Part shown: positions 1 through 64,000 of the stretch, one piece after another
Position numbering within the stretch: position 1 is the first letter of the stretch
Layout: every line of letters begins with the position of its first letter
Assembly (NCBI RefSeq): GCF_032362555.1
Contig: NC_083507.1
Span: forward strand, 3,351,001 to 3,415,000
Length of the DNA stretch: 64,000 nucleotides
From: Amyelois transitella
Lineage: Eukaryota; Arthropoda; Insecta; Lepidoptera; Pyralidae
Reading direction: 5' to 3'
The notes under the pieces: model-generated
Seen by the model: the letters and a program-made list of their open reading frames with translations, nothing else
What the model was told of the DNA's origin: nothing
Databases searched by the model: none
Translations under genes and position numbers: made by a program

Positions 1-115
1 CCTCATACCTATTCATTAAATTTCCAACGCTTCTTCACGGTTATTATTATATTATGATAATCATATCTTTTTAATGCTTACTTCCATCAATTGATAAATA
101 TTTTTGGCTATCTGT

Positions 116-196
116 CATGGGTCGACGATGATTTGTTGGCTAATTATATATTATATATATATATATAATTAGCCAACAAATCATCGTCGACCCATG
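116..196. repeat. large near-perfect palindrome, 36-bp arms
   Basis: The arm 116-151 (catgggtcgacgatgatttg, then ttggctaattatatat) is exactly the reverse complement of 161-196. The 9-bp centre is alternating AT. Total 81 bp, at the start of an AT-rich flank in which I see no gene (1-1400). It could be a fold-back MITE, a palindromic end of a mobile element or a cruciform-prone site. Confidence 0.9.
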
Positions 197-227
197 AATT
201 ATAATATATAATATATATATATATATA

Positions 228-300
228 GCTTCCGCTCGTGGCTTTGCTCGCGTGAATAGTACCCTATTTCCTTTTCCCAAAAATAAAGATGCATACATAT
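228..300 (-). repeat. repeat end of the 'cgcgggcgaagcc' type
   Basis: The stretch tagcttccgctcgtggcttt then gctcgcgtgaatagta resembles, in reverse, the cgggcgaagc.gcgg...tagcta motif also present at 6460-6493, 41695-41715, 43783-43805 and 45470-45490. These recur widely in lepidopteran DNA as ends of non-autonomous elements; the exact family is not assigned here. Confidence 0.45.
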
Positions 301-1425
301 ACGCCTAAACTAACATTGGTTTCTCATAAATTACAAATTAATAAAACCACGCGTCTGCCCTATTTAACTAAACTTTATCTATCGTCAGTGAATTAAGCTG
401 TGTGCTGAAAGATATAGCAGTCCCACATCATATTTGAATACATATATATTTCCTTTCATTTTGTAAATAAGGATTTTTATTGTTTTGTATTTACCAACAT
501 ACCCCAAATAATAAATTATATTTGTTTACGCAATCGTGTTTTATCTCTGTATCATCAAACTGTGAGTCATCTCATTTTGAGAACACTTTCGCTATCAAAC
601 GAACAAACAAGTTTTGTGTGAAGTTTATTATTAGATCATAAAGTACGTAAACTACGTTATAATGCTGGTGTGTATTCGGCGACATATTAATAGAGATGTT
701 ACCAATCACACATACACATATCACGTTTTTAAACCGTACGGCGTAGACACGACTCGAATCCTTCCTTCAGTTTGATGGTTTATTGAATAGAACAGAGATA
801 AAGATGTAATCATTTAACTAAATTAGGTAAGTCCTTTACTTTAAAAAAAATATCTTAAACGAAATCAATGCTTAATCATATGTCGTTATTTACGGTTTAA
901 AGGTACAAGAAACTTTTTGAATGAAATTTTAAAATTTGAAGAGTATTTCCTGGTATGAAATGAACAAAAAATGTTTGGCATTGATCTTTAACAGTCGACA
1001 TTTCGAAAATCCTACAAATACTTACGTCGAAGCAAAAATATGCGTCGTTGCAATTCGAATTTCTTTTCAAAAGCACGTTTTATTCTTATTTTTATAAAAA
1101 AAAAATATGCAGCATAAAAATTATGAACTTGAAATTAAACTAATAAGTTTCTTGGATTTCAAGATTTAGCAGTGGGCTCGTTGATGTCTTTTGTTCGCTG
1201 TTATTGTTTGTAATGTAAACATTTACATTTTTAAATTTTCAACACTACTTCAAAAATATGTAAACTTTTTATATTTGAACATCGTCGGGTCCTACCATGA
1301 CAACCCATTTACTTCGACCAATAAAGCGGCGTGATAAATAATATCTAATACAATATCTTGTTTTTTACTTAATTTGAAAAGAGATGAATTAAGCTTAGTC
1401 AAATCAAACACACCTAAAACCGAGC

Positions 1426-1453
1426 TATATAAAAGACACGCGTGTTTCACGTG
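1426..1453 (+). promoter_or_regulatory. second upstream TATA box with CACGTG E-box
   Basis: TATATAAAAG near 1426-1435 lies about 145 bp upstream of the main Gasp TATA box, and a perfect CACGTG palindrome at 1448-1453 follows it. It could be an alternative promoter for the same first exon or chance in AT-rich DNA. There is no additional ATG between it and 1659 that gives a better protein. Confidence 0.35.
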
Positions 1454-1570
1454 GCCTGAATTACTCAGAGCCTGATTAGTATGTTTCGTCACGGGAGCGG
1501 CGCGGGCGCAACCCCGGCAGGGTGCGCGGGCGCCCGGGCGTCGCTTTCCACCGCCGCGCCGCCCACCCGA

Positions 1571-1608
1571 TATAAAAGCCTTCGTCACCCATTCACCCGC
1601 CCGCAGTC
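1571..1608 (+). promoter_or_regulatory. Gasp core promoter: TATA box and initiator
   Basis: TATAAAAG at 1571-1578 is followed about 33 bp later by CAGT at 1604-1607, an arthropod initiator-like core, which puts the transcription start near 1605 and gives a 5' UTR of about 55 nt before the ATG at 1659. The flanking 1480-1620 stretch is strongly GC-rich in an AT-rich background. Confidence 0.8.
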
Positions 1609-1658
1609 TGTGCTCGAACGTTAAAGTGTCCACTTCTCCTGTGCAAGGACTTACAAAC

Positions 1659-4600
1659 ATGAATTCACGGTGTTTAGTAGTGCTAGCAGCCGCCCTCGCC
1701 GTGGGTACGTAATTATTCAAATATTAAGTGAGAAACCTCAGTGATGCTACGGTTTCTGTGAGCGCATGAATGGAAAAATTGCAGCCAATGTGGTGTAACA
1801 GCTCTCACACATAGTCCTGTGATCATGATGGCTATTCTTGTCTCGACAATGCTCATGTGAGCATGATTGTTGTGTGTGATTTCTTTGGGGTGTGCATGGG
1901 ATATTTATATATTGAAAATAATATACTTCTTATGGAAATCAACAGACTTTTCGACATATATATGCAAATAAAAATAATCTGTTTAAAAATTTTAATATTA
2001 TGAAGGTTCCGTCAGAACATTAAAATTAAACGTTGTAGCATTTACTGAGGGATAGAATAATAAGAACGGAATAATAAAAATCTGGTCCCAATTAATATGA
2101 TTAAAATTAAAAAAAAATCATATTACAGTCTCAGTTTGGTCTAAAAGTTCGACTGGTACGTTGTACGTTATTTAAGGTGCAAAAAGTATAAATAAATAAA
2201 TAAAATATTCGTATCATATTTCAAAATAACAAATTAAATTTCTTTTCAAAGTTCTTTCAAATGAGGAGGGACAAATCACATTTGATCAGAGTAATTAATG
2301 CAACTGATTTGCCAGGTGACACTGTTTCCTAATAGGTAAATCGTTACCATAGATTTTCGTAACAAGCATTAACATAGCTCCAAGCCTGTTCCGAGTAACA
2401 CACATCTGTTGTAACATTTAATCGGCTCCCATTGTGATACTAGTGTCAACGAGAGCAAAAAGCCTTATTGAGAAATCTCCAATCTTAACAAGCCAATTGT
2501 GCAGTTAAATAATAGTATTATCGTGACTAATTTCTTGGAACTTAACGTGTATCCAAGGTTGCCGTGTTTTACAGTCATGCTTGAACGGAAAGAAATTGCC
2601 ATTTGATATTTACATATAACTATCACCGTTTATCTCTTAGAAATCTGTCGGATGTAAGATCGTATTTACGAAAATGCAAGTTTCGCGAGCGTTGACCCGC
2701 GCCGTTGCATCGGAACTGCCAACGTAACATGGACACGAATTAAATAAAAAAGCGTGTCTGTTCGTACTTCTGTGTGTCCGCACTCTGTGGTTGGGGACTA
2801 TTGTTTAGAATTGTTACCACGTACCCAGTTCTCACAAGGCGTTTGTTTTACGTAACTTATGTCTTTACCCACTTCAATGATTTGAATTATTGTCTAAAGT
2901 AAATTCATGCATTCAAAACTACTTTTATAACGTAGACTAGGATTGAGACTCAACAAAGTAGTGAGAATAGATTTGCGTATCTCATAATTGTTCAAGAAAT
3001 AAGTTGAATGATATCCTTAAATGCCGTTTATGGCTCAATTTTATATTCATAGTATCAGTGTAAGAGCGTGAAGGCATTCAATTATGTAGCCCCGCGGTGC
3101 GTGCACTAATTTCACGAGATGAAAGAAAACAAGGTGAAAATGATTCAGCTTGGCTGAGCATAGACTCGACGGTATCATCATATTCAGCCCAGGAATGCAA
3201 CATGAAACTTTTCTAGATTATTGTAGTTTTTACTTTTTGTTGTAACTGTTACGTTTTCAGAACATTCTACAGACAATTATCGACATGGCATATGGTCATT
3301 AAAAAGGTGTTAAATTGAGAAGTGGCAAATAAAGTCTGAAAAGGAACAGATTTTGGATGACCCTGTTAAGACGTCCGGTTCTTGAAACTATTGAACAGGT
3401 CCATATTTTTACCTTATTATTAAATAACCAGATTTACCTGACTTTCGATAGCTTAACTTATCAATTCACACAAGAACGAACCCTGTCCAATTATTATCCA
3501 ATAACCAATATTATTATTGACATAATTTCATTCATATTTTCGTCAGTTTACCTTATATGGAATGAATCGACTTTCCATCGAGAGGCCATTAATAAAAAAA
3601 ATAAGGTCTTTAATTATGTAAGAGGTCAGCCGCCGCCGGAAACGTATGTAATTAACAGAATACGAACAATGTAAAGGAAACAAAATGCTGAAATTCCTTC
3701 TTTCTAACAATGCCAGTCGGTATCTCACGGTGTCGCTGAGGCCACACAATGCAGTGATCCTTGCGCTATTCTGGTCCTAGATAATTTGTATGTACGAATA
3801 CATGTCTCGCCACATTGTTAAAATATTTGCTTTAGCGATACCTAATATCAGTCATATATTAGTGAACAAGTTTTAACTAATAGTGTTTCATTCTAATAAG
3901 ACCACAGTATATGTTTTATTTTTGAGTGTAGATTTTAACAGACTTCTAATTGTCTATGCCTAGTTTTCTGCCAATTGCACACTTTTCATTTCTTTTTCAC
4001 TATTTTTTAATTTGTCAGCTGCTTGGAAGTCAAATAGTCCATATAACTTGATAGAAGTATATAACTTAATTTTCTACTTGGAAAATATCTTCAATAGATA
4101 CAGAATGATATCTACTGTCGTGTCGTGTGAGTAATCTAGATCATCACGTAAATTTATAGGTTTATGCAAGTTTTGTGTAGTTTTATAGTGAAACAAAGAA
4201 CACTCTGAGATCCAATTATCTAACAATATAATATAAGTAGAGATGAGAAAACTGTAATATGTATTTAAGAGTAAGCAGTTTCAATATAGCTAGGCTATAA
4301 AAACCAACGTCATTGTCCGTACTTAATGGCTATTAAGTAGAAAGCGGCTCTCAGCACAGGTCATGAAACTCCTCCGACAACGTATTATTTCTCTATTGAT
4401 CTCACAGGCTCAGCAGCCAGCGATTGTCTGTCCTTCGAGCCTTGTATATAAATAACATCATGAGGCCTACCTCATGTTTTGAACGTAATGTTTCTTAAGT
4501 CTTAAGCAGTTTGAACATCTTTGGATAAATCCAATATTTTCTCTTTAAGGTTTTTTTTCTTTCTTCTTCCCGAATCTAGTGTCAATTAATAAAAGTAATA

Positions 4601-7600
4601 ACAATCTTAAATTGATCATACAATGAAAGCGAAAGAGAACAAAAATGATTGAGAACCCTACCTAGCTGTAGATTGAAATGGAATAGAGTGAAAAACCGAT
4701 TAGATTAGACAAATGATCATATTTGATGAGTTTTAATTGTAAAAGTTGAATACTATAGACTAAAGTAAACGGTAGTATGTTTATTTTTATTTTTATTTCT
4801 TGAGTAATAATTATTAACGGAAATGATCGCTTGATAAATTGCACTCGATATTTCAAATATAATAAATATATGTACATAGTATTAGCAAATGAGCCATGAA
4901 AGTTTATACAAAAAAACGTGATTATATAATTGTTACGCGTGTACAATTATTTATAAAGAATTAATTTGTTATACTCAATTGGTGATAGTCAATATTATAA
5001 GTTGTATAACAAGTATAAACTGCATTTTATTTCAATTTAAATATTCGATCGATATCTCGGAATACCGCGTCATTTATGGCTCTTTTACACTTCGACTAGT
5101 GCTTAGTGCGAGTGGTTTTTTTGTGTTTAGGATTTTCAGCTCTGTATTCCTGAGAATTAATGCGACTAAGTGCATGCCATTTTAATTCTTGCCTATTGCC
5201 TTGCTCAAGATTTCGACGACCTGTTGTTAAGCTAATTGATAGGGATATGTCTCATCTTCTCACTCTCTCTCTATCTCTCTTTGTTGTAGTTTATGATGGT
5301 ACATTAGTACGAGTGGCTTATTTAGTGTTAATGTATAGTATATATATTGTACTTTCAGACTTTTCAAGACTGTTGGCTCTGTCTACCCCTAAAGGATATA
5401 AACGTGATTATATGTTTGTATGTATGTGTAGTATAAAATACGTTCATACAATTCCTGTTTAGCATTTTATTGTCTCATTCCAAACTTATTTTACTATACA
5501 CCAAAAGCCACTCGCACTTGGCTCTAATCAACGTGTAGACGAACCATTATCCGTCAAACGCGTCTGGCTCATAAAAAAACGAGATCTCTAGAACTTTCAC
5601 CACGTGCATCTGACAATAGTTATCTAATACTGTCAAGTTACGTCAGTCTGGGCCATCACCACTCATGTCCGTCATACATCACAATCAAAGAAATTGTGTT
5701 ATAGTCGTCGAAGGTAAATGAAAGAGGATCATCAAGACACCTGTCTTCAATATCTTGATAGACATACATTTTAATATTTGTAATGAGTTCGTTATGGTGA
5801 ATAGATTAAGCACTCGAGATTATAAAGTGATGTTTAAACCTCTTTGGCTGATATCAATTCTTATTTTGTTATGGTTTATACGATACGAGATACTACATGA
5901 TTAAGCTCGATGTGACCGTTAACTTTGGTAAACTGTATTTACTTTTTTTTAATACCTTGTATCTGACCTCAATCGATAGTAAACAGATGAGGTGTAAGGT
6001 GGTGCATGAAAGCTCAGATAATACCTTTCTTTAACTTTTGGAATGAAAATACATAAGTTGTATGTATCGGGTAGCAGAGACACTTATTTTATTTATTAGA
6101 TATTTATCGCTGGTTTAATTCTTAATTTTAAGACAAAAGTAACGCAATATTCAACTAATATTATAAATATAACTGCGAAAGTAAGTTTATTCATTTTTTA
6201 TCACTTCACGAGTTATAATGATTTAATTTTCCTGATCAAGTATATATATTTAAGAGTCTGGAGGAGGACATAGGGTACCTTTCATCCCGCTAAAAACTAT
6301 ATTCCCGTGGGATTAGCGGAAAACTAGTATTCAGGTGTAGGAAAATTCTTCGTTTTTTGTAATTATTAAAATTCGTCGCGTTTAATTCTTTGCTTTATAT
6401 AGGAGGTGAAATTTTTGTCGTTGAAATAGGTAGCTCGCTTTAAGTAGATGACGATAAATTCATGCGGGCGAAGCTGCGGATAATAGCTAGTTTATTATAC
6501 ATAGGCAACGCAAACAGCAACAAAAGAGTTTCCAATCATCCTCAAAACACTGACAACCTTTTAAAATGGTTATTCTATGCAAATGCAAGATCTGATTGAA
6601 GCTAACAGATAAAGGTCACGTTGCCCAATGAGGTTGCGGCGCGGGCGCATCGAGACAGAAATCGAAAGTAGAAGCCCACGCGAGAGGCTTGGTAGGTCAG
6701 ATATTTAGGCTTTCTTGGTTACTTCATCGATAACAGCATTTGTTATTTAATAACCGCGTAATGTTTGCCCTGTGGCGATCGACGTGTGGGTGTAAATTAC
6801 CTTCTTCGATCATTTTTCTAGACCTTGAATAAGTTGAGGGAATAAAAATATATTGAGGCTTTACTTTCCTCTAAAAATACAATCTTCACATTGTTAGTGC
6901 TACCAGAGTCAGAAGGGTTAGCTAAATAATATGCTCTATGCTTTTTATAATTATTTTTGCACCTTTGTTCATCAGTTGTTTCAAATATGACAAAGAGTAG
7001 GTACTTGGTACAAATGTAAAAGTTATTTAATTTATTTCATGATATTTTTTTACAAAACATTTGACACAATCTTCTAAGAAATTAACGATTCAGAATTGCA
7101 AACAAATGCAACAAGGTTCTAACAAGTACACACGGCACGGTTACAAAGCAGCTATTACATAATAAATGACAACTTACGAGCCGATAATTATGTCATATAA
7201 GTGCGCGTACGCATGCGACCGGGCAGGGCTCGGTGACGCTTGCGCAAGTCCTCTCGAGCCGATGACACCGATTCGAATAAAACTTTTTGCAGTTTTAATA
7301 TCTGTACTTGATTGGATTAAAAAAAATGACAGTTTTATCACTAAGCATGTGGGTATAATAGCTGTTTATTTGGGTTTTTGTGGATATTATATTATTGACA
7401 ATGAGATTTAAGTATTTATTCTTATTAAAATGCTTGACTAAACACTTGAGTAACTAAGTAATTTGGTGACTAACAATGGCAAATTTAAGGTAAAAATTAA
7501 ATAAAGAAAAAGAATTCGTACCAAGTTGCCAGTATCGAGCTAAACAAACCTCTTAATAAATTCGTGGAATCTTAGGCATTCGGTGACTAGTTCACCTCGG

Positions 7601-10600
7601 TAATCCGATTAAATAAGAAAGGCTAAACCGCAAACGATCACTTGACTTCATAGAGGCAATTTACGTCGGTTACAATCATTGAAATACATATGTTTCGCTT
7701 TATTTTCCACTTACTTTTTCAATTGATGTGTACAAGTTGATGACTAAGATGTTAAGGTTAAAATATGTTAAATTCTATTGAGTAAATATCACTAGAAATA
7801 AACAAGTATAATGTCAATTATATGATTAACCATGCCTAATAAATTTAACATGCCGTGAATTGTATACACTTATCTTTTTCATGATCTTCGAACGAGTTTA
7901 AGAGTTTACTTCGGTCTATGATAAATCAAAAATACCTAACAAATACAAAAAAAGACCATTGTATTGGACGCAATTGATTACCTAATTGGTTCTAGAACAA
8001 TCGTATCATTCAGATTAATCGATAAATTGCAGTTAAAAAAAATGTTTTGCAAGAAAAATTGACCTAAAAAGTGCAAATTAACTGAAACATGTGTATGTCC
8101 AATGATTACATAAAATAATTAGCGGTGTTTTCGCCATACATCGGCCGTTTTGTAATGATCACTGTTTCGGATCACTACGCTTGGTGATCATAGGAAGCAG
8201 TGTTACAGATTCACTTGTAACGTTCAGCTATTCATTAGCTTATGAAGTTGTTAGATAATGAGACATGAATTTGAGAACAATTTTAAAATGCTTAATGAAT
8301 CTTTTACTTATTACGTGTGGATGATATGAAATTTAGAAAGTAAATGAAATTATGCAATTGCCTCGCAGTGAGTTTATGACTAAAAAAAAACAAATAACTT
8401 ATATAAAAATTTCTTTAATTTAAAATTTATTCAATTAATTTAAATTGAGTTGATATTACGCGTTAAATTGCAAAAAATTAGTCTAGTAAACTTCGTCAAT
8501 TTTTAAAAATATACTATAATTCATAATTCTGTCTCTGGCTTACTGCCCTTACGCTCTTTTCTCATTCAACCCACAATTCGTACGTCGTTTAGTATGTTAC
8601 AAAATCAAGTGGAACTGTTAGTTTTACACAAGATAGTAAGAGAAGCTGAGGTTGCGACACTCCACGGATGAGCTCCTTCTTCGCTCTTGCAAATGTCACC
8701 GACCGGTGGCAACTCTGTGATGTAACATGCATATAATATGTACATAATTATGTACATTTACATTATAATACTAACACTCAAAGAATGCAATGTTCATTGT
8801 TTAATTTAACGATATCCTCTTTTCACTCACTTTAGCCTTGACGCTAAGAAGAACGCGAAAAGTACGGTATATTTGGATTATTATGTGTATATAACTCAAT
8901 ATCGAATAGAACTATGACCGCTTTTTGGAACTTCAATCGGCATTGATGTTATCCAAAAACCTATTCATGTATTTTCTAAGTAAAGTTACGTCCAATACAT
9001 ATTCTGGTAAAATCTTGTCTCGTTCCTAATCAATATGCAGATTGGCTATCTAGAACATTAAAAATAATTAATTCTTAAATTTATCATTATGTTTCATTTA
9101 ATGCTAGCGGCCTAAGTTTCCGCATTTTATTACAAGTTAAAGAACTGCTTGTTTATATTAATAAAATTGGGATATCAAACATTCTTACTGTTATGGTAAT
9201 TCTGATGAAAATTTAAAATGCCTGTTTACCATTATTAGTACATCAGTAAACTAAGCAAAAAAAAATAAACATCTTTGCCTAAACAAATATTAACAGTTAA
9301 GTAACAGCAAATCGAGACATCACGATTACCGTGTAACCTGGCTGAGAGACAAAACCTGGCATCGCACGTGCCAGACATTAGACAAAGCCACAACAAATGT
9401 GCCAACGTTAGTGTCAATTGTGCCATTACGACACGTCGTGGCGTGTCGTGTTGTGGCACATTCCTCGGAGAAAGAGCGGCCCTGCCCGAGACCGGTGCGT
9501 TGCAAAATAAGTTGCGCGCGCGCTTGGCAAACCCTTGGTGGTTTATTTTGAAATTCCAATTAAAATTCAAGAGGATTCATTTTGATGCGACATTTCAACA
9601 CAATTACAATATTGGTAGCTTTTCAAATATTCGGTTTCGCAAAGTTTAGGTAGAAATCATTCCGGAGATTGACTTATACTGGATTGTTTCGTTATATTAG
9701 TTAAGGATGATGAGATATATATTAAATGTATCATAATATCCTAATCGTTTTATTACATCGTTTTAGTTTTTTTTAAACGAAGAATACAGAACATGAAGTG
9801 ATCAAAACATACCTGAGAATCCCACTTGTAAATTTTAATTTAATTATTTTTATAACATACATAGTCTAGCCAATCTTATATAAATTCAAGACAAGTTTTT
9901 TTCTTATATTCATAATTTTCTGATGAAATATTTCATGCATTTAAGTTATAAGCCTACCTTTTATTACCCCTCTGTGTCTGCGTGAGAAATGCTTATATAT
10001 TCATACAAATGTCTGTATATTCATATAAATTCTGTCTCTCTTTACAGCGGCCGCCCAAGAAAGTTTTAAATGCCCAGACGACTTCGGCTTCTACCCACAC
10101 CACGTGTCGTGCGACAAATACTGGAAGTGTGACAACGGAGTCGCCGAGCTGAAGACCTGCGGCAACGGCCTGGCCTTCGACGCCACAGACAGCAAGTACC
10201 TCACCGAGAACTGCGACTACCTCCACAATGTAGAGTGTGGCGAGAGAACGCAATTAGGTAAGACCTTTTTACTTTTAAAAGAGTAGCATCTAGTCTTTAT
10301 TGTAAGTCAGGTCATGTTGCGCAAAGTACTGGTAGTCTGACAGTTGGGTCGTGTAGCTGAAGATCTGTGGCGTGTGTGTGTGACGAGATAACGCAGCTAG
10401 ATACATTTCTTACGAGTCTGGTCCTAATTTTTGTTTTTTTAATGTTGATGATGTTTAAAAAAAAACTGTCTAGCAGATTCATAATTAACATTTTGTTAGT
10501 GGTTATGCAAAAATTTACAACAAAAATGGTGACATCAAAAATAGTTGCTCAAGTGTTGACATATTTATGTCTAAAGTCTTTAAACAGTTCATAAAATACC

Positions 10601-13600
10601 AGATTAATCGCAACTTTTTATCCTTAATGGTACATTCCAAATCGTAGACAATGCAAGTATGTAGATTGAAGATTAACTAATCAGAGTATCTACGATCAAG
10701 AATTTGATAATATTATTCTTTTTGTTGCTACTGAGATCAACCAGGATGTGGCCAGAAGGTCATTCGGCCATTGCGGTTGGCGACAGTATCAATCACACAA
10801 CAACGGATTTAGCATCTGTGACATATCGTTACGTTGTTATTGAAAGGCCTTGAAATAGCAGACCTCCATTTTTTAAGTAGACGAACAACAGAGTTTTTAT
10901 GGTCATGTTTTTCTAAGAACTATTTAAGGATGATTTATTCTGAGATGTTAGATTCGCGCGACCTTGACATTTAAAAATGGGTTTCGTTTTTGGTTTGGAA
11001 GTGTGGGTAAACAAATATTATGATGACTTAGCGGATCCCATGTAATAATGCGATTGGATTGGTCCTGATTCCCTCAGCTTTTTGGCATTGGATCCTGATT
11101 CTTTCAGCTATTGGGATAAAAAAGATAATCCCATTTTTTCGGAATCTCCATGGGAACATTACGTAATTTCTAAAAATATTTACATAAACATATTGATTAA
11201 ATACATCTATTATCAACAGAGCCTCCAATCTCAACACCTCACTGCCAGAGGCTGTACGGTATCTTCCCCGATGAGAACAAATGCGACGTGTTCTGGAACT
11301 GCTGGAACGGAGAGGCCTCCCGTTACCAGTGCAGCCCTGGGCTCGCCTACGACAGGGAGTCCCGCGTCTGCATGTGGGCCGACCAGGTCCCGGAGTGCAA
11401 GAACGAGGGTACGTTTCAGAAGATATTCTTAACTGTTGAATTTTCAATTGTAACTTTGAAAAATAGATGAGAGAATTAATTTTTTGAGAAATTTTAAGCT
11501 AAATTAGTTTTTGGTTACCAGACGGTGATGGTGGAAAAAGCAACAAAAAAAAAATATATATTTGTCAAATATTGAGCTGTAACAATACATTCCATATTTT
11601 TTAATATTTAAAAAAATAAACTATGTTGTTCTTGTCTTACGTTTTGAAATAATAATGATTATTCTGAACTTCTGAAGCACAAAATTCTTACTTAAAACTA
11701 ATCTGATCACATTATCTGTGTGCACCTGTCTCTTTCAGCGAATTTCCTCCAACTCAGCACAGCCGTCGCTCGCCTTTTATATTTTCTTCTTCAACTCTTT
11801 CACTCACGTAACCTTTCTTGGTGTTTCCCAGAAGTAGCGAACGGTTTCTCTTGCCCCGCGCCTGGTGAAGTGTCCAACGCCGGTTCCTTCAGCCGTCACG
11901 CCCACCCTGAAGACTGCCGTAAATACTACATCTGTATGGAGGGAGTAGCCCGGGAGTACGGATGCCCCATTGGTACAGTCTTCAAGATCGGAGACTCTGA
12001 CGGCACTGGCAACTGCGAAGATCCCGAAGATGTTCCCGGATGGTAAGTTTTATATTTATTTTCATCTGATATCTAAGCACGAGCGCTGTAAAGTTCATAT
12101 TCACATTTGTAATCTATCTTCAATTCGATCAGACGACTGAAGTGAGTTTGAACTGGCACTACTTAACCTACTGGTTTGATATCACTGGCTATGTGGTATA
12201 TCAGCCCTTTCGATACAATTAACATTCTTGTACTTTGTTGTTGCTGTCATACTTCCTATATGCAAATAAGAGGTAAAATTAAAATTATTGTTTTTTGTTG
12301 TTGTTTTGTTGTAAAAATTATACATTTTTTTGGTATCACAGCACGATAAAGTACATCATGTAAATTACAGAAAGATTCCTATAACACTTCCACTGGAGCA
12401 ATGTCGACCTTGTGACTAACTTTCTTCCGCACCTGAACCCCGCAGCTGAGCTGTTGCACTCACACATCTTTAAGGCATTAGGCATTCCAGTTACCTATAG
12501 GTACATTACAGACTCGCCCACTTAGATAACTAGCAGATATGCGGTTCGGAGGCTTGCACAACATATTTAGGCCGTAAAATTAACATGACTTAAGTCAAAT
12601 TTCAATGTATGGCGTCACACGTGAGGTCGTGGTCAGTCTGCGCCTAACGGGCTGTATGGTAATGAATATTTTCATACAAATATTCACAGCCGGACATATT
12701 GTATGGCTAACTGTACTGAGGCATTGAACTGTTAATGTAATTTATAACGCTACGATTCGATGCAGTAAGGACTTCGCTTGGTCCGTTACTTAACATATAT
12801 GATAATTTACTACCTTGGCTTCGATGAATTTGAATATAATCTTTTCGAATAAAAATCACGAAGTTACTTTTTTCCGAATAATTTAATGTTCGGTTTTTTG
12901 TGTAAACTCCGAGCCCCATTATTATGAGTTGAAAAACATGTTAGATAATACTACTAAGAAAAGCGAACGGACACTATTCTAGTTTCAAGGCAGTTTACTC
13001 TGCAGCTAGCTGTGGACAAGTTTTCATTACACAATTCTCAATCAGAATCTATATATCATTTAACATAGTAAAAGTAGTTGGAAATTGATATAGCTTTAGA
13101 AGTACGCGACGTAGAAAATAGAGTTAAGTATTGAGTAGAAGCGGCAGGTAGTAAGTTCGCGTACATTTTCAGCGAGGACTACTACGGGGATTTGGATTTG
13201 AAGACGATCCGCAAGAGCGAGCTGCTAGCTGGTCTGCAGCAAGACGGCAGCTCCAGACCCACACAGCCCAAGCAGCTCAAACCCCGCCCCCAGAAGGAGA
13301 ACTAAACACCTATCCCCACCTTAACCTTTAAAATACTCACATAATTTAAAGCAACCAAACTTCTTCACACATCACGAGTAACAAATCCTGGCCGAATGTA
13401 AATTTAAAATAAAAGTTACTCGTGATGCGCGAAGCTTTACTTCAGGTTCAAATTTAAAATTTCGAATTTAGTGAGGTATTTGTATTCGTTTCTAGTTGCC
13501 AAATACTTTATCGTTTTAGCCTTAGTACAGTTTCATGAGGCCGGTTAGGATATTAGTTGAATCATACAGCGATAGATATATTTATTTTATATTGTATTTA

Positions 13601-14427
13601 GCTTTGATAGTATCTCATAACGTAACAGAACCGGTGTTAAGTTCGTCTCGTAACTGTATTTGTATAGAAATTTTTGTACCTAATAACAATAAGAGCAGGT
13701 TTGCATTTAAACGAAGTAGTTCTGTGTAAAACTTAGAAATCGCACATCCTGAATGTAGGTAACACCCATGACTTTGTAAATATTTTAGTACTGCATTATT
13801 TCGCTGCGACTGAGTGTTGTTGTTTGATAGAAACTGTAATACTTAAGTTTTATTATTAGTGATAAAATAAATAAAAGATAAAACATTAAATTGTGTTTCT
13901 TGTATGTAATTGCACTGTTGCACATTTTCCCTAACTTTCACGACCACTGTTTCCTTTGATGCATTCACTCTCTAATAACATTTTAATAACTTCTTCGTTC
14001 TTTTTCTGTCTAATACTATTGTTAATAATAACAGTCGGTTATTGTGACTTCAAACTGACCTTCCTGGGGCCCTACAGGTATGTCGACTCAATATCATTAA
14101 CACTTGGATTAATAATATATGACATAAATATAAGAAAAAACTTAGAATAACAATCAGCAAATAATTGTTTTAATTGTTTATAAATGCAGCAAAAAAGTTT
14201 AACCTTTAGGATTTTGTTTAAAAAAGTGTTCTAAAGTTTGACCTCGTTGACGAAATAGGTACTAAATATTTATGGTTGTTATTCTAATACACATTTTGAG
14301 TAATAAATTTTTTGTTTTCTAATCAAACATACCTAAGAAGTATTTGTTATATTTTATTTTTAAAATTTACAGCGAAGACTACTACGGTGACGTGGACCTG
14401 AAAGCCTTGAGGAAGTTGGGATATTGA
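1659..14427 (+). CDS. Gasp: Gasp / obstructor-C (CPAP3-C), secreted chitin-binding cuticle protein, two C-terminal isoforms
   Basis: Coding exons 1659-1704, 10048-10257, 11220-11408, 11832-12042, then either 13173-13305 (262 aa) or 14373-14427 (236 aa). All junctions are GT/AG with matching phase. The start is the first ATG after a TATA/initiator and opens a signal peptide (MNSRCLVVLA...), probably cut before Gln19. Three CBM14 domains with six cysteines each lie at about residues 24-79, 94-145 and 156-219. The stretches FKCPDDFGFYPHH and CDVFWNCWNGE match insect Gasp as I know it, so the identification is strong. Family role: extracellular binding and organisation of chitin in cuticle and tracheal lining. 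The codon of the last cysteine (219) is split by the last intron. Intron 1 is 8.3 kb; introns 2-4 (0.4-1.1 kb) hold nothing else I recognise. Codon usage in exons is GC-rich against AT-rich introns, which helps fix exon borders. Confidence 0.95.
1705..10047 (+). other. Gasp intron 1 (8.3 kb)
   Basis: AT-rich intron from gtacgt to tttacag. No exon was found inside. It holds a SINE 3' end (5360-5428), a degraded repeat ending in the cgggcgaagctgcgg-type motif (about 6245-6493), and two unusually GC-rich islands at about 7130-7275 and 9330-9560 that could be regulatory. The open frames at 3357, 4979, 5160, 7166 and 9368 lack splice context or family resemblance. Confidence 0.7.
5360..5428 (+). 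mobile_element. SINE 3' fragment
   Basis: Matches the last 70 bp of the window's main SINE (ttcaagactgttggctctgt, ctacccc.aaggatat, acgtgattatatg, then a TATG-like tail). 5'-truncated, within Gasp intron 1. Confidence 0.75.
13173..13305 (+). CDS. Gasp: Gasp terminal coding exon, isoform a
   Basis: First of two alternative last exons. It follows an acceptor ending ...ttttcag, completes the split Cys219 codon and encodes EDYYGDLDLKTIRKSELLAG followed by a Gln/Pro/Lys-rich basic tail, stop TAA at 13303. Drosophila Gasp has a similar tail (DYYGDLDLK.IRKSELL), so this is the ancestral-looking ending. The 3' UTR has polyadenylation signals near 13408 and at 13866-13875. Confidence 0.92.
13370..13427 (+). 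terminator. 3' UTR stem-loop with AATAAA in the loop (Gasp isoform a)
   Basis: CATCACGAGTAAC (13370-13382) pairs perfectly with GTTACTCGTGATG (13415-13427), a 13-bp stem with a 32-nt loop. The loop contains AATAAA at 13408-13413. CTTC and GAAG just outside can extend the stem after a small internal loop. It begins 64 nt after the stop codon. Confidence 0.7.
13866..13875 (+). terminator. distal poly(A) signals of Gasp isoform a
   Basis: Two overlapping AATAAA hexamers (13866-13871 and 13870-13875), followed within 30 nt by a GT-rich stretch (ttgtgtttcttgtatg), the usual layout of a polyadenylation site. This ends the isoform-a 3' UTR about 570 nt after the stop. Confidence 0.65.
14373..14427 (+). 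CDS. Gasp: Gasp terminal coding exon, isoform b (exon duplicate)
   Basis: Second alternative last exon, 1.2 kb downstream of the first. It starts in the same phase with a paralogous sequence, EDYYGDVDLKALRKLGY, and stops at TGA 14425-14427, giving a tail 26 residues shorter. It lacks the basic Gln/Pro/Lys tail. Its own polyadenylation signals lie at 14682-14687 and 14970-14975. The two exons cannot both be translated because the first has a stop and its own poly(A) signals. A pair of C-terminal isoforms is also described for Tribolium CPAP3-C, which supports this exon being functional. Confidence 0.88.
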
Positions 14428-14681
14428 ATGACGAGAAGCGGCTCCAAGGGCAGACTGAAATTCAATCTTTTCGACTTGATTTGATTCATTATTCTCTTCT
14501 TAAGCCACGGGATAAGTGTGTGCGAAAGTGATGTGTAATTTTCGGTATGTCTGAGAGGCGCTCTCTGTGTGAACTCTATGGACTATTCTCGAAGCTAGTG
14601 CCTTTATTTAAAAATGCTGTTCGCTTATATTCCAATCGATATATTTTCTATTGAAATATCGATTGCCTAGTCGATACAATC

Positions 14682-14975
14682 AATAAAAGTAAGTGCTAAC
14701 GCAATTTCAAATTGATTTTTTTATACAAAACTGAATACCTAATTGCGTTATGCAATGTGTTACACTTTCGGGTATTAAAAATTTACTTTGACAGTTTCCG
14801 AGAAAACGTGAATCTTTCGAAATTTCGTTTCTGAGTGTTGCCAATATGAGCTTCCAGTGACGACCTTGACATGGCACCAACTGAGCGTTGGTTCCGTGTC
14901 GAATAATGTTGTTTAGTCATAAATTAAAAATTTAAGTTTTAAGATAGCATGTTAATACGAGTTTATGTAAATAAA
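14682..14975 (+). terminator. poly(A) signals of Gasp isoform b
   Basis: AATAAA at 14682-14687 and again at 14970-14975 lie downstream of the isoform-b stop. The second is followed by tacttatattctac and a T/G-rich stretch and probably marks the end of the gene. A 10-bp stem (CAATCGATAT at 14633-14642, ATATCGATTG at 14656-14665) precedes the first hexamer by 16 nt. Confidence 0.6.
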
Positions 14976-15958
14976 GTACTTATATTCTACAACATGGATG
15001 TTTTTTATTGTTATCCTTGTAATCCATAATAGACTAATATTTTGGTAACACATTCAAAAATGTTCCAAAGAAAGCTGAGGTGTAAAATAAAAGACAATTG
15101 ATATATCGATATTTATTATCATGTATGTATTTTCTAAAAAAAAGAATACAATAACATTCACATAGTAAAATAAATAAGTGTCACTTGTCGTTGTCACTTT
15201 CTAAGAACAAATGATTTAATAATTAATTAAATATCCATAAAAGAGAGTGGGTTACAAGTAATGGACTAACTTGTAGAAAGTCTGAGAAACTAAACCTGTA
15301 GATAATCATAAATAAATTCTCTTTTCTCTTTATACTGTCACTGTAATTTCTCTAGTCAGGTTTATTTACTCTTTGCTCAAACACAATTTTAATTCAGTGA
15401 ATTAATTATAAAAGTAAGACCTCGTTACCACTCACGACAGTTCTTTTATTACACCATCAGCTGATGAAATAGGATCAAATGTTACATATTCCGACTTACT
15501 TAAATAAGAATGTCACTATCGTAAGTATGTGTGGGATTAGGTTCATTTACCGATTACAGAGACCTTCAATTGACAGGTCTAAGTCAAGAAAAGACTATAC
15601 CACCTCTTTCTGGATATGGTAAGTATACATATTAGATAAAGCATAAAACATTGGCATTAAGAGAGATAAGATTTTTTATTAATTGAAATTTGTGATAAAT
15701 TCATAAAATGAATAGATTATGCAATGCCACTGACGATGCACTGGGAATACGTAAAAATGAGATGAAATAAAATTAATGGCTTTGTAAATTATAACTTCAG
15801 TCTGAAATAAGCGCTTGATGTTTATTCCACACTAATATAATATTTCATGTGTCCACGAGCGCGCATTTCGGAGTGTACTTTGAACTTAAACTAATGGAGC
15901 ATTTTACCAGCATCTTAATACGAAGCGAACACCTAATTTCTTTCCGAAAATATACCTA
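14976..15958. other. convergent intergenic gap between Gasp and the two-domain gene
   Basis: About 1 kb of AT-rich DNA between the Gasp poly(A) signal and the stop codon of the minus-strand neighbour. TTTATT at 15821-15826 (AATAAA on the minus strand) is a candidate poly(A) signal for the minus-strand gene, 133 nt past its stop. No other feature seen. Confidence 0.5.
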
Positions 15959-18900
15959 TTATTTATTAATTGTGGATAGTAGTTGGTTGATAGCATCTTC
16001 GCGCGACGTCGCCTTGTGACTGGCTAGCAAGCCTGGAAAGATACATTTTGTTAGGTAAAATAGAACTGTTAACCAATAGTTTTTCAAGCTTCAATACTGG
16101 TCTGGTAAGAATTAGTTATAAAATCAATCAAAGACTTATTAACTTTGGTCATCCAGCTAATACACATATCTCATGTTTTGTTTTATCTTTGAAATGATCA
16201 GTGATAAATCATACCTAATTGTAAAAAATTTAAAATTCTAAATGTTTGTTAACCCTTTTAAATTTATGGTTTTACTTAAGACTCTTCGTTTTTCTCTTAA
16301 ATAAGTACGGTCTTATTCTTAGCTGTTTTTTAAAGGCAAATAGTCTGAAACTGAAATTGCATCCATATTTACTGTAAAATGAATTAGGAGTAGTAAGAAG
16401 TCCAGCGTGGTTCCCGGCACCAATAAAAAAAGAATAGGACCACTCCATCTCGTGGCTCCTATGGATGTCGTATAAGTGTACTGAGGGAACGGCTTATAAA
16501 CTTGGGATTCTTATTTTAGGCGATGGGCTAGCAACCTGACACTTTTTGAATCTCAATTCTATCATTAAGCCAAACAGCTGAACGTGGCCTATCACTCTTT
16601 TCAAGACTGTTGGCTCCATCTACCCCGCAAGGGATAAAGACGTGATTATATGTATGTATGTATGAAAGAAGTATAGACACCTACTACTGAAAATTTGCGA
16701 TAGTTATAAGTATTTTTAAGTAATATTAAAACTATAAATAAAGAACTACGTAGTTAACTACAAAATCCTTTTGACAAAAACCTAGGTTTTTACAAGAGGC
16801 GACTCCCATCTGACCTACCTTAGCTCAACCTACTTTGACCTCACTTGGTAAAAAATATACTTACTTTCTTGCTTAAAAATGGAATTGGAGAAGATGAAGT
16901 CACTTCCAAAATAAGGTTTAGGTGCTGGTTTAAGTAATGGGATTTCTGGAGAGGCGGGGGGTGGATTTGACGGGGGTGCCGTGGGGTAGAAGGTAGGGCG
17001 TTGGGCAGGGGTGTTGGTCGACGAAGCTGGTGGGGCTGGCGCTGGTGCAGTCTCAACATTGGGCAAGGATGGCGCGTCTGGCAGCGTCGGCGCGCAGTTA
17101 ACTTGATTACGGTAATCGCATACTCCGAGTGTCTGAAAAATCAATAACCAATGATGTAAAACTTTATTAGTGATAAACAAAGTATTACCAAAATTTCTAG
17201 GCATGTTCCTTGGGAAATGAAAGCACTAACACGGCAGCCTTAAACGGGGACTATTTAAACTAGTCGAGCTGCGGGCGTATAAATGCCTAAATCAATGCCC
17301 TCATTTGAAAATGCAAAAGTTTGTAAGAAGGTATGTGTGGATGTGTGTATATTTGTTACGATATATTTGCACGTAATATTTCACGTTATTTATTTCATTT
17401 GCGAAGACGTCAGTAGGCGTGCCCAAGACCTTAAACGCAACGGACTGGAGCGACAACAAATAACATTACGGAGGTTATCTTTCGAATGTATCAGCAAAAC
17501 AAAACAAACAAAATGCAAGACAACAAAGCAAGGAATGCCGCTTCATCCTGGCTCGGTCTTCTGTGCATTGTGAAGTACCTCGTTATAGGCGAGGTCGGCA
17601 GGACATTGGAACTTCACCGGCTGCTTGCCGACGCACACGAAGAACTCATTACAGTTTGCCTTGTTTCTGAACGTCTGGAAGTCTTGGCGGCAGAGATTCG
17701 TCGGCACTTGAAAAATAAAGTTTTGTGAACTTAAATTGTAATAGGTTCCTATAGAAATGTGTGACTTTTCACATCATGTCATCTCATTGACATATTCTTG
17801 ATAACATTAAATCAGCTGCCCATCAAGATAATATTAGGTTTTTTATTTTAACAATATCTCATTCAATTTAAATGTCTGTGGTTTACGTTTTATCTAAAAA
17901 AATAATTAATTTGCATGTTTACCCATGAATAAATTTATTAAATTTTCAGCTGCAACGTAGGTCAAATAACATTCTACGAATTCAATATTTGGATTGTAAT
18001 TCAAGTTAGTATCTTCTATAGCTTTATGATTGTGTTATGTCAATTTGGTTGTTATCTGTGCTAATGAATAAATAAGTAAGCCCACAATGTTAGTTGTGCA
18101 ACATGATGATGTTACGGAATTTTACAATATTTTGCATAATATCCACTTGACATTTTCATCTATTTGTATGGTAAATTTTACATAACTAAATTAGCATCCA
18201 ATAGGCGTAGATCAGATCGTGGAAAGCGATAAATATTTTAGTAACAAAGCAACGGTGTTAAATAATTTGAAAATCTTATTGTTGCATCTGTTGTGTTTAT
18301 TTAAATGTGTATCAAGGCCAAAAATACGGTACTTAAAACTTTTAGTACAAGACTTTGGGTATATCGAACAATACAATACAAAATAAAATGTTTTGTGTAT
18401 TAGTTACTCGTATCAATAACCGCAGTAAATTAAGTGAAAATAAAATCATACTTTAAGAACGCAAATTCTATTGCCATCATTTAAGCAGCCCATTAAAGTT
18501 GCAAACGAGCCTAACAAGATGATTAACACTTACCAGGCTTCAACCTGTTTTTGCAATCGACATTATCAGAGTAGTCGCAGAACCCAGCTCCAGAGAACAT
18601 CAAGCCTTCTGGGCACTGCTGCTCGAAGGCCCACCCATCCCAACAGTTGAGAAAACTGCTGCAAGATTTAGGAGATGCGAAGGACCCTCGTTTCCCGGAG
18701 CATAAGGCATTGGGTTCAATGACCGGCTGCTTCTGAGGGAGAATGAGGTTGTTCTCGTAGACTGGGTCGTTGGAGATGTCCTGGATCACCTGCTCCGAGA
18801 CGGGGATCATGAAACACGCCGAGGTCCCGCTGATTGATATCGGCTGAAATTGTAACACAAATTATAATTACCGTAGAATTTTTTTTCGTGAATGTTGAAA

Positions 18901-21900
18901 GTTCGGACCAGTTCTTATTTCTTTTGGCACATTATAAAGTACTCGTAGAATTAAAAATGTCATCTATTGATAAATAGCTTTTCAGATCTGACTGAATAGC
19001 TGAAATACGCTTGGCAAAAACGGAAATCTTTAAGAGATAATAACCAGAATCTCTTACAGGAACGGAAGGATATTTGCGTTCTTTAAAAGTTATAGAATAT
19101 TAGATACTAAATTCGGTGCTTACCCGAAGATAATTGAAGAATGGATTTAGGAAATTCCAAAACAGTGGCAAGTTTCCAGCATTGAGAAAGAAGTTCTGGA
19201 GATACGGGTTGCTGAAGATATTTACCATACGGCCACCTTCATCGTAAACTGTAAAAAATTATAAAAATATAAGTAAACATAAGTTGTAACATATAAAATA
19301 TTTTTTTTAGATATCACGTAAAATAAATAAAAACCTAACCTCTCCTCGTCTTTATCTTCATAATAACGCTGTTTGGTAATCCAAATAGATAATATTTTTA
19401 TGCATGCATTAAAACATGTGATTTTTTTTTCTAATAACTGCAGTCCGCGCTTGTTCTAAGTTTTTCAGGCTACAGTTTTATCTGTTTAGGTTAATGTAAC
19501 AAATTGAGGTTGGTTTGAAATGTCTGACGGTAAGTAAGAAGGATTAAGTCTATAGATGGGAAATACTAGTTATAGGAAGTTTAGGTACAGAGGTCACTAT
19601 GTAGTATCTAATATTTTAATCACGTTACATTAGGATATAGACGTGATCATATGTATGTATGTATGTTCATGTTACATTAACAGTTGATTGTACTTAGTCC
19701 ACAAAGCTACAACTAGCAATGTATTTTATAACTTAGCCTTACAAGCACTATAACTCATCGCTATCCATAGTCACTACTTGACAGGTGAATAGGATTATCA
19801 TGCCTTCATGCCGGAAGTGTAGGCTTCAACTGATAACAAGACAAGCCGTGAGTTAGAAGTTTATTTTGTTCCATTTTTTTAATATCGAAAATCTCTTGTG
19901 TAGACCATCTGACGATCTTCTCCCCTACTTATTATACTTACTTATATACTTATTTATACATCATACTTAAGATGGCATTGTTTATGACTAAATAAGTAAT
20001 AAAAAAAGTTATGTTCCATTAACAGCGTAGTAGAACAAGTCCTTCATTTGAAATAAGTTTACAAAGCTACAACTGTAACTAATCTTCCATAACTTAGTCT
20101 CCTATAACTTAGCTTTACAAGTACAATAACTCATCCCTGTCAACAGCCATTACTTGACAGGTGAATACGATCATCTTGCCCTCGTGCCGGCAGTGTTGGC
20201 TTCAACGGACAAAAAGACGAGCCGTGAGTTGTAAGTATAGGACGATATAAATCTCTCGGAACATCAGTTCAATGACCGGCGATCCTTCGCTTCCAAATGA
20301 TAATGTGGTAAATCAATATTGTGAAAATAAAGTAGAAATACAAAATGTAGGATTGATATTGGTTTTAATCTGTTTATGTGTACTGAACTTAGTATATTAT
20401 GATTTTCGTAGATAGGTATATTATTCACACTTAATATATGTTGATGTAACTTTGTATATTTTATTTATGTTAATAAAATCTTTGCCTACTTCAAATCACT
20501 TACTAATAAGATTTTACACTTATAAGATTTTTGTGCGAGGAAATTATATCTTTTTTACGTTTAAAATAGCGATTAAAGCAAAAGTTGTATGTTATGGACA
20601 AACAAATGTAAGTGTGGGATTCGAGGAGTAACCGCGTAAGAAACTCCGACTTTCGTGGGATTACAATATGTTATATAGCAGATAAAATGAAAAACAATTC
20701 ACCGTACTAAAGGAATCTGCAGTCTATTAGGGGAACAAATTTCTAGAATCACCTTACCGCAAAGGGAATTAAAAAAATCAAGGGTTGACATCGCTAAGAT
20801 AATAGAGCCAATAGATCCAAAATAGAGAATACATAATAGATACATTATGTCTATTCTATAGGTTTATCTCATGATAAGTCTGTGGTTAACCCTCTGGGTA
20901 CTTGTACTTGAGATAGATATCTTCTTAAACATTGCCTCACAATTTATAGCACCTTCGGCACTGTGTAACATTTAAATCTTTATTTTTGATAACTTCCTGC
21001 AGTTTTAAGATTGAGGTTTATTTATGGATGTTTGTGGAATCAGATCTTTTAATTGTTTCCTTGAATAAAAACAAAGACAATTTCATCACATAATGTCAGA
21101 GGTGAGGCAATTGAAAGTAGATTGTGAAAATGTGTATGTACATTGTACATATTACATGTAATGGTAATAAGAAGAATAAGTAACACTTAAGTTAATTACA
21201 AATTTCAATTGCAGTATAATAATAGGACCACTCCATATCTTTTTCATGGATGTCTAATGGAACTTAGGATTTATCTTGCAGACTATAGGCCATCTGTTAC
21301 TATTTGAATTTCAATATGTCCTTCCAGTCTTTTCAAGACTTTTGAATCCGTCTACCCCGCAAGGAATAAAGACGTGATTAGTATGTGTGAAAATATAAAG
21401 CCCTTATTGCTTTCATAAAACCTCCTCTAAGCCGCTTTATGATTACCCTTCTACTATTGACAGATTAATTTCCACATCTGATGCAATGCGAAGAGTTAAA
21501 TTACCATTTTTATTTGAGTACCGTTTCGTAATTACGTCCTGTAGAGCTTATGAGATAGCTCTGCCCTATAGAACTTGTTTTGCACTGACATCTGTATATA
21601 ATAATGTTGCACGGTGGTAAGAGTAAGGACCTCGCGGTCAAAATACTCGCAGTTGTGACGTGAGCCTAGATTTATCTCAATTATCCTTGTGATATAAATT
21701 AGTGCGATGTATGTAGATAAATGTAGATTTGTTAGGGTTGCATGGGTTTGTTTTGTCATAACGTTTGTAATAGGCAATAAATAATTGTATTCGTGTAATC
21801 GAGATTTATATGGTACGCATTATTTTTTAAAGTTTTCTTATATGAGTAATAACAATGAACGAATAAATTAAATTGGTAATCATGAATTCACGGGAATTCA

Positions 21901-23064
21901 ATTACGGGAATAGTATCAATCATATATGTATGTATTTCATTATTTAATTATGACAAATATAAGAGTACAAAGTTCTAATATTATAATCAAGATCTAGACT
22001 TAATCTGATTACATTTATAACCGCTGCGCTATATAGGACTTTTTATGACTCAAAACATTCTTAGCATTATTTTTGATAACCCTTTTTCTGTATATTTTTA
22101 GTATCTACCGAACGTCATATATTACTTCCCCAAGCAGTGCTTAAAGTTTTACTTTTACTTCAACTATAGCAGTTAGAGGGTTTGGTAGAAGTGGGTTGGG
22201 GAAGTCAGTTTGAAGTTCCATATTTGCAGTTTCACGTAAGATTTAAAATTATTGTGCTTAAACACTTATTTATTTAAATTTATTAAATTACAGTTTTTTT
22301 TATATTTTTATATAAAAAATAGTAATATTGTAAAAAAATTAAATAGATTTTGATTAAAAATTATTTTTCTTAATTATTATGAAGTACCAAACTTCTTTAG
22401 GAATACTTTGTGGGAGAGAGAGAAAACTTTAAAGAAATTAAATAATGCATACACTTACATATAGTCACGCCTATATCTCTTGCGGGGTAGACAGAGCCAA
22501 TAGTCTTGAAAAGACTGATAGGCCACATTCAGCTGTTTGGCATATTGATAGAGATTAAATAGTGACATGTTCCTAGCCCATCGCCCAAAAAAAGAATCCT
22601 TAGTTTAAAAGCCTATTCTTTAGTCGCCTCTTACGACATTCATGGGAAAGTAATGTTGCGGTTCTACTCTTTTTTGTATTGGTGCCGGGAACCACACAGC
22701 GAATTAAATAATGTTGAGGAACATTATATTGATCAGGACCAATAATATCATATGCATATAATGAATAGAAACGTTTTGTATGTACTCAAGTCAATATAAC
22801 AAATTAAATCCAGTACAGATAAAGCAAGATCATCAGGACTAGACCCACAGAATTATCTATTTAATTGATTCTACTACTTAAATGGACTATCATAGTTATA
22901 TATTTTATATACAGTAAAAAATCAATATAGAGATACTATAAAAAGATACTACTGTAAAGATACTCACATAAAAATTTCTTCTGCCTATTATTCTTTAATT
23001 CCGTTGTGTCATCAGCGCGCGCGGCAGCCGTAAAGACCAACCCAAGTAAGATGAACTTAATCAT
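15959..23064 (-). CDS. divergent two-domain peritrophin-type chitin-binding secreted protein
   Basis: Minus-strand exons in gene order: 22968-23064, 19124-19248, 18534-18843, 17579-17706, 16865-17132, 15959-16032. All have GT/AG borders and compatible phases and sum to 334 codons (333 aa). Signal peptide MIKFILLGLVFTAAARA; then a linker with an aromatic, hydrophobic run (about residues 44-74, rich in Phe/Asn/Leu/Tyr); CBM14 domain 1 at 122-171; domain 2 at 183-233, split between exons 4 and 5; then a Pro/Ala-rich region (about 234-310) and a short charged tail ending STINK. It lacks the third CBM14 domain of its neighbours. I cannot match it to a named family member; it may be a lineage-specific or little-studied CPAP3 relative. 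It sits tail-to-tail with Gasp. The least certain parts are the small last exon and the AAG acceptor of exon 4. Confidence 0.82.
16404..16664 (+). mobile_element. SINE, near full length
   Basis: Begins cgtggttcccggcacc and runs through aaaaagaataggaccactcc, gcgatgggctagcaacctga, caagactgttggctccatct and a (TATG)n tail. About 260 bp, in the last intron of the minus-strand two-domain gene and antisense to it. Confidence 0.88.
16777..16832 (-). repeat. short dispersed repeat ('aggtttttacaagaggcgac')
   Basis: aggtttttacaagaggcgac followed by tcccatctgacctacctt is the reverse complement of a motif seen at 50755-50818, 53573-53640, 61195-61262 and 61905-61975 (gaggtcag..ggagt.gcttcg...aaa.cctgac). 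The same orientation is found at 25856-25922. Parent element unknown. Confidence 0.55.
19633..19665 (+). mobile_element. SINE tail fragment
   Basis: ggatatagacgtgatcatat followed by (GTAT)n: only the extreme 3' end of the SINE, heavily 5'-truncated. Confidence 0.65.
19696..19862 (+). repeat. first copy of a diverged direct repeat
   Basis: About 165 bp (acaaagctacaact, tacttgacaggtgaata, atgccggaagtg, gccgtgagtt) recurs with substitutions and small indels at 20055-20235. It shows no similarity to the SINE or LINE tails in the window and has no coding potential. Confidence 0.75.
20055..20235 (+). repeat. second copy of the diverged direct repeat
   Basis: Same order of blocks as 19696-19862 (acaaagctacaact, tacttgacaggtgaata, gtgccggcagtg, gccgtgagtt), with an internal partial repetition of ataacttag. 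The copies are separated by about 190 bp. Confidence 0.75.
21225..21390 (+). mobile_element. degraded SINE
   Basis: aataggaccactccatatct ... gactataggccat ... tcttttcaagacttttgaat ... accccgcaaggaataaagac: an internally deleted, diverged copy, older than those with intact consensus. Confidence 0.7.
22457..22699 (-). mobile_element. SINE, near full length, minus orientation
   Basis: Reverse complement of the consensus: tatatctcttgcggggtaga ... agtcttgaaaagactgatag ... cctagcccatcgcc ... tattggtgccgggaaccaca. It is in sense orientation relative to the minus-strand host gene, 270 bp upstream (higher-coordinate side) of which lies its first exon. Confidence 0.85.
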
Positions 23065-23123
23065 CGTATCCTTGCCAGTGAACGGTTCTACAGGGCAATG
23101 TCAGGGATAGTCGCAAAGCCTAG

Positions 23124-23131
23124 CTTATATA
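23124..23131 (-). promoter_or_regulatory. TATA box of the two-domain gene
   Basis: TATATAAG on the minus strand, 60 bp upstream of the ATG at 23064. It supports a short 5' UTR and the choice of the first coding exon. Confidence 0.65.
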
Positions 23132-23976
23132 GGTTCGCACGACGCGAACGAGTATACATACGTGGGTTCTAGTTTTGGCCTGGATGGCAAGGCCTAAAAG
23201 GATACGCTACAGTATGAGAAATTTTTACGACAGTTTTATGTATTGTAATTGCTGTAATGTTGGAATAAAGTAATAAAATTTTATTCACGCTTATGTTTCT
23301 GGTTTTGTGACAATTGAACAAACGAGATATTATTTATGGAGGAGTAAGTTTAATAATACATAGTTTGAACTGAACAGAATTGTAAGAATGTAACCCCATT
23401 TGTAGTTTGCAGTTCATGAAATGTTATTGTCTACATTTTTTAAGACTGATTAATTCTTAAATATTTTTGTAAATTTTTTAAATTAAAGAAAATGTTAATT
23501 CTGAGTCACTAGGACTCGGTGTCGATCTGGAGTCAGGTCAAGACTGGGAATGTCTATTTATGTATGTGTTTGTTGTACATGGCATATCTACCTTTGTTTT
23601 TGCAGGACTTAGGGTTTGCATATTATTTTCCGTTTATTATTTATTTCTATATTTTACCATTCACACGATTGAATCCTGTTGTTATTTTAAAACATTCTAG
23701 AAAAAAGTCAAGAAATCTTATATATTCAACCCAAATACAAAATATTTGCTCACAATGAGCAATGGTAAGATTAATTTTTGTGAATATATTTCTATAAATC
23801 TTTGTCTGCCATTTTGACATGACACTGAATGGGTATCATTTACAGACGTGCACATCTCAGCCCTCGATGGTATCATGATGGATTGTATTCCTTGCACCGA
23901 GCGCAGCACTCATAAAGTGACTTTACATCTTGATTAAAACCTTTGCTCACTTGATAAAGGTTTCATTTGATAAAAG

Positions 23977-24276
23977 TTGGTTAAATTATTTTTGCAATTA
24001 AGCATGAAACATAAGAAAGGTAAGATTTTATTTATTACATTTTGTATGCAGGGTAATTTTGCGAACCACCTTTTCATGCTTGGCCTAAATCCCAAGACTG
24101 ATAATGACATACCGGCAAGCTGGCAACTATTAAAAAACTGTAACAAATTTATACTGCATGGAAAACTTGAACTAAATACAACAAGTAAAATATATGAAGA
24201 ACTAATAAAGAAATATTTTAACGAACCAACAAACAATCTAGAGATCTGCACATACATGTACACAAAATCGAAGTAA
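23977..24276 (+). other. unassigned open reading frame, 99 codons
   Basis: Open frame containing GNFANHLFMLGLNPKTDND and ending NLEICTYMYTKSK. Its composition (Lys/Asn/Leu-rich, evenly mixed) looks more protein-like than most random frames here, but I recognise no domain, and the antisense strand is also open over the same span. There is no clear start context or splice partner. It may be a piece of a transposon-encoded protein or simply chance. Confidence 0.25.
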
Positions 24277-25091
24277 CTATGAAACACTTAAATGCTTTTA
24301 ACACAGAAATGCATTTTTAAAAAGTGTGATTCGAATTAAGGCTGTGGTAAGATAAACTGTGGGTGAGTGCATTATTTGAATCTGCACTTAGCTGATAGGC
24401 AAACGTAAGTATTCGTGATAAAACGCATGAATAAAAAAAAATCCAGCTTTTCCCCGAAGCTACGCCGGATGATACAGATACATGATTTTAACATGATTAA
24501 AAACTCTTCCAAAATATTGTTTACAAGTCGCGTAACGCAAGAAGGATTTTTAAGATTGTAACTTCAATTTAATAACGGTCACAATAAGTTATTATGTTGT
24601 TCCTATTTTTATCCGCATCACAATTTCTCATATAATATATCATATTTGAACATAATATTTGAGCAACGGCAGGAATTTTTACATTTCTCCCTGTATATAG
24701 ATATTGGAATCGCTCTATCGCCCCAGGAGTGCGCGTGCGCCTCGTTTAGGACTTATTTTACACATCTTTCTTAATTACGAGGCCGCCAACGCCTTTCGCT
24801 AGGTTCTGTTCAATTAATTTGGGTCCAGGGTGTCTTTCTTGGAAAAGGAAGATATATTACTTAGTCTGTACATAAATTTAAATATCCTTATGAAGAGGTC
24901 CTTTTAAATGATACATTTAATTCCTGAGAAGGACTATCAATAAAATAATTAATTACAGAGAATATTATTTAAGCCTAAGGCATCCTCTTTTTTAAGTTAA
25001 ATATCATATTTGTTTCTATAGAATTATGTAATTTTTATTTTCATATGAGTTGTTTTAGCAATAGCAATGTAAGATTATTAAAAAATCATAC

Positions 25092-25308
25092 ACACATCAC
25101 GGCTTCCCTTGCGTCTTGAAAAGATTGACAGGCCACGTTCAGCTGTTTGGTTTCATGAAAAAATTAAGATTCAAATAGTGTCAGGTTGCTAGGACATCGC
25201 CTAAAAGAAGAAACCCAAGTTTATATAAGCCTATCCCTTAGTCACGTTAACGACATCCACAGGAATGAGATGGAGTGATCCTGTTCTGTTTCTATTGGTG
25301 CCAGTTTT
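25092..25308 (-). mobile_element. diverged SINE, minus orientation
   Basis: Reverse-complement SINE with many changes (cttgaaaagattgacaggcc, gttgctaggacatcgcctaa, agcctatcccttagtc, tattggtgccagttttcatt). The tail is lost. Confidence 0.75.
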
Positions 25309-25855
25309 CATTAGAGCCGTGTGGTTACACGCATTGCACAAAAAATTAATACACGACCAATGAAATTAAGAGAACTACACCAATTCTTGCAATGTAATGG
25401 TTGTAAGAATACCTTTCACCTGCATCTTATCAAATCGACATTAATTGATATGTCACGAACACCTTCTAAAACCCGCATCATGGTAGTACTTATAACTTAC
25501 TACCTTTTTTATTAAGATGCTACGATATGATAATGTGTGTACAGTCGAAAACATAATTTAGTATAGAAACTACGATCTTATGATTAGGAAGATAGATTAG
25601 AAAAAAATATTTATAAAAAAAATTTACTTTATTTTCGGATATTAACATTAGCTATTATTTTCTTCTATTTCATTATTATATTTTATTTGTGTTATTTTTA
25701 TATATTTTATTGGCTTTAATTTCGATAGTCCCGGTTTCCTCCTTACGTTGGCTGGAGACTGTTGGCTCTGTCTACCTGTATATACATATAGACACTATGT
25801 GTATGTCCTCCTTACTATCTGGAGAGGTGCCTGCGGTGCGCCTTTGATCGTAATC

Positions 25856-25922
25856 CCGTATTGGGTAGGTCAGGTTTTTACAGGAAGTAACTCCCGTTTG
25901 ACCTCCGCAATTTTTGCAGACG
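25856..25922 (-). repeat. short dispersed repeat
   Basis: gtaggtcaggtttttacagg, aagtaactcccgtttgacct and ccgcaa: same family and orientation as 16777-16832. Confidence 0.5.
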
Positions 25923-27350
25923 AACAAAACCTATATTGGGCCATGCTTACATATCCAGTTGCCTGAATGTGCAGGTTTCCTAACAATGTTTTTGTCATAG
26001 TATTTGTTTATGTAGTTGACTGTAGTTACATGACTTTCATAGTGAGAATAAAGTGAATGATTTAACGATGATTCATGGTTTCGGATTTTTTAAATAAGTA
26101 AGTTTACACTTATACGCGTTTTTACAGAGTTTTCTTTACGTAGGACTTTTGAGAATTATACGTTATCGTAATATATCATATCAACATACAATAATTTCGT
26201 TAGCACGAGGTAAGTAAATACGTTTATTGATAAATAAAAGACAAAAACAATTGACGTATAGGTGATAACCTATACCTATACATTCAGTTAACTGACCAGG
26301 AAACCTAAACCACTAAGCCATATTACATGGGTAAGGTTCTTGTTAAATTAGTACTCAAACTTTATAGTCTCATTTTATATTTCTTTTCATTAAATCACTC
26401 TATAATATCCCATATACAATTTCTCTTAAAACAACTAGAAACGTGTCCCACTTGAGGGTATAAAATTTATGTTCATTTCCCTTATCCTGTCCATAATGCG
26501 TCTATCTCCATAAAAGGCGCCTTTAAGCCGACCGAAATGAAACTACGGACAATATAGCGCGTGCGAATTTGATACGACTTGCTATTGGCGGAGATGTTAC
26601 AAAATATAAAAGCGATAGAAATAAACTCGTCGTTGTTTTACCTTTACTAGCTTTGACCCGTAACTTCGCCTGCTTGACTTTAGCGCCATCTATAAAATCG
26701 ACAATTTAACACCATCTACAAAAAAAAACAACGAACGAAGTGCTCTTCCATTCAATCGGCAAACAGAAAGAAGTGAAAATAAATACGAAGCCATGAAGGT
26801 GAGCGTGGCCTTTCTGTTAGAGAATATAGACGTGATTACATATTATAGAAAAGCAGAATTTCAGACAACGAAAGATAGAACGAAAATAAAAATAACAAAA
26901 GTGCCAATGCAATTCAATTCGCTGACTGAATATTATCTCTTTTGCTAGGAAAATCAAAATATTTCCTGTGAAATAAATCAGCCATCTGACGATTTAAAAA
27001 AATATAGTAATATGTGAGAACATTATTAGTTTGATTAATTTAAGCTTTGTCTCTGTATTCGCTTTGTAATGGCGGCTAAAACAAGCCCACGCTTGTACTG
27101 GAATAACCATATTTCTCGCCGCTCCTGATGAAATCGCTTAAGAATGCAGAAATCTGCGGCGCTGATGTAGAAGAAATTGGTATTTTTTAATGTTTAATGT
27201 TAGAACATTGCTTCGCTGTGTGGTTCCCGACTCTTAAATAAATATAAATATATACGAGACAGATTACACAGATTAAGTTAACCTCGAAGTAAGTTCGAGA
27301 CTCGTATAACGAAATACTAACTCAACCATACTATATTTTATAATAAATAC

Positions 27351-27465
27351 TTATATAGATAAACATCCAAGACCAAGGACAATCAGACAAAGTTCGGTCC
27401 TCATCATGTCGGGATTCGAACCTCCGGTGTCACAGGCCACACGCCACAGCGGCCGTCAAGAATAA
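27351..27465 (-). mobile_element. tRNA-derived SINE remnant
   Basis: The minus strand carries an RNA polymerase III B box, GGTTCGAATCC (27412-27422), preceded by GTGGCGTGTGGCCTG, which could be a decayed A box. Downstream sequence (gaccgaactttgtctgattg) is not tRNA-like, so this is a SINE head rather than a functional tRNA; no acceptor stem forms. Confidence 0.55.
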
Positions 27466-28632
27466 GTCTTAAGAACAGAACTACTCTTTTTCTCGTAAGA
27501 ATTTACTGTAAGAAGCACGACAAGTTGAATTAGATTCCCCTGTAATAAAAATAATAAGACTAGTAAGTTGAAAGTACTTCATTTTATACAAATTTTAACT
27601 TATTAATGTCTAACGTACATATATTAATGCAAAGTTTCATGATAATACGTTCAATAGTTTTTATGTGAAAGAGTAACAAATACACACATATCCACACATC
27701 CTTACAAACTGTCGTAGTTATAATATATCTAGAATAGCAGAATATTCTTGACTATAGTACCGTTTTTATATTTATTCACACAGAATAACGTTAAAATTTA
27801 ACAAATAATAAGCGTCTAAAGTATCGGAGAGTGCAACTGAAAAAACGCAAAGATTGAGAGAAAAGAGTTAAAATTTAAAGAGAGTCTAGTATCTATTGGC
27901 TATATCTGCCCCGTAAGGGATAAAGATGCGATGCGACGTTACTCGTACGTTTTTCTATGTAATGGCCACTTTCTCTATGCAAGAAAGCGAAATAGAGATG
28001 CGCACGCGACTTCAAATGACATTATTGTTTTTATTGTTGTGTTCTAAGATTTTTATGATTAAACTAGGGGAAGCATGCGGCTTTGCTTGCGTAAAGAAAT
28101 TCCCGTTCAATATCACTGTGCCATCTCATATGATCATAATATATTTATAACTGACTGACTGACTGACAGACAACGCAAAGACCAAACCGCTGGGATTTTT
28201 CTATATACGCGGGCAGAGGCGCGGGCGTCTTGTAACATATTACTTTGTGAGACACAATACCTACACTATTAAATGTAAATAACAATACGCAATATTTTTA
28301 ATTACTATTCAATGATTTTAATTTAAACAATTCCAAGAACTTTCCTTTCCAAGTGCCTATCAAGTTTTTGATAGCTTCGATTATTAGTTATTTCTAATTA
28401 TAAATTGCATACTGCATCTAATTCAGGTTTGACAGCTAATATTCTTGCAGTGCACGTTCAACAATAACTGGATCTAATGGCTCGCTCGTGAGGGAAGAGG
28501 ACGACTGCATGTGAGTTAACATAAGTGGGAAGGAGAGGGGAGTATCGAACCTACCTTTCGCCGAGGAGGTAAGTGAGGTCGACAAAAAGTGTTGTACTCA
28601 GTGCGCCGTTGATAGCGGAGCGGCGTTCAAGT

Positions 28633-28640
28633 TTATATAC
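28633..28640 (+). promoter_or_regulatory. TATA-like box of obstructor-B
   Basis: TTATATAC lies 72 bp upstream of the ATG. A TCAGTG initiator-like core at about 28598-28603 lies upstream of it rather than downstream, so the actual start is ambiguous between a TATA-driven start near 28665 and an initiator-driven start near 28600. Confidence 0.45.
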
Positions 28641-28711
28641 CAACTTTAAAAAGTCACATAATAGTGACATTTAAGTTAGAGTTAAGTGACATATAGTGTT
28701 CCATATTCAAG

Positions 28712-31700
28712 ATGGCGTTCAGATGCGTGGGTGTAGTACTTTTATGTTTAGTAGGTAAGTTTTGGTTTAAACCGATATTTTTTTAATAAGTATGTTTAAT
28801 TTATATATATATATATATTATATTAACCGATGATCTTGCATGAAGAAAGTGATGAATGTGGATGAAGCGAACGGAGTATGCACTGATTGTGGCAAAGTGG
28901 AAAGATGTAGTCTCTGCCTACCCCTCCGAGAAAGAGTCACGAATAAATTTTTGTACATATAAATTGTATGTTATTTATATGTTACCAGATTTTCAATCAT
29001 TAATTTTCTCACAAAATTCAGCTAAAGTTCAATTATGAGAATATACAAAATAATATGAAAAGTACAAAAGTTTTACAATTACTAACACAATGGTAGAAGG
29101 GAAATAGAAAAGAAAGATTGTAAGTAAAATAAAATACAGTTTTTATAAAAACAGTAAAGTTATGCAGTAAGTGTAAATTATACAGTTAATAGCTTATGCC
29201 CGCAATTCCGCTCGTCTGATTGTCGATTTGGCACTAAAATTATTTTTTATTTGTACAAAAAGACCAAAATAATTATTTTTGAAATTATAAATAATTTATT
29301 AATTGCAATAATTTCTTTCAAGTACAATGAATATAAAAGATCAATTAGTTTGAATGCCAAAGAAACCTGCGGATTTACATGTTTTGAATATTAAAAAGGT
29401 CAAACAATTTGTAGGTCAATTTGATTACAAACCTACATGCCGTTTTGTATTTCAACATCCTTGATTATAAACATTTAATTACTCATAATATTACCTAATT
29501 ATTGTACTGCTTGTAACAGCAATTATTTGAAAAGAGGTAATTTTCCAAGTTTTTTTTGAGTTGTAGTATTCTCGTATAACCGTGTATAATACGAGTATAT
29601 TATTTATTTTATCAGAATATCTACTTAACAGGAAGGCTACTACATACACCTTGGCTTTTATCGAAAATCCTAGTGGTCTGGTAATGAAGGAAATATCCCG
29701 CCAGCTGCTTCCCTGGCCGCTCAGTTCCTAAACGATAATCAAGGGAAAACTTTATTAAATTGGGATTCTTTCTTTATATTGGGCGATGCAACTTGTCTCT
29801 GTGATCTCTCTGAATCTTCATAATTAAGATATTAAGCTAAATATGACCTTCGCGAATTATGCTGACTTTAGCACTCCCGTAAGGGATTCAGGCGATACTT
29901 GTAAGTACTTAATTGAGTTTTTAAAGCTTTGAACCAAGAACTTGTTATGAAAAATAATGAAAATGCCAATGAATTTAAAAGTAACATTGACAGTACACCG
30001 CGCGAGGAAAAGACATCAACGCGTCTGTCAATTTTTATTAAAATATTTGCCCAATATATTCCTACGGAATCATCGTGCTGTAGACCGATTTTCTATTAAT
30101 AAAATTAATTAATAACAATTCTCTTCCTTTCTACTTTACATTGTATCTATACATGAGTAATAAAATATAAAAGCTCTTAAGCATCTTAAGGTAACAAATA
30201 ATTTAAAAAAAGAACTTATTTAATGAACTTAATTTTCCTCAAATGAGTAACAAAACGAAGGTCATCGAACGTTGGCCAAATATTGGCAATATTGTGTCAC
30301 CGTGCATTTCGTTCCGCTCAGCGCGACCCCACGCGTGTTAGGTAACGGAGAAATCAGTACGCTTGCCAACTCGGCTTTGTTTTATGTTCACTTTAAATAA
30401 AAGTAAAAATATATTATCATCACTGATATGCTGTTTATCTAGGTATCATCCACCCTGGGGAAGAGATCGAAGCTGATATTTATCACGACTCAGTTTATAG
30501 ATCCTTAGACGAATTTTGATAAGACATTATCTAATTAATCGATAATGGGACATGGACGATATGAACCGAAAAGGCAGGTAATATAAGAGACAGTGAGAAT
30601 AAGGGTATGTGTCTTATCACAATTCGTGAATAGCGCCTAAAGGTTAAATATGTAAGGGATATACTTATAAACTTGGAATTCTTTTGCAGGAGATTGCCTA
30701 GCAACTTGTCACTATTTAAATCTTAATTCTATTATTAAGCTAAACAGCTGAACTGAAGAAATATAACGTCTCAAATTGTAATAACAATACATTAATAGTC
30801 TTTGCACGACCAAAAACCTTACAAAGCAACGGTTGTTCTTTATAGAAACGATTTTCTGTTTACTTTCCTTAATCATAAACTAATAACGAATTTAACCTTT
30901 AAGTTGCAACTATGCAAGCTTGTCGGTTTCGGGTACTCTTGACCTGACCTTTTGCTAGAACGTATTAAAAGTTTATTAATTATCATCGATGCCTGGTGGT
31001 TCCTGGCACCAGTAGAAAAATTATACGACCATTCTATCTCTTTCTAATGGATAACGTAAAAGGCGACTAGGTGATCGGTTTATAAACTTTGGATTCTTCA
31101 TTAAGGCGATAGACTAGCAACCACTATTTGAGTCACTATTTGAATCTCAATTCTATCACTAAGCCAAACAGCTGAAAGTGATCGTTTAATATTTTCAAGA
31201 TTGTTGGCTCTGTCTACCCCGCAAGGAATATAGACATTATTATATGTATGTACATATGTATCTAATTGTTTCAGTATTAGCATCATCAGCAGTACCAAAG
31301 AACTCGCGGAAGAAGCCGGCCAACCCCCCCGCTCGGGTGGCCCAGGATGCTGAACGCGACGCCGAGATCACCAACTCCTGTCCTGATGATGGCTTCTTCG
31401 CAGACGCCGAGCAGTGCGACAAGTACTATGAATGCAGGTGAGATATAAAAATTTACTTAACACTGCAATTAATACGTAATCACAATAACAATGTAATAAA
31501 TTGTTCTCATAAACGACTCCTTTATTTTATCATTTAGAAGTTTCACGGTTAAGACTTAAAGACTTGGACTGTTTATAAAACTGAAATGAAATTGATTTTA
31601 CTTAAAAACTTTTGTTAAAAATTTTATATTGCCGCGTTTTTGGAAGTCTTGTCGTTTGAAGTTATTAGTTAGACTTTGCGATTACTAATTTATTTTAGAA

Positions 31701-34700
31701 AGTCGAATCAAAATGACTTATTTTATACGACGTAAGGTTATGAAGTCTTTGAATGGAAATAATGTATTGAACCAAAATTATGTTTTTTATTAGTAATTAA
31801 GATACAATTTTTTTTTCTAATTGTTGTGTCTCAAATAAATGCTTTATGAAAAAAATCTAAGTTTTTATCCATACTTTTCCAGAGACGGCGAGATCATCGA
31901 GAAGCTGTGTCCAGACGGCATGGTTTTCAACGACTACAGCCCGATGGAGGAGAAATGTGACTTGCCCTTCAATATTGACTGCTCTCAAAGGCCCAAATAT
32001 CGTAAGTTTTTTAATTGCATTATTTATGGCAACGTAGGAAAATCACTCATCAGGTAGTCTAACGACGACTAAATAAAGGAACGGTAATCCTACTAAAGGT
32101 GAGATGATCCTGACTTATGCATATAACCCGAACTACAGCATGTTTTTGTGTTTTTTATGAAGTATCACTGTGTCACATCAGAACATATTATTCCAATTGA
32201 CTTGGCGCAATATCATGAGTAAGTGATGACTTTGATGATCTGATGAGATGCATTTTTATGATGCAATATATTTATTAAGATGTATATAATAAATAAATAA
32301 ATATATAAATAAATAAATTAAAAAATGTTTTTGTTGGCCGCCTTTAAACAACAGTAGTTGTGTACAGCATTACCAACAACATATCATAAACTAGTTTCCT
32401 CTCAAAAGATACAACAAAGCTGATTATGCAAATATATTTCGTATGTTTTAAGAAACAATGAACGATTTTTATCTCGGAAAATATAGTCTCATTCAATTCG
32501 TGATTGTTGTTTGGTCGGATCATGTATTGTTTTATCTTAATGTCGTAAATATATCGCAAATAAACTTGCAAATAGTTTGCATGGACAAAACATATTTTTC
32601 CAATTCAACTTGGTAGAAGATACATCAGGTTATTTTTAAACCTGTTTATCATCTAAAGGTCGTGTGCCGGAACACGTGTTGACAACAGATTATAGAATAT
32701 CGAGACAACTTTCCATTCTCAAGGGAAGTGTGGCCTTGTAGCGTGAAACACTGCGTTTGTGCCGTTAAGACCTGTGAGAGGGAGTTGCGCTATAGTTCCA
32801 TACTGAAAATTTTACACTGTTAAAACTGTCTACGCTGTCGTCTACTTGAGTGTATATTTAAAATGCGCTTGCTGAAGGTGTCATTATCACTTCGTTAGAT
32901 GTTCAAAAGATTTAGTATTGTTAAATAATGCTTATTTGCTCTCGAATTTGACGCTTGGTATCACATTTATATTTTGCTCTGAGACCCACCTATTCCTCAT
33001 TCAATTATTTTATATCTGGGCTGGGCATCGGGTTACTAAACAACAAGAATAACTAATATGAAATCTTTATGCAAATTAGATTAGAGTAATATGAATTATT
33101 TGACATGTATAATTAACTAGATACTCTGACATGTAGGCGGAAGGCGGATTATGTCTACTTACTTTTCTTTTGTTTCTAAACATATTTTATGTCTTGGCAT
33201 GTCAATCTGTCACAATTCAAAAATATGTGTAATAAGTTCATGCTACAGTATCTACTTAATTATAAATGCAATGTGTTCATGTCGTATTTTTCCTACTAAA
33301 ATAATTATTTAGCAGACAGGCATAGATCTGAATTAATTTCTGTGTAATTGTTATTACTCGTATTTTGCATAACTTAAATGATTGTATGTTTATGCGAATA
33401 TAATTTTAACAAAAACCAGTTTTGGGTTCGATTTCTCAGTATAAGTAACTGGAAATCAAATATATAAATAAAATTTATTGATACAAGACAAGCAACAAGT
33501 AATATTATTACTGTGTTAGTCATCTTATATAGTCTTTAATCTTATGTTAATATTTTTTTTGCATATGCAAAAAGACGGTCTATACATTGACTGATGATTT
33601 ACATAATAATATGGGTATCTAAGACAAGGTACATTCTTCTCAGAGGTAGAGAAGTTTTAAAATAGGACTTTCCATGCAAATAAATTTAAAAAAGGCGAAG
33701 TTTGTGTAATATAAAAAATAAACAATTTAAAAAAAAACTATTTTAATTTCTTTGTAACTCGCTGATGTAATTCACCCAGGATTTGACTTAGCGACTTTGT
33801 ATCGCCATACCACAGCGTCGAAAACTGAAAAGTTAGTTAAAATTTAATGAATTGACAAAAATGTGTCTTAGAAACAGCCTGTCGTTTTCTCATTCTTAAA
33901 TTTATTCTTCTATAAAAAAAATATCGTCATTACAGAGACTCCAATTCCAACTCTTCACTGCCCCCGTCTGAACGGCTACTTCTCCCACGAGGACCCGTCC
34001 GAGTGCGGCAAGTTCTACTACTGCGTGGACGGCAAGTTCAACATGATCACCTGCCCCGACGGCCTGGTCTACAACGAGAAGACCGGCATCTGCACGTGGC
34101 CCGACGAGGCCAAGAAGAAGGGATGTGCTGCTTCTGGTAAGTAGTAGTCACAATAACTGATGAAATTGCAAACTGATTTTAAACGAGTAAGCGCTGTGAT
34201 TGGCTGGTGAGATTTAAGAGCAAAAAAAAAATTCGAGGATGTTTTACTACCTTAACTTCAAGCTTAGAGAAAAAAAGGTATATGAGAGCGAATTAACAGT
34301 CTGTGAAAAGCTTCAAAAAAGGGGTAGATATCCACGTTACCGAAATCAACACATTGTCAGATACCACAATATTTTACACCGTCCATATCTATGTCTATCA
34401 ACTGAACATAAATATTATATAAAATTTACTCTGAAGAGCCAAGAAAGTGTGCACTGTTACTGCTGTTAGTGAGAGCGGCTAGCCACTCCTCCCTCGGCTT
34501 TCCGGAACCGGCCCGCGTTGTTCTAAGAACCCTCCCATGTTAATTAGAAGAGTCATGGGTGATACAGCGTGTACCCACTTTTCAAAACCCAAATTCTTTC
34601 CCAGACGTGTTCAAATTCGACTGCCCCGCCGTGAACGAGACGTTTGGTCTCACCCACCCCCGCTACGCCGATCCCGAAGACTGCCAGTTCTTCTACGTGT

Positions 34701-35276
34701 GCATCAATGGGAACACTCCTCGCCGCTCGGGATGCAAGCTCGGACAAGCGTTCGATGACGTCAACAAGCGGTGCGAGTGGGCGAGGAAGGTGCCTGAGTG
34801 GTATGTTATATTTAGTTAGTTTCTTCTTGTAGGTTTTGAATGTACTATTTTAACACCCGAATCAATATTTTCTCTTGTAATGAATATTTAAATCTATTCT
34901 AATAGTCGTGTCTGTAATCTGTTGATCGGTTTGTTGTTGTTTCGGTTTTTTAAGCTTGAGGTGCACTTATGATAGAAGCATATAATTATGCTGTGATACG
35001 ATTCGGGTTTATCGTCACCTATACAAAACCGGAATAAGGAGAAAATATCTCTCTCTGGAAAATTATCACGATAAAAATGCACAACCAAAAATCTGCTAAC
35101 CTCCATCCACTTTCAGCGCTGATTGGTACAAGGGCCAGCTGACAGACGCTGAGCTGGACGCTCTGGAGAACCCCCCGACTCTAAAACCCAAGGTATCCAG
35201 CAGCTCACAGCCTTCGCGCAGAAAGCCACAGCGCCCAGGGAAAGGGAAGTCAGCTCCTGTGGTCGACGAAGAGTAG
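28712..35276 (+). CDS. obst-B: obstructor-B (CPAP3-B), secreted chitin-binding cuticle protein
   Basis: Exons 28712-28754, 31275-31437, 31883-32001, 33936-34136, 34605-34800, 35117-35276, GT/AG throughout, 293 aa. Signal peptide MAFRCVGVVLLCLVVLASSA, then a basic linker and three CBM14 domains at about 50-102, 117-172 and 182-241. Motifs DGMVFNDYSPMEEKCDLP, DGKFNMITCP and THPRYADPEDCQFFYVC are the hallmarks of insect obstructor-B. The last cysteine codon is split by the final intron (TG|C), after which comes ADWYKGQLTDAELDALENP and a Ser/Arg/Lys/Pro-rich tail. In this family the protein is secreted apically into chitin matrix. A SINE lies directly before the acceptor of exon 2. Introns 2, 4 and 5 are short and hold nothing else; the frame at 34239-34469 in intron 4 is spurious. 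Confidence 0.95.
28835..28943 (+). mobile_element. RTE-like LINE 3' end fragment
   Basis: cttgcatgaagaaagtgatg ... gtggatgaagcgaac ... gcaaagtggaaagatgtagt ... ctgcctacccctccgagaaa matches the larger copy at 47838-48078, which still encodes the C-terminal peptide of a non-LTR retrotransposon protein. It lies 80 bp after obstructor-B exon 1. Confidence 0.7.
30650..30756 (+). mobile_element. SINE, central part
   Basis: taagggatatacttataaac, ttggaattctttt, agattgcctagcaacttgtc, ttattaagctaaacagctga: internal segment of the SINE without its head or tail. Confidence 0.65.
30990..31256 (+). mobile_element. SINE abutting the obstructor-B exon 2 acceptor
   Basis: Near full length: tgcctggtggttcctggcac ... 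aaaggcgactaggtgatcgg ... ctaagccaaacagctgaaag ... gttggctctgtctaccccgc ... tatatgtatgta. The tail ends about 18 bp before the first base of exon 2 (31275), so the branch-point region of this intron must lie in SINE-derived or tail-adjacent DNA. Confidence 0.85.
32002..33935 (+). other. obstructor-B intron 3
   Basis: 1.9 kb AT-rich intron between the first and second chitin-binding-domain exons. Short A/T-rich direct repeats (aaataaataaataaata around 32290-32320) are present; no gene, complete mobile element or additional exon is seen. Confidence 0.6.
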
Positions 35277-35293
35277 ATTTATGTAGTTAGTGT

Positions 35294-35299
35294 AATAAA
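35294..35299 (+). terminator. poly(A) signal of obstructor-B
   Basis: AATAAA begins 18 nt after the TAG stop (35274-35276) and is followed by ttgttttaagtc and a T-rich stretch. If used, the 3' UTR is only about 35-45 nt, very short next to those of Gasp. Confidence 0.6.
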
Positions 35300-36319
35300 A
35301 TTGTTTTAAGTCATTTACTGAGTTTTATTTATTTAAATTTTGGCTGAGGCATTCAGATGTTTACCACTTCAGTGCCGTCATAAAGTATCTTATAATATTT
35401 TGTACTACAACTTGTACCTACAGTGACTACTGAAGCTCTGAAGTTAGAAAGAAACAAAACTAGCAGTAAGGCAGCTCCTGCGCAAGTCATTACAATGTTA
35501 TAACAATCATTTCACACTCCTTGCGATCAGAATAAAAAACCTTGGCCTTTCACAATTTATTTAATTTTAATGCCAACACAAAACAATAGAAAAAGTTTGG
35601 ATTTTACTGTTTTTTTTTATTTGGCTTTACCAAAAGAAAGGAAAAAGGTTAACAGCCAATAAAAAAATCGCCATACCCATTCTTTTTCACGGGTTAATAA
35701 TACCGCGTAATTAGAAAATAACCTGCCTTCTCTGCCTGTTGCTTGCCTGTTGGGAAGATAAATGAAATGACACGAAAATATATTATTATTTTTTTAATTT
35801 TTCAACATATTACAATATTATCTATTTACATTTTCTCTTTTCAGTAATATTTACAGATATAAAAAAATATATACCTATTAATAATAACATGACTTTCACG
35901 TGGTCAAAACATGATATATATATATAATTCTACGGTAACTAATATCACGCACGAATATTCTGTATTTGGCAACAAAGGTTTGTGGTTAGATCGGTGATTT
36001 GCTCACGAAACTAAATTAACAGTTTTCGGTGGAATATAAATCCAGAAATTTACAAAAATTTAAATACATATAAACAGTATCGCAAAATGAAAACGGTTTT
36101 GAAACATCACCTCTTGCAGCAAAAACTTAACTATAAATAGTAGGATATCGCGGTATGAAAACAATTATTAACACGAAAAAGAGTATTTTTTGAAATATTG
36201 CGAAAATTGGAGTTCATTGAGAACACTACAAAATTATACTTTAAATTTTAGAATCAGCTTTTAACTCTGTACAGTTTCGTTTTCATTTTGCAATACAATA
36301 GTTAAAAATTGTAAGTTAA
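35300..36319. other. convergent gap between obstructor-B and the obstructor-E-like gene
   Basis: 1 kb, very AT-rich, with long A and T runs and (AT)n near 35915-35927. TTTATT at several places gives minus-strand AATAAA candidates for the left-pointing gene. No coding sequence seen. Confidence 0.5.
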
Positions 36320-39300
36320 TTACGCGTGCCCGCAATGCGGAACTAGCTCAGGATCCTCACAAGTGAGATTCTGGTCATCAAAGACCTTGCCTTCCTCGCA
36401 GGTAATGAGTCGGGGTTGTCCCTCCACACACGTGATGAGCCTGTGGCAGTCCCCTGGTACTGGAAACCTTGGGAATGGCCAGAATTTGGCCGCGGGAGAG
36501 TTGGACGGCACTTTCGTGGGGCACTTGAAGCCAACGACCGCTGCGGACGGAATTAATGAGTTTATCATCACGATGCTCTAGATAACGACGTCTATGAAAC
36601 TTTTACTTTTGTCCGAGACGTAATAGTAGTAACACCGATTAATGGTAAAAAATGTGAGTGAAATGTCTACATAATTATTTAAAAAAAGTATTGGTTTCAG
36701 CACCTTAACGTGATAATCTTTAATATTGGAAGATTAAATGATCAAATTGAGGTCAAATGCACTCAGCATTTAACCTAAATCTGCCTGACCGTTGGCAAAA
36801 TACGCGCTAAGATAGATGCAAGCTCAAATATTGCGCATCACTCGTGCCTTAAAAATTCTTAAGTTGTAACTGTCGGGGAACTAAGGTGAGGGGATGCATA
36901 AAAAGATAAGCTAACCTTCAGGGTTGCAGAAGGGCTGCAGCAGATCAGGCCAGTTGCAGCCATGCGTGCGGTCATCGTACACCAGCCCTGGGGTGCAAGG
37001 CTCCTGGTTGGGGATCCCGAAGGCACACTTGACGTAGCTGGTGGAACATTCGTTGCTGTCTGGGTAGATCCCGAACTGGTACTCGCAGCCAGGGGTGGAT
37101 AGTGGTGTCACTGGATTAAAATTACAAAAAATTTAGGTCAATCAGTGTAGGAAAGGATAATTACTCAGTTCTGTACAATTGTATACGAGTCTCGTATCGA
37201 CTATGACTGTCATCTTGCCGACCAGCGCGGCTATTCTTTAAAGTTAACAAGGCTAGTAGTCTCATCTTCCCTCTCTTTCTATCTTAAAGGTTAATTAAAA
37301 ATATATCAAGAAAGGAGAGGCTTTATAAGAGTTATTGAAAAGTCGCTCAGTATGTGCCCGCTTTCGTAGCATTACATATAACGGACTAGGGAACATTGTA
37401 AGGAAACCTACACATTCAAACAGCTGGTTATGTAACTTTATGTCACATAAGTAAAGTTCTACTGCAAGGTAACATGTGAGTCGTTCGTGTAAAAACCTGA
37501 ACAAGTTCATCGTCAAACAACAACCGTGAGCTGCTCTCTATGGAGGTGACGATATCACCAGGACTAACGCCAATTTTAAAAAGAAAAAACATCTATGCTT
37601 TTTTTAAGGCAGATACTCACAGTCAGCTTTCCTGTCTCCGCAGTCGACTGCCCAGTTGTAGTTGCAGTGGTTGTGCACCGCGCCTTTTCCGTCAAACAGA
37701 AGGCCGTTCTCACAGGTCTCCACAGTCAGGGTTCCATTGGTGCATAAGAAGAACTGGTCGCAGAGCTCGGGATGGGCGTACGCCTGCAATTCATTTATTT
37801 CTATAAATTTTTACAGGCTTTTACTACAGCAAACATAGCTTTATGTTTATGCCGTGCTTTAAAACTTGTCTAACGAATGAACGAGAAACTAAATGCTTAA
37901 TATTCAGTGAAAGCAGACTTGTGACAAAGTTAAATAAGACCAATATTTACTTATTGAGATAGTCTTTGGTACTCTTCATGTAATCTCTCAAATAGAATAA
38001 TATGGAGGAAAAAATATCTCAAACCAGTATTATAATGAGATTGTACTAATACGAGAAGATTAGACGTTTAGAAAAATCTTGTTTACCTGGACTCCATACT
38101 GTTCTGGACACGCAGGCGCATGCTCTAACAAGATGCCTGCATTCGCTGAAATACACAAAATAAAGGAATATTATTAGTTAATTATTACCAATAAAATGAT
38201 GATTAAGCATGAAGATAGTAGTACAAAGTTGATATTAGAACACTTCTTTAAACGAGATTGTGGCACGGATTTTCATTTATCCTTTACAATGATTAGGGAG
38301 AATTCAGAGAGAAACTATCGTAACGATTCCTGTTCAAACTAAATTTGTTTTATTATTATCAAATCTGGGTAAAGATATCCCTCCTCCTCCTATTAACAAG
38401 ATATGTACTTAATTACTAGACTTATCCACTCCTGAAACGTGGCACACTGCGGGCCATACATTGCCAGAATAACTCAAGGGCTTCAGTTGACTCTATAATA
38501 GGTCTACCTGTCAAAGCGCAACCTAATCGAACACTTTCATAGTAATAGCCCTCGTGTGAGCGTGCGGCGTGACGTTAAGCAACCCTTGCGAGGTCGCCCA
38601 ATTAGCGATTTCATTGGTTTCAAACATTTCATTTGCGTAAACGTAAATTCCTTCTGTCTATCTTTAGAGTTAAGTTATTGAAGGCGATATTCGATTGATT
38701 TGATAAAAAGACATACGACGCGACCAAAAGCATAAAGAATAAACAGATGTCTCTTCTGTATGCTTATATGAAAGGTGTATAAGTGCGCACTCCGACTTTA
38801 TGTATATTCCCTCTTTCTACCTCCGATAAATTGGGACAGCCGTTTAGTTAAACGTGTTCAAGTCAAGCCTAGAGCGTTCAAGTGAAGAAGGATTTATATA
38901 CCCAGTAACTAACATATTTATTTATTTCAGAAGCTTAAAATATATATACATATAAATATATGGTCAAAATGGTAAGATAAATGTAGGAAAGCCGACCCCA
39001 GACCCTGATGCACTGTGGCGGTATAACTGACGATACGCAAAAGTAAGAGGGACAACGTAAAATTGGAAGACACCAAACAATAGATACAATCAAATCTTAA
39101 CATAGCTGTATCAGACTTGCGATTTTCCGCCGTGAGTGAAGTAACCCGTACGTCACGACCAGCCGTTATCTCGCTGGAGCAACAACATACATACATATAT
39201 ACATACGTACAATCACGCCGTGTAACAACCCCGACCACTTTTACTTTTGCTTCACAATAGGCGGTTCGAACAACTCTAATGCAAGGTGTTGAGCAGATCA

Positions 39301-42300
39301 GTTTCGGGTAATTACGGGCTGTTTTAGTTGTGCCAAACTACGTGAATGTTAAATGCCGTGTGGTTCCCGTCAACAATACAAAAAAGAATAGGATGACATG
39401 AGCACTACATCTCTTTCGCATGGATGTCGTAAAAGGCGACTAAGGGATAGGCTTACAAGCTTGGCATTCTTTTTAGGCGATGCGCTAGCAACCTGTCACT
39501 ATTTGAATCTCAATACTATCACTAAGCCAAATAGCTGAACGGGCCCATTCAGTCGTTTCAAGACTGTTGGCTCTGTCTACCCTGCATGGAACATAGACGT
39601 GACCATATGTATGTATGAATGTATGTCTTGTCTACCTACGAATTATTGTTCTGTATCTGTACCATTTTTGCCTTAGGTATACAGCAGCTAACTTCGGGCG
39701 AAAGTAATAGTGGTCAGCCTTGTGCATGATACGGTCACATAGCAAGTTAATTCATAGTTAATTACCAGCGATACGGTCTTACATTGTCAGGGGCTCGGCT
39801 TAGATTCAGATTTTGATGGAGATATGTCGTGTTATTGTTGACGTGTGAAAGAACTCCGGTATCGTGACGACTTCTAAAAATTGACTGATTATTGTACTTG
39901 CAGTTTTTTTATTGAACTTTACAACAAAGCTATCTGACTACGCACTGAGACACGTTTTGCCGTAGCTTGGAAGACAGAGATGAACTCTAGTAAACTGGAA
40001 TCAATCTTTAAGTTTCAGTTTAGCTGTTTTGGAGTTTATTAATGACAAGATTCGTGATCCGAGATTTGTGTGAAATGTCAGAGATATGTTAATGTGTATA
40101 TTTAATGAATTACGGGATTTCTGAAAATGATTTAGACAATAACGGTCTAGTGTCAAGAGTACCCTAAAACGGTGGTAGTCGAAGGTATTTGGGGATCATG
40201 GGAAGTGGAAAGATGTAGTCCTCCGCCGAGATGCGATCACATGTATGTATTATATACACAGCCTTTATCCATTTTGCAGTATGTTATATAGGTATTTTAA
40301 TAATTTACTTTTACTAATAACAGGTTTATTCCACTACATCTGGTTGCGCATTCCCTTTACCTGCCGTTCAACCTTTTCCACCCTTGCGTCACCTTCCGGA
40401 TCATATCATAATCTCTACTTTCACTTTGAAACCTTTAGCTATATTTTATTAATTTTGATCATTGAATTCAGGTAAAAAAGGAGATCTAACACTCTTGTGT
40501 TATATCTCCTGTTGACGAAAACAACTAGCAAAAGAAACGCATTTAAAAATATAAGGCAAATGAATGTGGCCCAGATTTTGACCATCCATTTTAGATTAAA
40601 AATATGTTGCCGTCTAACTAGGTATTTTGAATTTACTTAAAACTGCCTATATAAGACAAAGTTGCATATAATTTTTCCTTATTGGTTTGTATTCGATCAA
40701 CAAACAGTTTCCGAAGATTTCCTCGATTGAGACAGCGTTACATAATAGATGGCAAGATCGCCTTCCGCCGTTTTGCAATTGCATTATCGAATAAACAGGA
40801 AATCTCTTAGCGTGAAGCATCTGCAGGTAAAGGACTGATTATCATATTTTTATCGTTTAGTTTTAAATACTTTTTTGAGCCTCATCCATTTATATTTGCA
40901 CACCTATCGCTTGTTGAAGGACCCAATATAATAGTGATAACACATTTTTAATACACATGTTAAGCAAATTAAAATATTTGTCTTTATAAATTGATTATAC
41001 CAGCAACTCCGTAATATGGATAATAAATCAATCTTATTTATTTCCGTTTTGTGGGAATTTCGGGATATCTTGTCGTAGCATCATCGAACGTACGCAAAAC
41101 TCCAGCTTTCTATACCCAGTCGTTTTAGATGAACGTTGCTATCAATCATTTGGAAACGCAAAAGCATTTTATATATCTATTGATTGATTGATTGATGACG
41201 ACTGGTTAATAAAACGCACAACAACTGATCCGATTCACGGCCAAATCTACACCAGTGAGTAAAATCTCTCATTCGAGTGAAGTTTACGTCACAAGGCACT
41301 CCGCTATTGAGCAAATCGGTAAATAAACAATGACAATTTCGCTTTACATAATAACGTGTACTTTTGTGGTCAATGTAATAGGAATTACTTAGCAGATGCT
41401 AATGTTTACTGATATCTGTGTACAATATGAGTTTGCAGAAGAAAGGAGACTTGTTATATTTCAAATTGAGACCATGAATTTATTTATTAAGTCTGTGAAA
41501 CGATAATTGTAAGATGATTAACCTAACCTAGATAATGTGATACAAATAATAATTTTGTAGAAATTAAATTTTAATAAATAAAAAATTTCACCAGATATTT
41601 TTCTTTTTTCACAGAACACTGCGCACCGTGTATCCCAGAACGTAGTACTGTTTACGTGAGATTTGCGTTTTCTATAAACGAATAATAAAACGAAACGAAG
41701 CGGAACCGCGGGCATAATCTAGTATCAAATAAAATGTAACTGAAAATAAAATAAGATACTTTTACGCTCACAGATAGCCTTGCGTTTCAGTTCCACTTCC
41801 CAGTTGATTACTATGTAATTAAATCGCAAACAATATCTTAATGTAGCATTTCCGATAGGATACAATTAATGCACCATCATCAAATTATGATTCTTCGTAG
41901 ATAATAATATCGCATGTTAAATGTTCTAATTGCACTGTGATGAAGATAAAAAACAATTAAATGAGCCTACTTTGCGTTAGTTTATATTATTGATTGTTGC
42001 AAAATATTTTTTTGTAAAAATCTATTTGAATGGGAAAGGGGGAGGCCAAAATGAATGCCCCTTGATCAAATCAGGGTCCAATAGTTGAAGGCCTGGTCAA
42101 AAGTACCCAGGACCGGCAATCCTAAATGTAGGGATTGCGGATGTAGAGATCATGGCAAGTGGAAAGATATATAGTTAATGGCGTAATCTTTTATATTGGA
42201 AATGAAGTCATGGTATCACTTAAACTTCATGAAAACATTTTATAGTTATTACCGCTATTAAAGAGTAGAAAAAGCGACGGAAGAATTGACGTCAATTCCC

Positions 42301-45300
42301 AATTCTTACTTAATCTATACCATAGACAAATGTACGTACATTGACAAGTGTAGATTTTAAAAAAATATATATATTTAAAGAATATGTACATATTTATCAT
42401 CTACCGATATACGTACCTTACTGGCAATAAAGTCTCCAAAAATTGACGTATCATATCAACAATGAGATGGGGTGAACGTAACGCACGATATTCGACGTGC
42501 CGGCGATCGTTGCGTAACGATGACACCAAGTGTAAGCAAAGGCATATTTGTACTACAATTTAGACACATCTCTATTCATAATGTTCTTTTAGCGTGACGA
42601 CTTAACTTCCCTTTTCACTTGTGAATATAAATTACGGTGAATTTACTATGCACTTTATTACTAAGCATAAATCAATTTGGACCGAACGTTAACTGCTATT
42701 TTTTTCATAGTCCCTGCTGATATGTAATTAAACAAACAAATCAAAATCTTTGATAGATCATAAGTAGGAATTGCGAAAGATTAGAAATAGTTCTAATGAA
42801 AGGAAATAACAAGACAAAGTCAACAAAATCTAATTCTTAATTACAGTAGAAGCAGGTTATCAGCTAACATTTTCTCACAGTACAAGTAGGTATAAATCAT
42901 CACTAATTGTATTGATTTGTATCGACTGAAGAATTTTTAATATTACAAGATCTATGACAAGAAACACAAAAACTCATTGATAAAAAATAATTAATTTTGA
43001 TGTGTGATTTTTATTTTTCATAAGTATGTTAATTAATTGTTAATTAAGTAGCTGGAACAGCGTTGTTGTTGATATAATTAATACTTTAAAGATAAAATGT
43101 TTTTCAAGCAAAAATGCAAATTTAATGATAAAAACTTCAACAAATTTAGCTGCATGTGATTCTTCTTAATTAAAAGCTCAATAAATTAATTAAGTTACAG
43201 ATACAAAAAAATAGATACGTTTTCTATCCGGTTAAAATAATTCCCGTGATAATTTAATTTAATGATTTCATTGAAATAACAAAAGTTTGGCCTTTAATTA
43301 ATAAGGCGGAAGGTGAGTCAGTACATTTATATGATATGATACATCATTAAAATTCATGTCAAGTGCAAATTCTGTGACAATCGGTCGCTCATAGTGCCTC
43401 TCAGTTTTAATATCCTACATATATACAATTTAGTACGTATATGGAAGCCGATATCAGAAGATTAGGATGCATCTTAAAAATATAGGCCAAAAAAAAGTCA
43501 AATAAGCCAATCCTAGGCTTGGTTGTGGTGTAGCCTAGAGATTGTCGGACAACAGTCTGTAATCCCATTAAATCATCTCGTTAAGGTAGTGGTTTAAAGA
43601 AACTCTGTTGCAGACCGGGGATTCGCCGGGGACCGATGATGATGATTTGCGATAAAAGACTATACACAATGAAATGATATGGTAAAAAAGCTATACATTT
43701 AAATTTGTCATCTATGATTCATAATTGGTCTAGGGCTAATAAGAGAGAATTTCTGAAAATCCACTGGATACACTGTAATACGTGGGCCGCAGGCGTAATC
43801 TAGTATTTTATAAAGATTTAGGTCAGATTTTTTACTCACATAATACATTGTATGATAGTCAATGAAGTGTGAAAAGTTACTTTTCTCGTAGGTACTGATT
43901 TAATATTGACGACTGACAATAAATTATATAACATAAGTCAACAGATTGTAAAAAACTCGCGATTCATGTCCCAATGCTATTTTTATTTTTAAGAGATTTG
44001 TATTATATAATTTTCGCTTCTATAATATTTTAAGCCGACATTATACTTCGGAGTACAAGTTTGGAAAACGATACTTCTGTTCGATAAAATGCCATTGGGG
44101 AAACGTAATGGGGAAAATTCAAATCTTAAAGTTATTGCGTTACAACAGACATACGCGCTATCTTTTGAACCGTTAGTCAGATTTTGATAAAATTAAAAAT
44201 ACCTGGAGCTTAAAAATCGGTTCAATAGTTTTTAAGACTTTTACAATTTTGTAAAAATCGTAATTGTTCCAAAGGTCTAATGTAGAAGAATAATTTTAGA
44301 GGTATATCAATTCATTTTGTGGATGTCACATTATTGCTTTATGACCTCTTCATAATTTTCGAAAGACATTAATTAGATCCATAAATGTTCCAAATGATAT
44401 TTTTAATGCCGCGGTTCAGCGCAAGCGCAGGTGTGGGCCTTGAGTTTCGAACACAAACCAACGCATTCCGGCTCCTTTCCAAACGTTGAGTAATCAACCA
44501 ATCAGCGGAAACGATAACAATTATAGACCAAAGGCCGTCTACGAGTATTACCTCAATTTTTGGATTTTAATATCGATTAATTCATAATCATAGACTAAGT
44601 TACCTACATTTTGGTGACGTTGCATGTACGGTTTTAGGTAGTAAAAGAAAAGGCTTTTATTGTAAGGAAATAAATAAATGTTTGATAAGATGACTGATTG
44701 CATATTAAACATATTAAACATAAAATAATACAGATTATATTTAAGTTTATAATAGTTTTCGTCACCTTTTGCGTGTCACAAAATTATCACAAAAGAAAGG
44801 TATAAGGTAACCTACAGCAGAACAAGGTACCTAACTGATTCAGTTTCAAGTGATTTATAAGTTAGTATTTTGCATTATTTTAGATTATGCCTGTTACTTG
44901 GCCCGCGTTAAATTAAAGAATCTAGTTTATTTCCCGTTCTAGCAGAATTTTCGGATATACCGTAGTACTCACAAACTCCAAATTTGAAATTTTAGTTTCA
45001 TTCACCCAAAGCTTCTGTTATTTGTATGTCAGTAAATAAATTAATGTAGGGATTTTAAATATTTGGATTGATGGCTGTGGCCAAATATTTAAGCATTTTA
45101 TTTAAGAAGTACATATTTCACGCCTTCAGATACCTGAGTAAGAAAAGGAGATGGCCCAGTTGAAGTATGGACGACTGCCCTGGAATGTATACACATAACA
45201 ACTATTCTTATATAATCTTGAATCACTGTATATTCATATTTTGTATGAAAAAAGTTTCAGGAACTTGTCAAATGTATACAATCTTAAAAATAAACTTCCT

Positions 45301-47653
45301 CATTTACTGGCTCAATTAATCAACAAACTTCTTATAAAATGCTTTTGCTGTAAGTTTTTATTCAGGAGTTTTTACTGTCGCATACTTAACTAGTCTGGTG
45401 CGAACATGAATCAACGTACCATTTCAGTTTGTATTTATTTGTGGTATGTAAGTGGTACTAGTTGTTGCCCCGAGGCTTCGCCCGCGTGGTTATTCTTTAT
45501 ATTAAAGAAATATATATTTATTTGTAATGTATGTGAGAATTCTATCAACACAAACAGCATGTATTCAAATACGCTCTGAACTGAACATATAGTAGATTTT
45601 TTTCTAAATATTTATGCAGAACTAAATGTATAACTAGTTGCAAAAGATATGATAAAGAAAATGAAAACAAAAAAAAATATGATTTACTAATATTTTCAGG
45701 AGAAAAAAGTACTCAAATAAAAAACATTGTTTCAAAGTGCGATTCATTTATTTGGACATTTATTTGTAAAAGCTGGTCTAGAGAATGAGTCACCGTGGAT
45801 TTATGACAGGCGATGCGATAAGCAATCCATCACTATTTCGAAATCGATTTTTAATAAATATATATTTTTATCGATTTAAGTAACACAATCAATTCCAAAT
45901 CATTTTTAAAGCAAACAAATCATTTTTAAAGTAAAATATATAGATTGTTATTAAATATACCTAAACATATTGAAGCGGTCCCAAAATAACGCTTCCTACT
46001 AAGCGTATATACTGTACATGTTCATAAATATCGATTAAATCGAAATCAGTAATCGTACGGGAAGTTAATAAAAACCTTTTGAATGGCAACACTTAACTCG
46101 TTGTTGTAAAGGAGGCCATGAAAGGAAGTGAAATAAGATTAAGAATCTTTTATTATAGAAAATCATTTTGACAAGTTCTAGGAAAAAAATTAATACGTGA
46201 TAATTAATAAATTAATATTTCAGTATTATAGGTAAATAACATTTATGTATACGTTTCTAGGGCAGTTTTGGGCCATCTCCTTTTCAAAGATGGTTACGTG
46301 TGCAGATGGTATGAAAATGTTTGCGACCTAGAACTTGTCCGTTTTTAAGCTTATTTGTTTCTATGCTTGTTCGTTATTATCGAGAAGTATATACTTAAAA
46401 GACGTTATGTAAAAAGATTATCGCTATCTGAAAATCGGACAAGTTCCAGGATCAAGAAAATTGAAATCGGGTTTTCGCACGTTGTCGACTAACCCGTTAT
46501 TATGTGAAAGATAATTACTTATATAGACATAATACAGCTGGGACCAGTTAATGTCGTAAGGGTTGCAAAATACGCGATAATACTATTCGTTGCGACGTTA
46601 TAGTAAAGGACACTTTGTAAGTAACTTTCACTTTCTTACAAGAAGTTTAATCAGATGAATTTGATTTAATGTAGGTATTGTATTACATACATACATACAT
46701 TCATATGGTCACGTCTATATCCCTTGCGGGGTAGACAGAGCCAACAGTCTTGAAAAGACTGAATGGCCACGTTCAGCTATTTGGCTTAATGATAGAACTG
46801 AGATTCAAATAGTGACAGGTTGCTAGCCCATCGCCTAAAAGAGGAATCCTAAGTTTATAAGCCTATCCCTTAGTCGCCTTTTACGACATCCATGGGAAAG
46901 AGATGGAGTGGTCCTATTCTTTTTTGTAATGGTGCCGGGAACCACACGGCACTTGAATTGGTGCTGGGAACCACACGATATTGTATAATTGTACCTACTT
47001 AATTGAAGTTTGCGAATTGGCGTAATATTTGTGGCGGGGTTAACAATATTTCTGGCCAAAATACTGAAGTATGAAATAGAAAATGTTGGTGCTTATGACA
47101 AATTTTATGTCAACGATATTGAATTATTTTCATTTAAGATATTTGATTCGGAGGCATTCCAACATCAGGCTACATAAAGTAATAGTGCCGTGTGGTTCCC
47201 GGCACTATTACAAAAAAGAATAGGACCACTCCATCTCTTTCCCATGGATGTCGTAAAAGGCGACTAAGGGATAGGCTTATAAACTTAGGATTCCTCTTTT
47301 AGGCGATGGGCTAGCAACCTGTCACTATTTGAATCTCGGTTCTATCATTAAGCCAAATAGCTGAACGTGGCCATTCAGTCTTTTCAAGACTGTTGGCTCT
47401 GTCTACCCCGCAAGGGATATAGACGTGATCATATGTATGTATAAAACACAAAAGAAGGTGAGAAAAAAAATAAGCAAATCCCGAACCGCAAGCTCAACAT
47501 ATCTCATTCTCTCACGTATGCGTGTCCTTATAGATATTCCAAATCCCTCTTACGTTTGACAGATAACAACCTTAACACAAAAATATTGAAAACTATAAAA
47601 TTCGTCTTACCAAAAGCGAGCGAGGTGAAGAGGAACGCGTATAGAGCACTCAT
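36320..47653 (-). CDS. obstructor-E-like CPAP3 protein, secreted, three chitin-binding domains
   Basis: Minus-strand exons in gene order: 47611-47653, 38087-38145, 37621-37783, 36916-37110, 36320-36540; 226 aa. The signal exon, MSALYAFLFTSLAF plus a phase-1 base, was found 9.5 kb upstream; it is the only candidate with a signal-like peptide, correct phase and a GTAAGA donor. CBM14 domains lie at about 27-82, 97-150 and 160-223. Motifs HPELCDQFFLCTNG, CEYQFGIYPDS, CNWPDLL and FPVPGDCHRLITC are typical of proteins named obstructor-E in insects; it could equally be filed as CPAP3-D. Unlike its neighbours the third domain is complete within the last exon and the protein ends three residues later (GHA), with no basic tail. 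A separate tiny exon carries the start of domain 1. The long intron is full of SINE and LINE pieces. Confidence 0.9.
39354..39630 (+). mobile_element. SINE, near full length
   Basis: gccgtgtggttcccgtcaac ... aaaggcgactaagggatagg ... gctagcaacctgtcactatt ... gactgttggctctgtctacc ... catatgtatgtatg. A 10-bp insertion (atgagcacta) follows the first 60 bp. Antisense in the intron. Confidence 0.87.
40186..40250 (+). mobile_element. RTE-like LINE 3' end, short
   Basis: tttggggatcatgggaagtg, gaaagatgtagtcctccgcc, gatgcgatcacatgtatgta: the terminal 65 bp of the LINE family with a (TATG)-like end. Confidence 0.55.
42053..42180 (+). mobile_element. RTE-like LINE 3' fragment, decayed
   Basis: ccccttgatcaaatcagggt ... 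cctggtcaaaagtacccagg ... gtagagatcatggcaagtgg aligns by eye with 47880-48020, with deletions. Confidence 0.6.
46684..46953 (-). mobile_element. SINE, left arm of an inverted pair
   Basis: Full-length reverse-complement SINE from a (CATA)n start to ggtgccgggaaccacacggc. An extra 22-bp head piece (attggtgctgggaaccacac) follows at 46957-46978. It shares private variants (aggattcctcttttag; agccaaatagctg) with the copy at 47185-47443. Confidence 0.92.
47185..47443 (+). mobile_element. SINE, right arm of an inverted pair
   Basis: Full-length plus-strand SINE, gtgccgtgtggttcccggca to atatgtatgtat, ending 168 bp from the first coding exon of the obstructor-E-like gene. Nearly identical to 46684-46953 in opposite orientation with a 230-bp spacer. 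Confidence 0.92.
47611..47653 (-). CDS. first coding exon of the obstructor-E-like gene
   Basis: 43 nt: ATG at 47653 down to the phase-1 G at 47611, followed by donor GTAAGACG. It encodes MSALYAFLFTSLAF and joins CG at 38145 to make Ala. The length is identical to first coding exons of obstructor-B and the obstructor-A-like gene. Upstream (47654-47765) is a GC-rich stretch with CTATAGATA as a weak TATA candidate near 47740. The plus-strand open frame over this exon (47556-47765) is an antisense shadow. Confidence 0.8.
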
Positions 47654-47837
47654 GTTGTCGCGACGTGCTAACTGCGAGGTGGGAGCGGCAACACTGGCGC
47701 AAGACACGCGGCGACCGACCGGCGGCCGTCGCGGTCCTATCTATAGGTGGGACAGCGACACTTGATTGAGTGACTTAAGGTTATTCTAAACTGCTTATTT
47801 TTTAATTAAGTAAATTTTTAATTTAAGCAGATATACA

Positions 47838-48078
47838 AGGAGAGTGTGGAGGGAAAGGTCGGAGTGGGAAGACCTAGACGAACGTATCTTGATCAAATTA
47901 AGGACGTCCTGATAAAGGGTCAGGTCAAAAGTACCCGAAACCGCCGAGCTTGCATGAAGAGAGTTATGAATGTGGATGAAGCGAAGGAAATATGCAGCGA
48001 TCGTGGCAAGTGGAAAGAGGTAGTCTCTGCCTACCCCTCCGGGAAAGAGGCGTGATGTTATGTATGTATGTGTGTAAG
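47838..48078 (+). mobile_element. RTE-like LINE 3' end with C-terminal protein remnant
   Basis: An open frame reads EGKVGVGRPRRTYLDQIKD ... ACMKRVMNVDEAKEICSDRG KWKEVVSAYPSGKEA then stop, followed by tgatgttatgtatgtatgtg. This C-terminal peptide is commonly found at the end of lepidopteran non-LTR retrotransposon proteins; RTE-like is my best placement from the short tail microsatellite. The reverse transcriptase and endonuclease are absent (5' truncation). Not a host gene. Confidence 0.75.
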
Positions 48079-49939
48079 TAAATTTTTAATGTAGTAAGAG
48101 CAGATACATCTCTCATGTAAGTAAGAGGTCATCTCATCACTACTGTCAAAATTTTGACTGATGAACTCTCAATAATGGGTTTGTTAATGACTTATTTTTT
48201 AAATTACGATACGACAAGTAAGTTAATTAGTTAACTTTTTGTTGTTGGTGACTGTATGTTCTCCGAAGAAAATAAAATAGATAACAAAAAATTAGGTCAG
48301 TAATGAAATCAAACTATACCTACAGTTGTAGCGATTGTGAGAGGTGCACGCTGTAAGTATAAACTTAATTCATATTTTGAGGGATAGTAGGAAAACTGCA
48401 CTATGAATAAGTGCGTATCAGATCGAGTTCAAGTCGACTATTACGAAAACGGTCATACAGTCCAGTACGGCGTGTTTAGTAAGCACAATATGTTACATAT
48501 AAGTCTAGCACTCAAAAGAATCGCTGACACATTTTCAAATAACATACAAACTAGAGAGATAGATAGATAAACTCTTTAGTGCACCCAAAGAAAATCAGAA
48601 AAAAAACTGGCCGTGTGGTAGTCTACTAGTTAACATTCTAAACTCATCATAGCAAGAAAAAAAATATATACATCGAACCCCAGTAGGATCTGAATAACTT
48701 ATTTGATACTTTATCACAAAACTTGCCTTCTCACTTAACCATGGCCGACATTGTGGAAGTCATTGAATAGACTTATCCAGGATCATGTTTCAAGGCGCAC
48801 CCTGGGCTCCGAATTTGGTTGTTCATGAGTTCCCTTGTAATTTAAATGATAAATAAAAATTGTTGCCTGTCATGGGAATAACCTTTCTATAACTCTATTT
48901 AAAGTTATGACAATGTTCCAAAAAAAAAATTCAATTATATTTTGACATATTTTTCACAACCTTTTGAACTATACTTTTACATAAAATGAGCTATTTTGCA
49001 TTTTATTACATAAGAATGGCGTGACTTCAATCAAAAAGTGATATTATTTATGTAAATTAAGTTATGAGTGACAGCTAAGTAAATATTATGGTGATATTGT
49101 GTATATGTATAGGTGCTACGTATGTATTGAGTAGCAAAAGTTCAAACTGTAACTTTTAAAAGTAATACATAAATATATGTAGCATAGGTTGTTTCTTGAA
49201 GTGGCGAGGCTGATGAAATTGTTCTTTTTCACTATAAAGTATACTGGCTGTTGTCCGCAACAATACGAAATCGGTGTGACTTAGTTCACTTTAAAAATTT
49301 GACCATCCGTGTTGCCTCTTGGCAAGGTGGGAAGTGAAAAATTTTATACACCAGTTTTTAATTTCGTACAAGCTAAAATTATCTGGGAAAACCGCATTCA
49401 AATTCGAGAGCAATAGTTTTCGTGTAAACATTGAGACAAACAATTTTTTTTTATACACACATCAATAGACTGTAGAGCCTCTAACAAATCCTCAAGATGT
49501 TGGATATATACTATGATTATGTATGATCACGTCTTATCTTATAACCAACGACCCGCCCCGGCTTCGCAAGGGTAGCATTTAAAGATATAAACCTTACTCA
49601 GAAAACTCTTTTCAACATGTCAAATACGATCAAATTTGGTAAACTACTTTCCAAGATTAGCATTTACATGCAGACAGGGAAATTAGGGGTTTTTCTAATA
49701 TTTATTGATATTATCTTATCCCTACGTTTATAATATTATCAAATAGCTCAATAGCACCGTCATTCGCTTAGCTTCTTACTCCGTTGTCCGCATTCCAATA
49801 TTTTTCACTAGTCATTCAAGGTCAAAGTCTATTTACGGTTTTAGGTTGATAAATTAATAAACTCACTTTTACTATAAAAGTTTAATCTTAATTATCAGAC
49901 AGTACAATACTAATTACAGTTTATCTAATTATGACACTT
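48079..49939. other. intergenic region between the obstructor-E-like and obstructor-A-like genes
   Basis: 1.9 kb of AT-rich DNA with no coding exon or complete element recognised. TTTAAT at 49881-49886 (ATTAAA on the minus strand) is a candidate poly(A) signal for the gene to the right, about 55 nt past its stop. Confidence 0.5.
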
Positions 49940-52900
49940 CACGCTTTCTTCGGCAGCTTGTTCTTGTCCAATGACTGGCCCTCGTAGTAATTCTCACTGA
50001 AATAAATAAAAGGTTATATTATTCTTCTTTGTATTATTATTTTCGTTTAAATTTAACGTGATTTTATTTTTGTATTTAAGATTATGATGATTTAAAATGT
50101 AATTATGCCTGCTATATACTTTGCCCGCGTAAAAATAAAAATCTTGTTTAAATCCCGTTCTGGGAAAGTAGGTTTTTTTATCCATACTAAAATTGTAAAT
50201 TGTGTTTGTTTGTCCGTCTTTCGCGTCAACACCACCGATCCGATCAACATGAAATTTTGCAGACATAGAGAGGCAGAGTCGCGGGAAAAAGCTAGTTTTA
50301 TAATTTAGTTGATTGACGTTTACCCGTATAGGTAAACAGATAATATAAATAAAAACATATTGTGTTCCCTGTCTACCCCGCAAGGGATATAGACGTCATT
50401 ATATGTATGTATGTACATATTGTGTTCTTACCATCCGGGCACCTTTTCAGGTTCGTCACACATGAAGGTGTCTTCATTGTACACCTTGCCCGAGGGACAG
50501 CTGCCCTTCTGAGGCTGTACTCCGTTGCGGCAGATGTAGAACTTCTGGCAGTCTTCTGGGTGCGGGAAAGTGGGGTGTGGCAGTGCACGGCCATTGGGAC
50601 CTTGAACTTCACCGTCCGGGCAGGAGAAGCCGTCGTCTAGAACGTCTGAAAGAAAATTTGTTTATGAGTAAGAGTATAACTTTTTTTATTTAATAATTTG
50701 TAACGGAAGCGATGATTCGGCTGTTTTTTAGAGCTGAAAAGTTCATATGGAGTTTGATCCCCTGCAAAGCTTGCGGAGGTCAGACGGGAGTTGCTTCGTA
50801 TAGAAAACCTGACTCACCCACTGTATTTAGAGCACATACATTTACATACATACATGTGATCACGTCTTTATATCTACGGAGTAACAGTCTTGAAAAGACT
50901 AATAGGCCACGTTCTGTTGAGATTCACATAGTGATAGGTTGCTAGCCCATCGCCTAAGAGAAGAATCCCAATAGCCTATCTCTTAATCGCTATTTACGGC
51001 ATCCATGAGAAAGAGAAGGAGCAGTCCTATTTAAAAGTACCGGGAACCACACGGCACCGCAGGGCACTGTATTTAGAGTATAGGGAATTTTGCCTAACCA
51101 TTGGATTATGGAATAAAAATCGAAGTTACCCTTAGTGATCTGGTCGCAGCGGCGGTTGACGGCGTCCTTCCAGTCGCAGTTGGAAGTGTCTTCGTTGAAG
51201 TACAGCCCGGGCGGGCACGGGTGCTCGTTGGGCACCCCGTCTGAGCAGTAGTAGAACTTGTCACAAGCCTGGAGGAGACATTTTTAATATAATAACCCAT
51301 TTTTTTTCATAGGTTTTCATATACAGTAATACCTCGGACTTACGCGATAGGTGGGACTGAGCGCTATCCGCGTAAGTCGAATTCGCGTAAGTCGGGGTAC
51401 AATTTTGCATATAAAGACATACAAAGTATATTTAATTGGGACTGGAGACTAAATAAAACAATAATTTAGGAAATAATTAGTATCTAATTTTAGATAATAT
51501 GACAAACTATATTAATAGAGTGTATAAACACAATCCGAAGTTATTTTGATGTAGAAGGTTTCATAAATTGTAACAAAGTCGTCTGACGAGTCAATGATTT
51601 TTTCTTCTCCCGTAATATCTCCTCGTAGCATCCTAGTAATTTTTTTATTCTATGTTTTGTAACAAAAATGCGCTCTTCATTGGAGTCTATGTTTTCCAAA
51701 ATTGTTAACCCTTTTTCAATCGAACTGAGGGCTTCTGTCAAGTTTCCAACTGTCATTTGATCTTCTAATTGAACTGGATCCAAAGAATCATGTTTATCAA
51801 TTTCTTCCTCTTGTTCACGCATTGTCATGAGCTCATCAATTGTAAGCTCCTCATTGTATGAATTCAACAGCTCTTGAACATCATCACTATCCACTTCTAA
51901 ATTTATTTTTCTACCAAGTGAAAAGAGTCGGTTCTACTTCGTTTGGATGCCATAGTACTTAGTAAATATCTCAGGTCGTCGCACAACGCACAAAAAAACA
52001 CAAAATCGTAACTTATGTACCTACGCGCCGATTCCGCACTACTCGTCTGTGCCTGTTGTTAACTGAACGAATAATAATGCAGGCGGGAGGAGTCGGAAAC
52101 AAACGCCGACGCTTTACCTTGACTACGCGACGTTCAAACAGAAAACGAATAAATTAAAAAAAATTCAAAATTCAAAAATTTTTATTCATTATTATAGGAT
52201 ACCTCCATATCGCTTAATAATTGTCGTATGGTTTACAACTTGGTTGACGTCAAATAAATTACTTAAAAACTAAGTTTACTGCCGCTTCCAAGGCGTCAGT
52301 GCAGAAGAAGCGGTAACAAATAGACGAGAAAATTAAATCGCGTAACTCCGAATTCGCGTAAGTCGAGGTAGCGTAAGTCGGGGTATTACTGTATCATCAT
52401 TAAAATTGTAATCGAGTCAAGATTGTGTGAACGTGAAAGATTTTTTAAATTGCTTTAAAGAGGATCATTTTTAAATGTATAGTTAATAATTATTCATAAA
52501 AAAAGGTGTAAAAATCTAATATATTTATTGTGTATGTATATTTAGCAATGTAAGCAAATTTTCACAAATACCTGAATAGGTAATACCACTAATCAAACAG
52601 TGATCAAAAGAAGAAATTAATGTTACCTGCGGGTCGGGGTGCTTGAAGTAACCGTTCTGACGGGGACATCCCTTTGATGGCTTAGGTTCCTCTGAAAAAA
52701 TTATAGTAACAGTGATTGCGAGCACACACATTTACGTTTTTCAGATGAAACAAACATTTAATTTACAAGTGGTATTAATTTTAAACGTTTTAAATTAAAA
52801 TCGATGGAGACAATCAGTAAATTATCTTTCTGCACAATATATAGTTTCTAGTTAACCCTTTTCGGCAGAGTTAAAAGGACCATTTTCCACTATAAGCACC

Positions 52901-55900
52901 ATTTATTTCTGTTACATTGTGTGTCAACTCTCGTCATCCTCTTGGCTTTTGGTCCCACTTACGTCCACCCCGGTCGGAAGATAAGGCTTTACTACCACCA
53001 GGGTTGGAAAAACGGAAATTAAGTATATATTGTCAATGTTAGCTCTAAGTTGATGCCATACCAAGAGTCTAATTATGTCTGACTTTAGTTGTAATTCCGG
53101 CTAGCCACCACATCTACCATATATCCATCAATAACCATCTCTAAGCCACACAGCTTAACATGGCCTTCGAGTATTGACTGGCTCGGTCTTAAGAAATGAA
53201 AACATAACATGTATGTGTGTGTAAAAAAATACGTACGAAGTTCCTTCCTATCGCCGCAGTCGACGTTAGAGGGGATGTCGCATCGCTCCTTGTTGGGGTT
53301 CTCATCGGAGAAAACCAGCCCGTCGGGACACAGCTTCGCTTCTGATTGACCTGTATAGTAAAGTTTTTTATTTTCAATCCATAAACCCATACTAATAGAA
53401 TTAAGAGAAATATGCCCGGTACTTATGAATCGGACTACTCCATAGAAATCTGTATAATATTAGTTCAATATCAGTATAGTTTATATGGACAATTTCGTCT
53501 CTTGCCCATTGATGTCAATGAAATATGACAATGGCAATCGGGACTTGTGTAAATTTAATTATAATTGAATATAGATAAGGTTTCTCTGCAAAGACAGTGG
53601 AGATCAGATGGGAGTCGCTTCGTGTAAAATCCTAACTTACTCCTGGTTGCTAACTGGCTGGTCTTCAGAAAGATGAGGGTGTAACCAGGGCTTACGCCAG
53701 GATGAGGGAAATATTTTGTTGTTTTTCAGCGACGAGAAAAGACCATAAAGTAATAAGAACAACATTTTTTCCCTTTATTATTTTTAAGCGATGGATACGT
53801 TTTGTAATAAAATAACTATATTAATTATCTGGTTATAACTAAAATATACGAGTATTTCTAGTTTATCAATTTTATAACTATGAAACATTTAAAATGTAAC
53901 TCGTCTTGATCATTAGTGCAAAGTGCACTAACCAAACTTGTTGTTTATGACTGTATTTTGAAACTAGCATTCAATAAAGAGCCACTTAATGAAGCTCGCT
54001 ACGAGAATGTCGTCATCAGAAATTGATCATTTCACTAGAATGAATTAAGTTGGCTAGTAAGAAAATAATATTCTCACGAGTGGCCTTTATCGCGTGCACA
54101 TATTTACAAGATTCTGTTAATTAATATACCGACTTTAAGGTCTTAGGGTGCACTAAGAGAGTATGTTCTGAAATTCTCACAGCAACAGCAATAAAGTGCG
54201 ATTTATTGCAAATTAATGTTACCAAGTTGGACTAAAATGAGAATTACTTAAAATGAGTGGACATTTTTGCGGTGGGATATGGTGTATTCTTTTTTCATGC
54301 ATGCTTAATTATAGCTTAGGGTGACGATTTTTTTTTGTAGAAAATTTAACATAATTTAATGATTTAAAAATAATATACTACATTTAAATATATTATTTTA
54401 AAATCATTAAAACTGCAATCAAAACCGGTGCGTGTCATTTACATTTTTGGTTTTATATTTACCTACGACATAAAAATTAATTCCAACTAAGTAAGTACTT
54501 ATTATGTTAATGAAGGTAATAAAAAATATTTCATGCACTATTATTATTAAGAAGGTTACATTATGGAGGTGTTGTGCAATTCAATAATTAGAACTAACGT
54601 ATAACGAGTATATTTATTTACCAATTTATGAACTTATTTTAACGTTATCACATCCACCGCTAAGTTATTATAATTGCGACCCATATCTAGTTAGATATTC
54701 CGTATAAATCTGCATAAAAGGTCATAAATGACAAATATATCCTATAAATCCCGTTTCCGTTTTGCATGGGAAGGAACCTGGGACCATCCTTAACAAGCAG
54801 GTTTCCATATGATTTTTTACGTAGTACAGAAAAAATCAACCTCATTAAAGCACTAACTATTTAATGAAAGTAGTCATAGTACAACGCAGGGATTTGGAAA
54901 GCTTCACACTCTATTTGCCGTAGTAACTGTCTGAGCGCAGCAACTGATATTTTTTCAAGGAATTATAACGATCATCGGAATTTACACACGAAAATTATTA
55001 AAGTTGTAACAAGTTGTATGACATACCTATGAGTTAAGCGAAAAATGTAATGAACACAAATGATATGTTTCATATCACATGCACTGCAATCTCAGAGCAA
55101 AATAAAGATTAGGTAAATAAAGTGATATAAAATTTAATTAAGTGTATTCTTTTTAAGTTATCATCAACCGACATACTTACCTAATCATATCTAAGTTCAC
55201 TTGTATTGCTAATTACACGAAAGGATATATGTCTTTGTCTGTTATTAATCAACTTTGAAACAACATTTTTTTCACTAACTACAAAACAGCATGCGTTATT
55301 AATGTCTACTAATTTCGCAGTGGTAGAAAAAGTAACATTTCCTGCGTTGAGTAATGCAAGGATACCGAGTTACAGGATGACCTCTGACAGTCTGTACTGA
55401 CCTTTACTGCATTTGTAATAGAGGTCACACTGGTAAGGGTCTGGGTAGAAGCCGCTCTTTTCTGGACAGTCGAATTCTTGACCTGAAACTGTAATAAAAA
55501 AAATTCATATGAATATGTAATTGCGAAAATGCAAATTGATATTATCTGGTGTATTTTGCTTTAAATGTTATTCTAAAGCCAGTTTCATAAATTTAAATAA
55601 ATATATTATAGTAGTACATTAGTACTGAATAGTATCTCTGTTAATAATTACAAAATAAATATGGCGCACAATACGTTTTCTTTTGGCTAGCTACATGCTA
55701 GACCAACAAAGAAGCTTTAGAATTAGTAAAATTACAATAAATACATATAAAAATATGTTCAATCTTTTTGATGTATGGTTTAAGAGCTTTCCAAATAAGG
55801 ACAGATCTATACCACAGACTTAACACACGTCATCTCAAATGATCACGATTGTCGTGAGTAACGATTCATGCTCAAATTGTCCTTAGTACGTTTCTTTAAA

Positions 55901-58730
55901 GATTCAAAGCTGGCAGACATAAGAGTATCACCATGTATCTAAAACTTCATGAACTCTGAAAAATTGCGATCAGATATTAAAAAAAGGGTATCAACAAACA
56001 GCCTGGCAGATTTTCTAATCATATTGCATATAATATATAAGATAGAGTAGGCAGAACCAGTTGTCTGTCCATAAAACTCGAAAGCCTTTTGTAACTTACC
56101 AATAACTTTTCTACATGATAAAAAAGTGGATAACACATGAACTGTATGCAATTCATAAACTTATCATGCTTGAACCACGATCATTGACCTACATGAGTAT
56201 TGTATGCAGTGACATTTACCAAGCCCAATACCGAGAAATATAAGACCACATACAGCGAATAAAATACCAAAGTAGAATATTATATAGTAGAAGTAGTATA
56301 ATATTATTTAATACGGTCTGTAGATTAAATTTAATCGTAAAATTGACATTCACATAGTTACAGTTTGCTAGCCCATCGGCTAAAGAAGAATCCTAAGTTT
56401 ATAAGCCTATTCCTTAGTCGCCTTTTACGACATCCATGAGACAGAGATGGAGTCGTCGTTTTCTACCACGCGGCACAACATAAAATCAAGTAAAGTAGAA
56501 AACTTGAAGTAATTATTTTTGCTTTCTCACGAGACATGATTATTGTACTTTTTAGATATCAGTAAAATATATTCATTCAGATTAAAGTGACACAATCAAT
56601 TAATTTAATGCTTTTGCAATTATTGTTTAAGCGTAATTACACTTAAATCTCGCGTTTATATTATCGTGAGAACTGATATACCACAGATCATGAAGTAAAT
56701 TAATATTGGTCCAGTAATTGCCAAAATTTGTAACATTCTAGTAAATTTACGATTTAGCGTTTCGAAAAAGCGATAAGTTTTCGTGACAATACACCAAGCA
56801 AATTGCCCTTGCATCACATGTATTAGGCAAATTTACTGGAGCACTGAATGTTGGGACGCGTGAGTGAAAGGAGGACGGAGCTTTGACGGGGTTTGTCTGA
56901 TAAATCTATCAATCAATCACTCATTTATTAACTAATCGACTCATTGTAAAGACTGAACTTTTATCTCATGATAGTTTTGTTCTGGCATAAAGGTTCTATA
57001 CTTATGCATGAAATATTTTAAATATACCTAAGGTCATTGAAATATTTATAGCTTAAACTTATGTTGGCTCTGTCTAGCCCGCAAGACAGACCGCTGTTCA
57101 GCATAATAGGTCATTCATATTCTTCTTTCATAAAAACCAGTGACACATCTTAAACACCCACAGCTTATTGTGTCCTCAGATTGTGTCACAGTCCCCCTGT
57201 TACACCACCCAACCAATGTGGAACCAATTTCAGAATGTCAAATTGTCTCTGAACAATAGTAGAAATTTCACACTTTCCCCGCGACAATAATACGGAACGT
57301 AGATATTATTCAAATTAATGTTAATTATTACTTGGTCTAATCGCTGTCTCAGATTAATTCTCGTGTGCCGATGTAAAATATACCTTTAGAATTAAGCTGA
57401 TTTAACTAGACTTCTTAGTGGCTTTTTTTGTTACCAATGCAATGAGTTTTCAAAGCCCACTGAGTTTTGAATAGAAAAGCGGCAAAGAAAGAGAATAATA
57501 AAGTAACATACTTAATAAATTTAAAATTGTGTCTATAAACATTGTTTCAACATAATATTTTTTTCGATAGAAACGCCGTGAATAATTTTTTATACTAAAA
57601 CATAATACTTTTACTTATGTTGTCTTTAACTTTCTTTAAATAAAAATGCCTTTTCACGCCTTGTCAGGCGTAGGTTCTACGAAGTACCATACATTCTCAT
57701 TTTACTGTACTAACCATAATTGCTACTATTTTTTTTTTGGTGTAATAAATTCAAAAGTCAAACGTGAGTGAAACCATAGTGGTTAGCCTCGCGGGGTAGG
57801 CAGGACCCCGAAGTCTGTGCCACCCAGTGACAACAACCTTTCGGTCCACTTTCATTATACGACTTTTAAGCTGGTTATATGCGCTTTATACTAACTTCCG
57901 CCTTTATGGAATTCGACTTGAAAATTATTATACGTCCTGCTGCTTTATTTATTAATTTGATTAATTTAAAATGTATGCTCGTAAACTGTATAAAAGCTGG
58001 ATATAATGCCACAAACATTATCTGCCAATAGAACCTTTATACCGAACTGAGATGAATGTTTTATTTTTAAAAATCCTTCAAAATTTGGCATTCAAGAGAT
58101 TTTACAAGTTGTTGTGAGAAGATTTTAATTCATAAGCGCAATTGCCTATTTTATAAGTTACTTTAATTTGAAAAGTTTTCTTTGCATTTAATTTTGATAT
58201 TTACAAAATATTTTTAGGTTAAGATATTTTTTATCAATTTTCTTCTTCACTTGGCGAAATAGTTACACAGTTCCGGCCGTATGTTGTATGAGTGGATAAT
58301 AAAATAAATTAAATAAGACTTTAATTCAAAATGTCATTTACAACCGACAAACCATACACCAAAAATGGTGTTCCGGAGCGAGAATCAAAATGTAAATTAG
58401 GTACTAAGGAAATACCATAACTAGATAGCACACACAATGAAAGCGTTCATCATCATTTTTTCTTATATTTTAATAATTATCAGAAACGTAAAAAAACAAG
58501 TTTAGTAGTTTATGTAAAAACGCCATAGATATACGAGGTACCATGCATACAATGCGATGAACGATGTGATGAGGCACAAAATTCCTGAACTGTCTACAAA
58601 AAACTTTATGCTAATCGAAAATCACTAAACTATAATAGATAAAACACAACTTAAGTGCAATTAACTAAATAATATGAAAGTACTCACCCACAGCACAAAG
58701 TGCTAATCCGAAGAATACTAAACTATACAT
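49940..58730 (-). CDS. obstructor-A-like CPAP3 protein, secreted, three chitin-binding domains
   Basis: Minus-strand exons in gene order: 58688-58730, 55402-55488, 53237-53350, 52627-52691, 51130-51268, 50432-50645, 49940-49996; about 239 aa. Signal peptide MYSLVFFGLALCAVVSG, then CBM14 domains at 22-75, 90-144 and 158-221. The linker ELQEPKPSKGCPR and domain layout resemble obstructor-A; CPAP3-D is the alternative. Last cysteine codon is split (TG|T). The tail reads ENYYEG... then Lys-rich if the exon is 58 nt; I count 57 between stop and acceptor, so either I misread the C run at about 49979-49982 or the tail is frame-shifted and ends near 49930. Exon 2 has two in-frame acceptors 6 nt apart (exon from 55488 or 55482). 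Intron 4 holds a Tigger element; SINE copies lie beside exon 6. Confidence 0.88.
50105..50310. repeat. dispersed repeat with 'ttgcccgcgtaaa ... aaaaagctagt' ends
   Basis: Begins tgcctgctatatactttgcc, cgcgtaaa, passes through ccatactaaaattgtaaattg, accgatccgatcaacatgaa and ends cgcgggaaaaagctagt. The same opening occurs at 44895-44960 (acttggcccgcgttaaa ... ttcccgttctagca). Likely a non-autonomous element; the open frames inside it are not genes. Confidence 0.55.
50355..50427 (+). mobile_element. 47-bp 5'-truncated SINE with 13-bp target-site duplication
   Basis: SINE 3' end cctgtctaccccgcaaggga ... tatgtatgtatgt (50368-50414) is flanked by exact direct repeats acatattgtgttc at 50355-50367 and 50415-50427. 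The right repeat ends 4 bp from exon 6 of the obstructor-A-like gene (50432). Confidence 0.92.
50752..50818 (+). repeat. short dispersed repeat interrupted by a SINE
   Basis: tttgatcccctgcaaagctt, gcggaggtcagacgggagtt, gcttcgtatagaaaacctga, then ctcaccca: same family as 53573-53640 and 61195-61262. The SINE at 50833-51064 was inserted at its right edge. Confidence 0.6.
50819..51078 (-). mobile_element. SINE with 14-bp target-site duplication
   Basis: Reverse-complement SINE (50833-51064) between exact repeats cactgtatttagag (50819-50832 and 51065-51078). An internal stretch including part of 'aaacagctgaacg' is deleted. It lies in intron 5 of the obstructor-A-like gene, 52 bp from exon 5. Confidence 0.92.
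51324..52391 (-). mobile_element. Tigger/pogo DNA transposon, internally deleted
   Basis: Terminal inverted repeats: left CAGTAATACCTCGGACTTAC, right end reverse complement CAGTAATACCCCGACTTAC, flanked by TA on both sides (target duplication of the Tc1/mariner-pogo superfamily). A minus-strand frame (51541-51894) ends LTRQTTLLQFMKPSTSK and has the acidic DDVQELL...EELTIDELMTM signature of Tigger transposase C-termini. Just upstream an ATG opens MASKRSRTDSFHLVEK then a stop, as expected for the original N-terminus after an internal deletion. The DNA-binding and DDE catalytic parts are missing, so it is non-autonomous. It sits in intron 4 of the obstructor-A-like gene, same strand. Confidence 0.85.
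52158..52322. repeat. possible nested insert within the Tigger element
   Basis: Starts with aattcaaaattcaaaaattt and runs to gaagaagcggtaacaaat; it has no relation to Tigger terminal sequence and looks like an independent short repeat lying between the transposase remnant and the right terminal repeat. Borders are approximate. Confidence 0.4.
53351..55401 (-). other. intron 2 of the obstructor-A-like gene
   Basis: 2.05 kb, AT-rich. Apart from the short repeat at 53573-53640 and a self-complementary stretch (atgatttaaaaataatatac at 54359-54378 with its complement at about 54389-54408) nothing is recognised. Confidence 0.5.
53573..53640 (+). repeat. short dispersed repeat
   Basis: ataaggtttctctgcaaaga, cagtggagatcagatgggag, tcgcttcgtgtaaaatccta: same family as 50752-50818. 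Confidence 0.5.
55489..58687 (-). other. intron 1 of the obstructor-A-like gene
   Basis: 3.2 kb. Contains a partial SINE (56347-56475), a SINE scrap near 57063-57090 and a decayed repeat at about 57780-57905 (cgcggggtaggcaggacccc). No exon seen; the frame at 55939-56151 is non-coding. Confidence 0.5.
56347..56475 (-). mobile_element. SINE, 5' half, minus orientation
   Basis: cacatagttacagtttgcta, gcccatcggctaaagaagaa, cttagtcgccttttacgaca, tccatgagacagagatggag, ending accacgcggcac. The 3' part with the tail is missing. Confidence 0.7.
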
Positions 58731-58825
58731 TTTGATATTAAACTTAATATGAAACATAAAACTACAGGAAATTCTGAGTGCGCGTGCGGCTCCTTTCAAA
58801 GGTCGCTTGGTATTGCCTTTAGAGC

Positions 58826-58841
58826 GCGCAATGCATTGCGC
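58826..58841. promoter_or_regulatory. perfect 16-bp palindrome upstream of the obstructor-A-like gene
   Basis: GCGCAATGCATTGCGC is its own reverse complement. It lies 96 bp upstream of the ATG at 58730 in a GC-rich promoter-proximal block (58775-58880). Its half-sites (TTGCGC) resemble bZIP/C-EBP-type recognition; the protein that binds is unknown. Confidence 0.5.
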
Positions 58842-61800
58842 TTGCGCCGCAGCTTAGTAAAGGACGCGCGAAGAAAGTTGGTGCGCTAATGGTCAGGCCA
58901 TTTCTTAATTATAATTTTTTCATCAGGTTTAGGTAATTTAACTAAGGGTAATTTGTTACGCAGGAAACTCAATTAGAAGTTTTAAAAAGTTTTTGTCGAA
59001 TGATCATTTAATACTTGATTGTGGCATATAGATTTCGTCATCATTTCAAATTGGAAGTTTCTGTCATAGCTATTTTACTTCTTTATTTACAAATTCACTA
59101 AACTTACAGCTTAAAACTTGAATATATGTAAGTTAGAAATAAATTATTTAGTGAAGTTGTAATATGTTTCATTACAAGATTAAAATTTTAGTCGATTCCT
59201 TAATCAATTAATAAAAATAAAAACATTGACCAATTTTGACGATTAAAACAATTAATTATTTCTTTTTATTATTTATTAAAAGCAAATAAAGATTATATTC
59301 TATAAATAATTCTATTTCATGAGAATCAAGCCGCTGTACAATATTCAAACTTATAGGTACTTAGTACGAAAATCATATCTGTTAAAATATCTTCAAATAT
59401 TTTCCTGTCTCGGTTTCTAGTTGAGTCAGATAGTCAGTCAATTGTATTACGTACTATGACACATAAGTTCGATCATAGTATTTCATTGTCGCCATTACAT
59501 TGAGACATTACAACAATAGAAGTGTCATGACACTATAAGCTCTAAGGAACTAGTTAGGAACATTACAATGTATTTAAAGCAGCGTTTGTCAAACTCATCA
59601 TCTCTTTTGCTTTATATGCCACGCCCTGATTTTCCTGCAGAGCGAACAAAAACTTCTTTATGATTGTCAGAACGCAACTATAGGGATAGCAGATTACAAA
59701 AATTTCAAGACGTTTATTAGTTTCAGAGTTTTAGTATTTACATATAACCAAACAGACAAAAGTATAGAACTAAATGAGTATTGCTAGAACACTAATTAGC
59801 TAGACTACATTCCCATTAAATATATATATATGATATAATTAAAGTTTTGAGACCACTGGTATAAATTAAGCAACTGTATCATGATAGATAAGGTTGTGTA
59901 ACTGAAAGCCTACCCAAACTGGTCGCACACTACCAGTTCGTGTTGTTTGTACGATTCTGAACTATCTACATCTGAAAAATTTGCAAAGTATTATGAGAAG
60001 GTAGTAAAGTCTTTGTGTAAGGTCCTAAACAATATTATTTAGACTGTACATAATGCGAGCCAGCTGAACGTGACCTTTCGGAGACTTCAAGATTGTTCTC
60101 CTTAAGACATATTGACGTAATCTATGGAGGTTTAACATAGGTACATACATATATGACATTTTATCCTTTATGGAGAAGACAGAGAAAACAGTCAAGAAAA
60201 CATCGAATGCCACGTTTAGAGGCGGAATTTGATTCAGAATATTTACAAATTTTAATAATTCGATTTATTATATATACATAATTTTAATAAATAATATACA
60301 ACTAATAATCTTAATAGAAATAATTCATTACAATATAGTATATAAGCATATAAATAGTTTCAATAGATACAAGTACACATTTTTGGTAGAGGAACACGGA
60401 TTTAAATTTTGCGAATTGTATAATCAAAAAAATATAATAAGCATAAAATGCTAAACTTTAGGGTTATTATTATTTAACATATTATTTGCATTTTAGCGTT
60501 GTTCTTAGACACAATTTTTATTTCTCTTCAGTGTAAAACATTTTTTCATTTCTTTCATTCACTTAATCTTTACAACTTATTTTAAATAAATATATATTTA
60601 AATTTTCATCTTAGCTTGGATAGTAATTTAGTACTCATCTTGCACAGAGAGCAGTAATGGTTGAATTATTTATTTTCAAAGATTAAAGACATCCTTTCAC
60701 CAACCTAACCTATGTTGCAACTTTGTATGATGGAACTTAAGTTGAAAAACTTTATTTTCAAAATTCAGTTCAGTATAGTAAGAAGGTATATATATTTTAT
60801 TTAACACCTGAGTGGATTTTATTAAGTTTTAACATAGAGATAATAACTCGAAGAATTCGGACGAACGTTACCTGCTTTCTGGACTCTTCGTGGACGAATT
60901 TGCGAGCACTATTTTTGGAAGACATTTTGTAATAAAAACCTATAAGACATTCTAATAGTTAAGACATTATCTATACTTTCTTAAATTAACAAAAAAAAAA
61001 TGGCTTCAACAAGAGGTCTTATAGTTCGCAAGGTGAATGCATTTGAAGGCCAATATAATAAAATTCAATAACGATTAAACTGCCTCTCAAATTCGAGGTC
61101 TTTGACCTGTGCAAAAGTTAACTTACGAAAAGATAACTATCTAGAGCTTATTAATTAGATTGTAATATTATTAAACAAGATCCAATATAGGTTTTTTTCC
61201 CCTTGCAAAGGTTATTGAGGTCAGATATCATTTGCTTCGAATAAAAATCTGACTTACCCAATCATGGTTAAAACCGATAATGTTTTTTTTCATCACAACA
61301 AGAATGTAAAAATCTATTCTCTTTGTAATATTAGTAACAACGTGATATAACTATATATTTATGTTTTTTTATTAAGCATGGAAATAAGATAAGGAAATTG
61401 GAATATTTTTTTAATATATCTCTTTTTTTAAGTATTACAGAATTTGAATTCGTGCCTTATAGTGAGTTAAAAAAGTCTATTAATACTTGTACCGGTTGCA
61501 CCACTACGTAGTCGTTTCAGGCAAGATAATCTTCATTTTGGTAAAACAGGAACATCGGGATACTGTTTCCTATGTTGGCCTCGTGTGGTAAAAAAAATGT
61601 CAAGACAAATATTATTTAAGTGAAGGAGTTCCGTATTATAAACGAACGAAAATCAAATAAGTGCTACTACTACTGACAAAAAGAGAATTGTAAAATAAAG
61701 ATTGAACGATAAATGAGGTTCACGTCATCTCTTCGTTTAAATCGTGGAAGACGACAATTCCTTAGTTGTCTTCAGACCACGTTTCCGAGGGCACTTTCAT

Positions 61801-63039
61801 ATATATCCGAAAAGTTGGTGTCAGTAGTGGGAAGCAACACACCGCAGAAAATTACGCTACAATAATGACCCTTTTCTAAGTATGTTAGTTTGATTGCTTA
61901 CTAAATGCCCTTAAAGTAGGGCTTTTAAAGTTGAAACGTAAGTCACTTGGTGTAAAAATCTGACTTGAAATGGTAATAAGGGGACCTCGAGTTTATCTCA
62001 AGCGAGGCAAGGAAGTAACATAGAAATAAGAGACAATTCAGCTTCAGCAACAATCATATCAACTAAAACTTTTTATTGTAATGCAACATATAAAATATAA
62101 TTGTATTCCAAAACAAAATCTTATTTTATTCCAAGGATCCCGAAACGATATGCTCGAACGAGTTTTGTACAAAAACAATCTCTTAATTGAATTAAGCTGT
62201 CGATGGGAAGTGAAGGGAACATTCCCAAAATAAAATACTGCAAAGAAGCACGTCTTGGAACTATATTGGAAATATATATGTACAACAAAATATATTACTT
62301 CACAAAGGAGGTTCTTAATTTTAAAGTAAATTAAACACAATCCGACTGTTAGTATGTTTATTTTAGTAACGCGATTATACGTCCGTTTATGAAACGATTT
62401 TGAAGATTCTTTTATATAAAAATATAATTATTTTAAAAGCGATTCTTAAGTCAAGATTTAATAATGGAAACTTGGAGGAACCAAGAAAATATAAAAAAAT
62501 CAGATTGTGTTTAAAAGTCTAATTATTAAGCTATCTATACTGAAATATAAAATGAAATTGTTAGCCGGACTGATATGTATGCTATCATAATTAAAATCTG
62601 CCTTTCTCTAGACTTAAACATAAATGAATGCTTGTAGTACAAACACTGATTTATTAACACTATCTAAAACTATAGCGGGACTTTCATATCAGAATATGAA
62701 GTTCTTATTTTCAACCAATTTAAATAATGTACTAATATCTATTTAAAGAACTTTCTAAATCCGTCTAATAATGGCTGTCGAATGCTTTCTCTAAAAACAA
62801 TAAAACAAACAAACGTGAACATCAATCATATTTAAATGGATATTTTTTCATATCTATATTTATAACACTCCTTTGACAAGTCTTAAAAATAAATTTGTTG
62901 ATATAATCTTTAAATATTAGCTGCCAAGAGTTTTAATTCTCTAACTTTGAGTTTTACCAGAAAGATCGAATGAGGTATGCCTTGTCAACGTTTTTCAATA
63001 GGCCCCTGGTAAGCATTTACATGCATATGTACATAAAAT

Positions 63040-63170
63040 TACGCCTCTCTCGTGGAGGGGTAGGCAGAGACTACATCCTTTCCTTCTCTCCATACTTTTT
63101 TAGTTTCCGTCGGTGTTGGGTAATCTTTGCCTAACCTTTTGCCAGGACGTCTCCAATTTGCTCAAGGTAT
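63040..63170 (-). mobile_element. RTE-like LINE 3' end, minus orientation
   Basis: acgcctctctcgtggagggg, taggcagagactacatcctt, ttggg.taatctttgcctaa, ccttttgccaggacgtctcc is the reverse complement of the LINE tail at 47838-48078, with extra divergence. Confidence 0.6.
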
Positions 63171-63449
63171 ATTTTTAAAACCTCATCAAAGTTCAGACCA
63201 TGATAAGTCAAAGCCGGATTCCATCATGTTAATGGTAAATAGTCAATTCCTTACTTTATCAGACCGGTATTTTCGACAACTCTCTCATTTAACCTTGACA
63301 ATATGACACTTTGACCTTTGCTAATTTTAATTTAACAAGTCTTAAATTTCGATGCAATATTAAACTTCTTTGAGTAATGTCCTGATTTACCTAGTACAAA
63401 TATGTATACATATGTGTCACATTAGATTCCATGAAATGGTCTAGGATGT

Positions 63450-63612
63450 GTCGTGTGGTTTTCGGTACTTTAGGAAAGAACCACTCTATATCTTTCCCAT
63501 GGAAGTCATAAAATGCGACTAAGGGATAGGCTTATAAACTTGGGAGTCTCTTGTAGGCGATGGGCTAGCAACCTGTTATTATTTGAATTCTCAACTCTAT
63601 CATAAAAACATA
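63450..63612 (+). mobile_element. SINE, 3'-truncated
   Basis: tcgtgtggttttcggtactt, ccactctatatctttcccat, aatgcgactaagggataggc, gcgatgggctagcaacctgt, then lost at tctatcataaaaacatacag. Confidence 0.75.
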
Positions 63613-63958
63613 CAGTTTTTTATTTATAACCCAAATATAGTCCCATATATATACATATAATTTTTTCACTTAGTCAAAATGTCATCGAAAATTTGATATA
63701 ATTTTTCGAAATGAAACCGAAACCTCATTGTATGAAAATTTTGCTTTGCAAGTGACTCAAAAAACTTTGAGCCTTGTGGTATCGTACCTCACGATAACGT
63801 TTTTGATTTCTTTCAGATTATAACAGATTATAATTATCTGAAAAGGTAGGGGTTTAAGAGATATAGATAAAAGATAATAAAACACGGCATTAATTTGTTT
63901 AACTTATTATTAACTTAAGTCTTAACAGTAAGCTATGTAGTATGATATCACTAGAGGC

Positions 63959-64000
63959 TTAAGACCTCGCTTTGGGCGCCGTATCCTCGGCGTCCTTGTA
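63959..64000 (-). CDS. partial: C-terminal end of a further probable obstructor/CPAP3 gene
   Basis: Reading leftward from the window edge: YKDAEDTAPKARS then TAA (63959-63961). The GC-rich codon choice matches the exons of the neighbouring genes and contrasts with the AT-rich flank. In obstructor-A-type proteins the third domain is followed by a [D/N]WYKD motif, and YKD here fits that position. The rest lies beyond the window, so family assignment is inferred from 13 residues plus position in the cluster. Confidence 0.55.
   Translation of the reverse strand, partial: YKDAEDTAPKARS

Follow-up and report, generated by a model that had tools for sequence, protein, structure and literature searches.

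How does a single insect cuticle gene, probably from a moth and encoding a chitin-binding protein, come to carry two separate last exons, and what would the choice between them change in the protein? The question arises at a gene that we take to be Gasp (CPAP3-C)—a name suggested by the matching exon layout—in a stretch of 64,000 nucleotides (C3:3351001-3415000; hereafter, the window), which was analyzed together with searches of the genome it belongs to (327 Mb, 33 contigs). A first-pass annotation had described "mutually exclusive terminal exons" here, and this wording is right if taken to mean alternative last exons. We conclude that the locus is very probably a CPAP3-C gene (Gasp/obstructor-C) whose fifth exon was duplicated long ago, and in which exon 4 would be joined to either exon 5a or exon 5b (labels that follow the exon order in Gasp of this moth).

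A five-exon gene model with two predicted endings

The predicted Gasp model has five exons with an alternative fifth (Table 1), a count that takes in a probable exon 1. This exon, with TATAAAAG upstream of its start, was the sole candidate in window positions 1-10040 to pass a combined filter on hydrophobicity, phase and donor, and if it is right, intron 1 measures 8.3 kb. As to secretion, a hydrophobic candidate exon 1 is present in the correct phase and would be joined to exon 2. Introns 1-3 are phase 1 and the last intron is phase 2, with the donor CGGATG|gtaagt after position 12042. With the chosen exon 1, the spliced frames stay open over 262 aa (5a) and 236 aa (5b), and Pfam recognizes three CBM_14 stretches in either isoform (E 5.9e-31 and 3.3e-31). 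Read by eye, every domain contains six cysteines, of which the split one is the last of domain 3. A search against solved structures returned seven different sequences with E-values no higher than 1, all of them other CBM_14-type proteins or chitinases.

The two last exons begin in the same phase behind separate acceptors, ttttcag|CGAGGAC before 13173 and tttacag|CGAAGAC before 14373, as had been proposed on first pass. Within the third CBM_14 domain, the codon for the last Cys is split TG|C and receives its C from 5a or 5b alike; the earlier claim that either exon completes this domain thus stands, as does that of separate stops (ending at 13305 in 5a and at 14427 in 5b). The proteins end in CEDYYGDLDLKTIRKSELLAGLQQDGSSRPTQPKQLKPRPQKEN (5a) and CEDYYGDVDLKALRKLGY (5b). 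A basic tail, previously ascribed to the first of the two exons only, is indeed confined to 5a, where it comprises 29 residues beyond the common opening (pI 9.7), while 5b contributes 18 residues counting the shared Cys and closes on KLGY; the whole endings have a pI of 8.1 (5a) versus 4.7 (5b). Open frames, splice signals and the split Cys codon can all be read directly from the DNA.

Table 1 Predicted features of the Gasp gene and its split-Cys paralogs. Positions refer to the window unless marked C3.
Feature	Position	Strand	Basis
Probable exon 1	1659..1704	+	Start codon, signal-peptide-like MNSRCLVVLAAALAV, phase-1 donor; inferred
Exon 2, first CBM_14 domain	10048..10257	+	Acceptor and donor; Pfam
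Exon 3, second CBM_14 domain	11220..11408	+	Splice sites; Pfam
Exon 4, third CBM_14 domain to TG of last Cys codon	11832..12042	+	Common phase-2 donor
Last exon 5a, coding part	13173..13305	+	(C)EDYYGDLDLKTIRK and basic Gln/Pro/Lys tail, stop TAA
Putative 3′ UTR of 5a	13306..13900	+	AATAAA 13408/13866/13870, GT-rich just after 13885; approximate end
Last exon 5b, coding part	14373..14427	+	(C)EDYYGDVDLKALRKLGY, stop TGA
Putative 3′ UTR of 5b	14428..15020	+	AATAAA 14682 and 14970; approximate end
CPAP3 paralog	50432 to 49996	-	Split-Cys last exon
CPAP3 paralog	C3:3415770 to 3415010	-	Split-Cys last exon; just beyond window end
CPAP3 paralog	34800 to 35117	+	Split-Cys last exon

Origin of the exon pair

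Over their first 14 full codons, 5a and 5b have four identical, seven synonymous and three non-synonymous codons (L/V, T/A and I/L); 11 of the 14 residues agree, and 13 of the 42 nucleotides differ. With the first 15 residues of 5a as query (self-score 84), 5b reaches 74, whereas the best scores in 500 dinucleotide shuffles of positions 13306-16500 had a median of 13, a 99th percentile of 26 and a maximum of 33. Chance similarity was rejected on this basis for the two openings, whose relatedness the first-pass annotation had recognized. With the same query, the rest of the window yielded a best score of 18 on the + strand and, in a match interrupted by a stop, of 25 on the - strand; the second-best score on the - strand (23) fell on a CPAP3 paralog, at its last exon. 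When 13 changes were placed at random—a simple null that treats all base changes as equal—none of 20,000 trials kept at least 11 residues.

At the DNA level, the best match pairs 13165-13202 with 14365-14402 at 82% identity and covers only 38 bp, of which 8 bp belong to the acceptor and 30 bp to the exon. A recent duplication was rejected because the match stops there, and because it is so short while the residues are kept, the pair looks like an old duplication constrained by selection on the protein; homology of the openings and protein-level constraint are both apparent in sequence comparison. Weaker matches, one of 35 nt at 71% linking the two putative 3′ UTRs and one of 18 nt by blastn with an E-value of 0.042, were attributed to chance, the DNA being AT-rich.

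Predicted exon choice and 3′ ends

Both last exons are probably used in mRNA, with exon 4 splicing to one or the other. Choice of 5a, which has a stop and a putative poly(A) site to itself, would give a three-domain chitin-binding protein with the basic 29-residue extension; for 5b to be chosen, the polymerase would have to read through the poly(A) region of 5a and the spliceosome would have to skip the 5a acceptor, producing the KLGY end. Since each exon restores the last Cys of domain 3, chitin binding should be alike in the two isoforms and the tail alone should differ. A coupling of isoform splicing to polyadenylation, as claimed on first pass, would follow from the exon layout, and we infer that splicing may compete with polyadenylation and that the two tails may differ in function.

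The first-pass annotation had also assigned separate poly(A) signals to each exon. AATAAA does occur after both stops, at 13408, 13866 and 13870 for 5a and at 14682, 14970 and 15086 for 5b, and once more at 14302, between the 5a motifs and exon 5b. However, the hexamer appears 24 times in 4401 bases of this region, 12 times per strand, whereas shuffles average 11.4 and never exceed 20; being dense on both strands, it is therefore weak evidence of a poly(A) site when alone. The poly(A) sites of 5a and 5b are thus presumptive. The interval 13173..14427, in which the exon pair was first noted, ends at the 5b stop, and the 3′ UTRs would run past both stops. Between the two exons, an AG|GTATGT (14074-14082) follows tgaccttcctggggccctac; it could be taken for a recursive splice site but is probably there by chance.

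Two other accounts of exon 5b were weighed. It could be a relic, formerly used and now left unspliced in this species, which would suit its short length of 18 residues with the shared Cys. Yet acceptor, phase and stop are all intact, and synonymous differences account for 7 of the 10 changed codons although the surroundings of the two exons have kept almost no resemblance, so that we consider decay of 5b very improbable. Marginally less credible still is a single mRNA containing both exons, in which a donor within the 5a 3′ UTR joins the 5b acceptor and 5b becomes mere 3′ UTR of the long isoform. Candidate donors for such a junction came from a loose scan of 13173-14372, which gave 14 GTRA sites, of which TGTAG|GTAACA at 13759, ahead of the AATAAA at 13866, looks best; but GTRAGW has 0 occurrences between 13173 and 14372, and the arrangement leaves the conservation of the 5b reading frame unexplained. 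We therefore prefer a choice of exon 4 between 5a and 5b as alternative ends of the protein.

Relation to known CPAP3-C genes

The name Gasp fits the locus, which combines three CBM_14 domains—expected of CPAP3, the cuticular proteins with three peritrophin-A domains, and found by Pfam in each isoform—with a five-exon layout and an alternative exon 5; on this layout the orthology is putative. Two alternative fifth exons, as in our gene model, also characterize CPAP3-C in Jasrapuria et al. 2012 (PMC3504105), where exons 5a and 5b of Tribolium castaneum TcCPAP3-C were examined by RNAi. According to that study, targeting a common exon, or 5a and 5b together, caused arrest at the pupal-adult moult, RNAi of one of the two alone arrested 5% (5a) or 10% (5b) of the insects, and transcript levels of 5b were low during pupal days 1-2. 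The same text, which cites Jasrapuria et al. 2010, states that C5a and C5b orthologs exist in several insect orders, and its Table 1 includes CPAP3-C in Lepidoptera with the two forms undistinguished. Tribolium is a beetle, and the comparison of TcCPAP3-C with Gasp covers exon position and count. In the planthopper Nilaparvata lugens, NlugCPAP3-C5a and -C5b are, as in Gasp, alternative transcripts of one gene, although the species is hemipteran, and knock-down of the common or the C5b part led to ~90% mortality (Pan et al. 2018, as related in PMC13073896).

Judged by position and count, the exons at 13173 and 14373 would correspond to 5a and 5b of Tribolium and Nilaparvata. The alternative last exons of Gasp are already known from both species, and the present gene is a further example. 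The portions consulted of PMC6417726, PMC12426002, PMC6214029 and PMC7570057 contained no mention of CPAP3-C splice forms. Nor did we find a 5a/5b pair described for a lepidopteran in a literature survey that was barely directed at Lepidoptera and covered papers outside subscription, and we make no claim that the pair is unpublished.

Last exons of the CPAP3 paralogs

Searching the moth's own genome with Gasp returned 53 matches at exon level with E-values up to 10. Thirteen of these domain regions were read, and three besides Gasp have the last Cys codon split (Table 1); the three paralogs belong to a cluster of chitin-binding genes on the Gasp contig. For each, the 9 kb downstream were scanned for acceptors leading into a frame that completes the Cys and shows an acidic or aromatic pattern. 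This gave 17, 16 and 16 candidates (paralogs at window 50432, C3:3415770 and window 34800, respectively), most of them long-shot frames, from which acceptor and sequence singled out one convincing last exon per paralog: CENYYEGQSLDKNKLPKKA, CEDWYKDAEDTAPKARS and CADWYKGQLTDAELDALENPPTLKPKVSSSSQPSRRKPQRPGKGKSAPVVDEE. What counts as convincing is our judgement, and the filter would miss a second exon of another kind.

Like Gasp, the paralogs split the last Cys codon of their last domain after TG (as TG|C or TG|T), and their last exons open with CENYYEG, CEDWYKD or CADWYKG. Unlike Gasp, which alone has both tail kinds, they show one convincing last exon each in the filtered 9-kb scan; two of the tails are short and one is long and basic (Ser/Pro/Lys/Arg). 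The idea that the short ending is ancestral was dropped in view of the long basic tail of the third paralog: with single-copy short and long basic last exons both in the family, this genome does not reveal which kind is ancestral.

Elsewhere, G000:C15:3297068-3302719 holds 17 CBM_14-like matches with 30-41% identity to Gasp, mostly at regular spacing; the region forms one open frame of 2317 residues and probably encodes a long multi-domain chitin-binding protein. Pattern scans for relatives gave 0 matches in viral contigs and five in prokaryote contigs, 0 of the latter being true relatives.

Implications

Gasp holding both tail kinds through duplication of its last exon while each cluster paralog fixes one, short or long basic, could speculatively be read as a conserved, stage-dependent tail switch that leaves chitin binding unchanged, a proposal that we regard as rather unlikely. 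As a discovery, the Gasp last-exon pair is ordinary, and the observation on which this analysis built was correct and careful. Its value lies in placing, at exon level in what is probably a moth, a splicing choice for which moult-lethal phenotypes are reported from beetle and planthopper, and in giving exact coordinates for isoform-specific tests of Gasp. Among the paralogs, the last exons present in single copy—two short, one long and basic—provide a frame for asking what roles the tails may play.
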